From NCBI GenBank assembly GCA_014379595.1, contig JACMLM010000071.1, positions 124,001 to 188,000 on the forward strand: 64,000 bases of DNA. The letters run 5' to 3'. Under the pieces are notes generated by a model that had not been told where the DNA came from, made no database searches, and worked only from the letters and a program-made list of their open reading frames with translations. Origin of the DNA: Anaerolineales bacterium. Its GTDB lineage: Bacteria; Chloroflexota; Anaerolineae; Anaerolineales; Villigracilaceae. Of this stretch, positions 1 to 64,000 are shown piece by piece. Made by a program: the position numbers and the translations under genes. Numbering within the stretch: position 1 is the stretch's first letter; every line of letters begins with the position of its first letter.

Positions 1-281
1 CATATGTTGTCGTGGATATAGAAGTGACCGATCCAGAAGGGTACAAGGAATATGTCAAATTGGCGCCTGAGGCTGTAAAGCTATACGGCGGAAAATACAT
101 TGCGCGCGGTGGGTCGAACGAAACTTTGGAGGGCGATTGGCAGGCAAAACGTCTTGTAATCCTGGAATTCCCATCGATGGAAAACGCTAAAAACTGGCTT
201 AATTCATCAGAATACGCGCCGGCACGTAGACTACGCCATAAATATGCTCGAACAAACATGGTAGTCGTTGAAGGCGTGTAA
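1..281 (+). CDS. DUF1330 family protein (5' end outside window)
   Basis: The reading frame is open from the first base and continues upstream of a GTG at 12, giving ...AYVVVDIEVTDPEGYKEY, which is the usual N-terminal beginning of DUF1330 proteins (usually M-x-A-Y). The true start is therefore just before the window. The roughly 95-residue protein has the ferredoxin-like alpha/beta-barrel pattern of the family, with GGKYIARGG in the middle and a VILEFPS strand followed by an S-EY-P segment. Members are small cytoplasmic dimers of unknown function related to the EthD/ABM fold; no catalytic role is assigned. The stop is at 279-281, 28 bp before the next gene. Confidence 0.85.
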   Translation, partial: YVVVDIEVTDPEGYKEYVKLAPEAVKLYGGKYIARGGSNETLEGDWQAKRLVILEFPSMENAKNWLNSSEYAPARRLRHKYARTNMVVVEGV

Positions 282-293
282 TTTGTAAAATGG

Positions 294-299
294 TATAAT
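294..299 (+). promoter_or_regulatory. Extended -10 box of the LysM gene, possible leaderless start
   Basis: TATAAT at 294-299 is preceded by TGG, giving the extended -10 form TGnTATAAT. The ATG of the next gene is at 310, so transcription would start about at or a few bases before the ATG. No Shine-Dalgarno sequence lies between. There is no convincing -35 box, as expected for an extended -10 promoter. Confidence 0.55.
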
Positions 300-309
300 T
301 TTTCTTCAT

Positions 310-1473
310 ATGAGTCCTGAATCTACATCCAAAACAAAAGTCTGCCCCACTTGTGGAACACGCCTGAGCGAGAACGCCGCGCGTTGTCTTGTGTGTGGCA
401 CTGAGTTCAATGCACGGCCTGAACCAAAAGTTGCTAAGAAAGTTGAAAGATCGGTACAGGCCACCCGCATGCCGGTAATCACGTTAAGCCTGCCAGCCGC
501 AATTGGTGTTATCGCAGTTGTAATCATTGTAGCTGCCACCCTTGTGTTCTTTTCGCTACGCGCAAGAGCTCCAGTGGGTACGTTTGACACACAAGAAACT
601 GCTACGCCCACTGAAACGCCAACTGCGAGTCCGCCTCCAACAGCGACACAACCTGCAACTGAAATTCCTACAGCTACTCTTCAAGCTCCATTTGACTATA
701 CGGTTGCAGCGGGTGACAACTCTTGCTCACAACTCGCATTTAACTTTGGCATTTCGGTCCAAAGCATTATCATCGCGAATAATTTAGCTTCATCCTGTCC
801 AATTAGTGTAGGGCAACTGCTCAAAATTCCATACCCCACACCTACTATTCCGCCGGCAGCTACAAATACATCCCTGCCGATAGATGCAACCAAGAACGCA
901 TGTGATACAGTTCCGATCACTGTGCAAGATGGTGATACTCTCTCTACTATTTCATTAAATTATGCTGTTCCGCCCGAAGCAGTAAAAGAATATAACGGTA
1001 AAACAACTGATAACGTATTCATCGGGGAAAATTTACTCATACCTCTGTGTATGCGTGCAGCAACACCTGGGCCAACCCCCACGGCGACAATCCCGCCTCC
1101 TTATCCCGCCCCGAACCTGCTTCTGCCTGCGGACGGTGCCGCCTTCACTCTGGCAAATGACGTGGTGACTCTGCAGTGGGCTTCCGTCGGCACATTGCGT
1201 GATGGCGAAGCCTACCAAATTACTGTGGAAGATATCACTGCTGACAAACCTAATCGACAAACAGATTATGTAACCGACACAAAATATATTGTTCCTGTTA
1301 GCTTGCGTCCAAAGGATAATGTGGCGCATGTTCTCCGCTGGTGGATTACTCCTGTCCGTCAGGCTGGGAGCGACGATCAGGGCCAACCCATTTGGGTTAA
1401 TTCGGGTGCGACAAGCGAGAAGCGCGTTTTCACCTGGGTAGGAATTGCTGTAGAAGGCACGCCCAACCCTTAG
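310..1473 (+). CDS. Zinc-ribbon, membrane-anchored protein with two LysM domains
   Basis: 387 aa. The N-terminus holds a zinc ribbon of two CxxC pairs (CPTCG near residue 13 and CLVCG near 27). One membrane segment follows (about 56-80, rich in Ile/Val/Ala), then a Thr/Pro-rich linker typical of Chloroflexota envelope proteins. Two LysM domains follow (about 124-178 and 198-246, with YTVAAGDN and ITVQDGDTLSTIS). After a second Thr/Pro linker a C-terminal beta-rich domain starts at YPAPNLLLPADGA (about 265-385) and resembles an Ig/FN3-like module. LysM binds peptidoglycan or related glycans, so the C-terminal part is probably outside the membrane and the zinc ribbon inside. The gene stands alone and ends in a strong terminator at 1505-1535. 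Function beyond envelope binding is unknown. Confidence 0.8.
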   Translation: MSPESTSKTKVCPTCGTRLSENAARCLVCGTEFNARPEPKVAKKVERSVQATRMPVITLSLPAAIGVIAVVIIVAATLVFFSLRARAPVGTFDTQETATPTETPTASPPPTATQPATEIPTATLQAPFDYTVAAGDNSCSQLAFNFGISVQSIIIANNLASSCPISVGQLLKIPYPTPTIPPAATNTSLPIDATKNACDTVPITVQDGDTLSTISLNYAVPPEAVKEYNGKTTDNVFIGENLLIPLCMRAATPGPTPTATIPPPYPAPNLLLPADGAAFTLANDVVTLQWASVGTLRDGEAYQITVEDITADKPNRQTDYVTDTKYIVPVSLRPKDNVAHVLRWWITPVRQAGSDDQGQPIWVNSGATSEKRVFTWVGIAVEGTPNP

Positions 1474-1504
1474 GTCCAGAAAGATTCGTTTACTCTAAAT
1501 ATCT

Positions 1505-1535
1505 AAAACTTCCTGCTTTATATCAGGAAGTTTTT
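1505..1535 (+). terminator. Intrinsic terminator after the LysM gene
   Basis: Perfect 11-bp arms (1505-1515 and 1524-1534) around an 8-nt loop, with the distal arm running into a T-tract (1531-1535, then ATTTA). Located 31 bp after the stop of the LysM gene. Confidence 0.8.
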
Positions 1536-1543
1536 ATTTAACC

Positions 1544-1601
1544 TTGACAAATCCAGTAAATTGATTAAACTATGTGAATTATTCAATAAGTTGAATAATT
1601 C
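1544..1601 (+). promoter_or_regulatory. Promoter and palindromic operator of the ArsR-type regulator
   Basis: TTGACA at 1544-1549 and TAAACT at 1566-1571 (16-bp spacer) form a sigma-70 type promoter. Directly downstream is a perfect inverted repeat with 11-bp arms, GAATTATTCAA (1576-1586) and TTGAATAATTC (1591-1601), separated by TAAG. The core ATTCAA...TTGAAT resembles operators of ArsR/SmtB repressors. It covers the expected transcription start and ends 16 bp before the ATG at 1618, a position that fits autorepression. Confidence 0.7.
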
Positions 1602-1617
1602 AATAAACGGAGAAAAC

Positions 1618-2730
1618 ATGTCCCCTTTTGCATTGAATTTGGAAAAACCTAAAAACGACAATCTACTCGTTTCCGTAGAGCCGGCCCTGAATGGGTTTGG
1701 AAGCATGCTTCTGCTTGCAAAGGATGAAGGCAGCAGCCCAGGCATCCACGAGTGGGTCACAAAGACCCGTGCACAAATGACTCAAGACGAACTCTTTCGC
1801 CATAAGCTGGTGATCATTGGTTTGCACTATGCAGTGATACCCACCAACAACTGGAGCTCTTTTGAGGCGTATCTTGAGAACTTGGAAAAGACTCCCCCAT
1901 CTGCTTTTCGCCATTCCTTGCTGGATTCATATTCCAAGATTTGCATTACAAATGAATCACTTGTAGATAAAGATAAACCTGTAGATTGGGATGAAGTGCT
2001 TTCTTCTCCAGCAAATTATGTTGGATTCCTAAAGTACCGTTTCGGCGAAGAACTCACAGACGCAGAAGTGGAAACTCGCGCCTATGAATATGTGATCGAC
2101 CCAGCAGCAATGAAACAGTTGATCACTGGTCATATGCGTTGGTTCTGGAAAAATCATTTACAAGCCGAATGGACGCGCGTCCGCAATCTGCTGGAAGAAT
2201 CTGCCAAGGCATTTAATCAACTTGACTATAGCGATATGACCCGTGCTGATCTAATGCGCTACATAACAGGCAAGGAATTTGAAGAAACCAAGTGGCATGG
2301 CGAAATTGAAAAGTCAGAAAACCTGGTCTTCATACCTAACGCACATTTGGGCCCTTATATTCATACCTTGAAGATCAAAGATACATTTTATATTTATTTT
2401 GGTGCACATTTACCCGAAGGCTCTGAAATTCATGTACCTGAACTTGACCGAGCAGAGATCGTGAGTAAGTTATCTGCTTTAGCAGATGAAACCAGATTAC
2501 AAATTTTGCGAATGGTCGCGGAAAATGGCGAGATGCGTTCCAATGAGATCATGGACTCCATCAAACTCAGTCAACCCAGTGTTTCGCGTTATCTTGGCCA
2601 GTTGACAGCAAACGGATATTTACAGGAAAGGAGAGTGAACGGAGCAAAAGCATATACATTGAATCGTGAACGAATTGAGAAAACACTTAAGGCTATTTCC
2701 GCCTTTTTATTGGACAGTGTGAAAGTATAG
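1618..2730 (+). CDS. ArsR-family winged-helix regulator with long N-terminal domain
   Basis: 370 aa from the ATG at 1618, chosen because GGAG lies 7-10 nt upstream; an in-frame codon at 1561 would put the operator inside the gene. The last 90 residues are a clear ArsR winged helix (LSALADETRLQILRMV, then QPSVSRYLGQLTANGYL as recognition helix, then the wing). The first 280 or so residues are an alpha-rich domain I cannot name, much larger than the 100-aa classic ArsR proteins. No Cys-based metal site (such as CxC) is seen, so a metal is not the likely ligand. The gene is followed by a small protein gene and an MFS transporter in the same direction, which suggests it controls that exporter. 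Confidence 0.8.
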   Translation: MSPFALNLEKPKNDNLLVSVEPALNGFGSMLLLAKDEGSSPGIHEWVTKTRAQMTQDELFRHKLVIIGLHYAVIPTNNWSSFEAYLENLEKTPPSAFRHSLLDSYSKICITNESLVDKDKPVDWDEVLSSPANYVGFLKYRFGEELTDAEVETRAYEYVIDPAAMKQLITGHMRWFWKNHLQAEWTRVRNLLEESAKAFNQLDYSDMTRADLMRYITGKEFEETKWHGEIEKSENLVFIPNAHLGPYIHTLKIKDTFYIYFGAHLPEGSEIHVPELDRAEIVSKLSALADETRLQILRMVAENGEMRSNEIMDSIKLSQPSVSRYLGQLTANGYLQERRVNGAKAYTLNRERIEKTLKAISAFLLDSVKV

Positions 2731-2744
2731 AAAAGAGGTTTGAT

Positions 2745-2981
2745 ATGAATTACTTAATGGAAGAGTATTTGGTTGAAGAACGCCGCAGAAATTTACATAC
2801 TGAGATCAGTCAGATCCGCCTGGAAGAACAGGCTTTACGAGGCAAAGTATTTCGTCCCAATTGGTTCACCCGCTCCATGCAGAAATTTGGTCAGTTGTTG
2901 ATCGTGCAGGGTGAAGGATTGGTCAAACGTTATGAAGCACCTGCAAAAAAATGTAAATCAGCAAATCATAGCTATGCTTAG
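2745..2981 (+). CDS. Small conserved-looking hypothetical protein
   Basis: 78 aa, starting 14 bp after the ArsR-type gene with AGAGG upstream of the ATG. The sequence is rich in Glu/Arg in the first half (YLVEERRRNLHTEISQIRLE), predicted helical and possibly coiled-coil, with a basic amphipathic stretch after it. There are no Cys pairs and no membrane segment. I do not recognise the family. Its place between regulator and transporter suggests co-transcription with both. Confidence 0.6.
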   Translation: MNYLMEEYLVEERRRNLHTEISQIRLEEQALRGKVFRPNWFTRSMQKFGQLLIVQGEGLVKRYEAPAKKCKSANHSYA

Positions 2982-3022
2982 ATAAACTTCCAAGGTCTTC
3001 GATCAAAGAGAAGAGAGTTCAA

Positions 3023-4261
3023 ATGTTAGCAAACTTTAGAAAGATCTATCACGAATATCCAAAAGCTTTTTGGATCTACAACGTCATCGTGTTCATTGAC
3101 CGCTTCGGTGGATTCATGCTCTACCCATTCTTTGCTTTGTATCTCACAAAGAAATTTGATATCGGCATGTCCACAGTCGGCATTGTATTTGCCGTATTCT
3201 CCGTATCAGGGTTTTTAGGAAGCGCGCTTGGCGGCGCATTGACCGACCGCATCGGACGCAAAGGCGTCATCATCTTTAGCCTTGTGCTTTCGTCACTCAG
3301 CGCACTTGGTATGGGATTTGCTCCCACACTTGCAATTTTCATTGCAGTATCGGTCATCGTCGGCACACTCTCCAGCATTGGCGGGCCTGCACATGAGGCT
3401 GTTGTTGCCGACTTGCTTCCAGAAAACAAACGTGCCGAGGGATATGGCATTATCCGTGTGGTATTCAATTTGGCAGTCATCATCGCCCCTGCTGTAGCAG
3501 GATTGCTCATCGCAAGGTCATATCTCCTGCTCTTCATCGTGGATGCAATTATCAGCTTGATTTCAGCGACCATTGTCATCTTCTTTCTGCCAGAGACCAA
3601 GCCAAAGGCACATCCTGATGCGAAGCCTGAAACTATGTCTCAAACTTTCGCAGGCTATGGAAAAGTATTTAAGGATTTCCCATTTGTGGCATTCATCGCT
3701 ATGAGTGTAATGACCGCCCTCATCTACGTAAACTTTAACTCGACCCTGGGTGTCTACCTGCGTGATGAGCACGGTATCCCAGAGATCGGGTATGGCTACC
3801 TAATTAGCATGAACGCGATCATTGTAGTCTTCTTCCAATTCTGGGTTGCTCGCAAACTGGAAAAATACAAACCAATGTTAATGGTCGCTCTTGGTACAGC
3901 TTTTTATGGCCTCGGGTTCGCCATGTACGGTTTCACTTCCACCTATCTAATGTTTGCAGTTGCCATGATCATTATCACAATTGGCGAAATGGTGGTCAGT
4001 CCATTTCAACAATCACTCGTGGCAAGTTTCGCACCTGAAGAAATGCGCGGACGTTACATGGCCGTCTCTGGTTTGTCATGGGGCCTGGCGTTCGCCATTG
4101 GGCCGTACTTTGCGGGCCTGTTATTAGACAGCGCCTCTCCAAATTGGTTGTGGATGGCATGCGGCATCCTCGGTGTGATTACCGTGATCGGCTACATCAT
4201 CCTCGACAAGATACATCATTCCCCTGTTCCTATCGTGGCGGAACCTGCCGCGACGGATTAA
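3023..4261 (+). CDS. MFS transporter
   Basis: 412 aa with 12 predicted membrane helices. The loop between helices 2 and 3 carries the MFS motif A (GGALTDRIGRKG, about residues 72-83), and the N-terminal half has the pattern of drug or sugar exporters of the DHA1 type. A cytoplasmic loop with KPKAHPDAKPE separates the two six-helix halves. AGAGAAGAG precedes the ATG. It is the last gene of the ArsR-type regulator unit and ends before a hairpin at 4284-4313. Substrate is unknown; export of a toxic compound sensed by the upstream regulator is an inference. Confidence 0.85.
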   Translation: MLANFRKIYHEYPKAFWIYNVIVFIDRFGGFMLYPFFALYLTKKFDIGMSTVGIVFAVFSVSGFLGSALGGALTDRIGRKGVIIFSLVLSSLSALGMGFAPTLAIFIAVSVIVGTLSSIGGPAHEAVVADLLPENKRAEGYGIIRVVFNLAVIIAPAVAGLLIARSYLLLFIVDAIISLISATIVIFFLPETKPKAHPDAKPETMSQTFAGYGKVFKDFPFVAFIAMSVMTALIYVNFNSTLGVYLRDEHGIPEIGYGYLISMNAIIVVFFQFWVARKLEKYKPMLMVALGTAFYGLGFAMYGFTSTYLMFAVAMIIITIGEMVVSPFQQSLVASFAPEEMRGRYMAVSGLSWGLAFAIGPYFAGLLLDSASPNWLWMACGILGVITVIGYIILDKIHHSPVPIVAEPAATD

Positions 4262-4283
4262 GACAAGTTTTTCTCCTCACTCA

Positions 4284-4313
4284 GAGAGCCGAGTTTACGC
4301 AGACTCGGCTCTC
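4284..4313 (+). terminator. Probable terminator after the MFS gene
   Basis: Ten-base arms GAGAGCCGAG (4284-4293) and CTCGGCTCTC (4304-4313) around a 10-nt loop, followed by GCATTTTAA. The T-tract is short, so strength is uncertain. Confidence 0.6.
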
Positions 4314-4588
4314 GCATTTTAAGGATGAAGTTCCGCGCTTCACACTTAACGCAAGCCTGCTCAGTCTCTTCGAAATTCATGAAGCTCGAAAAGTGATTCT
4401 CCCAAGGGACATTACAAGGTTTTGCAAAAACTCATCTTAGAGTATAAATAGTACTGGCTTTATAAATTAACTCAAATTCTTTTGTTGTATCGGCAGTTGC
4501 ACTGCTGATACTTCGGCACGCTTCGCGAACTGCCGAAGAACTCTACTTATGCAATATCTCTATTAAAGAATTTTATATGAGGAACCGC
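4314..4588. other. Intergenic stretch with one hairpin, no gene seen
   Basis: About 275 bp between the MFS and methyltransferase genes. Short open frames here lack a ribosome binding site and sensible composition. A hairpin with 7-bp arms TTCGGCA (4512-4518) and TGCCGAA (4531-4537) lies 50 bp before the next gene; its role is unknown. Confidence 0.5.
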
Positions 4589-5362
4589 ATGGATAACAAC
4601 GATGATGTTCGGTCTTTTAATCGAGAAGCTTGGGACAAACAAGTTCGTTCAGGGAAAAACCCGTGGACAGTTCCCGTTTCACCTGAAGTGATCGCAAATG
4701 CGCGTAAAGGTGCATGGTCAGTTTTACTAACGCAAACTGTTCCAGTACCACGCGAATGGTTTCCAAATTTACAAGGATTAAAAATTCTCGGCCTGGCATG
4801 TGGTGGTGGACAACAAGGCCCAACCTTTGCCGCAGCGGGAGCAGAGGTAACCATTTTCGACAACTCCCCTGCTCAACTGGAACGTGATCATGAAGTGGCA
4901 GAGCGGGAGGGATTAAACATTCGCACCGTAGAAGGCGATATGCGTGATCTTTCGGTATTTGCCGATGAGAGCTTTGATTTCATTTTTCATCCAGTTTCCA
5001 ATTTATTTATTCATGAGATCCGCCCCGTGTGGAAGGAAGCGTATCGTGTATTACGGCATGGCGGGTATATGCTGTCAGGATTTATGAATCCGCTTTTTTA
5101 TTTATTTGATTGGGATGATATGGAAAAAGGAAATCTATATGTAAGGCACAAAATTCCCTATTCAGATGTCGAAACCTACGGACTCGCAAGATTGCAAGAA
5201 GAAAACCGTCCTGCAGAGTTTGGCCATTCGCTAACAGACCAGCTTGCAGGTCAGTTGGATGCGGGGTTTTCCATTGTCGGGTTATATGAAGACAGTCACA
5301 CTGATGTAAAGATCAGTGAATATACATCCACTTACATTGCCACACGGGCAGTAAAACCGTAA
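4589..5362 (+). CDS. Class I SAM-dependent methyltransferase
   Basis: 257 aa from the ATG at 4589, which has GAGG (4579-4582) at good spacing; an ATG at 4577 overlaps that site and is less likely. The Rossmann methyltransferase core starts with motif I ILGLACGGGQQG (about 67-78) for the SAM binding loop, followed by the acidic end of strand 2 (VTIFDNS), VEGDMRD, and the FDFIFHPVSN segment corresponding to motif IV. This is a Methyltransf_11/25-like protein. The substrate cannot be read from sequence. It is followed 10 bp later by an M55 peptidase gene and is probably co-transcribed with it. Confidence 0.8.
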   Translation: MDNNDDVRSFNREAWDKQVRSGKNPWTVPVSPEVIANARKGAWSVLLTQTVPVPREWFPNLQGLKILGLACGGGQQGPTFAAAGAEVTIFDNSPAQLERDHEVAEREGLNIRTVEGDMRDLSVFADESFDFIFHPVSNLFIHEIRPVWKEAYRVLRHGGYMLSGFMNPLFYLFDWDDMEKGNLYVRHKIPYSDVETYGLARLQEENRPAEFGHSLTDQLAGQLDAGFSIVGLYEDSHTDVKISEYTSTYIATRAVKP

Positions 5363-5372
5363 AGGAGTAATA

Positions 5373-6197
5373 ATGAAAATTTTAATCGCCGCAGATATGG
5401 AAGGCATTACGGGTGTTATCCATTGGGATCAGGTTAATCCAAATCATCCCGAATATATCCGTTTTCGTAAACTGATGACCGATGACGTCAATGCGGCCAT
5501 TCGCGGTGCATTCGCAGGCGGTGCTACGTCCGTCGTGGTGACGGATGGTCATAACAATGGGAGAAATATTCTGATCGAAGAATTAGATGTTCGTGCGACA
5601 TTGAATTCTGGCTCACCTTCCTATCTTTCAATGGTACATGGCGTGGATGAAGATGTGGATGGCGTAATGTTCGTTGGCTATCATGGGCGCATGGGTGCGA
5701 TCAACGCGATTCTCGATCACACCTGGTCTGATGAGCGCGTGTCTGGACTGTGGATCAACGATCGGGCATTTGGCGAAGCAGGCTTGAACGGAGCGGTATG
5801 CGGTCATTTTGACGTGCCGATCATCATGGCTTCAGGAGATCAAACTTTGTGTGCGGAGGTCAGGGAATTTTTTGGAGAGGAGATCGAAACCGCACAGGTA
5901 AAAAAAGCTCTAAGCCGCATGTCTGCTGAATGTTTGCCGCCTGCTGTTACATCCAAATTAATCGAGGGAGCCGCGCAACATGCTGTAAATAAACTTAAAA
6001 ATAAAAAAGTAACAAAACCTTTCAAGGTCTCGAAACCAATAAAAATGACTTTGGAATTCGAGCAATCAGACATGGCTGATAGAGCCGCGCTTATGCCATA
6101 TGCAAAACGCACAATGGATCGTCGTGTTGAATATACAGCGGATGATATGGTGATAATTTACCTGGCATTTCGTACCCTGCTTGCTTTGGCACGCTAG
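5373..6197 (+). CDS. M55-family D-aminopeptidase (DppA-like)
   Basis: 274 aa, close to the family length. All residues known as zinc ligands in Bacillus DppA are present at almost the same numbers: D8 and E10 (AADMEG), H60 (VTDGH), H104 (VGYHG) and E135 (FGEAG), with the candidate catalytic H116 in LDHTW. The family cleaves short D-amino-acid-containing peptides, such as those from peptidoglycan turnover, and forms large ring assemblies in the cytoplasm. AAAGGAG precedes the ATG at 5373. It follows the methyltransferase gene by 10 bp. The main doubt is substrate, not family. Confidence 0.88.
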   Translation: MKILIAADMEGITGVIHWDQVNPNHPEYIRFRKLMTDDVNAAIRGAFAGGATSVVVTDGHNNGRNILIEELDVRATLNSGSPSYLSMVHGVDEDVDGVMFVGYHGRMGAINAILDHTWSDERVSGLWINDRAFGEAGLNGAVCGHFDVPIIMASGDQTLCAEVREFFGEEIETAQVKKALSRMSAECLPPAVTSKLIEGAAQHAVNKLKNKKVTKPFKVSKPIKMTLEFEQSDMADRAALMPYAKRTMDRRVEYTADDMVIIYLAFRTLLALAR

Positions 6198-6228
6198 GCT
6201 ATGGTAAATATAAATTCAATGGAGAAAA

Positions 6229-6420
6229 ATGAATTCAACTACAAAAACTATTCTTAAGATCTTTGCAGTAGTTCTCTTTCTTACGGGTGGAACCTTCTTC
6301 CTGCAAGGTATTAATGTTCTTCCCGGCAGTTATATGACAGGCGACCCGCAATGGGCAGTTAATGGTTCTATTATCATGGTTGTGAGTATTGGGCTGTTCT
6401 GGTTTGCGAGCCGCAAATAA
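6229..6420 (+). CDS. Small two-helix membrane protein
   Basis: 63 aa with two hydrophobic segments (about 8-26 and 43-60) joined by a polar loop with NVLPGSYMTGD. GGAG lies 9 nt before the ATG. Short proteins with this pattern are common and unnamed in Anaerolineae. The stop is 3 nt before the next ATG, so the two genes are probably translated together. Function unknown. Confidence 0.65.
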   Translation: MNSTTKTILKIFAVVLFLTGGTFFLQGINVLPGSYMTGDPQWAVNGSIIMVVSIGLFWFASRK

Positions 6421-6423
6421 TCG

Positions 6424-6645
6424 ATGGATGAGTCCTTTCAAGTTGGAGACCATGTCAAAGTTTACTTTGATGCCAAGTTCGGTGACAATGAAGGTTGGTA
6501 CGAAGGAACAGTCTTCAAAGTTGACCCATATTCTGAGCATCGCAGTTTTTATTGGGTGGAATTGGATATCAGCGCGCGTACCATACTCGGGATTAGGGAG
6601 ATCTCAGTATTTAATTTAAAGAATATAAAAAAGTTCGAACCTTGA
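6424..6645 (+). CDS. Small protein with SH3/Tudor-like beta-barrel pattern
   Basis: 73 aa beginning FQVGDHVKVYFD, followed by WYEGTVFKVDP and WVELDIS, which is the strand pattern of small SH3/Tudor-like barrels (a 'GD.V.V' strand followed by 'W..G.V'). It starts 3 nt after the previous stop and has no separate ribosome binding site, so coupling is likely. An overlapping frame at 6389-6619 is less plausible by composition. Binding partner unknown. Confidence 0.6.
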   Translation: MDESFQVGDHVKVYFDAKFGDNEGWYEGTVFKVDPYSEHRSFYWVELDISARTILGIREISVFNLKNIKKFEP

Positions 6646-6911
6646 ATCATCAGATAAAGAATTTATTGCTCTTATTTCTGTAATTGCAATGATGTAGAAA
6701 GATTTTTCAGCACTTGTTTCATTGATTTTTCAAAAGAAATTCATTATAGTTAAAATTATTTGGTTCTAAAAAATTCACATTAATTTGAAGCCTGTTTTGA
6801 AGCTTGGGGGAAAGTATCCTATTACCATGGTATTTTCTGTCATTCTTCACATAAACACTTGGATTTGTAACGTCATTACGCAGATACATCCAGGAAGATA
6901 GTAGATAGTCA
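6646..6911. other. AT-rich intergenic region before the sensor kinase
   Basis: 266 bp of AT-rich DNA with no supported gene or RNA. It must hold the promoter of the large kinase gene at 6912, but no convincing -35/-10 pair could be chosen. Confidence 0.4.
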
Positions 6912-9326
6912 ATGACCCTTGAAGAGTTTCTTAGTTTTCTTACAAAATTTATTTATGCACTTGTAGCTCTCATCACACTAGTAGATTGGCTGCGGCATCG
7001 GGATAGAACGCGGCTCGATATTGCTCTGGTCTTCGTTTCGCTGGCTGCTACAATTATCGTGCAAAGTTTCCAAGGGCTTATTGGGGTGAAATGGCTCTGG
7101 CTGGAAAAGCTCGGCTCTCTGGCTGTAATCTCCCAACCTTATTTTTTACTGCGGCTCGCCCAATACTTTCGCCCGGTTCAGAAGCTTAGTCAAAGTGCCG
7201 CACTACTTGGTCTGGCATTTTCGTGGATCGCGCTACTCCTATACAGCCAGCCATTGCCGTTGCCAATTACGTTGTTTCTCATTGTTTATTTTGTGATCGT
7301 CGAAGTGTATGCTACGTATATCCTCGTCCAGGGCGCATTGACAATCTCTGGAATTACAGGCAAACGTTTACGGCTTGCTTCGGCCGGTTCAGGCTTATTA
7401 GCCTCTCTGTTTATAGTGGGTATTGTTCTTATAGTATTTGGGCAGGCGGCCGCTGAATCCCCGGCATTGCAATCTGGTTTTGCTTCCTTGATTCAGGTCA
7501 TCGCTATTCTATCTGGATTGAGCTACTATTTTGGTTTTGCTCCCCCGCGCTGGCTAATACGGTCCTGGCAGTTGAACGAATTACATCTTTTTCTACAGCA
7601 GATAGCACGTCAGCCGGAGGGACATAATCAGGCTACTATCTTCCAGCAATTATCTGCATCTGCAATGCGCACAGTTGGTGGGGCAGAGGCTGTCATTGCC
7701 CATTGGGATCCAACTGCAAAACATTTAAATCTTACAATATCGAGTGAGCCATCTTTGCAGGTTGAAAATTTAGAGACAGAGTCCGTCATCATTGGCCGTG
7801 TGTGGCGTCAACAGCGTGGGATGGTTGCCAGTGTGCCTCACGAACTTGGGCCAGCAACAGCGGATTGGGCCGAACGGATCGAAGCACAGACACTGCTGAT
7901 TGTGCCCGTTATAAGTTCACTGCGTTCATGGGGATTGTTGATCGTGGCACTACGATACGCGCCGCTGTTCGCTACAGATGATATTGATATGCTTACATTA
8001 CTTGCGGAGCAAAGCACAATTCCGCTCGACCACACCTTACTGATCACAGAATTGCAATCAGCGAACCAGTCACTGGAGCAGCATGTAGCCAAACGAACTT
8101 CTCAATTGGTAACAATTAACAAACAACTTGAAGTAGAGAATACCGAACGCAAAATTGCAGAGGAGAAAATCCTTCACATAAATGAAGAATTGGAACAGCG
8201 TGTTGTTGAGCGCACACAGCGGCTTGAAGACGCAAACCAGGAATTAGTAAATAGCAGAAAGGAAATCCAGGGCATTCTTGATAGCATGGCTACACTGAAT
8301 GCAAAGGTTGCCCTGGATGGCACTCTTCTTTTCGCCAATAAGATCGCTACACAAGCAGCAGGTGTCACATTCGAAGAATTGATGAAAACCAACTTCCTGG
8401 AAGGCAAGTGGTGGACTTTTGATCCAGAAGTTCAGACGCGCGTAAAGAATGCCTTTGCAGAGGCAGTTTCTGGAATAAAGATCAGTTACGATGAAAAGAT
8501 TTTTGTGTTTGGCCAGATATTGGCAATTAGCTTCAGCCTCACCCCCATGCTGGGAAGCGATGATCATGTGGAATATGTTTTAGCAGAAGCAAGAGATATA
8601 TCAAAGCTAAAACAGATTGAAGAGTCTCTCCAGGCTAAAACTATCCAACTTGAAGCTGCGAACCGTGAATTAGAATCTTTTTCTTATTCTGTCTCACATG
8701 ATCTGCGTGCCCCATTACGGACCATAGATGGATTCAGTCAGGCAATTTTGGAAGATTATAGTGATAAATTACCTGAAGAGGGTCGTGCTCATTTGGATCG
8801 TGTGCGCAAAGCAACACAGAATATGGCGAATTTAATTGACGATTTATTAAATCTTTCACGCGTTACACGAGCCCCTCTTAGGTCAGAACCTATAGATCTA
8901 AGTAAATTTGCAGCAGAGATTTATGATGATCTGCAAAGGAATCACCCCGAACGCAATGTGAAGTTTACCATTGCGGAAAATCTCAAGGCAAAAGGCGATC
9001 CGCATCTTATACAGGATGTCCTTGAAAACTTTATAAACAATGCCTGGAAGTTCACATCCAAACGAGATCAGGCGCTGATAGAATTTGGGTCAAAGCGTGA
9101 AAATGATGAATCAATCTATTTTATCCGCGATAATGGCGCAGGGTTCGACATGGCCTATGCAAATAAATTGTTTGGAGCCTTTCAACGCCTGCATTCCACA
9201 TCTGAATTTCCAGGAACAGGCATTGGTCTTGCAACTGTCCAGCGTATTATTAATCGTCATGGCGGACGGGTATGGGCTGAGAGCATAATCGACCAAGGCA
9301 CAACCTTTTATTTCACGTTGGGATAA
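6912..9326 (+). CDS. 7TM-GAF-PAS hybrid sensor histidine kinase
   Basis: 804 aa. Seven membrane helices fill residues 1-215. A GAF-like domain (about 225-375) follows, then a coiled coil with the signature LEQRVVERTQRLEDAN, a PAS domain (about 450-560), and a HisKA domain with the phospho-acceptor H596 in SHDLRAPL. The HATPase domain has the N box (ENFINNAWKF), DNGAGF and GTGIGL. The SHDLRAPL box and short HisKA are of the phytochrome-like kinase class, whose usual partner is a single-domain Rcp1-type regulator. Exactly such a gene lies 9 bp downstream but is broken (9336-9537). The kinase would sense at the membrane through its 7TM region and intracellularly through GAF/PAS; no chromophore Cys motif is obvious. 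Confidence 0.88.
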   Translation: MTLEEFLSFLTKFIYALVALITLVDWLRHRDRTRLDIALVFVSLAATIIVQSFQGLIGVKWLWLEKLGSLAVISQPYFLLRLAQYFRPVQKLSQSAALLGLAFSWIALLLYSQPLPLPITLFLIVYFVIVEVYATYILVQGALTISGITGKRLRLASAGSGLLASLFIVGIVLIVFGQAAAESPALQSGFASLIQVIAILSGLSYYFGFAPPRWLIRSWQLNELHLFLQQIARQPEGHNQATIFQQLSASAMRTVGGAEAVIAHWDPTAKHLNLTISSEPSLQVENLETESVIIGRVWRQQRGMVASVPHELGPATADWAERIEAQTLLIVPVISSLRSWGLLIVALRYAPLFATDDIDMLTLLAEQSTIPLDHTLLITELQSANQSLEQHVAKRTSQLVTINKQLEVENTERKIAEEKILHINEELEQRVVERTQRLEDANQELVNSRKEIQGILDSMATLNAKVALDGTLLFANKIATQAAGVTFEELMKTNFLEGKWWTFDPEVQTRVKNAFAEAVSGIKISYDEKIFVFGQILAISFSLTPMLGSDDHVEYVLAEARDISKLKQIEESLQAKTIQLEAANRELESFSYSVSHDLRAPLRTIDGFSQAILEDYSDKLPEEGRAHLDRVRKATQNMANLIDDLLNLSRVTRAPLRSEPIDLSKFAAEIYDDLQRNHPERNVKFTIAENLKAKGDPHLIQDVLENFINNAWKFTSKRDQALIEFGSKRENDESIYFIRDNGAGFDMAYANKLFGAFQRLHSTSEFPGTGIGLATVQRIINRHGGRVWAESIIDQGTTFYFTLG

Positions 9327-9335
9327 GGAAAACAC

Positions 9336-9537
9336 ATGGACGAAAAAACCATTTTACTTGTGGAAGACAACCCGGATGATGAAGCTCTAACCCTTCGAGC
9401 CTTGGAAAAGAAGATCAGGATATTTCATTTCGGATGGGTATAATGAAGGTATCAACTCTTACATCCGCAAATCTGCAGATTTCAATCATGGCTTATATTG
9501 GCTGGTCTTAAACGAGAATCCTCCATCTCAAAAATAA
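9336..9537 (+). pseudogene. Remnant of an Rcp1-type response regulator
   Basis: An ATG at 9336 opens MDEKTILLVEDNPDDEALTL, the start of an Rcp1-type receiver protein, but the frame stops at 9441-9443 after 35 residues. From about 9415 a second frame (+1) reads DGYNEGINSYIRKSADF and then LYWLVLNENPPSQ, ending at TAA 9535-9537. This is the C-terminal end of the same family. About 75 central residues, including the phospho-acceptor Asp, are missing, as are about 10 residues between ADF and LYW. It is a gene decayed by internal deletions, lying directly behind its presumed kinase. A short 35-aa peptide could still be made but cannot be a receiver domain. Confidence 0.82.
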
Positions 9538-9539
9538 CT

Positions 9540-11561
9540 ATGAATTCAAATTTAAGAGTCTTATTTATTGAAGATTCTGAAAATGACATGCTCTTATTAT
9601 TACGTGAACTTCAAAAGGGTGGCTATGAAGTTGAATGGGAGCGCGTACAGACGGCCCCTGATATAGAGGATGCATTTGCACGCCGCCCCTGGGATTTGAT
9701 CGTCTGTGATTATTCCATGCCATCCATGAGTGCGCCGCAAGCTCTGGCAATTTTGCAAAAAAGTGGTTTGGACATACCTTTTATTATTATCTCCGGTACC
9801 ATTGGAGAAGAAGTTGCAGTATCTGCTCTAAAATCTGGTGCAAATGACTTCCTGGTAAAAGGCAAACTGGCAAGGCTTATACCGGCCATTGAGCGCGAAA
9901 TGAAGGAAGCCAGGAACCGTAGAGAGCGCAAACAAGCCGAGGATATGTTAAACCGGCAAGACGAAGAATTACGTCAACGCAGTAATGAACTGGCACGCTT
10001 ATATAGAGCCTCTGAATCACTGCTAAGTGGTGCCATGACAAACCTAACTGGTTTAGCTTCCACCATCGTCCTAACCGTTTTACGCGAGTTTGAACATTCA
10101 AATTGCAGCCTGTTGCTGCTGAATAAGGAAACGAACGAATTGGAACGGCTCGCAATAGAAGGTCCGTATGCGAGCCAGGTCAAAAACGCAAAATTAAATC
10201 TTAATGGCTCCGGGTTGGCAGCGAAGGCAATTCGCAGCGGACACATTATCAACGTCCCGGAAGTTACGGCTGACCCTGATTACATCCGCAATTGGGATGC
10301 CGCTCGCTCCGAAATGGTTATCCCACTTCAATTTGGGAATGAAGTGATCGGCGCGTTGGATGTGCAAAGCTCCGAGCCAGCAGCTTTTGAAGCCAATGAT
10401 GAACGTTTGATGACGATCTTTGCCGAACGCGCCGCCTTGGCTTTGGAACGTACACGCTTACATGAGCAAACCCTGCGGCAGGTTGAACGGTTAAGCAGTC
10501 TGCGCAGGATCGACTTTGCAATTAGCACTACATTTGATTTACGTCTATTATTAAACATAGTTCTTGAACAGGTACTCACCCAATTAAGTGTGGACGCTGC
10601 GTCAGTGCTATTGCTTCAACCCGGCATCCAACAATTGGAATTCGCCGCCGGGCGCGGCTTTCATTCACGCATCATTGAATCCACGAGATTAAAATTGGGG
10701 GAAGGATATGCAGGTCAATCAGCACTTGAAAAAAGAATCATTCACATAAAGAATCTGGCTGAATATAAAGAAAGCTTTATACGTAACGAACTCTTATCGA
10801 AGGAAAACTTTGCCACTTATTTTGCTGTACCATTGATCGCGAAAGGTGAAGTGAAGGGCGTTCTGGAAATATTCAACCGCACGGTTCTTGTGCCCAACAT
10901 GGAATGGTTGGATTTTCTCGATGCGCTTGGCTGGCAAACAGCCATTGCTATTGATAATGCCTTGCTCTTTGAAGGTATTCAGCGCTCAAATTTAGATTTG
11001 CAGCTCGCTTACGATGCAACTATCGAAGGCTGGTCACATGCGCTCGATCTGCGCGATAAAGAGACCGAAGGCCACACACTTCGCGTCACTGAGATGACAC
11101 TAAAACTCGCACGATCCATAGGCATAAACGAAGATCAGTTGATTCATATCCGCAGAGGAGCCTTACTCCATGATATTGGCAAAATGGGTGTACCGGATAA
11201 TATTTTGCTCAAACCTGACAAACTTACAGATGACGAATGGGTCATCATGAAACGTCATCCACAATTTGCATTTGAAATGCTTCAACCAATTGCATATCTT
11301 AAAGAAGCGCTAGACATTCCCTACTGTCATCATGAGAAATGGGATGGCACAGGATACCCGCGTGGCTTGAAGGGTGAACTCATTCCCTTCTCTGCTCGCA
11401 TCTTCGCCATCGTGGATGTCTGGGATGCTGTCACCAGCAACCGTCCATATCGCCCGGGTTGGACTAGAGAAAAAGCATTAGAATATATCCGCGATCAAAG
11501 CGGCAAACACTTCGACCCTCAAGCAGTGGAAATGTTTTTGAAGGAAATACATATCGATTAA
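9540..11561 (+). CDS. Response regulator REC-GAF-GAF-HD-GYP, c-di-GMP phosphodiesterase type
   Basis: 673 aa from the ATG at 9540; an earlier in-frame TTG at 9498 would run through the remnant gene and is rejected. The receiver domain (5-120) keeps E11/D12, D57 in VCDYSM and K107. Two GAF domains follow (about 150-305 and 325-480). The HD-GYP domain (about 490-670) has HDIGKMGVPD, HHEKWDGTGYP and the downstream VDVWDAVTSNRPYR, so metal and GYP residues are intact. HD-GYP proteins hydrolyse cyclic di-GMP, so this protein likely lowers it in response to phosphorylation and GAF ligands. No strong ribosome binding site precedes it; it may have depended on translation of the now broken upstream gene. 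It may be fed by the kinase at 6912-9326. Confidence 0.85.
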   Translation: MNSNLRVLFIEDSENDMLLLLRELQKGGYEVEWERVQTAPDIEDAFARRPWDLIVCDYSMPSMSAPQALAILQKSGLDIPFIIISGTIGEEVAVSALKSGANDFLVKGKLARLIPAIEREMKEARNRRERKQAEDMLNRQDEELRQRSNELARLYRASESLLSGAMTNLTGLASTIVLTVLREFEHSNCSLLLLNKETNELERLAIEGPYASQVKNAKLNLNGSGLAAKAIRSGHIINVPEVTADPDYIRNWDAARSEMVIPLQFGNEVIGALDVQSSEPAAFEANDERLMTIFAERAALALERTRLHEQTLRQVERLSSLRRIDFAISTTFDLRLLLNIVLEQVLTQLSVDAASVLLLQPGIQQLEFAAGRGFHSRIIESTRLKLGEGYAGQSALEKRIIHIKNLAEYKESFIRNELLSKENFATYFAVPLIAKGEVKGVLEIFNRTVLVPNMEWLDFLDALGWQTAIAIDNALLFEGIQRSNLDLQLAYDATIEGWSHALDLRDKETEGHTLRVTEMTLKLARSIGINEDQLIHIRRGALLHDIGKMGVPDNILLKPDKLTDDEWVIMKRHPQFAFEMLQPIAYLKEALDIPYCHHEKWDGTGYPRGLKGELIPFSARIFAIVDVWDAVTSNRPYRPGWTREKALEYIRDQSGKHFDPQAVEMFLKEIHID

Positions 11562-11624
11562 TTTCAGAGAGTTGTCGTGATATTGCCGATAGTTTCAAAT
11601 TAATTTTTTATTGGATGAATATAC

Positions 11625-12668
11625 ATGACAACCACATCAATTTCAAATTTGTTGGATAAAGCCCTCGCCTCGCGCTTAACCTTATTTGACTCAAGTCACG
11701 AATCAGCTTTTCGCCTCTTCAACGGATTCACCGAAGGGCATCCCGATCTTGTAATAGACATCTATGGGCGGACTCTTGTCATTCACAACTATGCTGATGA
11801 TCCCGCGCAAAACGAAGAAACCATTAACGAAGTAAAAAAACATATACAAGCTGCTCTGACCTGGCTGCAATCTGGGATATTAAAAACACGCCACAGTGAG
11901 TCACAAGAAGACAAACGCGGAAAACTGATATTTGGCACAGAGATAGATCACAAAATAAAAGAACATGGCGTTTGGTATGCTATTAATTTAACATTGAATC
12001 GTGATTCAAGTCTCTATCTGGACACACGCAACTTACGTAAGTGGATCATTGAAAACTTAAAAGATAAATCTGTTTTGAACACCTTTGCATATACAGGCAG
12101 TTTCGGAGTCGCTGCATTGGCTGGTGGAGCCAGCCGCGTTGTTCAAATTGACCTAAGCCGCGATTTCCTCAATATTGCCAAAACATCTTATACACTAAAC
12201 GGCTTCCCTATTCAAAAAGGGAACTTTATCGCGCGAGATTTTTTCGAACAGGTCAGCAACTTAAAGCGGACAAATACTACTTTTGATTGCGTCATCATTG
12301 ATCCACCATTCTTCTCAACCACGTCCAAAGGTAAAGTGGATCAGGAAAAGGAAAGCGCACGCCTGATCAACAAAGTCCGCCCACTGATCAACGATAGCGG
12401 ATATCTAATAGCCATTAACAATGCGCTTTATGCCAGCGGACAAGAGTACATGCAAACACTTGAAGCGTTATGTAAAGATGGATATTTGAAAATAAAAGAA
12501 CTTATTCCCGTTCCAGAAGATTTCATAGGCTACCCCGCTCTCAGCACTGAAATCTTACAAGGAGGAGAGCGGGGCTATCCCGAAACGCGGACTGGAAATC
12601 CCATCACTGACCCAGCTCCATTTAATCACTCAACCAAGATCGCGATACTTGAAGTGAAGAGAAAATAA
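11625..12668 (+). CDS. RlmI/RlmK-like class I methyltransferase
   Basis: 347 aa. The N-terminal part (1-100) resembles the PUA/EEHEE-type leader of RlmI-like enzymes, with NGFTEGHPDLVIDIYG. The SAM fold begins at SVLNTFAYTGSFGVAAL (motif I, about 146-162), followed by VVQIDLSRDFLNIAK, and the catalytic region IIDPPFFS (motif IV). Proteins of this group methylate cytosine or guanine in 23S rRNA; the exact base cannot be decided. A polar segment (LQSGILKTRHSESQEDKRG) sits where homologues have a beta-hairpin. The gene stands alone, 63 bp after the HD-GYP gene. Confidence 0.78.
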   Translation: MTTTSISNLLDKALASRLTLFDSSHESAFRLFNGFTEGHPDLVIDIYGRTLVIHNYADDPAQNEETINEVKKHIQAALTWLQSGILKTRHSESQEDKRGKLIFGTEIDHKIKEHGVWYAINLTLNRDSSLYLDTRNLRKWIIENLKDKSVLNTFAYTGSFGVAALAGGASRVVQIDLSRDFLNIAKTSYTLNGFPIQKGNFIARDFFEQVSNLKRTNTTFDCVIIDPPFFSTTSKGKVDQEKESARLINKVRPLINDSGYLIAINNALYASGQEYMQTLEALCKDGYLKIKELIPVPEDFIGYPALSTEILQGGERGYPETRTGNPITDPAPFNHSTKIAILEVKRK

Positions 12669-12747
12669 GCTATGGCCTTAGATAGGCAGAGTCGAAATCC
12701 AAAAAGAAACACATTCACAGAGAAAAAGACAATTGCTTAAAATAAAA

Positions 12748-12777
12748 AGTTCCCGTTGCCTAAAGGCAATGGGAACT
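12748..12777 (-). terminator. Terminator of the minus-strand Ig-like protein gene
   Basis: Thirteen-base arms (12748-12760 and 12765-12777) with one G-T pair and a TAAA loop. On the minus strand the hairpin is followed by TTTTTATTTT. It sits 20 bp past the stop of the gene that ends at 12797. Confidence 0.8.
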
Positions 12778-12796
12778 AATCGTTATAAATCTCAAT

Positions 12797-14926
12797 TTAT
12801 GGAGTTGCTGTTGGTGTCGCTGTATTTGGAGGTGCAGTTGTTGCTGTAGCCGGGGCAGTTGTCACAGTCGGCGTTGCGCTGCCTGGCACAGTGGTGGATG
12901 CAGTGGTTGGTGCAGTAGTCGGTGCGGATGCAGCTGCATTGTAAATAATGGGCGCAACCCAGAGTGCGCGATCACCTACTGGAGAGCCAGTAGAGAGCAC
13001 AGTCAAAATAAATTTGATATCCTGACCTGCAAGCGCAGTAAGATCGATATCGGCTGTATAGGATTGACCGGGTGTTTCATATTTTTCCACAAACGCCCAA
13101 AAGGTTTGTACGCTTGAGCTGCCTGCGACTGAGTAATCAAGCCGGAAGACCACGTAACAGCTTGTTGCACCACCTTCGCAATTAACAATACTGCGGAATT
13201 TATCACCAGCCTTTACTTTATAAGCTGGATAAAAACCTTGGATATAACTATTGTTGGTATTCTGAGGAGCAGTGATCAAACCGGGGCGGTTATCAAGTGT
13301 TCCATTCTCCAACTTGGAAGGATTTGTGATTAATACAAAACCTTTTGCGTCACCGTTCGTGCCGGGGCATGGCAACTCGCCTGCGCCGCTATACCATTTT
13401 GCAGCACAGACGTTTGCAGCAAAATCATAGCTTGTGCCTGCGATCGGCGTTGCAGGAGTTGATGGAGTGACTGGTGTAGCCGGGGTGCCCACAGTTGGAG
13501 TTATCGGCGTGGAGGGAACAGTGCCAGTACCGGCAACCTTGATCTCAACCCAGAACGATTTAATTCCGCCAGCACCGATACCAAATGGGATACCGCTGCC
13601 ATTCTTAAGTTTCCAATTACCGCGATACGTGCCAGCTGTAGTTGGCGAAGTTAATGGGATGGTGATATCTACTGTTTGGCCGGGGGCTACAGAAGTGGGG
13701 ATAGCAGCAGAATCTGGCCCACCCATCTTCTCGCCTGAATCAAAGATCAAACTGTAATTTGTCCACGTGCATGTACCAATGTTCTTCAAACGCCAAGTCT
13801 TGTTGAAGCCAAAACCTGGTGCAAAGCTCGTGCCATCGGGGACAGTAACATCTGAGACAAATTGCGCTCGATCACATGCCGCAGGCCCAGGTGCAACAGT
13901 TTTTGTAGGCGTAACAGTTGGAGGCGTACCGGTAACAGTAACTACAGGAGTATTCGTTGGCCCAGTGGATGCACCAGCGCGTGCAATGATCGGGTTACCC
14001 CATAATGCGCGATCACCTATCTGTGAACCATAAGCAGAAATAACAAGGATGAACTTTACATCCTGACCTGCCAAAGAACTTAGATTGAGATTGGCATTAT
14101 ATGTAAGACCTTCATATTTTTCGCGGAAGGTCCAGAAGGTCTTGACGGCACCAGAACCGATCTGATAATCAAGACGATAAGCAACATAACAATTGGTAGC
14201 GCCAAATTCGCAGCCAATTGTTGCCTGGAAGCGATCTCCGTTCTGCACTTTGAAAGCAGGATAGCTCGCTTGAATATAGCCATTGTTTACATTATTAGGA
14301 GCAAAGAGCAAACCAGCCTGAGCAGATTCAATTCCATTCTCAAATTTGGGTTTGTCTAATTTAAATGAAAAGCCGTTTGCACTTCCCTCAGTACCCGGGA
14401 AAGTTAACGCGCCTGCGCCACTAGACCATGCAGCGGATGCGGCGTTGGCTGTAAAGTCATAACCAGTACCTGAGGAGGGAGTAACATTGATCTCAACCCA
14501 AAAGGTTTTATTAGCAGTAGTACCAATACCAAACAAACCGCCTGCTGCACTCTTGAATTTATAGTAACCAAAGTAATGACCAGCTGCACTAGGCGCGGTC
14601 ATATCCAAAGAGATGTCCACGGTTTGACCCGGATTCACAGTGGTCGGCAAAGCAACAGAAGCGGGCGCGCCCATCTTCTCGCCACTATCGAAGACCAGCG
14701 AAACATCGTTACTATTCCATGCACAAGTTCCGATATTCTTTAAGCGCCATGTTTTCTTAAATGCAGTGCCGGGCGCAAAGTTCGTGCCATCGGGTATGGT
14801 TACATCAGCAACGAATTGAGCCCAATTACACGTCGCAGCCTGTACAGGTTGCGTGGCCGCAGGCATGATCGAGAGCATCAAAGCAACCAGAAGTAATGCA
14901 GTTCCAAATTTTGACAAATATTTCAT
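12797..14926 (-). CDS. Secreted protein with two NBR1-type Ig-like modules
   Basis: 709 aa from the ATG at 14926; GGAGG lies 5 nt upstream and overlaps an earlier ATG at 14938. A signal peptide (about 1-31, ending near QAA) is followed by two copies of one unit. Each unit has an Ig-like domain of the 'next to BRCA1' type (FVADVTIPDGTNFAPGTAF then KTWRLKNIGTCAW, WVEI) and a second beta-rich domain with a G-CYV-FRLDY segment. The units are joined by TPT linkers, and a third long linker ends the protein with no anchor. Repeats are similar but not identical (FVSDVTVPDGTSFAPGFGF in copy 2). The protein is probably exported and binds polymers or other envelope proteins; no catalytic motif is seen. 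Confidence 0.82.
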   Translation of the reverse strand: MKYLSKFGTALLLVALMLSIMPAATQPVQAATCNWAQFVADVTIPDGTNFAPGTAFKKTWRLKNIGTCAWNSNDVSLVFDSGEKMGAPASVALPTTVNPGQTVDISLDMTAPSAAGHYFGYYKFKSAAGGLFGIGTTANKTFWVEINVTPSSGTGYDFTANAASAAWSSGAGALTFPGTEGSANGFSFKLDKPKFENGIESAQAGLLFAPNNVNNGYIQASYPAFKVQNGDRFQATIGCEFGATNCYVAYRLDYQIGSGAVKTFWTFREKYEGLTYNANLNLSSLAGQDVKFILVISAYGSQIGDRALWGNPIIARAGASTGPTNTPVVTVTGTPPTVTPTKTVAPGPAACDRAQFVSDVTVPDGTSFAPGFGFNKTWRLKNIGTCTWTNYSLIFDSGEKMGGPDSAAIPTSVAPGQTVDITIPLTSPTTAGTYRGNWKLKNGSGIPFGIGAGGIKSFWVEIKVAGTGTVPSTPITPTVGTPATPVTPSTPATPIAGTSYDFAANVCAAKWYSGAGELPCPGTNGDAKGFVLITNPSKLENGTLDNRPGLITAPQNTNNSYIQGFYPAYKVKAGDKFRSIVNCEGGATSCYVVFRLDYSVAGSSSVQTFWAFVEKYETPGQSYTADIDLTALAGQDIKFILTVLSTGSPVGDRALWVAPIIYNAAASAPTTAPTTASTTVPGSATPTVTTAPATATTAPPNTATPTATP

Positions 14927-15169
14927 TTCTTCCTCCATAACAAAGCAATTCTTAATAACAACCTTACAAAAACAGCCGCAGCGGAAAAGAAAAAACTCTA
15001 TTTACTCTTGAATTTCTCTCTGCTACGGCAAAACTTCACATATTTAAAAACGTTTAATAAAGCGAAATGTTCCTTTTGACTATACGCCATCTCTAGTATA
15101 ACTTTTCTTAAGAGAATGTTCAATATGTTAACAGGTCAATTTCATGACCTTTTTTTCCTATATTTTAAT

Positions 15170-15234
15170 AGACCCTAAAGGTTTCCCAGCCAATAAAACT
15201 ATCTTTTGGTTATCCAGAAAAACCTTTAGGGTCT
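15170..15234. repeat. 15-bp inverted repeat upstream of dinB
   Basis: Perfect 15-bp arms AGACCCTAAAGGTTT (15170-15184) and AAACCTTTAGGGTCT (15220-15234) enclose 35 nt. The right arm overlaps the place where a -35 box for dinB would lie, and is followed by TCTTGTTACAC and the -10 box. It could be a regulatory hairpin, a binding site pair, or the outer ends of a small mobile repeat. Confidence 0.6.
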
Positions 15235-15245
15235 TCTTGTTACAC

Positions 15246-15251
15246 TATAAT
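15246..15251 (+). promoter_or_regulatory. -10 box of dinB, likely leaderless
   Basis: A perfect TATAAT ends 7 nt before the dinB ATG at 15259, and no Shine-Dalgarno sequence lies between. The expected transcript start falls on or next to the A of the ATG. No -35 match is seen. Confidence 0.55.
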
Positions 15252-15258
15252 TATAAGT

Positions 15259-16419
15259 ATGCCTCGCACCATTCTACATTTAGATCTTGATGCGTTTTAT
15301 TGTTCAGTGGAAGAAACGCAAAATCCGCAGTTACGTGGAAAACCGTTTGCAGTTGGTGGCAAACCCAATGAACGTGGCGTAGTCGCTTCCTGTTCATATG
15401 CAGCGCGTGCGCTTGGCATTCGCAGCGCCATGCCCATGTCTCGTGCAATAAAATTATGCGGTAATCTCATTATCGTCCCCGGGCGGCATAATTTATATAG
15501 AGAAGTTTCAAGCCAGGTGATGGAAAAACTTCATAAGTTGACTGCTTTAGTCGAACAGATTTCCATCGACGAAGCCTTTCTCGACATCTCAGATATAAAC
15601 GAATCCCCGGCACGCATCGCACATGACCTGCAAGCTGGCATCAAAAACGAATTGCATTTACCCAGCTCCATCGGAATCGCATCCAATAAACTCGTTGCAA
15701 AAATCGCAACGGAGGTTGGAAAGAAAGCAAACAAAAAAAGCAATGAGCCGCCATTTGGATTAACCATCGTTCCATTTGGTGAAGAAGCAAAATTCCTTGC
15801 TCCCCTCCCAGCGGATATGCTTTGGGGCGTTGGGCCAAAAACATCTGCAAGATTAACTGAACTCGGCGTGCATACCATCGGTGACATTGCAGGCTGGCCA
15901 GAAAAAGAAATGACTCGTCTCTTCGGCGAAAATGGACGTGATCTCTGGCGTCATGCTCACGGAATTGACGAACGGCCAATAACCACCGAATCTGAAACCA
16001 AATCCATCAGCCAGGAAACTACATTCAACGTGGATGTGCGTGATGACAAGAGTCTCGAAAAAACATTAAGAGAACAATCGACTGAAGTTGCAAGACAGCT
16101 AAGAAAAAATGATCTTGCTGGAAAAACTGTCAAAATAAAAATACGCTGGCCTGATTTCACAACGATCTCAAGGCAAGTCACACTGCCTACTTCAACAGAC
16201 AGCGCCGATGACATTATTAAAGCCGCATTGAAATTATTGCATACTGTCCGCAAGCCAAATCAAGCTGTGAGACTGCTCGGAGTCGGCGTCAGCGGAATCG
16301 GTGCTCCAGTACGCCAACTTAGCTTGTGGGACGCGGGAAACGAAAAGTCGCGTAAGCTGCAGGAAGTAGTTGATTCGTTACAGGAAAAATATGGAAAAGA
16401 TGTCATTCACAAAGGTTAA
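15259..16419 (+). CDS. dinB: DNA polymerase IV (Y-family translesion polymerase)
   Basis: 386 aa. The start MPRTILHLDLDAFYCSVE carries catalytic D9 and steric-gate Tyr14, and SIDEAF gives D104/E105. The palm and fingers (about 1-170), the HhH thumb region (WGVGPKTSARLTELGVHTIGDI, about 189-210) and the little finger (about 245-365) are all present. QLSLWD near residue 353 fits the beta-clamp binding motif, with a short tail after it. The enzyme copies past damaged bases without proofreading in the cytoplasm. It begins at a leaderless-type start (see 15246-15251). No LexA box could be identified upstream. Confidence 0.95.
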   Translation: MPRTILHLDLDAFYCSVEETQNPQLRGKPFAVGGKPNERGVVASCSYAARALGIRSAMPMSRAIKLCGNLIIVPGRHNLYREVSSQVMEKLHKLTALVEQISIDEAFLDISDINESPARIAHDLQAGIKNELHLPSSIGIASNKLVAKIATEVGKKANKKSNEPPFGLTIVPFGEEAKFLAPLPADMLWGVGPKTSARLTELGVHTIGDIAGWPEKEMTRLFGENGRDLWRHAHGIDERPITTESETKSISQETTFNVDVRDDKSLEKTLREQSTEVARQLRKNDLAGKTVKIKIRWPDFTTISRQVTLPTSTDSADDIIKAALKLLHTVRKPNQAVRLLGVGVSGIGAPVRQLSLWDAGNEKSRKLQEVVDSLQEKYGKDVIHKG

Positions 16420-16426
16420 TAAATCT

Positions 16427-16556
16427 GATGGTCGAGTAGGACGAGTGCTTTTCTCGTCCGTATCGAGACCACGTGTTATATGTAAACAAAAAATAACTTG
16501 GAAACATGATGGTCTCGATATGCCCTTCAAAGATCATTCAGGGCTACTCGACCATC
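16427..16556. repeat. 130-bp palindromic element with nested hairpins (MITE/REP-like)
   Basis: The outer ends are a perfect 13-bp inverted repeat, GATGGTCGAGTAG (16427-16439) and CTACTCGACCATC (16544-16556). Inside are two units of the same plan in opposite orientation. The first (16429-16470) has TGGTC...GACCA outer pairs and a GGACGAG/CTCGTCC stem. The second (16510-16554) has TGGTCTCGATA and a GCCC/GGGC stem. The pattern is like short non-coding repeats that are present in many copies in bacterial genomes. It lies between dinB and the next gene without interrupting either. Confidence 0.65.
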
Positions 16557-16568
16557 AAAGGATATAAT

Positions 16569-17216
16569 ATGAAAACCATTGATCTTAAAAAACAATTCAA
16601 ATATTTATATCAACCTTCTGCAAAAAAAGTTGAGGCTTTGCAAGTACCGAAACTTCAATTCGTAATGATCGATGGCGCCATCGAAAAGGGACAAGCGCCC
16701 GGCACATCCCCAGGTTTTGCAGAAGCGACGCAGGCTTTATACAGTCTTTCTTACACACTGAAGTTTATGCTCAAAAAAAGAACGACCAACGCGATAGATT
16801 ATCCTGTGATGGCACTTGAAGGATTATGGTGGGTGGAAGATGGCTTCTTCGACATCACCGTGAAAGACAATTGGTTCTATACGTTGATGATCATGAAACC
16901 TGAAGTCATCACAAAAGAATTGTTTGAAGAAGCGCGTGAACAAGTCCGTAAGAAAAAAGAGGATTCTCCAATGCTGCCAAAATTAAGATTGGATTCCTTT
17001 GAAGAAGGTTTATGCGTACAAGTAATGCACATCGGACCATATGCCACAGAGCCTGCTACAATAGACCGAATGAGAGAATTCATGAGCGAGAATGGGCTAC
17101 ATGATAATGTTGGGCCTAATGGTGGCAAGCATCATGAAGTTTATATTTCCGATCCACGTAAGGCCGCGCCTGAAAAAATGAAGACAGTATTGAGACACCC
17201 TGTTGTGAAAATTTAG
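16569..17216 (+). CDS. GyrI-like small-molecule-binding domain protein
   Basis: 215 aa from the ATG at 16569; AAGG lies just upstream and earlier in-frame ATGs fall inside the palindromic element. The whole protein matches the stand-alone GyrI-like/AraC-effector-binding type seen as a two-fold SHS2 fold, with segments such as MKTIDLKKQFKYLY, PVMALEGLWWVEDG, VMHIGPYATEP and HHEVYISDPRK near the end. No DNA-binding domain is attached. Members bind hydrophobic ligands or hydrolyse some of them. The ligand here is unknown. Confidence 0.78.
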   Translation: MKTIDLKKQFKYLYQPSAKKVEALQVPKLQFVMIDGAIEKGQAPGTSPGFAEATQALYSLSYTLKFMLKKRTTNAIDYPVMALEGLWWVEDGFFDITVKDNWFYTLMIMKPEVITKELFEEAREQVRKKKEDSPMLPKLRLDSFEEGLCVQVMHIGPYATEPATIDRMREFMSENGLHDNVGPNGGKHHEVYISDPRKAAPEKMKTVLRHPVVKI

Positions 17217-17239
17217 ACGCCATAGGAAAGAGGACAGAC

Positions 17240-17599
17240 ATGAATTGTTTTTATCATCCTGATAAACCAGCTATTGGACTATGCAAATACTGCCAGCGCG
17301 GACTATGCACCGATTGCGCTGCCATTATAGATGATGTGCTGGCCTGTCAGCATCGTCATGAAGATGAAGTTCATAAAATAGAACAACTTGCGGCTCGCAA
17401 CTTGTTCCAGTCCAAACGCGTTGCTTCTGCATACTCACGCAATGCAATTTTTTATGGATTGGTCGGAACACTGTTCACAGCCTTCGGACTTTACCAATAT
17501 CGCTTTCTAGGTTTACAAGCCGTCTTCTTTATTTTGATCGGACTATTTCTTTTATATGCTGCAAGCGCGAATTATTTTGAGGGCAGAAAGCACAAATAG
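17240..17599 (+). CDS. B-box-like zinc finger protein with two membrane helices
   Basis: 119 aa. The first 40 residues have C3, H6, C14, C17, C22, C25 and later C/H residues (NCFYHPDKPAIGLCKYCQ, LCTDC, CQHRH), the layout of a B-box-type zinc finger. Two membrane helices follow (about 70-90 and 93-112). The same arrangement is common in Chloroflexota proteins of unknown role. GGAAAGAGGA precedes the ATG. It is followed 61 bp later by a PspC gene, so both may be part of an envelope stress function; this is inference. Confidence 0.7.
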   Translation: MNCFYHPDKPAIGLCKYCQRGLCTDCAAIIDDVLACQHRHEDEVHKIEQLAARNLFQSKRVASAYSRNAIFYGLVGTLFTAFGLYQYRFLGLQAVFFILIGLFLLYAASANYFEGRKHK

Positions 17600-17660
17600 T
17601 ATTTGCAACTCTTTTCGTTTCCCTGCGTAAAACAAGTATACAAAACGAAAGGAGTAAAAA

Positions 17661-17852
17661 ATGAGCGATTATAAAGCCCTTACCCGAAGCAAGTCCAACC
17701 GCATGGTTGCGGGTGTATGTGCAGGATTTGCAGATTATCTAAATATCGACCCAACTGTTATGCGTCTGTTGTTCGTGCTTGGATTTTTCCTTGCTGGTCC
17801 TGGCATTGTGCTGGCCTATATCATCATGGCCATTGTGACCCCCGAACAATAA
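17661..17852 (+). CDS. PspC-domain membrane protein
   Basis: 63 aa, the size of a minimal PspC domain. It begins LTRSKSNRMVAGVCAGFADY and continues LNIDPTVMRLLFVL, then a membrane helix ending in AIVTPEQ. AAAGGAG precedes the ATG at good spacing. In enterobacteria PspC senses envelope stress with PspB; stand-alone PspC proteins like this one have no proven role. The stop codon lies inside a bidirectional terminator. Confidence 0.88.
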   Translation: MSDYKALTRSKSNRMVAGVCAGFADYLNIDPTVMRLLFVLGFFLAGPGIVLAYIIMAIVTPEQ

Positions 17853-17892
17853 TATATCGGGACACAGCGACGCTGTGTCCCGATATATTATT
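17848..17892. terminator. Bidirectional terminator between convergent genes
   Basis: A 45-nt perfect inverted repeat with 22-bp arms and a single central A (17870). It overlaps the stop codon of the PspC gene and touches the stop of the minus-strand ATPase gene (17892-17894). A/T-rich ends give short U-tracts in both directions. Confidence 0.75.
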
Positions 17893-18797
17893 TAACGAGC
17901 TAGTGAAATAAACACATCTTCGAGAGTTACTTCGCCTTTTTCGATTTTCTCCACTTTCAAGCCTGTTTTACTTAATTGACTTAACATCGCATCTTTCTTA
18001 ACGTTTGAACTGATCACTCGTAAATAATCACCAGCCAACCCGACGCGTTCCACACCTGTCATTTCGGATAGAATTTCCAACCCACGTTCCAGTGGCTGTA
18101 CATATACTTCCCAAATATCACCAGAAATAATATTCTTCTTTAAATTCAGCGGCGTATCCATTGCTAACAATTTTCCATCGCGCATGATGGCAACGCGTTC
18201 GCAGTATTCTGCTTCATCCATATAATGTGTGGTGACCAGAATGGTTACGCCAGTACTGGCGAGTTCATAGATCAGATCCCAAAAAGCGCGGCGTGCAGTT
18301 GGGTCAACACCTGAGGTAGGTTCATCGAGAAACAATAATTTCGGCTCATGAACTAATGCAATACCCAAAGCAAGTCGCTGACGCCAACCCGCGGAGAGAG
18401 AACGTGTCAGTGTGGAGTCATGCCCAATGAGGCCGACCAGTTCAAGGGTATGCTTGATGCGGGCTTTGTCATTGATCCCATACACGCCGCCATAAAATGT
18501 CAAGTTTTCCCACACGGTAAGATCATCATAGATCGCAAACTTCTGCGACATATAACCCACGCGCTTCCGCACTTCTTCGGTTTGCCTAAACGCGTCGAAT
18601 CCCAAAACAGTTGCCTGGCCTTCGGAGGGTTCAAGCAGACCCAGCAACATACGGATCGTCGTAGTTTTCCCGGAACCGTTCGGCCCAAGATAACCGACCA
18701 CCTCCCCCTCGTTCACTTCAAAGTTGACATGATCCACTGCGACAAATTCACCAAAGCGGCGAGTGAGATTTTCTACCATGATGACTGGCTTATTCAT
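17892..18797 (-). CDS. ABC-2 type exporter ATPase, second ATPase of operon
   Basis: 301 aa. Walker A GPNGSGKTT (about 38-46), signature LSAGWRQRLALG (about 134), Walker B LLFLDEPTSGVD, D-loop and switch His (TTHYMDE) are intact. The C-terminal 80 residues are the extension seen in the CcmA/YbhF group. The ATG overlaps the stop of the preceding ATPase by 4 nt (ATGA), so the two are coupled and probably form a heterodimer. It is the last gene of the TetR-controlled exporter operon. Confidence 0.9.
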   Translation of the reverse strand: MNKPVIMVENLTRRFGEFVAVDHVNFEVNEGEVVGYLGPNGSGKTTTIRMLLGLLEPSEGQATVLGFDAFRQTEEVRKRVGYMSQKFAIYDDLTVWENLTFYGGVYGINDKARIKHTLELVGLIGHDSTLTRSLSAGWRQRLALGIALVHEPKLLFLDEPTSGVDPTARRAFWDLIYELASTGVTILVTTHYMDEAEYCERVAIMRDGKLLAMDTPLNLKKNIISGDIWEVYVQPLERGLEILSEMTGVERVGLAGDYLRVISSNVKKDAMLSQLSKTGLKVEKIEKGEVTLEDVFISLAR

Positions 18798-19726
18798 TTA
18801 GACTCCGACAATGTGATGAAGACATCTTCAAGTGTGGGATGAATGATTCGCAAATCATTGATCTCGCCGCCAACGCTTCTGATCTCAGACGGAAGCCTGT
18901 TGAGGACATCTTTAGCTTTATCTTCCCCCACGCGGATATGCAGACGATCTCCAAAAGCTTGTACATCTTCCACATCTTTATCAGCACGTGCAGTGCGGCG
19001 CAAAATAGGCAATGGACTGCCGCGCAATTCAAGAATACGTCCTGCGAGTTGAGCACGCAAATTTGATGGTGTATCTTCCGCGATGATGCGACCCGCTTTC
19101 ATAAAACCTACACGGTTACAGCGTGAGGCTTCATCCATGTAGGGTGTGGAGATAATTACTGACACACCATCACCTTGTGTAGTTAAACGAATCACAAGCT
19201 GCCAAAAATCCTGACGCGTGACAGGGTCAACACCCGTTGTGGGTTCGTCGAGCAGCAAAACTTTTGGACGTGTTACAAGCGCAGAAGCTAAACCAAGTTT
19301 CTGTTTCATGCCGCCAGAGAGTAACCCCGCGCGGCGCTCTGTAAATTTTTCAAGCCCAACAAATTCAAGGATCTCATTACAACGCGGGAGCCACTCATTG
19401 GATTTCAATCCGCGCACCTCGGCGAAGAAACGAATATTCTCCATAACTGTTAGATCTTCATACATTGAAAAACGCTGCGAGAGGTAACCGAACTGCGAGC
19501 GGGCATTTTCGGTTTGTGTGTTGATGTCGTATCCGCAAATATTCACTTCGCCAGAATCCGCTTTGAGCGCACCCACCAGCAAACGCATGGTGGTTGTCTT
19601 CCCTGCTCCATCCGAGCCAACGAGTCCATAGATTTCGCCAGATCTAATTTTCAGTGAAACATCATCTACAGCATGAACATCGCCGAAGGATTTGCTTATA
19701 TTATTTGCTTGAACAAGATATTCCAC
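18794..19726 (-). CDS. ABC-2 type exporter ATPase, first ATPase of operon
   Basis: 310 aa from a GTG at 19726, chosen because GGAG lies 8 nt upstream; an ATG at 19741 has no ribosome binding site and abuts a hairpin. Walker A GSDGAGKTTT, signature LSGGMKQKLGLA, Walker B LLLDEPTTGVD and ISTPYMDE are present, the last with Pro where the other ATPase has His. The switch His is therefore replaced (STPY), which may make this site catalytically weak, so a pair with one active and one degenerate site is possible. YbhF of E. coli carries the same two ATPases fused. Confidence 0.85.
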   Translation of the reverse strand: MEYLVQANNISKSFGDVHAVDDVSLKIRSGEIYGLVGSDGAGKTTTMRLLVGALKADSGEVNICGYDINTQTENARSQFGYLSQRFSMYEDLTVMENIRFFAEVRGLKSNEWLPRCNEILEFVGLEKFTERRAGLLSGGMKQKLGLASALVTRPKVLLLDEPTTGVDPVTRQDFWQLVIRLTTQGDGVSVIISTPYMDEASRCNRVGFMKAGRIIAEDTPSNLRAQLAGRILELRGSPLPILRRTARADKDVEDVQAFGDRLHIRVGEDKAKDVLNRLPSEIRSVGGEINDLRIIHPTLEDVFITLSESK

Positions 19727-19742
19727 GATTATGTTCTCCATA

Positions 19743-19762
19743 GGGCAGACGGCCATCTGCCC
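19743..19762. repeat. Short hairpin between the HlyD and first ATPase genes
   Basis: Arms GGGCAGA (19743-19749) and TCTGCCC (19756-19762) with a 6-nt loop, lying in the 50-bp gap inside the operon. It may tune expression of the downstream ATPase genes or be a small dispersed repeat; no T-tract follows. Confidence 0.5.
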
Positions 19763-19776
19763 CTACAACATAACAA

Positions 19777-21225
19777 TTATTTGAAAGTTACATCCGCCGG
19801 CATACCGATCTTCAACTTGCCTTCGCCATTGGTAACCTTCAATTTGATCGCAATGACTGTGCTGCTGCGGCCCTCAACAGTTTGAACGTTACGTGGAGTG
19901 AATTCAGCTTGATCAGCGATATGGACAACTACTCCGCTAAAGATTTCGTCAGGGAATGAATCCACCATCACATCCGCTACTTGATTCAGACTGATCTCGC
20001 CATATCTATCTTCAGGAACATAAACAGTGATTGTCAGTTCATTAAGATTTGCCATGGTCAGAGCCACTGCACCGGGTTGTACAAACTCACCAACTTCAAC
20101 GTTGCGTGTGAGAATGACGCCGTCCATGGGAGCATTAATGGTGAGCTTCTTAAGTTGCGTATCAATGAGATCAAGATTGGCTTGAGCCTGATCAACTGCT
20201 TTCTGTGCCTGTTCAATTGAGGCTTCAGCCTGATCCAAGGTTCCCTGCGCAGCGGTGACACTTGGAGATTGCTCACCAGTCTGCAAGCTGCGCAAAAAAT
20301 CTAGTGTAGTGTAATAACGTTCCTGAGCAACTGATACATCCGCACGCGCCTGAAGAATCTTGTCATCTGATTGAGTCTTCAACAGATCATTGTATGCATT
20401 CTGCGCACTTACCAATTCATCATACGCATTGTGGTAGAGATCACTGCCTGCCTCGCCAAGCTGGGGGTCGCGTGAACATTTATAGATTTGATTTGTCAGT
20501 TGTGCGGTTTCAACAAAATAACCTTGATTGGTTCCACAGTGAGTACGGTTGAAAAGCCCCTTGGGGACATCACCAGTAGCTGAATTCTGTGCACGATAGT
20601 TTACAGTCTGGGCGATCTCATATGCCAGCCGAGCATCCAGGAGGCGCTGCTCAGCTTTTAGATACTCTGCTTGATCTAAGGTCTGTGTCAGTGTTGATAG
20701 GTTCGCCTGTGCATCTTCCACTGCGGCTTGCGCAGCTTCGACCTGTCTTTGCGCGGCTTCAATTTGTTCTGCACGGGTATAGTACCAGCCTGGCTGTTCA
20801 AATATATCTGGATCAGAGAACCAGTCTTCGAGACGCGTCTCCTTGCCTTGAGTGAGTGCGGATTCCAAAATTATTTGATATTGAGATCGAGTCGTAGCGA
20901 GTCCGTTTTGAGCAGTATGTACAGCAGCTTTGGCAGAGTCTAATTGGGCGGAGGCGACAGCTCGTTGGGCAGTCAGCAGGCTGCTGTCTAAAGAAAGAAG
21001 CGGATCACCTGTTAATACAGGCTGTCCTTCCTCGCCAAGAACTTTATCCACTTTGCCGCTCATCTCGGGGGCTATGTTGATGATAGCCGCTTCAATGGAG
21101 CCGGAAGCAGTCAGGCTATCACTGCTATTATTGTTTAGCGAACGGAATATGAAATATCCAATCGTGCCGACTACTAAAATTGCAACGACGATGCGAACGG
21201 GAAGCGGGGGAAGTTTGTTATGCAT
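19777..21225 (-). CDS. HlyD-family periplasmic adaptor / membrane fusion protein
   Basis: 482 aa. One N-terminal membrane helix (about 10-28) is followed by a first half-lipoyl segment (SGSIEAAIINIAPEMSGKV), a long alpha-helical coiled-coil region rich in Ala/Gln (about 75-340), the second lipoyl half (LTINAPMDGVILTRNVEVGEFV) and a beta-barrel part. AAGGAG precedes the ATG. In the YbhG type this protein connects an ABC-2 exporter to the cell surface. The helical region is long (more than 250 residues) with one segment containing two Cys, unusual for the family (about 350 aa is typical). A Chloroflexota cell with no LPS outer membrane would need it for a different spanning role. Confidence 0.85.
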   Translation of the reverse strand: MHNKLPPLPVRIVVAILVVGTIGYFIFRSLNNNSSDSLTASGSIEAAIINIAPEMSGKVDKVLGEEGQPVLTGDPLLSLDSSLLTAQRAVASAQLDSAKAAVHTAQNGLATTRSQYQIILESALTQGKETRLEDWFSDPDIFEQPGWYYTRAEQIEAAQRQVEAAQAAVEDAQANLSTLTQTLDQAEYLKAEQRLLDARLAYEIAQTVNYRAQNSATGDVPKGLFNRTHCGTNQGYFVETAQLTNQIYKCSRDPQLGEAGSDLYHNAYDELVSAQNAYNDLLKTQSDDKILQARADVSVAQERYYTTLDFLRSLQTGEQSPSVTAAQGTLDQAEASIEQAQKAVDQAQANLDLIDTQLKKLTINAPMDGVILTRNVEVGEFVQPGAVALTMANLNELTITVYVPEDRYGEISLNQVADVMVDSFPDEIFSGVVVHIADQAEFTPRNVQTVEGRSSTVIAIKLKVTNGEGKLKIGMPADVTFK

Positions 21226-21252
21226 AAGAGACTCCTTGAATGAGAAGAGAAA

Positions 21253-22380
21253 TTAATCCAATCGTTTTCTAAAACGTAATGCGGCGGCGGTCATAATGAC
21301 CAAACCAAAAATTGCCAAGGCAATAACTTCATTTTGAATAGCTTCAAAACCTACGCCTTTCAATAACAGCGAGCGAATAACAACGAGAAAGTATCTCAAC
21401 GGAATGGCATACGAAATAATTTGTAAAAATTTTGGCATAGCTTCAAGTGGAAATAAAAATCCAGAAAGAAAGATACTAGGCAGGTTGTACATCATCACTG
21501 TGAGCATGGCTTCTTGCTGAGTGTTCGCAATAGTAGAAGCAAACAATCCAATTCCAAGGCTAGATAAAAGGAACAATCCTGATGTAAATACAATCAAACC
21601 CAAACTTCCGCGAACTGGTACACCAAACCAAAAATGTCCAATAATAAGTATCTCAAAAGCTTCAATTAAGCCGAGGATTGCAAAGGGCAATATTTTTCCG
21701 ACTATCAATTCCCATGGACGTATTGGGGTCACAATAAGTTGTTCAATGGTGCCGCGTTCGCGTTCACGGACGATGGCTGTTGCAGTGAGAATGGTGGTGA
21801 TGAAAGAAAGAATCATGCCAATAACGGCTGGGATCATGAAATAGGAAGAGTTGAGGTCTGGGTTGTACCAAACTTGTGTGCGAACTTCTACTGGTAGAAC
21901 TGGAGCAGGCCTTCCGCTAAGTGCTGCTTGTTGTGTGAGAACCTTTGTGCCATAAGATTGCCCCACCAAACGCGCTGTAGAAAGTGCAGTAGCGCCAATG
22001 CTTGCATCAGAGCCATCCAAAACCATTAATACTTTTGCATTTCCATCTAATAAACGATTCGCATAATCTGGTGGAATAATCAATGCAACGCGTGCATCAC
22101 CAGATTCAATTAGCATTTGATATTCATCAGCAGAGTGGACGAGATAATCAATGTTGAAATAATTTGCCGCACGAAAAGCATCCAGCAACTGACGCGACTC
22201 TGTTGTTTTACTCTGATCCCAGACTGCTAACGAGACATTTCGTACGTCGGATGTGGCGGCATACCCCAATAGAAATAGCTGCATAATAGGCATTACAACC
22301 GCCAGCGCAAGAGTACGCGGATCACGAAAGAGTTGCACAAACTCTTTTCGAACGATGGAATAAATACGGGAATTGAACAT
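21253..22380 (-). CDS. ABC-2 type exporter permease
   Basis: 375 aa. One membrane helix near residue 20-40, an extracytoplasmic domain (about 45-180), then five helices with the ABC-2 signature RERERGTIEQLIVTPI (about 204-219) between helices 2 and 3. This is the YhhJ/YbhR type. GAGG lies in the end of the preceding tetR gene, 3 bp upstream. YbhGFSR-type systems usually carry two permeases; only this one is present here, so it would act as a homodimer. Confidence 0.88.
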   Translation of the reverse strand: MFNSRIYSIVRKEFVQLFRDPRTLALAVVMPIMQLFLLGYAATSDVRNVSLAVWDQSKTTESRQLLDAFRAANYFNIDYLVHSADEYQMLIESGDARVALIIPPDYANRLLDGNAKVLMVLDGSDASIGATALSTARLVGQSYGTKVLTQQAALSGRPAPVLPVEVRTQVWYNPDLNSSYFMIPAVIGMILSFITTILTATAIVRERERGTIEQLIVTPIRPWELIVGKILPFAILGLIEAFEILIIGHFWFGVPVRGSLGLIVFTSGLFLLSSLGIGLFASTIANTQQEAMLTVMMYNLPSIFLSGFLFPLEAMPKFLQIISYAIPLRYFLVVIRSLLLKGVGFEAIQNEVIALAIFGLVIMTAAALRFRKRLD

Positions 22381-22382
22381 AC

Positions 22383-23000
22383 TTAAGCCTCAGCTTTCAA
22401 AATACCGTGCAGGTAGATGTCCACATAGGTATCCATTGCATTTTTAGGCATCAATTTTTGCAGGATGGAATTTGAAATAATGATGTCAGTGATCATATAA
22501 GAAAGAATCATGCCGATAAAAGAACGGAAGAGTATGGCGGGGTTTGTGATTCGCAAATTCTTTCTGGACTTTACGATTCTTTCGAAGATAGGCAAAGCCT
22601 TTGGTGCAATTTCTTTAATTAAGGTAGAGCCGTGTTTGCCATTAAATTCAACAATTTCAATTAGCATCAATTTGATGTAATACGGCTGTGATTTAAGTTC
22701 TTTGATTACTACATGAGCGGCATTATTGAGAAATTCTTCAACCGTCTCCCCTTCTGCTTCAAGAATGGCTGGAAAAACTCTTTTATACGGGTGCTTATCT
22801 AAAATAATGGCTTCAAAAATTTCCTCTTTACTGGCAAAGTGATTGTAAATACCTCCCAACGCCAGTTCAGCATGTTCCGCAATCTGCCGCATGGACGTGG
22901 CATGGTAACCCTGCTCCATAAACAATTCAATGGCAGAATCTTCAATGGCGAGGCGGGTAGTATCACCCTTTGTCAGATTTTCCTTCTTTTTTGCAGGCAT
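22383..23000 (-). CDS. TetR/AcrR-family repressor of the exporter operon
   Basis: 205 aa. The N-terminal helix-turn-helix spans about 14-60 (AIELFMEQGYHATSMRQIAEHAELALGGIYNHFASKEEIF). The C-terminal ligand domain is unspecific. It is the first gene of the unit tetR-permease-HlyD-ATPase-ATPase, all on the minus strand with gaps of 2-50 bp. GGAG lies 8 nt before the ATG. A palindromic operator overlaps its promoter, so it represses itself and the whole exporter until a substrate releases it. Confidence 0.9.
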   Translation of the reverse strand: MPAKKKENLTKGDTTRLAIEDSAIELFMEQGYHATSMRQIAEHAELALGGIYNHFASKEEIFEAIILDKHPYKRVFPAILEAEGETVEEFLNNAAHVVIKELKSQPYYIKLMLIEIVEFNGKHGSTLIKEIAPKALPIFERIVKSRKNLRITNPAILFRSFIGMILSYMITDIIISNSILQKLMPKNAMDTYVDIYLHGILKAEA

Positions 23001-23022
23001 GGCTTCTTCTCCAATAAAAATG

Positions 23023-23067
23023 AACGAACGTTCGTTTTTATTTTATGCAAAAGCGATAATCTGTCAA
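23023..23067 (-). promoter_or_regulatory. tetR operon promoter with palindromic operator
   Basis: On the minus strand TTGACA (23067-23062) and TAAAAT (23045-23040) are 16 bp apart. The perfect 14-bp palindrome AACGAACGTTCGTT (23023-23036) covers the expected transcription start. The ribosome binding site and ATG (23000) follow. The sequence is typical of TetR-family operators. Confidence 0.85.
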
Positions 23068-23085
23068 GGCCCAAATCCCAAATGG

Positions 23086-23091
23086 TAAAAT
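23086..23091 (+). promoter_or_regulatory. Extended -10 box of the MFS gene at 23098, likely leaderless
   Basis: TAAAAT at 23086-23091 is preceded by TGG (extended -10 TGnTAAAAT). Its last base is 6 nt before the ATG at 23098, and no Shine-Dalgarno sequence is present. Confidence 0.5.
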
Positions 23092-23097
23092 CAAAAT

Positions 23098-24351
23098 ATG
23101 CTTTCCCTTACAACACTTGAAAAGAAAATACGCGAAAACCTGAAATACAATGTCGCTGTCGGCCTATGGGATGGCGGTCTCTTCGGTGTTGCGCTTGGTT
23201 TTGCATCCTTTGGCACTATTCTCCCCCTCTTTGTCGCATCCATGACAGACTCGGCCTTGTTGATCGGCCTTGTACCAGCGATTCATTCCGTCGGCTGGCA
23301 ACTGCCGCAGTTATTCACGGCTAGTCATGTCTCACGGTTACGAAGATACAAACGCACGGTCCTCATGAACACCATTCATGAGCGAGCCCCGTTTTTGGGG
23401 TTTGCCATTGTTGCGTTATTACTTCCCACTATCGGCTTGCAGGCCGGGCTTATCATCACCTTTTTATTGCTCACCTGGCAAGGCCTTGGCGGCGGATTCA
23501 CTGCCAACCCGTGGACCAGTATGATCTCAAAGATCATCCCACCCGAATCACGCGGGACTTTTTTTGGATTTCAAGCAGGGCTTGCCAATTTATTCATTAG
23601 CGGATCAGCCATCATGGCAGGCTATCTTTTAGATTATTTCGATTCACCCTTTGACTTTGCGGCCTGTTTCTTCATCGCAAGCATTTTCTTCACCTTATCC
23701 TGGGTGGCACTCGCAAAGACGCGCGAACCTGAAGATATCGAAAAGATCATCCCAGAAGAAAAAGCCAACTTCTGGAATGATTCAAAAAAAATATTAGGCC
23801 GCGATAAAAACTTCAATTGGTTTCTCAGCGCGCGCTTTCTTTCTCAATTTGCCACAATGGGATTCTCGTTCTACATCATTTACGCCCTACGTGAATTCAA
23901 TATGGATGCGATCACAGCAGGCTTTCTCACAGCCACATTGACCATCGCACAAACGATAGCCAATGCAAGCATGGGTTGGCTTGGTGATAAATGGGGACAT
24001 CGTTCCATGTTGATCATTGGCGCAGTCGCCGCGTTGTTAAGCTCCATCCTCGCGTGGTTCGCTCCATCCATCGCATGGTTCTATCCCATCTTCCTACTTG
24101 CAGGCATAGCCAACGTATCGATCTGGACTATTGGCATGACAATGACCGTGGATTTTGGCACAGAGTCTGAACGCCCGCTATACATTGGTCTCTCACAAAC
24201 TCTCACTGCGCCCGCCACCATCATTGCTCCCCTGCTTGGCGGCTGGATCGTAGACTCGGCGGGATTCATTCCCACTTTTTCGATTTCAATTGTGCTGTCG
24301 ATCGTCATGATCGGGATTCTTATATTTTTAGTGAAAGACCCAAGAAAATAA
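23098..24351 (+). CDS. MFS transporter
   Basis: 417 aa with 12 predicted membrane helices. The loop after helix 2 has SHVSRLRRYKRTVLM, a weak motif A, and the second half carries the related MGWLGDKWGHRSMLI. The short N-terminal arm is basic. Homologues are annotated only as MFS transporters; the substrate is unknown. It lies divergent to the tetR operon and its promoter is 5 bp beyond that of tetR, so the regulator could affect it too, but the operator does not cover its -10 box. Confidence 0.82.
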   Translation: MLSLTTLEKKIRENLKYNVAVGLWDGGLFGVALGFASFGTILPLFVASMTDSALLIGLVPAIHSVGWQLPQLFTASHVSRLRRYKRTVLMNTIHERAPFLGFAIVALLLPTIGLQAGLIITFLLLTWQGLGGGFTANPWTSMISKIIPPESRGTFFGFQAGLANLFISGSAIMAGYLLDYFDSPFDFAACFFIASIFFTLSWVALAKTREPEDIEKIIPEEKANFWNDSKKILGRDKNFNWFLSARFLSQFATMGFSFYIIYALREFNMDAITAGFLTATLTIAQTIANASMGWLGDKWGHRSMLIIGAVAALLSSILAWFAPSIAWFYPIFLLAGIANVSIWTIGMTMTVDFGTESERPLYIGLSQTLTAPATIIAPLLGGWIVDSAGFIPTFSISIVLSIVMIGILIFLVKDPRK

Positions 24352-24390
24352 CAAAGTAAGGCATTCGATCAGCAACCCGTCCATCTCATC

Positions 24391-24750
24391 ATGGAAAAAA
24401 TTATCTTTGTCTATAATGCAGATAGCGGACTGTTCAATGGAATCAAAGACCTTTTACACAAGAATTTCTCACCAGAAACCTATGCCTGCCGTTTATGCGC
24501 CGTGACGTACGACAACTCCGGCATGGTCCGCGAGTGGAAGGAATTTACACAAACACTGAAAACATCGGTGGAGTTTCTGCACCGCGATGAGTTGGAAGAC
24601 AAATACGCAATTACAGATATTCCACTCCCCGCTGCATTTATCCATTGCAGGGACGAAGGACCAAAATTATGGTTGAATGCCGAGATGATGAATGGTTGTA
24701 ATACACTGGAAGATTTAAAACAACTAGTAAAAAATAAAACGGACAGCTAA
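24391..24750 (+). CDS. Hypothetical protein
   Basis: 119 aa, alpha/beta in pattern, beginning MEKIIFVYNADSGLFNGIKD and containing Cys33, Cys36, Cys87 and later Cys104. The CRLC and FIHC segments could be metal or redox sites. I do not recognise a named family. No clear ribosome binding site is seen, and it begins 39 bp after the MFS gene. The stop codon lies within the loop of the terminator at 24736-24763, a compact arrangement that supports a real gene. Confidence 0.6.
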   Translation: MEKIIFVYNADSGLFNGIKDLLHKNFSPETYACRLCAVTYDNSGMVREWKEFTQTLKTSVEFLHRDELEDKYAITDIPLPAAFIHCRDEGPKLWLNAEMMNGCNTLEDLKQLVKNKTDS

Positions 24751-24770
24751 CGCTGTCCGTTTTATTTTTT
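24736..24770 (+). terminator. Intrinsic terminator overlapping the stop codon
   Basis: Perfect 12-bp arms (24736-24747 and 24752-24763) with loop TAAC, followed by TTTTATTTTTT. It also faces the minus-strand lipoprotein gene end (24821), so it may serve both strands. Confidence 0.8.
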
Positions 24771-24820
24771 ACTCTAAACAAAATTTAATTGATCAAGCGG
24801 CATAAATATCGACTCATGAG

Positions 24821-26839
24821 TTAGAGTCCGCCGAGGATAGTCTGGAGTTGCGCGGCGGCATCGGCTGCTACGGTGAGGTCTTCGGCATCGGCTGCGGTGC
24901 GCAGGGCGGCGAGCTGAGTCTCAATGGTTTGGGCCGCGGATGCATCCACGGTGTGGCTGATGCGCTGCCAGATAAACTCTAAAATAACGACATCACCAGC
25001 CACGTGGCCCGCATTGGCACTGGCACTATCCGTGATGACGCGGCGAGTCCAAAGGTCGAAGCGGATATTGTCAATCTCAATGCGCGGCCGGTAGGGCAGT
25101 TGGAAGTCCAGCGTGGCCACGGCTACATCAAAGGCCGCATCACGCGTGGCTGCAGGATTCTGCTGTTCGATGGCGCTCGTAAGCGCGGCGAGCGAGCGGG
25201 CCATCTGGATGTCGAGCAGGGGGAACAGGCTGCCGAGGTCAAGATTGACTTGGTGAGCCTCCCAGGCTTCGGTCATGGTGGCACGTGTAGCGGAAAGCGA
25301 CTCCCAGTCCGCTGAGTCAGCAGCATCAAAGATACTACTGGCACCGGTCAACAGAGTCTCAAGCTCGGCTGGCAGCGGTTCTGGGAGCGAGTCAATCGGC
25401 ACAGCCACGCCAACATCCTCGGTATGAGCCAGAAATTCGCCATAGCCAGGAGCGAAGGCCTTGACCGTGGTCTGTCCATCCATGCCAATCTGCTGGACAA
25501 ATATGACGCCTTCGATGAGTCCGCGTGGGCCTTCAAGCGTTTGATTGATGGCCTGAACAGTGACTTCTTCGAAGACTTTGCCAGGGATGTTCTCCACGCG
25601 ATAGATGTTGCCGACCTGCGGGTTGGCGGGCATGATCATGGCGGGTGGGCCGTCTTTGCCAGCGAGCCAGGTGCCATCAAGGTCAGCGACCACGCCATTT
25701 TCGTAGTTATAGACATCCTCACCAAAGTACCAGACTGCGCCACCATCGGCTTGAGCAAGGAAGTCGAGAGCATGCTCAAGGATACGGCCATCCAGATAAG
25801 CAACGAACTGAAGGACGCGCACCTCGGTTTGTTCGCCATTCCAGGTGATGGTTTTGGTATCGGGGAGCAGGGTGAACTCAGTGCGGTGTGGATGGCCATC
25901 CTTCAGGCCGAGTTGGATGAGTTGATCCGTTTCGGAGATGGGGAAGAGCGGGTTGGTAATGGAGGTGGGGTTGGAAAAGGTGGGCTTCACAATATCCACG
26001 CGGTCAGCTTCGTTAGGAACGAATCCAGGCGGGAATCCGCTCGTCGGCTGTGGCAGCAACTCAGCAGAGACTGCTTCGCCCGTGGTGTATTCAATCAGTT
26101 CAAAGATTACTCCAGTAACAAGATTGACATTTTTGACCACGCCGACTCCGGCTGCGTAATACTTGTGTTCCAGCGACCCAGGGTCCAGGGGGGTAAAGTC
26201 AAAGGTTTTCACCACGTTCTCGAAACTGCCAGCGGTGACGGTGACACTTTCATTGGCACTTAACAATTGCGCTGCATCTTCGGCCTCGCCCACATAATAT
26301 TCCTGGTAATAGGTTTCGTCGATGTGGGCGGCCGGGTCCGCATACATGATCACGCCCGGCAGCGCACCATCCACACCTGCCTCCCAGGAGCCAGCAGAGT
26401 CTGTCAACTGGCCGTTTTCATAATTTTTGACATCTTCACCGAGATACCAGACGTTGCCAGCTTTATCCTGGGCAAACCAGTCGAACGTATCTTCAACGAG
26501 TGCCCCATCAATGTAAACAGTATCCTGCCGGATCGTGGCCTGGATGCCCATCACTTCGCGGGTCTCCAAAAGAATTTTGATCTCGATGTGTTCCAGACCG
26601 TTTTCCGTCATGCCTTCCAAAACTTTGGTTGAACCAGGGGTGAGCGGAAAGTAGGGATTGTCCACCCCAGCGACAAAATCGGCCGCGGTGACATCTATGG
26701 TGTAAGGGTCAGCGGGTAATGCCGGGACAGCAGGTAACGCGGGCACGTCAGTGGGTGCTGGCGCATCAGTAGGTGCGGGCGCGCAGGCACCAACCAGTAA
26801 AGCAATTATTGTCAGAATAAAAAAGTATTTAGGTTTCAT
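24821..26839 (-). CDS. Large lipoprotein with duplicated domain
   Basis: 672 aa. A lipoprotein signal ends in LLVGAC (Cys19) followed by Pro/Ala/Thr-rich linker. Two similar domains follow (about 50-265 and 285-480), each with a Phe/Asn-Pro-Phe-Pro-Leu start (NPYFPLTPGST, NPLFPISETDQ), a WFAQD-GNVWYLGEDVKNYENG or FLAQADGGAVWYFGEDVYN centre and a VKTF-type strand end. A C-terminal alpha-helical part (about 500-672) is rich in Ala. The domain is of unknown function. The gene is visibly more GC-rich than its neighbours, which suggests transfer or different codon use. It ends near a convergent hypothetical gene. A palindrome and -10 box lie upstream (26868-26898). Confidence 0.78.
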   Translation of the reverse strand: MKPKYFFILTIIALLVGACAPAPTDAPAPTDVPALPAVPALPADPYTIDVTAADFVAGVDNPYFPLTPGSTKVLEGMTENGLEHIEIKILLETREVMGIQATIRQDTVYIDGALVEDTFDWFAQDKAGNVWYLGEDVKNYENGQLTDSAGSWEAGVDGALPGVIMYADPAAHIDETYYQEYYVGEAEDAAQLLSANESVTVTAGSFENVVKTFDFTPLDPGSLEHKYYAAGVGVVKNVNLVTGVIFELIEYTTGEAVSAELLPQPTSGFPPGFVPNEADRVDIVKPTFSNPTSITNPLFPISETDQLIQLGLKDGHPHRTEFTLLPDTKTITWNGEQTEVRVLQFVAYLDGRILEHALDFLAQADGGAVWYFGEDVYNYENGVVADLDGTWLAGKDGPPAMIMPANPQVGNIYRVENIPGKVFEEVTVQAINQTLEGPRGLIEGVIFVQQIGMDGQTTVKAFAPGYGEFLAHTEDVGVAVPIDSLPEPLPAELETLLTGASSIFDAADSADWESLSATRATMTEAWEAHQVNLDLGSLFPLLDIQMARSLAALTSAIEQQNPAATRDAAFDVAVATLDFQLPYRPRIEIDNIRFDLWTRRVITDSASANAGHVAGDVVILEFIWQRISHTVDASAAQTIETQLAALRTAADAEDLTVAADAAAQLQTILGGL

Positions 26840-26867
26840 GTCGTTCTCTCCTTTTGAAATAGGTTTT

Positions 26868-26898
26868 ACTCAATGCACTTGAGTTAAATTTGATTATA
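26868..26898 (-). promoter_or_regulatory. -10 box and palindrome upstream of the lipoprotein gene
   Basis: On the minus strand TATAAT lies at 26898-26893. A short palindrome ACTCAA/TTGAGT (26868-26873 and 26879-26884, 5-nt loop) sits just downstream of the expected start site, about 30 nt before the ATG. It could be an operator; evidence is limited to symmetry and position. Confidence 0.4.
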
Positions 26899-27096
26899 GA
26901 AATCAAAAATAAGAAAACGATAATGGGTGTCTATGAACTTTCTTATATTTGTCTCAATTACTCACCTTACGCATCAGTCGTGATTCCCTGAGCGACACCT
27001 GCACTGGCGTGCGGCGCAAGTGTCGCTGTCGCTTACGCGTGCCTGCTGCACGGTGCAGGCAGAATTACACTGCGAAGGCGAGTCAATTAAATAAAA
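26899..27096. other. Intergenic region with two GC-rich hairpins
   Basis: Two hairpins lie side by side: arms AGCGACAC/GTGTCGCT (26991-26998 and 27020-27027) and arms GCCTGC/GCAGGC (27041-27046 and 27055-27060). The stretch is much more GC-rich than the flanking DNA. No gene is supported here. It may be a small repeat or a structured RNA. Confidence 0.4.
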
Positions 27097-27124
27097 GAAG
27101 GCATCGGATATATCCGATGCCTTC
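27097..27124 (-). terminator. Terminator of the PepSY gene
   Basis: A perfect 28-bp palindrome located 25 bp beyond the PepSY stop; on the minus strand it is followed by TTTTATTTAAT. It fits a terminator for the RR-HK-PepSY unit. Confidence 0.7.
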
Positions 27125-27148
27125 AAAATCATGGTCTTTGAGACGGGA

Positions 27149-27523
27149 TTAATCCCTCTTCTCAGAATATAGAATTTCGCCGGATGCAGCATCCACTTTT
27201 ACATCCAGGTCATTATCTAATTCGACCTCCCACATATCCTTGCCGCCTTCACGGTCAAACTCGACGGCGATGGTTGTTGCTTCCGGATATGCTTTTTCAA
27301 CAATCGCTTGAGCTTCATCGGCTGTGATACCGGTTTGGGCGGGCGGGACCTCGTCAGAAGAATCCTGCCCGGGCACATCTGTGCCGTCATTGGGTTCTTC
27401 AGTTCCGCTTTGAGCCGCAGGCTGTGAGCTATTTTGCGCAAACACGCGATAACTAACTATACCCATCACGCCCACCACCAGTAAAGCTATCATCGCAAGG
27501 GCGATCCATCTATTGATCTTCAT
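27149..27523 (-). CDS. PepSY-domain exported protein
   Basis: 124 aa from the ATG at 27523 with AAGGAG 9-10 nt upstream; a longer frame from 27592 lacks a ribosome binding site and would put codons before the signal anchor. One N-terminal membrane helix or signal (about 7-28) is followed by a low-complexity Gln/Ser/Asp linker and a PepSY domain (about 69-123: ITADEAQAIVEKAYPEATT, then WEVELDNDLDVKVDAASGEI). PepSY domains are often inhibitors or sensors outside the membrane. The gene is downstream of a HAMP histidine kinase and OmpR-type regulator on the same strand; it may be the regulated target or a feedback partner. Confidence 0.82.
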   Translation of the reverse strand: MKINRWIALAMIALLVVGVMGIVSYRVFAQNSSQPAAQSGTEEPNDGTDVPGQDSSDEVPPAQTGITADEAQAIVEKAYPEATTIAVEFDREGGKDMWEVELDNDLDVKVDAASGEILYSEKRD

Positions 27524-27616
27524 TTTTAAAACTCCTTCTAAACGATATGGCAATTCAGTGAATACTGAATATAGGTTAATTCTAGGTGGCAAGACTAAGA
27601 AAATAGTAAGAAATGA

Positions 27617-29014
27617 TTATGAATTGGATAAAGGCAGGCGCACAGAAATCGTCACACCCTGACCCGGACTACTTTGCGCTTCAATTTTCCCCCCATGCCT
27701 GTTCACAATTTCATGGGCAATTGCCAATCCCAGACCACTCCCGCCTGTCTGACTGGAACGATCTTCATCCACACGATAAAACCGCTCAAACAAATGGGGA
27801 AGATGCTCCGCTGAAATACCCGGGCCTGTGTTATGAACCGATATTTGAATCGCATCATCTTCCTTCATTGCGCTGACAGTAATCTCCCCATTGGACGGCG
27901 TGTACTTCAAGGCATTCTCCAGTAAATTCATGAAGAGGCGGATCAAGTGATCATGATCGCCATAAACGAAGACCTCATTTGAAATTTGCGTACTTAACTT
28001 TAATTCCTTCTCTTCAGCAAGGGGCTGTAATTGTTCGATCAGCACATCCAGCAATTCGCGCAAATTAACCAAAGCAGGTTGGAATGAAATTTGATCCTGG
28101 CTGGAGCGCGAAAGAAACAAAAGCGCATTGCTCAAACGGATCAAGCGATCCACCTGCACAGATAGCTCACGAAGTTTATTTTCATATTCAACAGAATTTC
28201 GCGGGCGGCTCAACGTCACGTCGATCTGTCCCTTGAGAACTGTCAATGGGGTCCGCAGCTCATGCGCGGCGTCGGAAGTGAATCGTCTTTCCCTTTCAAA
28301 AGAGGATTGCAAGCGTTCAAGCATCTGGTCAAAGGTTTGCGCCAGCCTGCCAACTTCGTCCATGGCGCCTTGATAATCCAATCTTTTCGACAAGTCGTTG
28401 GCAGTGATCTCCTGTGCTGTATTTGTAATTTCCTGAATGGGCTGCAAGGCACGGTTGGAGAGTACATATCCTCCAATGCCAGCAAATAATAAAAGCAGGG
28501 GAATCCCCAAAAGCAATTGATTACGCAATTCCTGCAGAGTCATGGAAACGGAGTTGAGAGATTGCGCTGCCTGCACCCAGCCTATGGTTTGTCCATTTAA
28601 ATCAAAAATGGGTTCGCTATAAATTCGCCATTCCTCATTATTGCTCCCACCTGTTTGCGTGGAATATCCCAATTCAACTGCTCCCCATTGCGGCACACTT
28701 TGTGCGGAACCATAATTATCCCAAACTGCGCCCTGTGCAGAGAGAACGCGCATGGCAAAGCCTGTAGCAGCCGTAACTTGTGTTTGCCGAACATGATCAA
28801 AAGTCAATTTGCCAGTTTCGATAAAGTCTGCCACATCCAGGGCTGCTATCGTTTTTGAAACTGTGATCTGCAAGGATGTATCGATCGTACTTTTTAAACT
28901 ATTTTGAAAACGAGTCAAAAGATAAATAGCGATCATAATAAAAGTAACCAGCATGAGCAATAAATACCACAAAGTTAAACGTGCTCGTATCGGAAATTTA
29001 GTCAGCATGCGCAT
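27617..29014 (-). CDS. HAMP-type sensor histidine kinase
   Basis: 465 aa. Two membrane helices (about 13-33 and 168-188) bracket an extracytoplasmic sensor of about 130 residues. HAMP (190-240), HisKA with SDAAHELRTPL (His about 252) and HATPase with NLLENALKY, NTGPGI and GGSGLGLAIA follow. It overlaps its response regulator gene by 17 bp upstream, so the two are coupled. The kind is that of CusS/BaeS-like kinases that respond to metals or envelope change. The start at 29014 is chosen from two nearby ATGs. Confidence 0.92.
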   Translation of the reverse strand: MRMLTKFPIRARLTLWYLLLMLVTFIMIAIYLLTRFQNSLKSTIDTSLQITVSKTIAALDVADFIETGKLTFDHVRQTQVTAATGFAMRVLSAQGAVWDNYGSAQSVPQWGAVELGYSTQTGGSNNEEWRIYSEPIFDLNGQTIGWVQAAQSLNSVSMTLQELRNQLLLGIPLLLLFAGIGGYVLSNRALQPIQEITNTAQEITANDLSKRLDYQGAMDEVGRLAQTFDQMLERLQSSFERERRFTSDAAHELRTPLTVLKGQIDVTLSRPRNSVEYENKLRELSVQVDRLIRLSNALLFLSRSSQDQISFQPALVNLRELLDVLIEQLQPLAEEKELKLSTQISNEVFVYGDHDHLIRLFMNLLENALKYTPSNGEITVSAMKEDDAIQISVHNTGPGISAEHLPHLFERFYRVDEDRSSQTGGSGLGLAIAHEIVNRHGGKIEAQSSPGQGVTISVRLPLSNS

Positions 29015-29681
29015 CCTCGCTCAAACGGTAACCAATCCCTCTAACAGTATGGATAAGCGGGACAGCAGAGTCGCGGTCAATTTTGCGACGCAGATAACCG
29101 ACATACACATCCACCACATTCGTATCGCTGAAGAAGTTGAAATTCCAAACATGTTCAACAATTTGTGTACGCGTCAGTACTTGATTGGGATGGCGAAACA
29201 GCATCTCGAGCAGTGCAAACTCACGCGGGCTTAGCTCGATGCGTTTCCCATCACGGCGCACTTCATGCTGGACAATATCCATTTCAAGGGTATTCATTTG
29301 AAACAAATTCCCGGCCTGCAAGGGCGGACGGCGCAATAAGGCGCGGATACGTGCCAGTAATTCAGGGAATGCAAAAGGCTTGACCAGATAATCATCTGCA
29401 CCAAAATCCAGCCCGCGAACGCGATCATCCAACCCATCCCGCGCAGTCAACAGCAACACAGGCGCTTTGACTCGCTTGTCACGAATCTCGCGCAATACAT
29501 CCAAACCATTCATTTTTGGGAGCATAATATCCAGCACAATGGCATCATATTCGTAGGCAAGTGCATACTCCAGCCCTTCGGTGCCATCGCGGGCAACGTT
29601 GACCGCATAGCCGGCTTCCGTGAGTCCCTGCTCTACAAAACCCGCAACTCCGGCTTCATCTTCAACGATCAAAATTCGCAT
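28998..29681 (-). CDS. OmpR-family response regulator
   Basis: 227 aa from the ATG at 29681 (GGAG upstream at 9 nt; ATG at 29690 is too close to it). Receiver domain keeps the acidic pair in VEDE, phospho-acceptor D51 in VLDIMLPKMNG and the K-P-F pair. The trans_reg_C winged helix (about 125-222) has the RTQIVEHVW helix and the VYVGYLRRKI recognition region. It controls transcription, likely including the PepSY gene downstream. Confidence 0.93.
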   Translation of the reverse strand: MRILIVEDEAGVAGFVEQGLTEAGYAVNVARDGTEGLEYALAYEYDAIVLDIMLPKMNGLDVLREIRDKRVKAPVLLLTARDGLDDRVRGLDFGADDYLVKPFAFPELLARIRALLRRPPLQAGNLFQMNTLEMDIVQHEVRRDGKRIELSPREFALLEMLFRHPNQVLTRTQIVEHVWNFNFFSDTNVVDVYVGYLRRKIDRDSAVPLIHTVRGIGYRLSEDAHAD

Positions 29682-29781
29682 GAAATACACTCCACATCAA
29701 TAACAGTCCATCGTCATTGATTATGGCATGACATTCTAAGAAACCAATAAGACCGTCTACTCAATTTAACAGGCTTTAACT

Positions 29782-30222
29782 TCAAATATTTGTTTTCGAC
29801 TTCGAAGATTTGAGCTTATTCAATAGCTTGGTAATTAATATGCCTATGGGCGCGGCGAGAACAAATGCAAGCACACCCGTCAGAATCAATGCAGGAACAG
29901 CGACCATGCCAACCCAGAGGAACCCATAACCAACCGGGTCTTCCTTTACAACATTTCCACTTGCATCCAAACATTGAAGCACATATGCTGTAGCTGGCTG
30001 CCTGCCTCCATTTGAACTCGTTGTCGTTGTCGCATATGTGCGGATGTTATAGGTTGTATTGTCAGGGCAAATAATAGCTCCAGTCTGTTTTATCGCAAAA
30101 TCACTGGCGGATGTAATGACACCGATCGGCATCGCAATCGAGAACATACACATGCCGATTATTCCAAAAGCAATAATCCACACAAGGCATCCGGACATTG
30201 TGCCTGCTGCTGCTTGTTTCAT
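29782..30222 (-). CDS. Hypothetical membrane protein
   Basis: 146 aa from the ATG at 30222, preceded by AAGGAG; a frame extending to 30276 has no ribosome binding site. Two hydrophobic segments (about 10-36 and 96-130) flank an extracytoplasmic Thr/Ser-rich loop with two Cys (ICPDN, LQCLDA) that may pair. No family recognised. It is divergent from the PLP enzyme gene, sharing a 85-bp promoter region. Confidence 0.65.
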   Translation of the reverse strand: MKQAAAGTMSGCLVWIIAFGIIGMCMFSIAMPIGVITSASDFAIKQTGAIICPDNTTYNIRTYATTTTSSNGGRQPATAYVLQCLDASGNVVKEDPVGYGFLWVGMVAVPALILTGVLAFVLAAPIGILITKLLNKLKSSKSKTNI

Positions 30223-30266
30223 TTTTACTCCTTGTTGAGTGAGGCGCACCCTCAATTCTTGGCGAG

Positions 30267-30272
30267 TATAAT
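30267..30272 (+). promoter_or_regulatory. -10 box of the PLP enzyme gene
   Basis: TATAAT at 30267-30272 lies 35 bp before the ATG at 30308, with CAGGAG as ribosome binding site between. No good -35 is visible. The minus strand of the same bases reads ATTATA. Confidence 0.4.
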
Positions 30273-30307
30273 ACATCCGCCCGAAACTTTTATCTCAGGA
30301 GCAACCC

Positions 30308-31777
30308 ATGACCACCATTGACCTGACCATTCACAAGGACCGCCGCGCGCGTGCTATTCAACGTGCAAAAGAACGCAATATTATTATCCCCACTTATGCA
30401 CAAATGAAAGACCCTTCAAAAATTCCTGCAAAAGTTAAGGATGAATTGAAGAGTATCGGCCTGTGGGATATTCATCCGCGCAATTTGTTTCGCATCAACT
30501 GGCACAATCAACCCACCGCTTCAGGCGGGGCTTTTAGCGGAGTTAACTATCTTGAGCTTCCCTCATCGCTGACAGGAGTTAAGGCGCGCATTATTGTTGT
30601 TGTTGGAAAATGGTTTCCGACTGGAGCACACAAAGTCGGGGCGGCGTTTAGCTGCCTCGTGCCGAGACTGGTCACAGGTCAGTTTGACCCGACGACTCAA
30701 AAAGCTGTCTGGCCGTCCACTGGCAATTACTGCCGCGGCGGCGCGTATGATTCAGCTTTGCTCGGATGTGAGTCGATTGCTATTTTGCCCGAAGGCATGT
30801 CTAAGGAAAGATTCGAGTGGTTGGAAAAAGTAGCAGGGGAAACGATCAAGACACCTGGTTCCGAATCAAATGTAAAAGAAATTTTCGATAAATGCTGGGA
30901 GTTGAAAAAATCTGGTCAGGATTTAATGATCTTCAATCAGTTTGAAGAATTCGGAAATTATCTCTGGCATTATGAAGTGACAGGTCACGCTATGGAGGAA
31001 GTGCTCGCGAAAGTAATGGGTAGAAAAGATGACCGCTTCCGCGGGATCGCCTCCGCAACAGGTTCAGCAGGGACAATTGCCAGCGGCGATTATCTCAAAC
31101 AGATATTTCCTGAAAGCAAAATCGTAGCTGGTGAAGCCCTGCAATGCCCAACACTTTTAGAAAATGGATTTGGCGCACATCGCATTGAAGGCATTGGCGA
31201 TAAACATGTGCCTTGGGTACATAACACAAAGAATACAGATATTGTCACGGCTATTGATGATAATGCAGTTGTCAAAATCGCACGCTTATTCAATGAAGAA
31301 AATGGACGCGCTTATCTCGCTCAAAAAGGTGTACCTGAATCTATAATATCTAATCTCGATCTGCTTGGCTTCTCTGGCATTTCAAATGTTCTTTCCTGTA
31401 TCAAGACTGCTAAATATTATGAGATGGACGAAAACGATGTAATGATCACCATGCTCACTGACTCGATGGAACTCTATCGTTCGCGTCTGCATGAAATGCA
31501 TCAGGAATTTGGCGAATATTCAGAAACCAATGCTGCCGCCGATTTCGCGCGTTATTTACATGGCCAATCCACGGATAACATGCTCGAATTAACTTATCCC
31601 GAACGCCGCCGTGTGCACAACCTGAAATACTACACCTGGGTCGAACAGCAAGGTAAGACCTACGAAGAGATTCAAAATCAATGGTATGAACCAAAATACT
31701 GGACAGATGTCCAAAAGCAAGCTGATGAAATTGATGAATTGATTGTCGAGTTCAATCAGGAAGTTGGTTTGATGTAA
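30308..31777 (+). CDS. PLP-dependent enzyme, tryptophan-synthase-beta/cysteine-synthase fold
   Basis: 489 aa. The PLP lysine is K109 in PTGAHKVGAA, followed by a Ser/Thr-Gly-Asn loop (STGNYCRGGA) for the substrate carboxylate and a glycine-rich phosphate loop near ATGSAGT. The size is larger than O-acetylserine sulfhydrylases (about 310) and includes a C-terminal extension of roughly 100 residues (TWVEQQGKTYEEI). Known only as 'PLP-dependent protein, beta subunit' in related bacteria; the reaction is probably a beta- or gamma-elimination/replacement but substrate is unknown. CAGGAG precedes the ATG. The gene is followed by a 32-bp palindromic terminator. Confidence 0.82.
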   Translation: MTTIDLTIHKDRRARAIQRAKERNIIIPTYAQMKDPSKIPAKVKDELKSIGLWDIHPRNLFRINWHNQPTASGGAFSGVNYLELPSSLTGVKARIIVVVGKWFPTGAHKVGAAFSCLVPRLVTGQFDPTTQKAVWPSTGNYCRGGAYDSALLGCESIAILPEGMSKERFEWLEKVAGETIKTPGSESNVKEIFDKCWELKKSGQDLMIFNQFEEFGNYLWHYEVTGHAMEEVLAKVMGRKDDRFRGIASATGSAGTIASGDYLKQIFPESKIVAGEALQCPTLLENGFGAHRIEGIGDKHVPWVHNTKNTDIVTAIDDNAVVKIARLFNEENGRAYLAQKGVPESIISNLDLLGFSGISNVLSCIKTAKYYEMDENDVMITMLTDSMELYRSRLHEMHQEFGEYSETNAAADFARYLHGQSTDNMLELTYPERRRVHNLKYYTWVEQQGKTYEEIQNQWYEPKYWTDVQKQADEIDELIVEFNQEVGLM

Positions 31778-31780
31778 TTC

Positions 31781-31812
31781 ACTTGACCGCCACTAATTAG
31801 TGGCGGTCAAGT
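31781..31812 (+). terminator. 32-bp palindromic terminator overlapping the next promoter
   Basis: A perfect 32-bp palindrome (arms ACTTGACCGCCACTAA and TTAGTGGCGGTCAAGT) begins 3 bp after the stop codon. The following TTTATAAT serves as -10 box of the next gene, so termination and initiation signals are packed together. Confidence 0.7.
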
Positions 31813-31813
31813 T

Positions 31814-31819
31814 TATAAT
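31814..31819 (+). promoter_or_regulatory. -10 box of the diguanylate cyclase gene, likely leaderless
   Basis: TATAAT ends 6 nt before the ATG at 31826, and no Shine-Dalgarno sequence lies between. The upstream half of the promoter is occupied by the palindrome at 31781-31812. Confidence 0.55.
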
Positions 31820-31825
31820 GTGCTC

Positions 31826-33376
31826 ATGTTCGAATACACACCATATGTTTTACCTTTTATTTTTTCCACAGCAATCTTAACCTACCTGTGTGTGTATTCC
31901 TTCGGCTTGAGAAAACAAATAGAGACAGCGCGAGAGTTCTCCTGGCTGACTTTTACCCTGACCATATGGACAGTTTGCTACGCTCTTGAGTTGGTCAGTA
32001 CTACATTAGACGGCAAGATCTTTTGGGCAATGATGAAATACCTGGGGAGTGCACCGGGACCCGCAGCCTGGTTTGTGTTTTCATTGTATTACACCAATAA
32101 CCAAAAATGGTTCACCGCACCTAAACGATGGGTATTGGGAATCTATGTACTCGTAACGATTGCAATTGTATTTACCAACCCGCTTCACCATTGGTATTGG
32201 ACTGAAATAACCATGGTGGATGGATATCCCGAAACACAATCTGAGCATGGTTTCTATTTTTGGGTTTATGCAGTGGGGACTTACCTTCTCATTCTCAGCA
32301 GTGTGGTCATATACGTCAGACATTATTTTCGTGTCTCCTCTTTTTTTAGAAAACCAGCGGTGCTAATGGTATTGGGCGGATTTTTACCGTTGGCAGCCCG
32401 CATCCCTGAAGACTTTTTAGGTTTGGACTTAATTCCAAAGCTCGATAATATCATTGTCTTTTTGCTGGTTTCTGCCATTATTTTCTTTATCGCTATATCT
32501 CGTTTCAACGCCCTCAAGATCCTTCCCATTGCTCATGAGCTTATCGTAAAAAATATCAACTCTGGGATTCTCGTTTTGAATACAACAGGTTATGTAGTGG
32601 AGATAAATCCTTATGCACAATCATTGATTGGTTCTGAAAGCATTAATGCAATCGGAAAACCTCTTGAGGTTGTGCTAAAAGATTGGCCCAAACTAGATTA
32701 CTCCCCCCAACTTAAGAAACAGCTTGAACAAGAAGTTTTATTGAGTCACAATAACACCTCAAACTTTTTTCTTGTTCAAATTTCACCCATTCTTAATAAG
32801 CGGGATATTTCAATCGGCCATGTAATTGTATTGGTGGATATTACAGACCGCAAACATGCCGAAATGGAATTAGAACGCCTTGCACGTACGGATGTACTGA
32901 CTGAGGTCACCAACCGCCGCCACTTCTTCGAATTGGCAGAGATCGAGTACGAACGCTTCAAACGCTATGGTCACCCTCTAACGATCATGCTTCTGGATGT
33001 CGACCATTTCAAACAAGTCAACGACAATTTTGGTCATCTCGCTGGCGATCATGTTCTGAAACATATTGCAAGTGAATGCCGCAAGGCATTGCGTGTTACA
33101 GATATTTTTGCGCGTTATGGTGGAGAAGAGTTTATATGTCTTCTGGTTGAGGCGAATCAAGAGGCTGCTTTAGAAACAGCAGAGAGAATTCGCAAGAATA
33201 TCGAATCGTCTATGCTTGAATTTGACGGCCAGAAAATTCGAGTTACTGTCAGTATCGGACAGATCTTTGCTCAAAACAATACTGACTTGAAATTGGATAA
33301 CTTGATCGATCAAGCCGATAAGGCGCTTTACGTTTCCAAATCTAATGGCAGGAATCAGGTAACAGTTTGGAAATAA
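31826..33376 (+). CDS. 7TM-PAS-GGDEF diguanylate cyclase
   Basis: 516 aa from the ATG at 31826; a GTG at 31820 overlaps the -10 box. Seven membrane helices (about 5-215) match the N-terminal 7TM region of histidine kinases. A PAS domain (about 235-340) with NTTGYVVEINPYA follows, then a GGDEF domain (about 355-515) with the variant RYGGEEF active site and ADKALYVSKSNGRN. The variant GGEEF is catalytically competent in other proteins. An RxxD inhibition site upstream of the signature is not evident. The enzyme makes cyclic di-GMP at the membrane and would oppose the HD-GYP protein at 9540-11561. Confidence 0.9.
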   Translation: MFEYTPYVLPFIFSTAILTYLCVYSFGLRKQIETAREFSWLTFTLTIWTVCYALELVSTTLDGKIFWAMMKYLGSAPGPAAWFVFSLYYTNNQKWFTAPKRWVLGIYVLVTIAIVFTNPLHHWYWTEITMVDGYPETQSEHGFYFWVYAVGTYLLILSSVVIYVRHYFRVSSFFRKPAVLMVLGGFLPLAARIPEDFLGLDLIPKLDNIIVFLLVSAIIFFIAISRFNALKILPIAHELIVKNINSGILVLNTTGYVVEINPYAQSLIGSESINAIGKPLEVVLKDWPKLDYSPQLKKQLEQEVLLSHNNTSNFFLVQISPILNKRDISIGHVIVLVDITDRKHAEMELERLARTDVLTEVTNRRHFFELAEIEYERFKRYGHPLTIMLLDVDHFKQVNDNFGHLAGDHVLKHIASECRKALRVTDIFARYGGEEFICLLVEANQEAALETAERIRKNIESSMLEFDGQKIRVTVSIGQIFAQNNTDLKLDNLIDQADKALYVSKSNGRNQVTVWK

Positions 33377-33392
33377 GCAGCAAACTTAAATT

Positions 33393-33956
33393 ATGACCAT
33401 CACCTCGACTTCTCTTGTCCTTGTTTGTTTACTACCCACCCCACGCGACTTGGAAATTGCGCGGTTATTAGGATGGTATCGAATTCCGCTTCGCACCGCG
33501 CCCAAAGTTGTGGCTGTGGACTATCTAGCTTTTTATCAACCCTCGGCATTTGCACAGCACGGCGGACAAATCGAATTCATAGCGTCAGTCCGCGGGCATG
33601 AGTTGACCACACGAGGTGAACTATTGCGCGACGAAGCGAATCATCCGCGTGCAAAGGAAGAATATTACAAGATCCAAATTGGAGCATTGGAAAAATTACC
33701 CCAGCCAATTTCTACAGATAAATGGAAACGATTAACCTTTTTATATTCCACTGGTGAATATTTGCTGAATGCAAAAACGTTAAATGACCTTGTAGTAGCT
33801 GGCGATGAACGTCAAATCCTCTGGCGTTCCTTGCGAGAACGCGCCGAAAATGCCCAACTCTACAAAACAGACCTGCCCGCAGTAGATATTCCGCCAGAAG
33901 TGCTGATGGCGTTGTTGGGCATTAAAGAGCTGCAAACCGATTATGACACGCCTTAA
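33393..33956 (+). CDS. Conserved-looking protein of unknown function
   Basis: 187 aa. The sequence PTPRDLEIARLLGWYRIPL and, later, TFLYSTGEYLLNAKTLNDL are well-ordered alpha/beta segments without known motif. It contains RGHELTTRGELLRDE, which has charged residues suitable for nucleic acid binding. No membrane segment. It lies 16 bp after the cyclase gene and 126 bp before the TnpA-like fusion gene on the same strand. I cannot assign function. Confidence 0.6.
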   Translation: MTITSTSLVLVCLLPTPRDLEIARLLGWYRIPLRTAPKVVAVDYLAFYQPSAFAQHGGQIEFIASVRGHELTTRGELLRDEANHPRAKEEYYKIQIGALEKLPQPISTDKWKRLTFLYSTGEYLLNAKTLNDLVVAGDERQILWRSLRERAENAQLYKTDLPAVDIPPEVLMALLGIKELQTDYDTP

Positions 33957-34013
33957 TTTAAAGAATCTCATGCAATATCTCTCCTTTTATTAAATGATAA
34001 GCATTTGAAAGGT

Positions 34014-34065
34014 CTAGTTAGAGCTAACTAGTCCCCTTGTACGGCTTGATTCCGCCTCTTATAAG
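34014..34065 (+). promoter_or_regulatory. Promoter and palindromic site of the TnpA-like fusion gene
   Basis: TTGTAC (34037-34042) and TATAAG (34060-34065) are 17 bp apart, a good promoter with its start near 34072. Directly upstream is a perfect 18-bp symmetric element, CTAGTTAG (34014-34021), AG, CTAACTAG (34024-34031), placed at about -40 to -60, where an activator could bind. No Shine-Dalgarno sequence precedes the ATG at 34083. Confidence 0.6.
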
Positions 34066-34082
34066 TGATAAACTTCATACAA

Positions 34083-35732
34083 ATGCCAGCGGATATTCTT
34101 GTCGTTACCCCCTCTTCCACTCTTGGAGATACGGTCCGTCGCACATTAGAAGAGACGGAGCTTTACCGTATCCATGTGGTTAACAATAAATCATCTGCTG
34201 TCGTACGTGCAGATGAGATTGGCGCTCCGCTTGCCATGCTCGATTTCGCTCTCGGCGAGGGCTGGGTAAATGAAATCGGCTATGCTCTGCGCACCATTCG
34301 ACCAGGCATTAATCTCGTTATCCTGTTTGATGATAATGTGCCTGCTCCTCCCCTGGATAATTTGCGCCCATGGATCCTCGTTCGTAAACCCTTTAGAATG
34401 TCGGAATTTATGACTGCTATCTCAAAACCTCAAACTACTTCCAGTACACAAAGCAATGTAGCCACCGCTACTATGCCGTGGTTAAGCGATGTCAGCAAAG
34501 CCGCACAGCATCTCACGCGCCTCACACTTGAATCTTCTGCACAGGCCGCATTAATCACACGCAACAATGATCTTTGGGCATATGCGGGAGGCCTTTCACA
34601 AAGTGCTGCAAAAGAAGTGGCTCAAACTGTTACACGCAACTGGGATGGGCAAAAGGGTTCGGACCTCTTACGATTTATCCGCCTCGAAAGCACAAAAGCT
34701 GAGCACATGTTATATGCCACCCGCCTCGGAACAAATATTGTGCTGGCTCTCGTCTTCGATGCAGAAACACCTTTTAGCACCATCCGCACTCAGGCCAGCC
34801 AGTTGGTTAATGACTTTGGCACTGAAAGACCTGAGTCTCAAAAACCAGCCAAACATACGTCGAAACCAGCCTATGAATACCCCACCGATCTGGATGAGGG
34901 CGATTCAATGGACATCGCTCCAATTTCAAATATTCTCACCAACATACCGACGCCAAATCCCGAACCACCTTCAACACGGGACTTTGGCCCGCCGCGCAAA
35001 AAAGAAAATTTTGATCCCAACGAAACGCGCATCGCTACTTCGCTTTCGAATGCCTCTGTTTTCAATCGAGAGGCATCACCCTCTGTCCAATTGAATAATC
35101 TGGTTATGACCGATCAGGCTAAGGGTCCAGACCTGAACGTGCAAGCGCAAACATCATTTGATGAAGTTGAAGTCACAGCGCCATCACGTCCGAGGCATAG
35201 ACCCGAAACTCCCATCTCCAGACCTGAACCCGGCGAACAAGATGTGACCCGCGAAAGCCCAACCACAGATGCTGTGAAAAAATTGATCGTGGAACCAACC
35301 ACAGCGGGCTTATATCATCTAACTTATGCTTGTTTGCTGGTGCCCCGTTTTTCAGCACATTACATCACCGGCGATCTGGCAGATCATCTAAGTGAATGGC
35401 TGCCAAATATTTGTATCGCGTTTGGTTGGCGTTTGGAATATCTTGCAGTGCGCCCGGAATATTTGCAATGGGTGGCGAATGTACAACCCAATACATCGCC
35501 TGGCTATCTCATGCGCATTATGCGCCAGCAAACTTCAGAAAAGATCTTTAGCGAATTCCTTCGCTTAAAGAAAGAGAATCCATCCGGTGATTTTTGGGCA
35601 CCCGGTTATTTAATTATGGGCGGCACACAACCTCACCCACCTCAGCTGGTTCGAGATTACATTCGGCAAACACGGCAGCGTCAGGGCCAGGAAGCCCCGC
35701 CCCAATCACGCGACCCACGGGTACGTAACTAA
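34083..35732 (+). CDS. Receiver-like / roadblock-like / IS200 TnpA-like fusion protein
   Basis: 549 aa from the ATG at 34083. Residues 1-115 look like a degenerate receiver domain: D54 (MLDFAL) and K102 (RKPF) are kept, but the acidic pair is replaced by T9-P10. Residues about 135-255 follow the roadblock/LC7 pattern (LITRNNDLWAYAGGL, then MLYATRLGTNIVLALVFD). A disordered Pro-rich linker (255-405) follows. Residues about 408-545 align along their length with the IS200/IS605 TnpA fold: YHLTYACLL, GDLADHLSEWL, RPEYLQWV, FWAPGYL and VRDYIRQT. The HUH pair is replaced (E459-Y460-L461-Q462), while Y526 matches the catalytic Tyr. It is not an active single-strand transposase by sequence. No IS ends are seen, so it is a host gene; role unknown. 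Confidence 0.72.
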   Translation: MPADILVVTPSSTLGDTVRRTLEETELYRIHVVNNKSSAVVRADEIGAPLAMLDFALGEGWVNEIGYALRTIRPGINLVILFDDNVPAPPLDNLRPWILVRKPFRMSEFMTAISKPQTTSSTQSNVATATMPWLSDVSKAAQHLTRLTLESSAQAALITRNNDLWAYAGGLSQSAAKEVAQTVTRNWDGQKGSDLLRFIRLESTKAEHMLYATRLGTNIVLALVFDAETPFSTIRTQASQLVNDFGTERPESQKPAKHTSKPAYEYPTDLDEGDSMDIAPISNILTNIPTPNPEPPSTRDFGPPRKKENFDPNETRIATSLSNASVFNREASPSVQLNNLVMTDQAKGPDLNVQAQTSFDEVEVTAPSRPRHRPETPISRPEPGEQDVTRESPTTDAVKKLIVEPTTAGLYHLTYACLLVPRFSAHYITGDLADHLSEWLPNICIAFGWRLEYLAVRPEYLQWVANVQPNTSPGYLMRIMRQQTSEKIFSEFLRLKKENPSGDFWAPGYLIMGGTQPHPPQLVRDYIRQTRQRQGQEAPPQSRDPRVRN

Positions 35733-35740
35733 AATTGAAG

Positions 35741-35776
35741 AAGCGCAGAGTATAATCAACTCTGCGCTTTATTTTT
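35741..35776 (+). terminator. Terminator after the TnpA-like fusion gene
   Basis: Eleven-base arms AAGCGCAGAGT (35741-35751) and ACTCTGCGCTT (35759-35769), 7-nt loop, then TTATTTTTA. Confidence 0.8.
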
Positions 35777-35787
35777 ATCTTATACAT

Positions 35788-35889
35788 TCGTCATTGCGAG
35801 GAGGGCACTTGCTCTTTCCGACGAAGCAATCTCCTGATTGTATTGAAGATTGCTTCGGGCAAAAAACAAGAACGCCCTCGCAATGACGA
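35788..35889. repeat. 102-bp inverted-repeat element (MITE/REP-like) before polA
   Basis: Outer 14-bp perfect inverted repeats TCGTCATTGCGAGG (35788-35801) and CCTCGCAATGACGA (35876-35889). Inside, a second perfect pair CGAAGCAATCT (35822-35832) and AGATTGCTTCG (35847-35857). This plan is shared with small non-coding repeats containing 'CGTCATTGCGAGG', common in bacterial genomes. It ends 21 bp before the polA start, so it forms most of its upstream region. Confidence 0.7.
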
Positions 35890-35910
35890 GACGAAGAGTA
35901 ATCAAAACCT

Positions 35911-38709
35911 ATGCCTCCTACACTTTACTTAATTGACGGACACGCTCTCGCCTATCGAATGTATTTTGCCTTAACCGCAGGAGGGGGCAGTCAGCGCTGG
36001 CAGAATTCCAAAGGCGAACCTACTGCGGGCATCTATGGTTTTGCACGCGAACTGATTCGCATTTTCGAACAGGAAAAACCTGAATATCTTGCTGTGGCAT
36101 TTGATGTAGGCAAAACTTTTCGCGATGAAATTTTTCCTGAATACAAAGGCACACGCGAAAAAATGCCCGATGACTTGCGCCCGCAGCTTGATCGCATTCG
36201 CGAAATGGTAGATGCCTTTAACATCCCGCGCCTTGAAATGGAAGGTTATGAAGCTGACGATGTGCTCGGCTCTGTTGCAAAGATCGCTGTTGAGCAAGGG
36301 CTTGGCGTAAAAATCGTTACCGGTGACCGTGACCTGTTACAACTGGTCAATGAACGCACAGCCGTTTATCTTGCAGGCGATAATCAAACCTACATTACAG
36401 ATCAAGATGTAATTAAAAAGTTAGGTGTGCGCCCGAATCAAGTAGTGGATTACAAAGCTATCGTTGGAGATACATCCGATAATATTCCTGGTGTAAAAGG
36501 CGTAGGTGAAAAGACAGCCATCTCCTTAATTGAAAAATTTGGCACGCTGGATGCGATCTATCAAAATTTAGATCAAGTGGAAAATCGCTGGAAAGCAAAA
36601 CTTGAATCAAGTAAAGAACCCGCATACATGAGTTATGATCTCGCACGCATTCGCACAGACTTGAAAATAAATATTGATCTTGAAAATGCAAAAGTTAAAC
36701 CATTTGACGGAACTGCTCTTGAAGAATTCTTTAAAGAGATGGAATTCCGTACATTGTTAGGCAAGGTCGCTGCCATCAGCGGACATGAATCCCCAGCAGA
36801 AGTTGTGGCCAAGCCTAAAAAAGGAAAAGCTGGCGAACAAATTTCAATGTTTGTGAATGAACCGCAGGTTGTTTCCGTTTCACCCGTTTCAAATATCGAA
36901 GTAGTGATCGTAGACACAGAAGAAAAACTCAATGCTTTGAAAAAAGAACTTGCCAAAGCAAAAGTTATTTCCTTTGATACTGAAACCACATCTACACAAG
37001 AAGTTAGCGCAGAGATCGTTGGTATTTCGCTTGCTATTAAAGAAAAGCAGGGATATTACATTCCAGTGGGTCATTCTTCTGGGAATAACCTACCCATTGA
37101 AAAAGTGATTGCGGCATTGACGCCATCCATGACAGATGCGAAGATCGGCAAAGTAGCACACAACGCAAAGTATGACTTCATCATCCTTGCCCGTTATGGA
37201 CTCGTAGTTACCCCATTAACTTTTGATACTATGCTCGCAGAATTTATCGTTGATCCAGGCTCACGTCACCTCGGGTTAAAGAATCTTTCTTTGAATCGTC
37301 TTGGCGAAGAAATGCTTCACATTGAAGCATTGATCGGCAAAGGAAAAAAACAGATCACAATGGCTGATGTCGCCATCGAATCCGTTGCCCCTTATGCCGC
37401 TGCAGATGCAGAAACTACTCTGCGCCTCATGTCTATTCTGGAAAAAGAATTGATAAGAGTGAATGGCACAAAACTGCTGACAGAAATAGATATGCCCCTC
37501 ACAGCTGTGCTGGCTGATATGGAAATGACTGGCGCTTTGATCGACACAAAATTCTTCAGTACATTATCTGTGGAATTGACAAATCGCCTGGCAGAACTTG
37601 AGAAGGAAATTTTCAAACTAGCTGGGAAGACCTTCAACATCAATTCGCCGCAGCAACTCTCGGACGTGCTTTTCAATCACTTGCGCCTCGAACCACCCGA
37701 TAAAGGCCGCAAAACAGCAACAGGATTTTATTCCACTTCAGCCGATGTGTTGGAAGCGCTGAAAGATAAGCATCCAATATTGGAATGGATTCTTGAACAA
37801 CGCGAGCTATCGAAAATTAAATCAACTTATGTAGATGCTCTTCCAGCCGCAATAGATTCAAACACAGGTCGCGTTCATACATCTTACAGCCAGATCGGTG
37901 CAGTGACAGGGCGCTTATCATCGAACAATCCAAACCTGCAAAATATTCCGATCCGCTCCGAAACAGGACGCCGCGTGCGAAATGGATTTATCGCAGACAA
38001 AGGCAATGTATTGCTTGCAGTGGATTATTCTCAAATTGAATTACGCATTGTGGCGCACATGGCAAAAGATGAGGCGATGCTCCAGGCATTTCACGCGGAT
38101 GAAGATATTCACGCTACAACTGCAGCGGCCATCTACAATATTGAATTAGATAAGGTAACAAGCAATATGCGCCGCCATGCAAAAGCTATCAATTTCGGCC
38201 TCATTTATGGAATGTCTCCATTCGGTCTCGCCCGTTCCACAGATCTAACACTGGCAGAGGCTGAAGATTTCGTCAAAGCTTATTTCACAAAGTTCCCTGG
38301 TATTAAAAAATATTTGGATGGCATTCGCAGACAAGCCGCAGAGATCGGTTACGTGGAAACGCTGCTTGGGCGTAAAAGATATTTCCCAGCCTTACAGAGC
38401 AAGATCAATGTCCAAATGAAGAACCGTGAAGAACGCGAAGCAATCAATGCGCCAATTCAAGGTACCGCTGCAGATATTATGAAGATCGCCATGCTTAATA
38501 TTCCGCCTGCGCTTAAGGCCGCTGGGTTGAAAGCAAAAATGCTTTTACAGGTGCATGATGAACTCGTGTTGGAATGTCCGCAAGATGAATTGGAAAAGAC
38601 TGCCCGCCTTGTGCAGAAAACAATGGCCAATGCTTATGAAATAAGCATTCCGCTTGCCACTGAAGCACGCGCTGGTAAAAGCTGGGGCGAAATGCAGACA
38701 TTAAAATAA
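35911..38709 (+). CDS. polA: DNA polymerase I
   Basis: 932 aa. The 5' nuclease (about 1-290) begins LYLIDGHALAYR. The 3'-5' exonuclease (about 330-510) keeps its metal residues in SFDTETT, AHNAKYD and YAAADAETTL, so proofreading is likely intact. The polymerase part has motif A VDYSQIELR, motif B with RRHAKAINFGLIYG and motif C QVHDELVLE. The enzyme fills gaps and removes RNA primers. No ribosome binding site is seen before ATG 35911. The inter-domain segment 275-325 is rich in Lys/Ala. Confidence 0.97.
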   Translation: MPPTLYLIDGHALAYRMYFALTAGGGSQRWQNSKGEPTAGIYGFARELIRIFEQEKPEYLAVAFDVGKTFRDEIFPEYKGTREKMPDDLRPQLDRIREMVDAFNIPRLEMEGYEADDVLGSVAKIAVEQGLGVKIVTGDRDLLQLVNERTAVYLAGDNQTYITDQDVIKKLGVRPNQVVDYKAIVGDTSDNIPGVKGVGEKTAISLIEKFGTLDAIYQNLDQVENRWKAKLESSKEPAYMSYDLARIRTDLKINIDLENAKVKPFDGTALEEFFKEMEFRTLLGKVAAISGHESPAEVVAKPKKGKAGEQISMFVNEPQVVSVSPVSNIEVVIVDTEEKLNALKKELAKAKVISFDTETTSTQEVSAEIVGISLAIKEKQGYYIPVGHSSGNNLPIEKVIAALTPSMTDAKIGKVAHNAKYDFIILARYGLVVTPLTFDTMLAEFIVDPGSRHLGLKNLSLNRLGEEMLHIEALIGKGKKQITMADVAIESVAPYAAADAETTLRLMSILEKELIRVNGTKLLTEIDMPLTAVLADMEMTGALIDTKFFSTLSVELTNRLAELEKEIFKLAGKTFNINSPQQLSDVLFNHLRLEPPDKGRKTATGFYSTSADVLEALKDKHPILEWILEQRELSKIKSTYVDALPAAIDSNTGRVHTSYSQIGAVTGRLSSNNPNLQNIPIRSETGRRVRNGFIADKGNVLLAVDYSQIELRIVAHMAKDEAMLQAFHADEDIHATTAAAIYNIELDKVTSNMRRHAKAINFGLIYGMSPFGLARSTDLTLAEAEDFVKAYFTKFPGIKKYLDGIRRQAAEIGYVETLLGRKRYFPALQSKINVQMKNREEREAINAPIQGTAADIMKIAMLNIPPALKAAGLKAKMLLQVHDELVLECPQDELEKTARLVQKTMANAYEISIPLATEARAGKSWGEMQTLK

Positions 38710-38731
38710 TCAATAATAAACAGCGCAAGGT

Positions 38732-38737
38732 TATAAT
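38732..38737 (+). promoter_or_regulatory. -10 box upstream of the TPR gene
   Basis: TATAAT at 38732-38737, 50 bp before the ATG at 38788. No clear -35 box. It lies after polA without an intervening terminator. Confidence 0.35.
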
Positions 38738-38787
38738 TGCATTGAAATCGTAAGACATTAAGCATTCGCCAGTAGAATTGGAACATT

Positions 38788-41103
38788 ATGCCCGGACGAG
38801 AAGACATCTTTCAAAAAGCAATGAATGACGGCCACTCAGCGGCCTGGGATCAGGAATGGGATAAAGCCGCTGCTGCATATCGCCGCGCCTTGCAAGAATC
38901 CCCCGATCACCCAAAGGCACTCAACAGCCTGGGCCTTGCGCTTTACCAACTTGGTAACATCGAAGAAGCTTTACAAATCTATATCAATGTGGCAAAGCTC
39001 GCACCTGATGACCCGATACCGGTGGAAAAAGTCGCACAGATCTCCGAACGCCTTGGTGAGCTAAAGACAGCCGTAGATGCCGCCATGCGTGCCGGTGATC
39101 TCTTTTTACAACAACGCGATACCGAGAAAGCCCTTGAGAACTGGGTACGTGTAACGAACCTAAATCCTGAAAACGCAATTGCACATTCACGCCTCGCACA
39201 AGTGCATGAAAAACTGGGCCATACGCAACAAGCCGTGACAGAATATCTTGCCATCGCCAGCATTATCCAGCGCGCAGGCAATGCTGAAAAATCAAAAGAG
39301 ATGGTGGATAAAGCCCAATCGCTTTTGCCCAACAGCCCTGAAGTAAAGCAGGCACAGAATTTACTCAATACCGGGCAACTCCTTCCCAAGCCAATTCGCG
39401 GCAAAGGCGGGACAGGTCCGATTCGTATGATGCAAGTAAAGGAATTAAAAAAACCTGCTGCTTCGCGCTCCGCTTCGGGTCTGGACCCGATAGCTGAAGC
39501 ACGTCAAAAAGCATTAACTCAACTGGCAGAGCTTCTCTTCGAATTCTCCGATGACAGCCCGACCGCACAGGAACGTCGCGGTATTTCAGCCATTATGAAA
39601 GGCACAGGCGGCCTGTCATTGCAGCAATCTGAACAAACAAAAGTGGTCTTACATCTTGGTCTTGCCATTGATGCACAAAGTAAAGGCAATGAAAATCAGG
39701 CCGCAGAAGAAATGGAAGGCGCATTGGAGGCAGGTTTTAAGCATCCATCGCTTTATTTCAATCTTGGACTTTTACGCTTCAAAGGTGAACGTATTGAAAG
39801 TGCACAACGCTTTTTACAAAATGCCATCAAGCACAACGACTATGCACTTGGCACACGTCTCTTGTTGGGACAATTACTTGTAAAGAAATCCCTCTTTCAT
39901 GAAGCCGCACTTGAATATCTTGAAGCGTTGAAAGTTGCCGATTCGATAACAGTGCCCGCTGAAAAGGCAGATGAGATCCGTCAACAGTATGAACCACTAA
40001 TCGAAGCATACGAAAATCAAAAAGATGAAACCATCCTGCGTAAAGTATGCGAGAATGTGAACAGCTTGCTCATGCGCCCTGATTGGCGTGAACAACTTCA
40101 TAAAACACGTGAACAAATGCCAAAGCAGGACGGCGACATGATCGCTCCGCTTGCAGACATGATCTTGCAGGCACAATCCAGCTCGGTGATCGAATCTATG
40201 AACCGCATCAATCAACTGGCACGCATGGGAACGCTGCGCTCTGCCATGGATGAAGCCTATGATGCCATGCAACATGCGCCCACATATTTGCCGCTTCATA
40301 CACTTATGGGCGACCTGCTTGTGCAGGAAGGCCGCCATCCAGATGCCATCACAAAATTCAGTGTCGTGGCTCATTCTTACAGTGCGCGCGGCGAAGTAGC
40401 ACAAGCCACAAAATTACTGCGCCGCGTGATTCAACTCGCACCCATGGATCTTGGCGCCCGCCACCGCCTGATCGATCAACTCACCGCACGTGGACAATTA
40501 GATGATGCAATTCATGAATATCTTGAATTGGCTGGCATTTATTATCGTCTCGCTGAACTGGATCTGGCGCGTAAAACGTACACCACTGCACTGCGTGTTG
40601 TACAGCAAGGAAATGCCAATCGCGATTGGAACACACACATCTTGCAGCGTATGGCAGATATTGATCTGCAGCGCCTTGATTGGAAACAAGCATTGCGCGT
40701 TTATGAACAGATCCGCACGCTTGCGCCCGATGATGATGCCGCACGAAAACAACTTGTTGAACTTAACCTGCGCATGGCACAGCCAGACAAAGCCATGAAC
40801 GAACTTGAAAATTATATGGCTCATCTACAAAATCAAAGCAAAAATGATGTTGCCGTTTTATTCCTGGAAGACATTATGAAAGAACACGGTAATCAACTTG
40901 TCGTAAAGCGCACCATGGCCGCGCAGCTTCATCACATGGGTCGTACAAACGAAGCGATCACGATCCTGGATGCATTAGGTGAAAGCCTCATGGAATCTGG
41001 CGATAAGTTAAAAGCACAAGAAGTGATCAATCAAATCGTTCAAATGAATCCAGCCAACGTGGATGACTACCGAAAACTACTCTTTCAAATGCAAAACAGC
41101 TAA
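38788..41103 (+). CDS. Large tetratricopeptide repeat protein
   Basis: 771 aa made almost wholly of alpha-helical TPR and TPR-like repeats, clearest near 20-160 (WDKAAAAYRRALQESPDHPKALNSLG, YQLGNIEEALQIYI...), 270-390 and 490-760. A less regular segment (180-270) has Pro/Lys-rich KPIRGKGG. No signal peptide or membrane segment, so cytoplasmic. It would act as a scaffold for protein contacts; partner unknown. It ends before a terminator at 41122-41155. Confidence 0.82.
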   Translation: MPGREDIFQKAMNDGHSAAWDQEWDKAAAAYRRALQESPDHPKALNSLGLALYQLGNIEEALQIYINVAKLAPDDPIPVEKVAQISERLGELKTAVDAAMRAGDLFLQQRDTEKALENWVRVTNLNPENAIAHSRLAQVHEKLGHTQQAVTEYLAIASIIQRAGNAEKSKEMVDKAQSLLPNSPEVKQAQNLLNTGQLLPKPIRGKGGTGPIRMMQVKELKKPAASRSASGLDPIAEARQKALTQLAELLFEFSDDSPTAQERRGISAIMKGTGGLSLQQSEQTKVVLHLGLAIDAQSKGNENQAAEEMEGALEAGFKHPSLYFNLGLLRFKGERIESAQRFLQNAIKHNDYALGTRLLLGQLLVKKSLFHEAALEYLEALKVADSITVPAEKADEIRQQYEPLIEAYENQKDETILRKVCENVNSLLMRPDWREQLHKTREQMPKQDGDMIAPLADMILQAQSSSVIESMNRINQLARMGTLRSAMDEAYDAMQHAPTYLPLHTLMGDLLVQEGRHPDAITKFSVVAHSYSARGEVAQATKLLRRVIQLAPMDLGARHRLIDQLTARGQLDDAIHEYLELAGIYYRLAELDLARKTYTTALRVVQQGNANRDWNTHILQRMADIDLQRLDWKQALRVYEQIRTLAPDDDAARKQLVELNLRMAQPDKAMNELENYMAHLQNQSKNDVAVLFLEDIMKEHGNQLVVKRTMAAQLHHMGRTNEAITILDALGESLMESGDKLKAQEVINQIVQMNPANVDDYRKLLFQMQNS

Positions 41104-41121
41104 ATACTGGATGAAGACACC

Positions 41122-41155
41122 AAATGCCCATCATATACACGATGGGCATTTTTTT
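41122..41155 (+). terminator. Terminator after the TPR gene
   Basis: Arms AAATGCCCATC (41122-41132) and GATGGGCATTT (41141-41151), 8-nt loop, T7 tract. Confidence 0.85.
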
Positions 41156-41224
41156 CGAGTCATTCTTAACCTCAAGCCTGTTTCCGTTTCATTTGAATAC
41201 ATCCAGCCTAAAGATTTTCACATG

Positions 41225-41230
41225 CTATAA
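41225..41230 (+). promoter_or_regulatory. -10 box of the haem A synthase gene
   Basis: TATAAT at 41225-41230, 29 bp before the ATG at 41259. The ribosome binding site GGAG lies between, 8-9 nt from the ATG. It supports 41259 as the start. Confidence 0.55.
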
Positions 41231-41258
41231 TCCAGCGATTTCAATATGGAGAAACAAC

Positions 41259-42287
41259 ATGCCGCAAACACAAAATAATGCCGTGATGAAATGGCTTTTC
41301 ACTTTCGCCATCATCGTTGCATTTCTCGTCGTATTTGGGGGATTTGTCCGCCTCACCCGCTCAGGCCTCTCCATCACAGAATGGAATCCCATTAGCGGAT
41401 CAGTTCCCCCACTCAGCGCCGAAGCCTGGCAGGATGAATTTGCAAAATATCAGGAAACGCCCGAATTCTTAGAGATCAACTTCAACATGACGCTCGAAGA
41501 ATACAAATTCATCTTCTACATGGAATGGATCCATCGTTTTATTGCCCGCTTTGCTGGATTGATATACGCAATTCCAGTTTTTTATTTCCTATTCAAGAAA
41601 ATAATTCCCTTTAAAGAATTTGGAATTTATTTCTTAATGGGATCACTCTTTATTGCCCAAGCCTTTGCTGGGTGGATCATGGTCGCCAGCGGACTCGTTG
41701 ACCGCCCCGCTGTAAGTCATTTCAGCTTAACAACTCATTTATTGCTTGCACTTGCATTGCTTGGGTTATCCTTTTGGACTGGACTTGGACACAAATATGG
41801 TTTCCCAGATTCCAGTAAAAAATCAAAATGGTCATTGGCATCCAAACTTACTCTAACTTCCTTTATATTATTGATCATTCAAATTACCTACGGCGGCATG
41901 ACAGCCGGGCTCAAAGCAGGTCATGTTTCAGATACATGGCCCCTGATGTTCGGGAAATTAATTCCACCTAATTTATTTAGTTCTTTGATTGATATCTTCG
42001 AGAGTCCGCAGACGATTGTCTTCATCCACCGTTGGTTCGGATGGCTGGTATTGATCTCAATACCCATCATATATTATTATGCAAAAAAACAAAATTACCC
42101 CCAAGATATAAAAAAAGGATTGATCTGGTTAACAGGAATAGTTGGGCTACAGATCATACTGGGCGTATTGACTATTCTCTCTTATGTCAACATTGTCATT
42201 GCTCTGGCCCATCAAGCCAACGCATTGATATTATTTACACTCACGATATATCTACTTCACAGATTTAGAGCATTGGATGCTAAATAA
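41259..42287 (+). CDS. ctaA: COX15/CtaA-family haem A synthase
   Basis: 342 aa from the ATG at 41259, which has GGAG upstream; a frame extending to 41124 crosses the terminator and promoter. Eight membrane helices in two four-helix halves. Haem-ligand candidates are H92 (EWIHR), H160 (TTHLLL), H257 (IHRW) and H318 (AHQAN), one pair per half as in COX15. It converts haem O to haem A for cytochrome oxidase with electrons from ferredoxin. The EWIHR motif and the RSGLSITEWNP start are strong family marks. The gene is isolated, so the oxidase genes are elsewhere. Confidence 0.88.
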   Translation: MPQTQNNAVMKWLFTFAIIVAFLVVFGGFVRLTRSGLSITEWNPISGSVPPLSAEAWQDEFAKYQETPEFLEINFNMTLEEYKFIFYMEWIHRFIARFAGLIYAIPVFYFLFKKIIPFKEFGIYFLMGSLFIAQAFAGWIMVASGLVDRPAVSHFSLTTHLLLALALLGLSFWTGLGHKYGFPDSSKKSKWSLASKLTLTSFILLIIQITYGGMTAGLKAGHVSDTWPLMFGKLIPPNLFSSLIDIFESPQTIVFIHRWFGWLVLISIPIIYYYAKKQNYPQDIKKGLIWLTGIVGLQIILGVLTILSYVNIVIALAHQANALILFTLTIYLLHRFRALDAK

Positions 42288-42305
42288 AAAAACACATAGA
42301 ATCAT

Positions 42306-42341
42306 AAAAGCGCGGATGTCTTTCAAGACATCCGCGCTTTT
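42306..42341. terminator. Bidirectional terminator between convergent genes
   Basis: Perfect 17-bp arms (42306-42322 and 42325-42341) with 2-nt loop; A-run before and T-run after give U-tracts on both strands. It lies between ctaA and the minus-strand small protein gene. Confidence 0.85.
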
Positions 42342-42354
42342 ATATTTAATAATA

Positions 42355-42546
42355 TTATTTACGAAAATCCACCATCGATGCCACAGCGATCATACCCAAC
42401 GCCCAGCCTACAATGGTTGAGCCCCATGAGAGAAAATTCAAGAAAAAGCTGGAAGGGATAACATGGATCACCATTAGAAAAGGGAAGATAATTCCCAATA
42501 GCATCAGAGTCAAGGCGAGGGCAAGGAGAAGGCGTGGAGATTTCAT
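42355..42546 (-). CDS. Small two-helix membrane protein, end of transporter operon
   Basis: 63 aa with two hydrophobic helices (about 5-27 and 36-58), ending MVDFRK. The ATG overlaps the stop of the preceding ATPase gene by 4 nt (ATGA), so it is coupled to the peptide transporter operon. Family not recognised. Confidence 0.7.
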   Translation of the reverse strand: MKSPRLLLALALTLMLLGIIFPFLMVIHVIPSSFFLNFLSWGSTIVGWALGMIAVASMVDFRK

Positions 42547-43547
42547 TTTGGTTGATAAAGCCAGCAGGCGACAAAATGTTCGGGTTCAGGTTCAAAGTCT
42601 GGCGGGAATTTTTCATCACACAAGCCCGGCATAGAATGAGAGCAGCGCGGATGAAAACGACATCCCTTGGGCGGGTTAACCAGACTCGGCGGCTCACCAG
42701 GCGGCACTTCTTTGAAAGAATCTGCATTGCGGGCATCAGGGTCAGAAGTTGCGGCGAGCAGCGCCATGGTGTACGGATGCAAAGGATTCTCAAGCAAGCG
42801 GCGCGTTTCACCTTTTTCGATCAAGTTGCCTGCATACATTACAAAAATACGCGCAGAAAAATATTTTACAGTTGAAAGATCATGCGTGATGTAAATTACG
42901 GTAAGGTTATATTTTTCCTGCAAGGCATGCAGAAGTTTTAAAATTTCAACACGCACAGAAGCATCAAGCATGGACACAGGTTCATCAGCCACGATCAGCT
43001 TTGGTTCAAGGATCATGGCACGCGCGATCACAATGCGCTGCTGTTGGCCGCCGCTTAACATATGAGGGAACTTCGTTAAAAAATCCTCGGGAGGATGCAG
43101 TTTCACTTCACCCATTACCTTGCGAATGCGATCCAAGCGTTCAGCTTTATTTTTCACGCCGCTAATGATCAACGGCTCTTCCAAAATTTGTTCGATATTC
43201 ATAAAAGGTGGCAGCGCACTATAGGGGTCCTGCTGCACATATCCAACCTCAAACCGATATGAACGCATGTCTTTGTTATTAAGCTGGCTAAGGTTTTTGC
43301 CATCGAAAACAACATCGCCGCTGGTGGGGATATTGAGGCCGAGGATCGTCTTCATCAGGCTCGATTTGCCGCATCCCGACTCACCGACAACTGCCACGGT
43401 TTCTCCCTCAGCCAACTCAAAGCTGACGCCGTCTACTGCTTTGACACTCCCCACGCGTCCAAATCCGAATCTACGCAGTTCATACCATACATGCAGATCA
43501 CGAATGGATAGCAATATTTCCCTGGGTTCTTCAGTTTTTAACGTCAT
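42543..43547 (-). CDS. Oligopeptide-type ABC transporter ATPase (DppF/OppF-like)
   Basis: 334 aa from the ATG at 43547, preceded by AAAGG at 8 nt; ATGs at 43577 and 43601 are possible. Walker A GESGCGKSS, Q-loop QQDPYSALPPFM, signature LSGGQQQRIVIA, Walker B LIVADEPVSMLD and H-loop YITHDLS are intact. The C-terminal oligo_HPY extension with NPPKGCRFHPRC and later C residues (C...C...C, about 295-325) suggests the Fe-S or metal Cys cluster of Opp/Dpp ATPases. It pairs with the ATPase at 44216-45178 to energise the importer. Confidence 0.9.
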   Translation of the reverse strand: MTLKTEEPREILLSIRDLHVWYELRRFGFGRVGSVKAVDGVSFELAEGETVAVVGESGCGKSSLMKTILGLNIPTSGDVVFDGKNLSQLNNKDMRSYRFEVGYVQQDPYSALPPFMNIEQILEEPLIISGVKNKAERLDRIRKVMGEVKLHPPEDFLTKFPHMLSGGQQQRIVIARAMILEPKLIVADEPVSMLDASVRVEILKLLHALQEKYNLTVIYITHDLSTVKYFSARIFVMYAGNLIEKGETRRLLENPLHPYTMALLAATSDPDARNADSFKEVPPGEPPSLVNPPKGCRFHPRCSHSMPGLCDEKFPPDFEPEPEHFVACWLYQPK

Positions 43548-43612
43548 CCTTTTTGCCTTTCGTAATTCAGTGATCATAGTAATATTTTCTACAAGCTGCA
43601 ATTAAACGCAGC

Positions 43613-44194
43613 TTATTTCCTTTGTTCCGTAGCCGAACCAAAACCCGTTTGCAATCCTTTCAAACATTCCATCATGCCAAGGTGACGGCAATCATGCGAT
43701 AGAAATACCAGTAAATTCAAACGGATGTTTTCCAATTTCTTCTTTAAATTTTCATCCAAATTATCAAAGTTGGGATAACGCTCATCCAACAATTCAACAA
43801 ATTGCTCAAGAGCTTCATAAGAACGACGCAGATAATCTGTTAACTCGTCTTTTTTAGGAATGGGTAAAGTGGCTGCCATCTCATCGCTTAACCCTGTACC
43901 TACGGTAGCATTAAGTTCGGTAGGGAAACCCCATTTTTGTGCAAGGCTTTCCTTTGCCCAGATCTCTGTTACTTCGCCAAAATCTTCGCCGAGTTGAGGT
44001 GTACGTTCCAGAATGACAGCCCTAAGGTAATCTGATTCACGTGCGAGATGCCAGAGATTAAATCCGATAGAGGTGCTGTAGCCTCTTGGCTTCCAGTTGA
44101 GCTGGTCTTCATCAATACTGTCAGCAAATTCCAAAACAACTTTATGAATATCTTTGAACATGAAGAGAACATCGTAGAGAGCCTGAGAGGACAT
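43613..44194 (-). CDS. DinB/DfsB-fold four-helix protein
   Basis: 193 aa. Four-helix bundle pattern with His residues near 49 (LWHLARE), 165 (SHDCRHLG) and 169, which are placed as the metal triad of DinB/YfiT-like proteins. It is not DNA polymerase IV; the family name comes from B. subtilis. Members include thiol-S-transferases and metal-dependent hydrolases. AAAGGA lies upstream of the ATG. It sits between two ATPase genes of a peptide transporter on the same strand with gaps of 21 and 65 bp, an unusual place that suggests either transport-linked detoxification or a recent insertion. Confidence 0.75.
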   Translation of the reverse strand: MSSQALYDVLFMFKDIHKVVLEFADSIDEDQLNWKPRGYSTSIGFNLWHLARESDYLRAVILERTPQLGEDFGEVTEIWAKESLAQKWGFPTELNATVGTGLSDEMAATLPIPKKDELTDYLRRSYEALEQFVELLDERYPNFDNLDENLKKKLENIRLNLLVFLSHDCRHLGMMECLKGLQTGFGSATEQRK

Positions 44195-44215
44195 AAAGTT
44201 TTCCTTTTTTTGCGC

Positions 44216-45178
44216 TTAAGCGTGAAGCCAACATTTAACTTTGCGATTTCCCTTTTCAAACATGGGGGGCTCCTCGCTGCATTTTTCAAACCGAAATGGA
44301 CAACGTGCTGCAAAGCGGCATCCTTTGGGAGGGTTCATTAGACTCGGCGGCTGGCCTGTAATAAACATTGGGTCTGATTCGCTTCGCAAACGCGGCACAC
44401 TCGCCATAAGCATTTGTGAGTAAGGATGCAGCGGTGCAGGAAAGAAATCCTTAGCATGGCCTGTTTCCACAATTTGACCTGCATACATAATGGCAACTTC
44501 ATCGGCAAGTTCACTGGAGGTAGCGATATCGTGCGTAATAAGAATGAAGGATGTACCCAGTTCATGTTTAATACGTTTGAGCACATTCATGATGTTTGCT
44601 TGTGTAAGCAGATCCAATGCAGAAGTAGGCTCATCCAAAACGATGAGACTAGGCGAAGTGACAAGGGCCATCGCTAGCGCCACACGTTGACGCATACCGC
44701 CGCTCAATTCAAATGGATATCGTTCGACAAAATCCAAAGGCACACCCACGTGTTGAAACATTTTATGCACAAGATGCAGGGATTCAGCTTTACTTAATCC
44801 CAAATGGATCATAACGGGTTCGGATACCTGGTCACCAACTTTCAACACAGGGTTTAGTGCATTCATAGCGGCCTGCGGTACAAGCGACATACCCACCCAG
44901 CGCACGTTCTGGCGATACTCTTCATCATCAAGCATCATCACATCTGTGCCCTGCAAAAATACCTCGCCCGAGTATTTTTCAACATTCCGAGGCAGGAGGC
45001 GCAAGAGAGCTTTGGAAAGTGATGTCTTACCGCAGCCTGATTCACCGAGAATAACAACCGCGCGGTTTGTGTGAAGTTCAAAATCAACACCATCCACGGC
45101 CTGAACAACGCCAAAGGTGGTTTTGAAATGAAGGACAAGGTTTTTAATACGAAGCAGTTCACCCGGTGTATTGTTCAT
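44216..45178 (-). CDS. Oligopeptide-type ABC transporter ATPase (DppD/OppD-like)
   Basis: 320 aa. Walker A GESGCGKTS, signature LSGGMRQRVALA, Walker B LIVLDEPTSALD and LITHDIATS are present. The C-terminal extension with NPPKGCRFAARCPFRFEKC has the Cys set of Opp/Dpp ATPases. The ATG overlaps the stop of the upstream permease by 4 nt. It is one of the paired ATPases. Confidence 0.92.
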   Translation of the reverse strand: MNNTPGELLRIKNLVLHFKTTFGVVQAVDGVDFELHTNRAVVILGESGCGKTSLSKALLRLLPRNVEKYSGEVFLQGTDVMMLDDEEYRQNVRWVGMSLVPQAAMNALNPVLKVGDQVSEPVMIHLGLSKAESLHLVHKMFQHVGVPLDFVERYPFELSGGMRQRVALAMALVTSPSLIVLDEPTSALDLLTQANIMNVLKRIKHELGTSFILITHDIATSSELADEVAIMYAGQIVETGHAKDFFPAPLHPYSQMLMASVPRLRSESDPMFITGQPPSLMNPPKGCRFAARCPFRFEKCSEEPPMFEKGNRKVKCWLHA

Positions 45179-46512
45179 ACATCTCTCAATTTAGGATTAA
45201 AGATACGATCTAATGCAAACCCAAGAACTGCAAAGCCAAGGCCGGTCACCATCAACAAAGATGCTGGTTCAAGAATCCAGTAGTAGTAGCCTTTATAAAG
45301 AGCACCATTGGATTGGGCATCTTGGATAATTTTTCCCCAGGTTGGTAGCACAGGGTCACCCAGTCCGATCACAGCAAGGGATGCTTCCAGAAAAACAAAG
45401 GCCGGTATGGATTGAACCAAACTCGGAATCAGTAAGGGGATCATGCGCGGGATCAGATAGAAGAAAATGATACGTGGACTGCTCGCACCATAGGCACGCG
45501 CGGCTTCGATGTACATTGATTCTTTTACCTGCAGGAAGATGGCACGATAGCCTTTGATCGCCCCGGTAAATATACTCAGCAGAATCGTGGCTCCGAGAAT
45601 CACCCAGATGCTGCGCGAGTAAAAAGTGCCGATCATGATCAGTAATGCAAGGAATGGCAAAACAAGATTGATCTCAGTTATCCGCTGGATCAATTCATCG
45701 ACCCACCCTCCATACCATGCACCAACAGCAGCGATGATCATGGTCAGAATGGATGTACCCATCGATGCGATTAGCCCGAAAGCTAATGCAATGGGGACAC
45801 CCCATAAGAGCGGCAGGGTTAGGTCACGACGTGCATGATCAGTGCCTGCCAAACCAAATACTTGGCCATGAAGGACAAATTCCATATCCAAAGTTGAATC
45901 AGGTTCAAAGGTAGTGCCAGTAATAAGGACTTTATATTTTCCTTTTAACGGAACTTCACTATCGGGCAGACTGAACAGGGCCGGGATGACGTCTTCTGTC
46001 CGTAGTTTGGCACGCAGTTTCTCATCTTGAGAGAAGCGATAGGTAAATTCATTTCCAAGGGCAAAGTTAGCGATCCTGATCGTTCTGTCATCAGGCGTCA
46101 ACAATTCAATTGAAACGAACGGCTGTTTCTCATCAAAAGAAGATGTGAAATAAAAAAGCATTTCCTGTGGATATTCGTCGTAGGAAAAGTCGAATTCATA
46201 ACTCATTTCAACTGTTGCAGTGTCACTTTTGCCCGGTGTTACTTTTTTAAATATCTGCTCATCAAATGTGCTCACTGCAAAAGATTCAGAGTACTTTTTG
46301 CTTGAAAAATAATTGATCCATGCCGGCGGGGCGAATCTGGGATTTTGATACCACACTTCCTCACCGCCGCGCCATAATCGTATGGCCTCAGAATATGGAA
46401 TTGTGATCATGGTATACGCGGCAACCCCAACCAGCAGAAATACAACGAGCAAGCCGGCAATTGCCGATGGATATTGAAGTAGTTTTGTGAATGAGTTCCG
46501 CAAAGTATTCAT
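45175..46512 (-). CDS. Oligopeptide-type ABC permease (DppC-like) with large extracytoplasmic insert
   Basis: 445 aa, while DppC is about 300 aa. One helix (about 17-36) is followed by about 195 residues outside the membrane, beta-rich in pattern (TVEMSYEFDFSYDEYP, VSIELLTPDDRTIR), before the usual GTDHARRDL motif and five more helices. The coupling EAA region (EAARAYGASSPRIIFFYLIP, split across lines) contacts the ATPase. DppC-like proteins normally have only about 40 residues at this place. The insert may contact the unusual binding protein of this operon. It follows the DppB-like permease by 4 bp. Confidence 0.88.
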   Translation of the reverse strand: MNTLRNSFTKLLQYPSAIAGLLVVFLLVGVAAYTMITIPYSEAIRLWRGGEEVWYQNPRFAPPAWINYFSSKKYSESFAVSTFDEQIFKKVTPGKSDTATVEMSYEFDFSYDEYPQEMLFYFTSSFDEKQPFVSIELLTPDDRTIRIANFALGNEFTYRFSQDEKLRAKLRTEDVIPALFSLPDSEVPLKGKYKVLITGTTFEPDSTLDMEFVLHGQVFGLAGTDHARRDLTLPLLWGVPIALAFGLIASMGTSILTMIIAAVGAWYGGWVDELIQRITEINLVLPFLALLIMIGTFYSRSIWVILGATILLSIFTGAIKGYRAIFLQVKESMYIEAARAYGASSPRIIFFYLIPRMIPLLIPSLVQSIPAFVFLEASLAVIGLGDPVLPTWGKIIQDAQSNGALYKGYYYWILEPASLLMVTGLGFAVLGFALDRIFNPKLRDV

Positions 46513-46516
46513 GAAA

Positions 46517-47638
46517 TTATTTGCCTATCTTCACTCTCGGGTCAACTAGTACATAAACAAAGTCCAGCAGGAACACTGTAAAAGCAAGCAGGTATGCGTA
46601 AATGATGGTTGAGCCAACAATGATAGGCAGGTCATAGAGACCAATGGCCTGAAAAAGAGTCCTGCCCAGGCCGGGCCATAGGAAGACGCTTTCCGTAAAC
46701 AAGGCACCGGTCCATAGGGTAATAATAAGCAGGGAAAAATTTGTGATGATATTAGGCAAAGTGGGGCGCAAAATATACGTCCGCTCGATATCACGCGCAG
46801 GCAAGCCTTTTGCCTTGGCCATATCTACATAATCTTCACTGGAATATATCAAGAAGAAAGTCCGATAGTTGTAAACACTGATGAAAAATGAACTCACGAT
46901 GAGTGAGACCCCAGGTAAAACCAAATGCTGCAAGACGCTCATTGCATAGTCAAAGGTATTTTGCGGCGGCGGAGAAGATACCATGCCACCAAAGGGCAGG
47001 ATCTTGAGAGCTGACGCAAAAATCAAAATAAGAAAGATGCCATAAAACCAGGGTGGTACTGCAGAGGTTGGTGAAAGTGCAATAACAAATTTATCCCAGA
47101 AGTTTCCATAATGGCGCGAAAGCGAAAGCGCGATAAATATGCTGGAAAAAAACAGGAATAACTGTGAAGTACCCATTAACAACAAAGTAGCGGGAAGTCT
47201 TTCAAGAATGATGAGGCGCACCTGTTTCGAACCGCTGTCACTCGTCATATTCTTTGCGCGGCCCAAATTCAAAGTTAACGCATTCGATAGAAATTTAAAA
47301 TTACGGATGGCTATAGGTGTATTCAGCCCCTGTCGCTCCTCTTCCAATGCAATCTTTTCTTGAATTAAATTTTTTCGGACATCAGTTTCCATTTGTTGAA
47401 AAGATGGATTGGCAATGAAGGCTTGTGTGACACGATCTCTAATTTCACCTTTCATGATCTGATCTACATATCCGCCCATATTGGCGATCACAATAGTTAA
47501 GTAAATACCGATCACCACTGTGATAAATAGAGTTATTAATCGCACGGCGATATAGCGAAATACGCGTAAGAACGTGCTCTCGCGCTTTGCTTTTTTCACC
47601 TCTAAATTTTCTGAAGGTGTATGGGCAACTACAGACAT
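46517..47638 (-). CDS. Oligopeptide-type ABC permease (DppB-like)
   Basis: 373 aa. The N-terminal helix (about 30-50) is followed by about 90 residues with GLNTPIAIRNFKFLSNALTLNLG, corresponding to the usual DppB loop but slightly longer, then five helices with the EAA region AKAKGLPARDIERTYILRP. GAGG lies 5 nt before the ATG. A hairpin separates this gene from the binding protein gene upstream. Confidence 0.88.
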   Translation of the reverse strand: MSVVAHTPSENLEVKKAKRESTFLRVFRYIAVRLITLFITVVIGIYLTIVIANMGGYVDQIMKGEIRDRVTQAFIANPSFQQMETDVRKNLIQEKIALEEERQGLNTPIAIRNFKFLSNALTLNLGRAKNMTSDSGSKQVRLIILERLPATLLLMGTSQLFLFFSSIFIALSLSRHYGNFWDKFVIALSPTSAVPPWFYGIFLILIFASALKILPFGGMVSSPPPQNTFDYAMSVLQHLVLPGVSLIVSSFFISVYNYRTFFLIYSSEDYVDMAKAKGLPARDIERTYILRPTLPNIITNFSLLIITLWTGALFTESVFLWPGLGRTLFQAIGLYDLPIIVGSTIIYAYLLAFTVFLLDFVYVLVDPRVKIGK

Positions 47639-47721
47639 GGCATCCTCACAATCTTACATAGTGCCGCATATTTGCCTAAAACAGAAGTTTGATAATTAAC
47701 TAAATAAGCGGCAAAAGGTTG

Positions 47722-47754
47722 GAGCATGGGGAAGGCAATGCCTTCCCCATGCTC
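47722..47754 (-). terminator. Intra-operon hairpin between binding protein and permease genes
   Basis: A GC-rich inverted repeat with 16-bp arms (47722-47737 and 47739-47754), 13 bp past the binding protein stop on the minus strand, then CAACCTTTTGCC. The T-tract is poor. Such hairpins often stabilise the upstream mRNA or partly terminate, giving more binding protein than permease. Confidence 0.6.
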
Positions 47755-47767
47755 GCAGAACTTACAC

Positions 47768-50356
47768 TTATGGAACTGCTACAAAATCAAATGATGTGAA
47801 TGACGGGATAGCTACAGGAATCGGCACGACTGCAACTTCAAGTCTTGCAGAACCCGTGGGCAGCTTCGCGGTGTCATCTGCACTTAGGGTCACTTGATAT
47901 TGTCCATCGCCAACAGCAGTAGCGTCACCTACGGTTACAACAGCACCAGTGGCATCATAAAGAATGTACTTCACACGGCGAACATCAGCCTGAGCATAAG
48001 CTTCATCCTTAAAGGAGACGGTTACATCGAAGACCGCTTCTTCACCAGCTGTTACCTGTCCGGGGCCATCGAGGACAGTGGTCGCAACTTTTGGTTCGCT
48101 GAATGCAGCCCAACGATCAGCCAGATCAACGAAATCAGCATTGTTTTTCAAGACGAGAGACTTCTCGGTGGTAAAGACCTGATCCAGATAGTAAGGACCA
48201 GTTCCGACCCAGAAGTGACCATGTTCTTCGTACCATGCCTTAAAGTTGGCATAGCGCAGGTCTGCCTCTTCCTTAGTAACGTATTCACCAAGTGTAGGTG
48301 CATATGGAATATATGATTCACCTGCGGCCTGATCCAGATACTTGGTAAGGATCTCGAGACTCGGTCCGCCGATCCAGCTGGTGTTCTCGATCTCGGCATT
48401 GTCAGCCTTGTCCTGGGTATAAGCAAGTTCGCCAGCGGCTTCAGCCAAATTCGAAATGGCCAAGACCTGCCAACTGTTCTCACCCGTGAGACCGAATGGA
48501 GATTGCGGCCATAAAGGAGCAATGTTTAATTCAGCATCTGATAGGTAAGCATCTGTATAAGATTCAATGGTCAACGGATCTGTGGAAGTGATGCGATAAC
48601 CCTTGAAAGCCACCAAGCTTGCGTCAATACTCAAAGCAAGAGACTCATCATAAATGGGGCTTTCTGGTTTACCAGGGTCAAAGCCTTGAATCATGTTCAT
48701 TACAAAGTCACCAGCCGAGATTGGGCTGCCATCGTGCCATTTGACTGTATCGTACAAGTCGGCAGGATAGACTACAACACTCTTGGTATTGGCAGTGAGA
48801 CCATCTGGGAATTTTTCTGCAGCAGTGATAAATCTCTGCTCAGTCGCATCCCAATCAACCCATGCATCTCCAGGGACATCGATCTGTGGCTCTGTCTTTA
48901 CAGTTAACCAATCGAGGTTCTGAGTAATGGGCAAGCCTTCTTTATAAGTTAATTCCGCGCTTTCAATACGCTGCGGGTAAGCCAATCCAGTATATGGATC
49001 AGCCATCAAACCACCACCGCCGCCAATATTGGAAGTACCCATGGTAGTGGCACGCATGACATGAGCATCCCATACCCAGTTGCTTCCACCAATCGTATTC
49101 CAGGGCTGGGTGAAGAGATCGTTCGTGCCGATCTTCATCGTGCCGCCTTCCTGGTCAACAAAGCGCAGGTTATATGGGCCAACGTTTGTAGATTCAGGTC
49201 CAGTGGCAAGATCGAAGGTAGCTTGAACGTTATTATTGTATGGAGCATATACTCTCTGGTCGATCACCCATACAAATAGGGAATCTTCCATAGAAAGTTC
49301 AAGCGCTCGTGCCATCATTTCATCGCGCTCTTCCTTGGAGGCATAATTGCCCTGCGCGAGATCATCACCTAATTGTTGGAATTCAGGATCAGAGACATTC
49401 GAGATGAATGGTTCGCTGGCTTGAATACTGGTATTCAAATAGCTCTGTTGGATATTACCGCTCTCATCGCGTAAGCTACCGAGACCAGAAGGACTATATC
49501 CAGCTGTGTACAGGTGCCACTGACCCTCTGATGCAGTGGTTCCCAGCCAGATCGGGAAAGCTTCAGAGGAAGTCTTATATTGGCGGTCAACGGTTAAACC
49601 AACACTTTCCAATTGATTGGAAACATAATCGCCTATTGGCTGGCGCGTGCCATCACCATCGGAACGGATCAGGAAGATCAATGTAACTGGAGCGCCGCCA
49701 AATTGCCACTTGCCATCATCCCCTAAAGTAGCACCCATGCCAGGCATTTCAGCATCAATGACTTCCTTCGCCTTTTCAACATTGTAGGCATATTTGGATT
49801 CCAATGCGCGAGCGGTCTCAATCAGGTTGGTATATTCAACCAGCTGAGTAGTGACAGGAAGCAACTTAGGCATCGAACCGCCTGCAAAGATTTCCTGGTT
49901 CACGTAGTTGCGGTCAATTAACCAGTTCAACGCTTCACGGATCTTGCGGTTTGAAAATGGATTCAAAACGGTTGTATCAGCGAACACAGCAGGGTTCAAG
50001 CTAATGCCGTAATAACCACCAAGAGATTGGGTGCTGGATAAACCAGCTTCCTTGATGGCAGGGTACACATCTGAAGCAAGATTAAACGAAAAGAAATCAA
50101 TGGTGCCAGCCTGCAATTGTGAAATTGCAGAATCGCCAGCAACTACAGAGACATCAATTTCATCCAACCAGCCGCCATGACGATCAGTTTGTACTACTGG
50201 CGCTTCGGTAGCGACGGGCGCTTCAGTTGCAGCAGCTGGGACCTCTGTCTCAGCGGGCGCTTCAGTTGCTTCAGGCACAGCAGGCTGGCACGCGGCCAAC
50301 ATCATACTGAACACCACCAGCAAACTGAACAGCATGTATAATTTTTTAAGTTTCAT
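47768..50356 (-). CDS. Family 5 ABC substrate-binding lipoprotein with permuted domain order
   Basis: 862 aa; typical family members have 500-600. A lipoprotein signal ends in MLAAC (Cys23), followed by a Glu/Ala/Pro/Thr linker. Residues about 62-395 match the C-terminal half of SBP_bac_5 (WLDEIDVSVV, LQAGTIDFF, NPFSNRKIREALNWLIDR, YAYNVEKAKEVID). Residues about 403-750 match the N-terminal half (EGGTMKIGTND, VKWHDGSPISAGDFVMN, VGTGPYYLDQV). The order is thus the reverse of the family. A C-terminal beta domain (about 755-862) resembles an Ig-like module. Together with the permeases and ATPases it would import oligopeptides or other small solutes. Preceded by a long leader. Confidence 0.85.
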   Translation of the reverse strand: MKLKKLYMLFSLLVVFSMMLAACQPAVPEATEAPAETEVPAAATEAPVATEAPVVQTDRHGGWLDEIDVSVVAGDSAISQLQAGTIDFFSFNLASDVYPAIKEAGLSSTQSLGGYYGISLNPAVFADTTVLNPFSNRKIREALNWLIDRNYVNQEIFAGGSMPKLLPVTTQLVEYTNLIETARALESKYAYNVEKAKEVIDAEMPGMGATLGDDGKWQFGGAPVTLIFLIRSDGDGTRQPIGDYVSNQLESVGLTVDRQYKTSSEAFPIWLGTTASEGQWHLYTAGYSPSGLGSLRDESGNIQQSYLNTSIQASEPFISNVSDPEFQQLGDDLAQGNYASKEERDEMMARALELSMEDSLFVWVIDQRVYAPYNNNVQATFDLATGPESTNVGPYNLRFVDQEGGTMKIGTNDLFTQPWNTIGGSNWVWDAHVMRATTMGTSNIGGGGGLMADPYTGLAYPQRIESAELTYKEGLPITQNLDWLTVKTEPQIDVPGDAWVDWDATEQRFITAAEKFPDGLTANTKSVVVYPADLYDTVKWHDGSPISAGDFVMNMIQGFDPGKPESPIYDESLALSIDASLVAFKGYRITSTDPLTIESYTDAYLSDAELNIAPLWPQSPFGLTGENSWQVLAISNLAEAAGELAYTQDKADNAEIENTSWIGGPSLEILTKYLDQAAGESYIPYAPTLGEYVTKEEADLRYANFKAWYEEHGHFWVGTGPYYLDQVFTTEKSLVLKNNADFVDLADRWAAFSEPKVATTVLDGPGQVTAGEEAVFDVTVSFKDEAYAQADVRRVKYILYDATGAVVTVGDATAVGDGQYQVTLSADDTAKLPTGSARLEVAVVPIPVAIPSFTSFDFVAVP

Positions 50357-50417
50357 TCTCTATTTCTCCTTTTTAAATTTGAACAAATGAGGTCAAGTAC
50401 TTCACGAAGCCTGCAAC

Positions 50418-50431
50418 CAATCACCTCCTTG
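50418..50431 (-). promoter_or_regulatory. Consensus Shine-Dalgarno-like sequence in the leader
   Basis: On the minus strand CAAGGAGGTGATT matches the anti-Shine-Dalgarno end of 16S rRNA over 11 bases. It is about 65 nt upstream of the binding protein ATG and therefore does not serve that ATG, whose own site is AAAGGAG at 50369-50375. A TTG five codons downstream opens a four-codon frame (stop TGA). A leader peptide is possible. Confidence 0.45.
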
Positions 50432-50451
50432 TTTTTTATGTTTATGATTTG

Positions 50452-50496
50452 AAAAAGCAGAAGGCGGACGCCAGTGCGTAATTCTGACATCCGCCT
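50452..50496 (-). terminator. Terminator hairpin in the leader of the transporter operon
   Basis: On the minus strand AGGCGGATGTCAG (50496-50484) pairs with CTGGCGTCCGCCT (50474-50462), with G-U pairs, then TCTGCTTTTT (T-run 50456-50452). It lies between the promoter (50559-50587) and the binding protein gene, where it could act as an attenuator. Confidence 0.65.
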
Positions 50497-50558
50497 CGCC
50501 TATGAAAGTGCGGGGCCTTCTTGTGAGGAGATAAGCTTGTCCGCTAAACATTAGCTAT

Positions 50559-50587
50559 ATAATAAAGACCATGCTCATAACTGTCAT
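50559..50587 (-). promoter_or_regulatory. Promoter of the peptide transporter operon
   Basis: On the minus strand ATGACA (50587-50582) and TATTAT (50564-50559) are 17 bp apart. The start site falls near 50552, giving a leader of about 195 nt before the ATG at 50356 that includes a hairpin and terminator. Confidence 0.6.
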
Positions 50588-50670
50588 GCGCCTGTGTGAG
50601 CATCTTTGCCCCCCCGGCTGAATGGTTCACCTATACCGTTTTACCGTTCACCCTCCCATTCTCCTCGTGC

Positions 50671-50693
50671 AAAAAAACCCCTCCATGGAGGGG
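50671..50693 (-). terminator. GC-rich palindrome followed by T7 on the minus strand
   Basis: CCCCTCCATGGAGGGG (50678-50693) is a perfect palindrome, and minus-strand transcripts would have TTTTTTT (50671-50677) directly after it. It lies between the divergent promoters and would stop minus-strand read-through toward the transporter operon. Confidence 0.5.
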
Positions 50694-50725
50694 GAAGTAA
50701 AAGAGCAAAGCCTACATAAACTGCA

Positions 50726-50731
50726 TATAAT
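50726..50731 (+). promoter_or_regulatory. -10 box of the propeller kinase gene
   Basis: TATAAT ends 11 nt before the ATG at 50743, with no Shine-Dalgarno sequence. The transcript leader would be only about 5 nt. Confidence 0.5.
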
Positions 50732-50742
50732 GGAACACAATT

Positions 50743-53700
50743 ATGCGTAAACTACTACTTAGTACAACTTTTCTGATTACCCTGCTGACCAACTCGTGTG
50801 GGACGTCTACCCCTACCCCTACATCGGAACCACCCTCCCCCGCCTCCTTCCCAGCCCCTCAAGCTGATGCATCCCCAATCGGCACTTTTCTACCGAATAC
50901 ATCGTACAGCCAGAATATTCGCTTCGAACATCTCAGCCTCGAAGAAGGGCTTTCCCAAAGCGTTGTGAATGTTATCCTGCAAGACCGCATGGGATTTTTA
51001 TGGGTGGGCACTGAAGACGGACTCAACCGCTACGATGGGTATGATTTCAAAGTCTACAAACCTGATGCTGATGACCCAAACAGCCTAAGTGACCGCTGGA
51101 TCACATCTCTCGCAGAGGATACACAAGGCTATTTATGGGTGGGCACACGCCTAGGCGGATTGAACCGTTATGATCCTGTTACAGGAAAATTCACGCGTTT
51201 TATGAACAATGAATCTGACCCCCAAAGTTTGGGCAATAATCAAATTTCTGCATTACTCGTGGATGAAGAAGGCATGTGGGTTGGTACTGATTATGGTCTC
51301 GATTATTTAGATTATGAAACTAACAGTTTTACACATTATCGTTCAAACGAAAGCCCGACCACTTTAAGCAGCAACCTGATCACGAATATTTTTAAAGATT
51401 CGAGCGGCACATTGTGGGTGGGAACTTTGAACGCAGGTGTAAATGTATACAATGAGAAAAATAATACATTTCAAGCCTACAAATATAATGAAGATGACAG
51501 TACCAGCCTGAGTAATAACCGTGTGCTAAGCATTGGAGAAGGAAAAGGCGGCGGATTATGGGTAGGTACGGCTAATGGACTCAATCGTTTTGAGGTTGCC
51601 GGAAAATACTTTACCCGTTTCCAGAATTCAATAGAAGACCCAAATAGTTTAAGTGGAAATACAGTCTACGCAATCTACCAGGATCGTTCCGGTGGATTGT
51701 GGATAGGCACTCATAAGGGTCTTGATCGATATGATGTACATACAAATAAATTTATTCATCATCAATATCAAGCTAATATTCCAAATAGTCTTGGTCATGA
51801 TGTTGTGTACTCGATTTATGAAGACACAGGTAAAGTATTATGGGTTGGTACGTACGGCGGCGGACTGAATAAATATAATCGTCAGCAGGATAATTTTAGA
51901 TACTATCGTAATAACCCCAATGATCCCAACACGTTGAGCGGCAACTTCGTCATCCCGATCATTGTAGATATAAATGGCATCGTATGGATCGGCACACACG
52001 GAGCCGGCTTAAATAGTTTTGATCCTCTCACAAACCAATTCACACATTATCGGCACGATTCTACAAACTCACAAAGTATAAGTAGTGATGATATTCTCTC
52101 GCTTCAAATTGATCATGAAGGGACGTTATGGATTGGCACAAATCGCGGACTTGATAAGTTCGACCCTGCCACAAGCACATTCATTCATCACCAGCCCGAT
52201 CAAAATGACCCAAATACTATTTCAGGTCCTGCCTTCTCTATTTATGAAGACTCAGATAATAACCTTTGGATCGGTACCAATAAAAGCCTTGATATATTCA
52301 ACAGGAACTCTCAACTCTTTACTCACTATGGATTCGATGAGAATGACCCCAACAGTTTCAATGGAAACCAGGTGAATGTCATTTTTGAAGATACAGACCA
52401 CAGTCTTTGGGTCGGCACATTTGACGATGGTCTAAAACGTATACAGCCTGAAAAAGCTGGGATTATCCAATACAAAAACGATTCCAAAGATCTAACCAGT
52501 CTGGGGAACGATTCGATCTTGAGTATTTATCAGGATCTAGATGGAACATTATGGATCGGTACAGCAGGCGGCGGGCTTAACCGCTACAACCCAGAAACAG
52601 ATTCATTCACACGCTTTACTGAAAAAGAAGGTTTGCCTAATGATGTCATTTACGGCATTCTCGAAGATCAGGCAAATAATCTATGGTTAAGCACAAACTT
52701 TGGCTTATCCAGGTTTAATACGAAAACAAAAATAGTTCGCAACTTTACAGCCAGCGATGGATTGCAAAGCAACGAGTTCAATCAAAATGCCTTTGCCAAA
52801 GATCAAAATGGAAATTTATATTTCGGCGGGATCAGCGGCTTAAACATATTTCTACCTGAAGAAATCAAAGATAATCCTCAGCCGCCGCGCGTGGTATTGA
52901 CATCCATCACACAAGATAGCAACGCATTAAATAAAGATCGAACGACAGAATACCTGCAAGATATTACACTCGCATGGCCGCAGGATGAATTTGAATTTGA
53001 ATTCGCTGCCTTTGCATACGGACAGCCCTCCAAGAATCAATATTCCTATACATTGGAAGGCTTTGACTCCAATTGGAAGAATATCGGCAATCAAAGGAAT
53101 GGTCGATACACCAATCTGCCTGGCGGCACATATATCCTGCGTTTGCGCGGTTCAAATAGCGACGGCACCTGGAACCAACAAGGCCAATCAATAAAAGTCA
53201 CTGTCATCCCGCCATATTGGGAGATGTGGTGGTTCCGAAGTTTGGTAGCGTTTGTATTAGTCACCGCCATCGCAGGCGGCTATCGTTGGCGAGTAAAAAG
53301 CGTTGAAGGACGCAACCGAGAATTGGAACGCCTTGTTCAAAGGCGCACATCCGATCTTGCAAAACGAACGAGTGAGATCGAAGCTTTATACGAAGCTGAT
53401 GAACAGATCATACGCAATGTCACACTGAACCAAGTCTTCCAAACACTGGTGGATGTATCCATTTCCATGTTGAAGGCAGATCGAAGTGTGGTCTTCGTAT
53501 GGAATGAAGAAGAGGAAAAAATAATGCCTCGCGTCAGCCGTGGCTTCGACGCAAAGACCTTGTTCGCACTCAATTTTGAAGAAGGTGAGGGAATGGTTGG
53601 CCGTGCCATGAAAACAGGCGAACCCGTTATTGTTTCCGATCTTAAGCTCAATACGTTGCGCGGTGATATTCAAACCGTCATCCGTAGTGAGGGAATTCAA

Positions 53701-54480
53701 TCCTTTGCACATTTCCCCATTGTCGTAGATGGAAAAGTCCTGGCAATTTTTAACGTAGCATATACGCGCCCCAATGCGCTCAATGATGATGCGATCAGAC
53801 TTTTCACAGCGCTGGTTAACCGTGCTTCATTGTCGATAGCAAACATGGAACTCTTTGAGCAGACCAAAGACCTGGCTGTGATGGAAGAACGCAACCGCCT
53901 CGCCCGTGACCTGCATGATAGCGCCAAACAAAAAGCATTTGCGGCTCTTGCACAATTAGGCACTGCTAATGGCATTCTGGCATCGAGACCGGATAAAGTT
54001 AAGCCTCATTTAACCGAAGCAGAAACACTTGTGTACGAAGTGATCCAGGAGTTGACCTTCCTGATTCAGGAGATATATCCCATCGCTTTACAAGAGAAAG
54101 GCCTGCCCACTACGTTAAGAGAATATATCTTCGAGTGGGAAAATCGCAACGATACAGATGTCAATCTTACGGTCCGAAATGAACGGGCGCTTTCGCTTGA
54201 AATAGAACAGGCAATTTATCGCCTGATTCAAGAGGCGCTTGCAAATGTGGCCCGTCATGGTAAAGCAAGGCGTGTGGATGTCTCTCTGGTTTATAATCCA
54301 GATTCACTACAGGTGCTAGTTGCGGATGATGGATGTGGGTTTGATATGAATCAAAAGGCAAAAGGCATGGGCTTCCGCTCCATGCGTGAACGAATTGGCA
54401 GTATTCGCGGTACTATTCAAGTGCAAAGCGCGCCCGGGCAGGGAACGCGCTTAATTGCACAATTACCTATTAAAAGCTAA
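50743..54480 (+). CDS. Two-component propeller sensor histidine kinase (Reg_prop x14, Y_Y_Y, GAF, HisKA_3)
   Basis: 1245 aa. A lipoprotein-like or signal sequence ends near NSCG (Cys19), then a Pro/Ser/Thr linker. Fourteen blades follow (about 65-720), 13 with the W-V/I/L-G/S-T motif (LWVGTEDGLNRYD and so on) and one weak, matching two seven-blade propellers. A Y_Y_Y domain (about 755-825) precedes one membrane helix (about 838-855). A coiled coil, a GAF domain (about 890-1035), a HisKA_3 domain with RDLHDS and a HATPase domain ending near GQGTRLIAQ follow. Proteins of this type sense extracellular ligands. The response regulator gene lies 17 bp downstream. Unlike many such sensors, kinase and regulator are separate genes. 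Confidence 0.92.
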   Translation: MRKLLLSTTFLITLLTNSCGTSTPTPTSEPPSPASFPAPQADASPIGTFLPNTSYSQNIRFEHLSLEEGLSQSVVNVILQDRMGFLWVGTEDGLNRYDGYDFKVYKPDADDPNSLSDRWITSLAEDTQGYLWVGTRLGGLNRYDPVTGKFTRFMNNESDPQSLGNNQISALLVDEEGMWVGTDYGLDYLDYETNSFTHYRSNESPTTLSSNLITNIFKDSSGTLWVGTLNAGVNVYNEKNNTFQAYKYNEDDSTSLSNNRVLSIGEGKGGGLWVGTANGLNRFEVAGKYFTRFQNSIEDPNSLSGNTVYAIYQDRSGGLWIGTHKGLDRYDVHTNKFIHHQYQANIPNSLGHDVVYSIYEDTGKVLWVGTYGGGLNKYNRQQDNFRYYRNNPNDPNTLSGNFVIPIIVDINGIVWIGTHGAGLNSFDPLTNQFTHYRHDSTNSQSISSDDILSLQIDHEGTLWIGTNRGLDKFDPATSTFIHHQPDQNDPNTISGPAFSIYEDSDNNLWIGTNKSLDIFNRNSQLFTHYGFDENDPNSFNGNQVNVIFEDTDHSLWVGTFDDGLKRIQPEKAGIIQYKNDSKDLTSLGNDSILSIYQDLDGTLWIGTAGGGLNRYNPETDSFTRFTEKEGLPNDVIYGILEDQANNLWLSTNFGLSRFNTKTKIVRNFTASDGLQSNEFNQNAFAKDQNGNLYFGGISGLNIFLPEEIKDNPQPPRVVLTSITQDSNALNKDRTTEYLQDITLAWPQDEFEFEFAAFAYGQPSKNQYSYTLEGFDSNWKNIGNQRNGRYTNLPGGTYILRLRGSNSDGTWNQQGQSIKVTVIPPYWEMWWFRSLVAFVLVTAIAGGYRWRVKSVEGRNRELERLVQRRTSDLAKRTSEIEALYEADEQIIRNVTLNQVFQTLVDVSISMLKADRSVVFVWNEEEEKIMPRVSRGFDAKTLFALNFEEGEGMVGRAMKTGEPVIVSDLKLNTLRGDIQTVIRSEGIQSFAHFPIVVDGKVLAIFNVAYTRPNALNDDAIRLFTALVNRASLSIANMELFEQTKDLAVMEERNRLARDLHDSAKQKAFAALAQLGTANGILASRPDKVKPHLTEAETLVYEVIQELTFLIQEIYPIALQEKGLPTTLREYIFEWENRNDTDVNLTVRNERALSLEIEQAIYRLIQEALANVARHGKARRVDVSLVYNPDSLQVLVADDGCGFDMNQKAKGMGFRSMRERIGSIRGTIQVQSAPGQGTRLIAQLPIKS

Positions 54481-54497
54481 AGCAGGAGAGTATGGTT

Positions 54498-55169
54498 ATG
54501 AAACATCATCGCACAAGTATATTGATCGCGGACGATCATGAAGTAGTCCGCAACGGAATTCGTTCCTATCTTGAAACAATCACTGATTTTCACGTAGTAG
54601 GCGAGGCATCTTCCGGGGAAGATGCGCTTAGCATGGTAGCTGAATTAATTCCCGATATTGTTCTGCTTGACCTCATTATGCCAGGCATGGATGGCATTGA
54701 AACCACCCGTCGTGTAAAGCAAGTTAGCCCGCGTACACAAGTAGTGGTGCTCACCTCTTATCATGAAGATGTACATATCTTTCCCGCACTAAAAGCAGGT
54801 GCGATTTCATATATATTAAAGGATATGAAAATGGAAAAACTAGTAGATGTTCTTCACCGCGCAGTACAAGGGGAAGTAACTCTACACCCACGGGTAGCGG
54901 CGCGTGTTCTGCAAAATATTCGCGGCGAAAACAGCGAAGAGCAGCCACTGTTCACAGAATTAACTGACCGTGAAACCGATGTATTGAAACTGATTGCGAA
55001 TGGATTAACCAATAGTCAAATTGCCGAAAAACTTGTTATCAGCGAGAATACAGTAAAAGGACATGTGAGTAATATTCTAAGCAAATTACATCTGGCAGAC
55101 CGTACGAAAGTGGCTGTCTATGCGTGGCAGCAAGGCATTGTTCAGCGTAGCAGTCTTATTGAAGATTAG
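54498..55169 (+). CDS. NarL/LuxR-family response regulator
   Basis: 223 aa from the ATG at 54498, which has GGAGAG at proper spacing; an ATG at 54492 is too close. Receiver domain keeps the DDH acidic residues, D57 in LLDLIMPGMDG, T/S and the K in LKDMK. The LuxR helix-turn-helix (about 155-215) has the TDRETDVLKLIANGLTNSQIAEKL signature and VKGHVSNILSKL. It is the partner of the HisKA_3 kinase upstream. Target genes are unknown. Confidence 0.93.
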   Translation: MKHHRTSILIADDHEVVRNGIRSYLETITDFHVVGEASSGEDALSMVAELIPDIVLLDLIMPGMDGIETTRRVKQVSPRTQVVVLTSYHEDVHIFPALKAGAISYILKDMKMEKLVDVLHRAVQGEVTLHPRVAARVLQNIRGENSEEQPLFTELTDRETDVLKLIANGLTNSQIAEKLVISENTVKGHVSNILSKLHLADRTKVAVYAWQQGIVQRSSLIED

Positions 55170-55189
55170 ATAGATTTCAACAAGAATTA

Positions 55190-55224
55190 AAAAGGACATG
55201 GCTGAGTATCAGCCATGTCCTTTT
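55190..55224. terminator. Bidirectional terminator
   Basis: Perfect 16-bp arms (55190-55205 and 55209-55224) with loop GTA, beginning and ending in A/T runs. It lies between the NarL-type regulator and the convergent DsbA-like gene. Confidence 0.85.
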
Positions 55225-55245
55225 GGTTTAATCATATGACTTTAT

Positions 55246-55995
55246 TTATTGCGGAGCCATCTCAAGTAAAGCTGCTTCGATCTCCTGCTTGAAGACATCA
55301 TAAGGTTGTGCACCTTCAATAAGTTTTGTCTTTACTTCTCCATTCACCGCATAAGACATGATGAATGAAGGAGTGGCTTGAATATCTGCAGCAAGGGCAT
55401 CCTTGGCATCCTGAGCAATGAGGTCTTTATAGTCACCGCCATCAAAACAGGAGTTGAACTGACTCATATCCAGTTCAATGTTTTCAGCAAAAGCTTTCAA
55501 GCGACGGTCGGTAAAAGCTCCTTGATTCTCACCAGCTTGATTTGCAAAAATAGTATCGTGCATCTCCCAGAATTTTTCCTGGTCTCCTGCACAATAAGCT
55601 GCTTCTGCCGAGCCAGCAGATTCAGGGCCAATAAATTCACCAAAGGAATGATAAACGAAATACACAGTGCCATCTGCCACGTATGTTTCCAATAATTTTG
55701 CCTCAGTATCTTCAAAGAATCGACGGCAGAATGGACATTGAAAATCAGAATATTCTTCAAGTTTAATTGGAGCATCCGGGTTTCCAGCCGCATTAAATTT
55801 TACATCCGGGCGGGAAATCGCCTCTGGGGTAAAAATCTCGCCTACCGGTTTGAAGTTCGGGTAAATAAACAAAAAGGCGATAAGGATTGCAACTATTGAA
55901 ATAAAACTAATACTAATAATCCGCCCGCGCATCTCTTTACGGCGTATTTGCTCGCGACGCATTTGCCGCTTGCTCATTTCTTTCGTGTTACTCAT
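55246..55995 (-). CDS. DsbA-like thioredoxin-fold protein, membrane-anchored
   Basis: 249 aa. A basic N-terminus (MSKRQMRREQIRRKEMRG) and one membrane helix (about 26-44) are followed by a thioredoxin-fold domain with insertion typical of DSBA (about 75-245). The active site is QCPFC (Cys89/Cys92), and a cis-Pro is at TPSF (ATPSFIMSY). Two more Cys (AYCAGD and NSCFDG) may form a structural pair. AGGAG precedes the ATG. It would form or rearrange disulfides outside the membrane, like BdbD of Bacillus. It is the last gene in the minus-strand run starting at the CpaE region. Confidence 0.9.
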   Translation of the reverse strand: MSNTKEMSKRQMRREQIRRKEMRGRIISISFISIVAILIAFLFIYPNFKPVGEIFTPEAISRPDVKFNAAGNPDAPIKLEEYSDFQCPFCRRFFEDTEAKLLETYVADGTVYFVYHSFGEFIGPESAGSAEAAYCAGDQEKFWEMHDTIFANQAGENQGAFTDRRLKAFAENIELDMSQFNSCFDGGDYKDLIAQDAKDALAADIQATPSFIMSYAVNGEVKTKLIEGAQPYDVFKQEIEAALLEMAPQ

Positions 55996-56080
55996 TCTGA
56001 CTCCTGTGATTTAAGTGTGATGAAGTAAATTGTCCCATGTGAAAATGGATTTGTCTAGTAAACCGTTAATATGTTCTTAT

Positions 56081-56920
56081 TTATTCCCGCAAACGAGCAT
56101 CCATCCAAAGCGTCATTGTCTTGAACACTTCGTTCTGCTGTGCCTCATTATGAAGTTCATGGTATGCATCATCCCATAATACAAGCGTGCTTTTATTCTT
56201 CAAGGCAGCAGCAAATTCAATACTACTTGAAGGATATGCGATCTCATCTTCTTTGCCATGCAATAACAAAAGCGGAAGTGAAAACTCGCCTGCATGTTCA
56301 AGAGTCCATTTGGTGACACCCAGCATGATCTTGCCAAAGCCCAGTGAAACCTTGTCATGATTAAGCGGATCATTGTTATAGGTAGTTACCACTTTTTCAT
56401 CGTGCGAGATATTTTTCGAGTCTAATCCGCTGGGAACAGCAACGCCTGGTATAACGGAACCCAATATTTTTGCCATATTTACTTTCAAGGTTTGGGTTTC
56501 CAAAGCTGTATGTAAACCAGGGCTTGTGGCAACAATTCCCTTAACATCTGGTTTACGAAGCAATCCATAATGCAAAACCTGAATGCCCCCAAGACTGTGT
56601 CCGTATAAAATGATCGGCAGGCCTGGGTAACGGTTGCGAGCCTGATCGAGCAACAGGTCAATATCTTTCATAAAATCTTCAATGGATGAAATATGACCAC
56701 GCGTGCCACCTGAACGTCCATGACCGCGCAAATCATAAGTGAAGAGTGCATACCCTTCCTTCCCAAATGCTTCGGCCACATGGGTATAACGCGAACTGTG
56801 TTCTCCCAACCCATGTACCAGACACACAACTGCCTTTGGTGTGCGGGCTTCCGGCTCCCAGCCTTGTGCGAAAATATTCAAGCCATCATGTGCTTTCCAG
56901 GAAGTTTCGAAGTTGTTCAT
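56081..56920 (-). CDS. Alpha/beta hydrolase, monoacylglycerol-lipase-like
   Basis: 279 aa from the ATG at 56920; GGAGG lies 5 nt upstream inside the end of the previous gene, while an extended frame from 57028 would overlap that gene. The nucleophile Ser is in GHSLGG (about 108-113), the oxyanion loop is HGLGEHSSRY, and D and H of the triad fall in GKEDEI (about 225) and AYHELHNE (about 255). It matches the YtpA/monoglyceride lipase group. The start is 1 nt after the preceding stop, so it is coupled to the V4R-like gene. Confidence 0.88.
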   Translation of the reverse strand: MNNFETSWKAHDGLNIFAQGWEPEARTPKAVVCLVHGLGEHSSRYTHVAEAFGKEGYALFTYDLRGHGRSGGTRGHISSIEDFMKDIDLLLDQARNRYPGLPIILYGHSLGGIQVLHYGLLRKPDVKGIVATSPGLHTALETQTLKVNMAKILGSVIPGVAVPSGLDSKNISHDEKVVTTYNNDPLNHDKVSLGFGKIMLGVTKWTLEHAGEFSLPLLLLHGKEDEIAYPSSSIEFAAALKNKSTLVLWDDAYHELHNEAQQNEVFKTMTLWMDARLRE

Positions 56921-56921
56921 T

Positions 56922-57527
56922 TCACCCTCCAATAGTGATCTTGAATTCGCATTGACGCTCACCCATTGAACGACAAGTTCGTTCTTCAATATCATACACT
57001 TGCCCATCGGCCCAATATAAACATTCACGGATCAAGCCAAAGGTTACAAAACAGATCGGAGCATCGTCTGATTGATCCAGCGTTGTAGGAGATGTTTGGT
57101 CAACGAGAAGCAGGTCCAGGTCCAGAGTGTGAACCGTTACATTTCCCGGCGTAGCGCTCAAAATACGTGCAAGTAATTCCAGCGTAGGTTTACGTCGCAA
57201 GGATTTGGGAAGTCCACGAATAATTTTGGATTGGGCTTTAATTCCAAAACCTGAATCGTCCAATAAATGACCCCAAAGTTTCGTTCCGATCCGTAGCAAT
57301 ATGCCGCGCGCGCCGCGACCATAATAAGTACGCAGTGCAGATTGCAGGCGTGAATATGCCTGTGCCGTTCGCTCGTCATCCAATGCGCTGAAGTGCGCAG
57401 GGTGAGCCCATTCATCCGGCAGACCAGCTTTTGAAAGCACGGATGTAAATGTTTCATGGCCGATTTCAGCAGAAAGCACTTCTACAAATCTGCGCATAAT
57501 TCGCCCGGGAAAATTTATCTCAGCCAT
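56922..57527 (-). CDS. Protein with V4R-like C-terminal domain
   Basis: 201 aa. The N-terminus is alpha-helical. The C-terminal 50 residues have the hallmark of V4R (4-vinyl reductase) domains: G-x3-E-CLYWADG, then E-RTCRSMGERQCEFKI, with conserved Cys residues that in relatives bind zinc or ligands such as small hydrocarbons. It starts inside the previous GNAT gene (8-nt overlap) and ends 1 nt before the hydrolase gene. Function unknown; ligand-sensing is plausible. Confidence 0.65.
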   Translation of the reverse strand: MAEINFPGRIMRRFVEVLSAEIGHETFTSVLSKAGLPDEWAHPAHFSALDDERTAQAYSRLQSALRTYYGRGARGILLRIGTKLWGHLLDDSGFGIKAQSKIIRGLPKSLRRKPTLELLARILSATPGNVTVHTLDLDLLLVDQTSPTTLDQSDDAPICFVTFGLIRECLYWADGQVYDIEERTCRSMGERQCEFKITIGG

Positions 57528-58395
57528 TAAACTCTTTGCTTATCGGGTAAACAAGCACAGGAAAATTCTCACCAGTGGAAACAAAACCTAATTTTTTATA
57601 AAGTGATAATGAAGCCGCATTATCAGCCTGTGTGTTGACGGATAACCTCTCAAGTTGGCTGACACCAATACGCTGGAAGAGGTCACTCACCAGTGCAGCT
57701 CCCACACCTTTACCTTGTGCTTCGGGTCCTACCGCAAGCCTGGCGAGGTGTGCCCCGAACAGATTTCCTGTACTGAGTTGATATCCAATAATCGCACCTA
57801 AGGCATCTTCTGCAACAGTGGCGCTTAATGACTGCAAACGCGCTTTTTGAAGTGCATCAAATGTGTTATGCCAAAACTTACCAAATGCTGCGAGGTCCAC
57901 TTCTGTAACGGCATGTATATCTGATTCCTGCATGGGGCGAATCTGAATTTCTTGTGGTGCAGGAAAAGATCTGACGTTCTCACTGGTCAATTGAAGCAAA
58001 GTGATATTTTGTTTTAATTCAAAACCGCTGGAAAGTAGAATATTTTGAAACCAATGTTTTACAACGATCACTGCAACTTGTGTTTTTGAATCTGAGTGAA
58101 TGATTTCGTTACGAGCGGCTTCCCACAGAGCGGCCCAGGCTTCAGTTGCAGAGAGATGCGGATGATATCCAAAGAGTCTAATCCATGCCACTTGAGGAGG
58201 ATCTTCAGGACAGGCCAACGCGGCGGCAATATGTCCGTCTTCTTCCAGTACCCAATAATTTGGCGAACCGATCCACTCAAGTGGAGGGCGCCAATCTAAA
58301 TGACGATGGGTATTGGCTTCATATAAGAGGAGGTTGGCTATCTGCTGATGATCTTCAGCAACCGCGCGACGAACCCGCAAACCGACATTGATCAT
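57520..58395 (-). CDS. GNAT-family acetyltransferase
   Basis: 291 aa holding two GNAT-like halves. The first (about 1-145) is degenerate. The second (about 150-285) is well formed, with the acetyl-CoA motif VGPEAQGKGVGAALV (about 233-247) and NAASLSLYKKLGF near the end. It overlaps the TPR gene and the V4R-like gene. Substrate unknown; the degenerate half may form a recognition part as in mycothiol synthase. Confidence 0.8.
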   Translation of the reverse strand: MINVGLRVRRAVAEDHQQIANLLLYEANTHRHLDWRPPLEWIGSPNYWVLEEDGHIAAALACPEDPPQVAWIRLFGYHPHLSATEAWAALWEAARNEIIHSDSKTQVAVIVVKHWFQNILLSSGFELKQNITLLQLTSENVRSFPAPQEIQIRPMQESDIHAVTEVDLAAFGKFWHNTFDALQKARLQSLSATVAEDALGAIIGYQLSTGNLFGAHLARLAVGPEAQGKGVGAALVSDLFQRIGVSQLERLSVNTQADNAASLSLYKKLGFVSTGENFPVLVYPISKEFNG

Positions 58396-58916
58396 TTTAC
58401 AAAGATACGAACGAAGAATCTTAAAATACGTTCAAAGAAAGTTGGGTTATCTTTTACATCCAGTGACCCCATCATTTTGAAAGCTGAGTCGGTGACTTTA
58501 CCTGTTTTAAGTTTAATCGCTGCCGAAGATTTCATAACCATGGAACGCAGATCACCTTCGCCAGCCAGGGCAAACAATTCGGCAGAACGGTCATATACGA
58601 TAATAGCTTCGTTGAATTGGCTCAGTCCTTCAAGCGCAGCAGCTTGATTCCCCAATGCCATTGCCTGTCGTTTAATGTCTTTTTCGCTTTCAAATATCTG
58701 ATCGGTGCCAAGAGCGGCATCCAGCGCTTCTTTCGGTTTGCCCGCCTGCAGAAAAGCAACACTCATATTATTCTTCATCTCAGCAGCCATTAAAACTGAA
58801 CGGGCCAGTAAATAACCATCTGCAGCTTGGCGGAATAATTCAGCGGCCTCAACAAATTTTTTATTTTCAAAGGCGCTTTTGCCTTGTTCAGCGAGTTGGG
58901 CAGGTTCAAGTGTCAT
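58392..58916 (-). CDS. TPR-like protein
   Basis: 174 aa, helical, with TPR-type repeats (AEQGKSAFENKKFVEAAELF, AFLQAGKPKEALDAAL, AALEGLSQFNEAIIVYD). A hydrophobic C-terminal segment (RILRFFVRIFVK) ends the protein. The stop overlaps the next ATG by 4 nt. A partner of neighbours is likely; role unknown. Confidence 0.72.
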   Translation of the reverse strand: MTLEPAQLAEQGKSAFENKKFVEAAELFRQAADGYLLARSVLMAAEMKNNMSVAFLQAGKPKEALDAALGTDQIFESEKDIKRQAMALGNQAAALEGLSQFNEAIIVYDRSAELFALAGEGDLRSMVMKSSAAIKLKTGKVTDSAFKMMGSLDVKDNPTFFERILRFFVRIFVK

Positions 58917-58994
58917 GTTTTATTTCCAAATATAATTAATTTAAGTAATTTTGCTTTTCTATAAAACCATACGCAATGATAATAAATTATAGAG

Positions 58995-59669
58995 TTAGAG
59001 GGTAATATCAAGCAGGCCTTCAGCAACAGAACGCAATTTTTCTCTGGACATATCGCTGAGTTTCATGGCAAGCTCAAGGTAGGGACGATTAACAGCCTGA
59101 CAAACGAAATTCTGCATTTCCTCGGGCAGATCTAGAAATTTTTGCATCGCCCGCTGACTCGTCATCCACTGCCCTACCGGGCCGTTTTGATCGAAGAATG
59201 TATCAACCCGGCTTCCCATGACAGTGAGGATACTTTCAAGTTCAGGCACAGGGATGGCACGCTCGCCTAATTCATATGCCTTCAGGCGTGATTGTGCAAT
59301 TCCAGTTTCGGTTGATAAATGACGAATGGACATATTAACGTTGTTGCGTTCCTGCCTCAAAAGCGCACCGATCATACGTTGACGTAGGGCGATCAAGCGT
59401 GCCATATCTAAAGCTTCCATGGGAGAAGGCACATCCGATCTAGTTTCATTGCCCCAAAATTGTGCAATCGGAAGTTTTAGATAATAAACAAGTGTTTCAA
59501 GTTCTGGCAGCGAAGGAGAACGGCGGCCCTCTTCATAAGCACGAAACAAGCCTGGTTTAATACCAATTGCATCGGAACATTCTTTAATACTACGGCGTTC
59601 TGCCATGCGAGCATCTTTAATAAGTAAACCTAATTTCTTTTCGCGGATGGTGATCTGAGCGTTATTCAT
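58995..59669 (-). CDS. Double-XRE helix-turn-helix regulator
   Basis: 224 aa with two tandem HTH_3 domains (about 12-70 and 95-155: LIKDARMAERRSIKECSDAI and LLRQERNNVNMSIRHLSTET), followed by a C-terminal helical part. GAGG lies 5 nt before the ATG. Tandem domains could bind a direct repeat. It sits between CpaF and the TPR/GNAT genes. Target unknown. Confidence 0.78.
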   Translation of the reverse strand: MNNAQITIREKKLGLLIKDARMAERRSIKECSDAIGIKPGLFRAYEEGRRSPSLPELETLVYYLKLPIAQFWGNETRSDVPSPMEALDMARLIALRQRMIGALLRQERNNVNMSIRHLSTETGIAQSRLKAYELGERAIPVPELESILTVMGSRVDTFFDQNGPVGQWMTSQRAMQKFLDLPEEMQNFVCQAVNRPYLELAMKLSDMSREKLRSVAEGLLDITL

Positions 59670-59713
59670 GCGTCCTCATAAATAGTTGGATGCCTAGATT
59701 ATAGCAGAGTGTT

Positions 59714-61033
59714 TCAACGCCGCGCGCCTTGATTGGCAGATGACCGTGGAGCAAAGACCTCCGCGCTGAGTTTAAAGCCAGCCGCTTCAAGCCGCGGCGT
59801 GAAGTTGGGTCGGATACCTGTGGCATTCACTTCCCCGAGCACTTTTCCGTCGGTGGTAACACCTGTTTGATTAAATTTGAATATATCGCTTAACACAATA
59901 ATATCGCCTTCCATGCCCGCCACCTCGGTCACAGCGGTCACTTTACGCTGACCATCTTTCAAGCGGGTTTGTTGAACGATTACATCCACTGCCGAAGATA
60001 TTTGCTGACGCACCACTTTGAGAGGCAAATCCATACCTGCCATAAGCACCAGCGTCTCCATACGAGAGAGAGCATCACGCGGAGTATTAGCATGCACAGT
60101 TGTTAATGAACCGTCATGGCCCGTATTCATGGCTTGAAGCATATCCAAGGCCTCGCCTCCACGTACCTCACCCACTACAATTCTATCTGGGCGCATACGC
60201 AGTGAATTTTTCACAAGTTCGCGAATGGTCACAGCATGCAGCCCATCGATATTGGCGGTTTTTGTTTCCATACGCATGACATGATCCTGCTGAAGCTGTA
60301 GTTCGGCGGCATCTTCAATCGTGATGATACGTTCGTTCTCAGGTATAAAACCAGACATTACGTTCAATAGCGTTGTTTTCCCCGAACCAGTACCGCCAGA
60401 AATAACAATGTTAAAGCGGGCCTTAACACAGGCCTCCAAAAAATCGGCCATTTGCCTGGTCAACGAACCATAGTTGATAAGGTCTTCTGTTTTAAGTTTA
60501 TCCTTGCGAAACTTACGGATAGTAATGGAAGGTCCATCCACCGCCACAGGACGGACGACTGCGTTGACACGTGAACCGTCTGGCAGGCGCGCATCTACAG
60601 TGGGAGTATCAGCATCCACGCGGCGGCCAAGCGGCAAAATGATGCGGTCAATGATACGCAGAACGTGATCGTCATCATCAAATGTAACGCTGGATTTTGT
60701 CAGTTGTCCTTTTTTCTCAACAAAAATCTTTTTTGGGCCGTTAACCATGATCTCGGTTACATCTTCATCATCCAATAAAGATTGAATTGGGCCATAACCA
60801 AGCAGGTCATTTAATACCTGGTCAAAGATCTGCTTACGCAGATCATCAGGCAACTTTAATTGTGTTTGTTCATATATCTGGATGATATTCTGCTTCACAA
60901 ATGCATTCCTTTGCGCAACAGGAACACCTTCCATTTCCAACGCACGTAAAAGATTATCCGATAGATATTTTTTTAGGCGTGAAAGATCCTGGCTCGTAAA
61001 GCGGGCCGCACCCGCCGAACTTAGCATGGACAT
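59714..61033 (-). CDS. cpaF: CpaF/TadA-family secretion ATPase
   Basis: 439 aa. N-terminal domain (about 20-170) with EIMVNGPKKIFVEKKG, Walker A SGGTGSGKTTLL (about 210-221), Asp box, Walker B-type RIVVGEVRGGEALDML, and His box TGHDGSLTTVHANT. It powers Tad pilus assembly or type II secretion. Start 61033 has GAGGGG 8 nt upstream. No TadB/TadC-like membrane platform genes follow; the downstream genes are regulatory. The gene overlaps the preceding small ORF by 1 nt. Confidence 0.93.
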   Translation of the reverse strand: MSMLSSAGAARFTSQDLSRLKKYLSDNLLRALEMEGVPVAQRNAFVKQNIIQIYEQTQLKLPDDLRKQIFDQVLNDLLGYGPIQSLLDDEDVTEIMVNGPKKIFVEKKGQLTKSSVTFDDDDHVLRIIDRIILPLGRRVDADTPTVDARLPDGSRVNAVVRPVAVDGPSITIRKFRKDKLKTEDLINYGSLTRQMADFLEACVKARFNIVISGGTGSGKTTLLNVMSGFIPENERIITIEDAAELQLQQDHVMRMETKTANIDGLHAVTIRELVKNSLRMRPDRIVVGEVRGGEALDMLQAMNTGHDGSLTTVHANTPRDALSRMETLVLMAGMDLPLKVVRQQISSAVDVIVQQTRLKDGQRKVTAVTEVAGMEGDIIVLSDIFKFNQTGVTTDGKVLGEVNATGIRPNFTPRLEAAGFKLSAEVFAPRSSANQGARR

Positions 61034-61329
61034 CAGCTTATCCCCTCAACTGGTTCCCCTTCTACAGGCATGATCCAAACGATCTGTGCGCGTTTCACTG
61101 CCATAAATGGCGCAGTGAAAAGCACTTTATCATCTACCCCATGAATTACAGCATTCGTAACGGCAAGAAATATCTCATCCTTTTCGAGTTCATTCTTTAA
61201 TCGCTCTCCCTGCCGAATATGTATAAAGCCACGCACCAAATGATTAGTAGTTTGTATCACAGCGGCTACGGGTAGTTTTGTTACTACATCGGTATAGAAC
61301 TTACCTTTTTCATCATATTCGATTGACAT
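61033..61329 (-). CDS. Small conserved-looking protein between cpaE and cpaF
   Basis: 98 aa, beta-rich in pattern (VAAVIQTTNHLVRGFIHIRQGERLKNELEK, VLFTAPFMAVKRAQIVWIMP). No Cys motif, signal or membrane segment. GGGAG precedes the ATG. Its stop overlaps the CpaF ATG (TGATG), so it is co-translated with CpaF. Family not recognised; pilus or secretion related by context only. Confidence 0.7.
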   Translation of the reverse strand: MSIEYDEKGKFYTDVVTKLPVAAVIQTTNHLVRGFIHIRQGERLKNELEKDEIFLAVTNAVIHGVDDKVLFTAPFMAVKRAQIVWIMPVEGEPVEGIS

Positions 61330-61378
61330 GGTGTTACTCCCTTATGATAGATATTGATGGGACATTGTTGGAGATAAA

Positions 61379-62530
61379 TTAGGCTATTCGTGATTTACGT
61401 GCCAGAGCAGACATTTCTTTCGCCGCATCCAGAAAAACGATGGAAGCTGTATCCTTGGGAAATTTTAACGTGAAAGGCTGATGATGGGTATTGGCAAATG
61501 CCATGTTACTGCTAAGATATGGGATTGTAGCATTAATTGGGATATCTATCTCTTTTTCTGCATCTGTCTTGCTTAAACCCTCCAGGCCGCCTGCACGATT
61601 AAGGATCGTATACACTGAACTCGCCTTTACACCTTTATTCTTCATATAATGCCACAAAGTCTTTGTGAGAGATACTGTGCTTGTATCCGTGCTGACGATC
61701 AGGTTGACAAGGTCCGCATTTTGAATAATCGGCAAGGTGATCTTGGAGAGTGAACGGCCAATATCGATCAAGACATAATCATAGGATGCTTTCAAAGCGC
61801 CGACAATATCCCAGATGCGCTCAACTTTAATATGATTACTGCTTTCCGGGTCAGGTGAGCCAGCAAGTAAATTGAAATTCCAGATCTTCATATCCGTTAA
61901 TTCATTGAGAAAGAATTCAGGCGTGGTTGCTGCAGCAGGCATATCGGTGATCGTGACAATATTATCCGCTCCTTCATAGCCGACAATTGGAGCAATGGAA
62001 CCGATAGGTAGGACCAAATCTAGAACGACAACTCGCGCCTCAGGTTGATTCTGAGCAATATTCATGGCAATGTTGGCACATATGGAAGAAGTGCCTGTCC
62101 CGCCTTTTGCACTTAGAAAGACCATTAAAAAACCACCCTGTTTCAAAACTGTGGAAGTAAATCCCAATAAGCGATTGATCGCTTCAGTAAGCAGGGGCAC
62201 TGCCTGTTCTGACTTCGTTATATATTCACTAAAACCTGCATCAAGACAGGATTTAATACGAACCACACTAAAATCACTGCTCAGAGCAACAAGCGGAACT
62301 TCCGCAGTACGTGCATCCAGTTTTAATTTTACAGCTATGTCTTCGCCCTTGAGATCCCGAATTGTTGGATCGATGATGATCAGGTCTGGACGATCACGCC
62401 AGGCATGGATCAAACCCTCTCTGCCAGAGCCACATTGAATGACATCATAATTCTGGTCCAGCAGATTACGGGCTATGAAATTTCGGCTGGCTACATCTTC
62501 ATCAACAATAAGGATCCGTTTTTCAGGCAT
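61379..62530 (-). CDS. cpaE: CpaE-like protein: receiver domain plus ParA-type ATPase
   Basis: 383 aa. Residues 1-120 form a receiver domain with VDED, D54 in IIIDPTI and a T-K pair in YITKSE; the key residues are conserved, so phosphorylation is possible. Residues about 130-380 are a MinD/ParA ATPase with SAKGGTGTSS as deviant Walker A: the signature Lys is present while the usual second Lys is Thr, as is common in CpaE. LLAGSPDP and a D-I-G-R box follow. CpaE localises pilus assembly at the pole. The same strand carries an OmpR-type regulator 37 bp upstream. Confidence 0.88.
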   Translation of the reverse strand: MPEKRILIVDEDVASRNFIARNLLDQNYDVIQCGSGREGLIHAWRDRPDLIIIDPTIRDLKGEDIAVKLKLDARTAEVPLVALSSDFSVVRIKSCLDAGFSEYITKSEQAVPLLTEAINRLLGFTSTVLKQGGFLMVFLSAKGGTGTSSICANIAMNIAQNQPEARVVVLDLVLPIGSIAPIVGYEGADNIVTITDMPAAATTPEFFLNELTDMKIWNFNLLAGSPDPESSNHIKVERIWDIVGALKASYDYVLIDIGRSLSKITLPIIQNADLVNLIVSTDTSTVSLTKTLWHYMKNKGVKASSVYTILNRAGGLEGLSKTDAEKEIDIPINATIPYLSSNMAFANTHHQPFTLKFPKDTASIVFLDAAKEMSALARKSRIA

Positions 62531-62566
62531 GGCTTAACTTCCTGCGCGTATATGCACGCGCTCAAG

Positions 62567-63262
62567 TCACGCCTCCGTTGGTGGCATCAGGTATCCTAAA
62601 CCAGAACGCGTGACAATATGATGTGGATTGTGAGCATCCGCCTCCAGTTTCTGACGTAGGCGGGCAATACTCACCCATAAAATTTCTTTATCAGATTTAT
62701 ATTCTGCACCCCACACACTGGTCAACAAATCCTCAGATGTGAGGATCTTGCCAACGTTATGTGTGAATTGAAGCAGAAGTCGATATTCCGTGGCTGAAAG
62801 CGAAATGGCCTCTTCACCACGCCACACTTCCGCACGCGCAAAATCAATCTTGAGATCGTCGTGTGTAAAGAAGCGTGCCTGACCTGATTCAGCAGGAGGC
62901 TGAGCACGCCGCAACACAGCACGAACACGCGCCAACAACTCAGTTGCAGAAAAAGGCTTTACCAAATAATCGTCTGCACCCAGATCGAGGCCGCGCACGC
63001 GATCCTGTTCTTCACCGCGCGCAGTCAAAATAACAATGGGGACATTCGAAAATTCTCGCAAGCGTTGGCATGTGCCGAAACCATCCAACCGCGGCATCAT
63101 TACATCCAACAACACGAGATCTATTGGCTGCGCTGAAAATACATCCAGCGCCTGCACACCATCTTGTGCAGTTGACACCTCGTACCCTTCGGTGCGCAAA
63201 TTCGCTTCCAAAAGGCGCAGGTAACGAGGTTCATCATCCACGATCAAAATACGCTTGGCCAT
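62567..63262 (-). CDS. OmpR-family response regulator
   Basis: 231 aa from the ATG at 63262 with GGGAG 8 nt upstream. Receiver keeps DDE, D51 in LLDVMMPRLDG and K-P-F. The winged helix domain (about 130-225) ends with RLRQKLEADAHNPHHIVT. It is followed by cpaE and preceded by a histidine kinase gene at a 33-bp gap, so HK-RR-CpaE-small-CpaF may be one unit. Confidence 0.93.
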   Translation of the reverse strand: MAKRILIVDDEPRYLRLLEANLRTEGYEVSTAQDGVQALDVFSAQPIDLVLLDVMMPRLDGFGTCQRLREFSNVPIVILTARGEEQDRVRGLDLGADDYLVKPFSATELLARVRAVLRRAQPPAESGQARFFTHDDLKIDFARAEVWRGEEAISLSATEYRLLLQFTHNVGKILTSEDLLTSVWGAEYKSDKEILWVSIARLRQKLEADAHNPHHIVTRSGLGYLMPPTEA

Positions 63263-63295
63263 AGTGTCTACTCCCATGAAAAAGATGAAGGTTGG

Positions 63296-64000
63296 TCAAA
63301 GCGTTGGATCCACAGGCAATTCAATAAAAAAGGTTGTGCCCTCGTCCAACACTGACTCTACCCAAATATTACCATGATGTGCCATAACAATTTGCTTGCA
63401 AATATACAGCCCCAAACCGGTGCCGGTTACCGTACGTTCTCCGGGCACACGATAGAAACGCTCAAAAATAAAAGGTAGATAATCTTCCAGGATGCCCTCG
63501 CCTTTATCAGCAAAGGCGACACGGATCTTATCTCCAGTAGAAATGATGGAAATCTTGATCTCAGAATTAGGAGCGTACTTTATCGCATTGCTAAAAAGAT
63601 TTTCGAAGACTTGTGAAAGCCGTACTCCATCTCCTCGAATCTGTGAGACAGGCTGAATATCAAAAGAAATCTTTAATTCAGGATGATGCGTATTAATACG
63701 CGTTGCCACATCGCGCACGAGGGCATCAATTCTGACAGGAGAATATTTAAATTGCAGAGTCTTGCTTTGTAAACGCGCCGATTCAAGCATGTCTTCGATC
63801 AGCCTCGTTAAACGATCAGCTTCTTCATCAATAATGTTAAGGAATTCGCGCTGAGTGGCTTCATCCCATGTTGTATCCTGCCGCAGGAGACTGGTGCTAT
63901 ATCCTTTTATAAAGCCAAGAGGTGTACGGAGTTCATGTGAAATAGTGGAAACAAAATCATCCTGCAAACGCATTTGGCGCTGGACAGAATCCAATTCAGC
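63296..64000 (-). CDS. Histidine kinase, C-terminal part (continues beyond window)
   Basis: The frame is open to the window end, so the N-terminal sensor part is not seen. Visible are HisKA with TISHELRTPLGF (His about 19 from the visible Met) and HATPase with N box ENLFSNAIKYA, G1 ADKGEGI and GTGLGLYIC. It is the likely partner of the OmpR-type regulator 33 bp downstream. Confidence 0.9.
   Translation of the reverse strand, partial: AELDSVQRQMRLQDDFVSTISHELRTPLGFIKGYSTSLLRQDTTWDEATQREFLNIIDEEADRLTRLIEDMLESARLQSKTLQFKYSPVRIDALVRDVATRINTHHPELKISFDIQPVSQIRGDGVRLSQVFENLFSNAIKYAPNSEIKISIISTGDKIRVAFADKGEGILEDYLPFIFERFYRVPGERTVTGTGLGLYICKQIVMAHHGNIWVESVLDEGTTFFIELPVDPTL

Follow-up and report, generated by a model that had tools for sequence, protein, structure and literature searches.

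In this study, we report a gene from an Anaerolineales bacterium whose product is confirmed to join a receiver fold and an MglB-like roadblock domain, through a disordered linker, to a TnpA fold of the Y1/IS200 type, and which, as newly found here, usually lies just upstream of polA, across its family and into other families. The Y1 domain, taken as a family, is very probably catalytically dead, to judge from its active-site residues, and computation shows that it has been inherited vertically under strong purifying selection.

The window, that is the whole stretch of DNA analysed, comprises 64,000 nt from an Anaerolineales bacterium of the Villigracilaceae (assembly GCA_014379595.1, contig JACMLM010000071.1, positions 124,001-188,000, forward strand). 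The following features, given in window coordinates, are referred to below.

33393..33956: gene of a 187-aa protein, upstream neighbour of the 34083-35732 gene
34045..34074, + strand: promoter-like CTTGATT-N13-GTGATAAACT, ending 8 bp before the ATG
34083..35732, + strand: REC-roadblock-Y1 (TnpA fold) gene, open frame of 549 aa
34083..34430, + strand: receiver-fold domain, residues 1-116; without the acidic pair, with D54 and K102
34473..34826, + strand: roadblock/LC7 (MglB-like) domain, residues 131-248; MglB profile match and 3cpt_B overlay
34827..35306, + strand: disordered linker, residues 249-408; low pLDDT
35307..35696, + strand: HUH-less Y1/TnpA-fold domain, residues 409-538; Pfam Y1_Tnp and structure matches
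35460..35468, + strand: Y460-L461-Q462 at the place of the HUH motif; Y in 61/67, Q in 61/67
35658..35660, + strand: Y526, catalytic-Tyr position; Tyr in 55/67, Phe in 12/67
35741..35776, + strand: hairpin AAGCGCAGAG-TATAATCAA-CTCTGCGCTT with T-run, terminator-like, TATAAT in the loop; hairpin proper 35741-35769
35911..38709, + strand: polA (DNA polymerase I), named from sequence, conserved downstream neighbour

Residue conservation was counted in alignment A1, which holds 67 of the 79 sequences of the working set, a row being dropped if it was at least 88% identical to one kept. The working set was made without L087, L092 and L094 and without the frames of L112, L114-L117, L119, L123-L125 and L128, which were split, partial, aberrant or lacking a domain. 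One orthologue frame (L029/L092) is 795 aa long, far above the usual 550 aa, and the orthologues of L112 and L087/L125 are broken into two or three frames, by sequencing error or frameshift. Loci of the genome set and of the contig collection are partly from the same species; those of the contig collection carry no GTDB family and were treated as close relatives because of their identity of 50-79%. Hairpins were counted in 59 unique gap sequences out of 65.

An in-frame GTG at 34065 lies within the conserved promoter-like box, so the ATG at 34083 is the likelier start. Of 59 regions upstream of the gene in close relatives, 50 have a pattern of the CTTGATT-N13-box type; a sigma-70 scan gave no promoter at the gene start at 34083, and the element is called promoter-like on the basis of its conservation. 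The initial annotation had assigned the gene its own promoter and terminator, and signals resembling both are present. It had also suggested checking co-occurrence with the 33393-33956 gene, whose product was without a match in Pfam or NCBIfam. That gene is present in 32 of 56 contig-collection loci and in none of the 25 loci L100-L124, most of which belong to other families and some of which are short upstream; the gene is thus a local neighbour, found beside the 34083-35732 gene in part of the close relatives only. No TnpB was recognised by eye in the frame list for 30-40 kb.

Y1_Tnp was the single Pfam family found in the 549-aa protein (E up to 1), at residues 411-529 (E 1.6e-11, 44.8 bits, cut-off 23), while the NCBIfam model transpos_IS200 gave 49.5 bits, under its cut-off of 55. 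An AlphaFold2 model built from the 67 aligned orthologues has three confident domains and a disordered linker, as had been anticipated, with a block-mean pLDDT of 40-55 over residues 250-409; its pTM is 0.39, and the relative placement of the domains is therefore meaningless. The predicted fold of residues ~404-533 is that of solved TnpA structures. When searched against the PDB with Foldseek, the top 26 matches were all titled transposase, the best being ISDra2 TnpA (E 1.4e-10), and the Y1 domain was superposed on 2ec2_E (Z 16.7, 2.0 Å, 111 residues, 24% identity) and, with residues 405-533, on 2fyx_A (Z 16.2, 2.6 Å, 127 residues). The Pfam and structure matches bear out the TnpA fold that the initial annotation had read at residues 408-545; the lack of a structural match, which it had named as counter-evidence, was not seen.

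Residues 1-116 matched Spo0F (1pey_C; Z 17.0, 2.2 Å, 115 residues). The acidic pair of the receiver is replaced by T9/P10, so that the window protein does not have the full set of acidic pair, Asp and Lys; the phospho-acceptor D54 is kept in 65/67 and K102 in 59/67 sequences of A1. The earlier description of a degenerate receiver is accordingly right for the acidic pair but not for these two residues. The roadblock region that had been suspected was recovered by two routes. Modelled alone, it matched 3cpt_B (Z 14.3, 2.2 Å, 104 residues), further roadblock structures and MglB; a profile made from 32 relatives placed MglB first among PDB sequences (E 1.4e-5). The Pfam model Robl_LC7 matched one of the 32 members, the window's own protein being without a match.

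Not one of the 67 aligned orthologues has both HUH histidines together. Tyr occupies position 460 in 61 rows and His in three; at position 462 the counts are 61 for Gln and three for His. In active TnpA the Gln or Asn following the Tyr serves as third metal ligand (PMC6006769, part of the text); the corresponding position 530 is T in the window protein and Q in 3/67. With the HUH motif absent, the third ligand rare and the Tyr not strict, the whole family has very probably lost catalysis. The loss of the HUH dyad, first read from the window, holds in all 67 aligned orthologues, and intact homologues, which would have spoken for another reading, did not appear among them. Retention of the catalytic Tyr is a local fact of the window protein: Y526 is there, but as a sign of function it is not supported, with Phe in 12/67. 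At the same end of the domain, R531 and Q534 are invariant (67/67). Seven other Y1_Tnp genes above the cut-off in the same genome have an intact HUH motif, as judged by eye.

Median dN/dS was 0.075 for the receiver, 0.036 for the roadblock, 0.14 for the linker and 0.032 for the Y1 domain, in 12 non-overlapping pairs chosen as the most similar among 40 candidates. Median identity to the window protein followed as 0.66, 0.86, 0.50 and 0.88, respectively (77-78 sequences). Pairwise divergence of the protein against that of PolA gave r 0.955 over 68 loci, the 2278 pairs being non-independent and some species entering twice. Protein searches returned one match in the own genome; among 61 genomes of relatives, the own one counted, 55 were matched, and within the GTDB family 77 of 80 genomes were, covering all 26 genera sampled. 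The domestication claimed in the initial annotation is supported by this single copy, vertical descent and purifying selection, and the spread within Anaerolineae, which it had proposed to examine, extends from 77/80 family genomes to members in other families. Phylum-wide, 49 of 301 genomes were matched, the distant matches being mostly to the Y1 region alone; of 15 such matches fetched, 12 frames have an intact HxH, one does not (L211), and for two the frame picked was a wrong one. The L211 protein (genome G150) is a stand-alone Y1-type protein that groups with TnpA and is also without HUH. Within the class, 44 of 199 genomes had a match to the roadblock profile. In the plasmid collection seven records were found, all ordinary TnpA at ~25% identity, and a search of the phage collection in distant mode gave no DNA match.

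Both the gene and polA are present in 77 family genomes; they share contig and strand in 68 of these and lie within 450 bp of each other in 64. The nine genomes with the two genes on different contigs are five of genus g329 together with G122, G154, G582 and G544, the last two being fragmented assemblies. Counted by locus, a family frame and a polA start on the same strand were found in 86 cases, 75 of them within 300 bp. Six Y1-form loci (L101-L105, L118) have gaps of 0-18 bp to polA, and the gene ends overlap polA in four loci, all of them forms without Y1. No polA was present in ~3 kb downstream in L071 or in 1.4 kb downstream in L082. Of 40 polA-upstream regions from other families of the class, five contain a member (f20, f24, f100, f115, f131); 35 do not, and five of these 35 are truncated by a contig end (L152, L154, L161, L164, L165). 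Some of these genomes have a roadblock match elsewhere. Adjacency to polA is no proof of joint function.

A PolA tree was built from the N-terminal part of 70 sequences, with a midpoint root, and was read for its topology irrespective of branch supports. The root separates two sides. One has all receiver-roadblock-Y1 members examined, and also f2 and f7, which keep receiver-roadblock without Y1, and f20, which has only the roadblock part; the other side holds receiver-roadblock or receiver forms without Y1 (f22, f100, f115). On the simplest reading, a receiver-roadblock protein already encoded beside polA would have gained the Y1 domain in a single event, followed by two or more losses. Roadblock-bearing frames in G380 and G444 are long enough for a Y1 domain and could alter this picture of gain and loss. 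Maximum likelihood was used for a tree of 51 Y1 domains (without rows L001, L004-L008, L201 and L203). Its split between 36 fused or stand-alone domains and the 15 sequences of the TnpA group, L211 among them, has a support of only 68; the support is 100 for 30 of the 36, that is, minus L109, L110, L113, L119, L156 and L167. Nine stand-alone copies form one group (94), which is joined with nine fused domains of this family (94), so placed that the stand-alone copies nest inside the fused set in this tree. By descent, the Y1 domain is a transposase.

The stand-alone copies were studied in 20 loci, a fetched subset of the matches in the searches of relatives and phylum. These hold 21 stand-alone frames of 144-248 aa, stop to stop, none of which combines an HUH with the Tyr; in one, HxH is present but the Tyr place is Phe, and Phe or Met occupies the Tyr position in 8/21. 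An Mrr-type endonuclease gene lies near the copy in 12 of the 20 loci (L170, L172-L177, L179, L184, L185, L188 and L189, the copy being at about mid-locus), accompanied in most cases by genes for a TPR protein and a 7TM-type kinase. The assignments derive from a Pfam scan of L170 (for the kinase also L171), extended to the other loci by BLAST clustering. With PADLOC, the Mrr protein of L170 matched the candidate PDC-S02 (E 1.8e-24), and the window protein and one stand-alone copy gave no match. The stand-alone TnpA fold with its Mrr neighbourhood is possibly a defence or stress system. In five other loci (L178, L180, L181, L182 and L187) the neighbour is a motA-type gene, named by a Pfam scan of L178; the second neighbour in these we take to be motB, and a further one, in four of the five, is presumably fliL. 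Several of the stand-alone copies are directly upstream of an operon.

Comparison with known systems places the protein apart from each. With TnpA of IS608 and ISDra2 (PF01797) the window domain shares the whole-domain fold, the last helix with the Tyr position and the FWxxxYL region; it differs in the absence of HUH and third ligand, the Tyr that is not fixed, the receiver-roadblock fusion, its single copy and its vertical descent. TnpA-type mobility was not observed, the genome having one match and divergence tracking that of polA. TldR, which became a transcription factor, descends from nuclease-dead TnpB, not from TnpA. Like the present protein, it is of IS605-type descent and was re-used for regulation in a host or phage; one of the stand-alone groups described above also lies beside motility genes. 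TldR differs in being RNA-guided (PMC13418256, in the portion available). TnpAREP/RAYT is likewise a single-copy, housekeeping-like relative of Y1 transposases, but it keeps the HuH/Tyr centre and acts on REP repeats, according to the available part of PMC8266576, whereas here the HUH is gone and the hairpin with TATAAT beside the window gene is unique in the genome. The domesticated Y1 transposases in the accessible portions of PMC8266576 and PMC6006769 keep the HuH/Tyr centre. All sequences of the latter survey share the HuH and Y motifs, as its available text has it, and the dead TnpA family therefore falls outside it. With MglB and other roadblock/LC7 proteins the common element is the roadblock fold, and with RomR-like receiver-containing regulators of MglA it is the theme of receiver plus GTPase regulator (PMC4316618, part of the text); in contrast to MglB and RomR, receiver and roadblock are here in one chain, with a TnpA fold added and beside polA. 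No description of a REC-roadblock-Y1 protein was found in titles and abstract openings among the literature matches listed.

In active transposases the TnpA fold is a dimer that recognises folded single-stranded DNA. We tentatively favour a regulator or adaptor that is non-catalytic and linked to PolA, in which the TnpA fold would be the targeting or dimer module. The roadblock domain would dimerise into a platform that possibly answers an MglA-like GTPase, the receiver-like domain would pass on a signal, and the TnpA fold would bring the complex to folded single-stranded DNA or to the replication machinery and cut nothing there; the activity or level of PolA would in this way follow a cellular signal. 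IS608 TnpA has been suggested to interact with DnaN, close to its catalytic Tyr, and has an affinity for fork-like DNA (PMC6006769, available part), which is why a fold of this type would be useful beside PolA; the corresponding end of the present domain has the invariant R531 and Q534. For the present protein, the DnaN idea would derive from that paper's suggestion, no motif having been found in the window protein. The fold, the loss of HUH, of the third metal ligand and of a strict Tyr, purifying selection, descent with polA, linkage to polA, the origin read from the two trees and a small GTPase-like gene present elsewhere in the genome were counted in favour of the PolA-tied regulator. Counted against it were the missing Y1 in two lineages that keep receiver-roadblock beside polA, the genomes or loci with polA on another contig or absent downstream, the overlap of gene ends only in forms without Y1, the terminator-like hairpin that separates gene and polA in the window, the support of just 68 for the split of fused domains from TnpA, and the net charge of the domain.

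For the window protein this charge is +2, and for the three members from f24/f131 it ranges from -9 to -4, against +4 to +11 in 13 and -2 in two of 15 TnpA-group sequences, the segment limits not being identical. The case for nucleic-acid binding by a near-neutral to acidic Y1 domain is therefore weakened, and the binding of hairpin DNA or RNA proposed in the initial annotation finds no direct support. A role in protein contacts only is thus kept open, with the TnpA fold acting as dimer or adaptor module of a roadblock/GTPase complex that would bind no nucleic acid; we hold it possible, if doubtful. The neutral to acidic Y1 domain of distant members, the lost active site and the nearly equal conservation of roadblock and Y1 (median identity 0.86 and 0.88) agree with such a role. 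It sits less well with a DNA enzyme, PolA, as the conserved neighbour, and no GTPase gene was present among the frames listed at 30-40 kb.

The sequence-conserved hairpin directly 3' of the stop codon bears on a further alternative, namely that the TnpA fold, now without HUH, controls the genes that follow its own by binding an adjacent palindrome or hairpin. Such a local, TldR-like regulator of expression, which we consider unlikely, would have polA as its target here and Mrr or motA-type genes in the case of the stand-alone copies. Of the 59 unique gaps of close relatives, 44 contain, no more than 150 nt from the stop, the constant core stem of 7 bp; its first outer pair varies yet pairs (GC 26, AT 12, GT 4, CG 2), which speaks for such a regulator. 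The same gaps contain TATAAT (36/44) and a T-run (42/44), and stem, T-run and TATAAT together are explained by a terminator overlapping the polA promoter, which is how we read the hairpin; its binding by the protein is possible. Where the genes are parted, the hairpin lies before polA in L073 and G122, with its 5' half and TATAAT in L080, which would suit control of polA, as the position of several stand-alone copies directly before an operon would suit control there. Against this, the hairpin stays with the gene, away from polA, in L063 and L068; in G561, where the gene is close to polA, the sole exact core stem among the matches listed is elsewhere; and the core stem was found neither in the loci read of other families, with gaps down to 0-18 bp, nor in those of the stand-alone copies. 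In its own genome there are two core stems, only the adjacent one with TATAAT.

An exact-core search matched 66 of 80 family genomes, a count not taken as support because many of the stems, among the matches listed, are elsewhere. Similarly, the invariance of 15 hairpin sequences gives no independent support since they were picked for having the hairpin. A search of Rfam by E-value (up to 1) gave two weak matches on the other strand, both under the gathering scores. The initial annotation had seen neither hairpins nor element ends nearby; a conserved hairpin does follow the stop at 35741-35769, and nothing marks it as an element end. An IS right end or a REP is not supported as an identity for it, given its place before polA in the parted loci and a loop unique in the genome, although in L063 and L068 the hairpin stays with the gene. 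Between the hairpin and polA, at 35790-35888, the window has a palindromic element of ~100 bp that looks REP- or MITE-like, because its 17-nt end occurs in nine exact copies in the genome.

A residual enzyme, in which the YUQ motif and the Tyr would still nick or join single-stranded DNA, is very improbable. The window protein has Y526 and Q462, and Y460 and Q462 are each found in 61/67; the first His and the third metal ligand (T530) are missing, however, and the Tyr gives way to Phe in 12/67 orthologues and to Phe or Met in 8/21 stand-alone frames. A decaying transposon fusion or an annotation accident is hardly credible and was rejected, descent from a transposase notwithstanding, on the strength of an intact HUH in 0/67, matches in 26/26 family genera, a divergence that tracks polA and a dN/dS of 0.03.

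Returning to the PolA-tied regulator, a wider and rather improbable form of it may be put forward as speculation. The dead TnpA would be a nucleic-acid- or clamp-directed arm that ties PolA, in lagging-strand synthesis or repair, to a small-GTPase signal, and the arm would later have been released in stand-alone form. Equally speculative is the companion suggestion that stand-alone arms would put a like control on the Mrr/TPR/kinase operon and on motility genes. If this were true, TnpA would be the parent of a non-catalytic family of host regulators, as TnpB was of TldR.

The steps that may be read from these data are a receiver-roadblock protein beside polA, the gain of Y1, the loss of HUH, the stand-alone copies and two lineages without Y1. 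The HUH motif is gone, yet the fold is among the most strongly selected parts of the protein, and the gene is linked to polA family-wide and beyond. It thus offers a case of a transposase fold turned host module that is open to testing.
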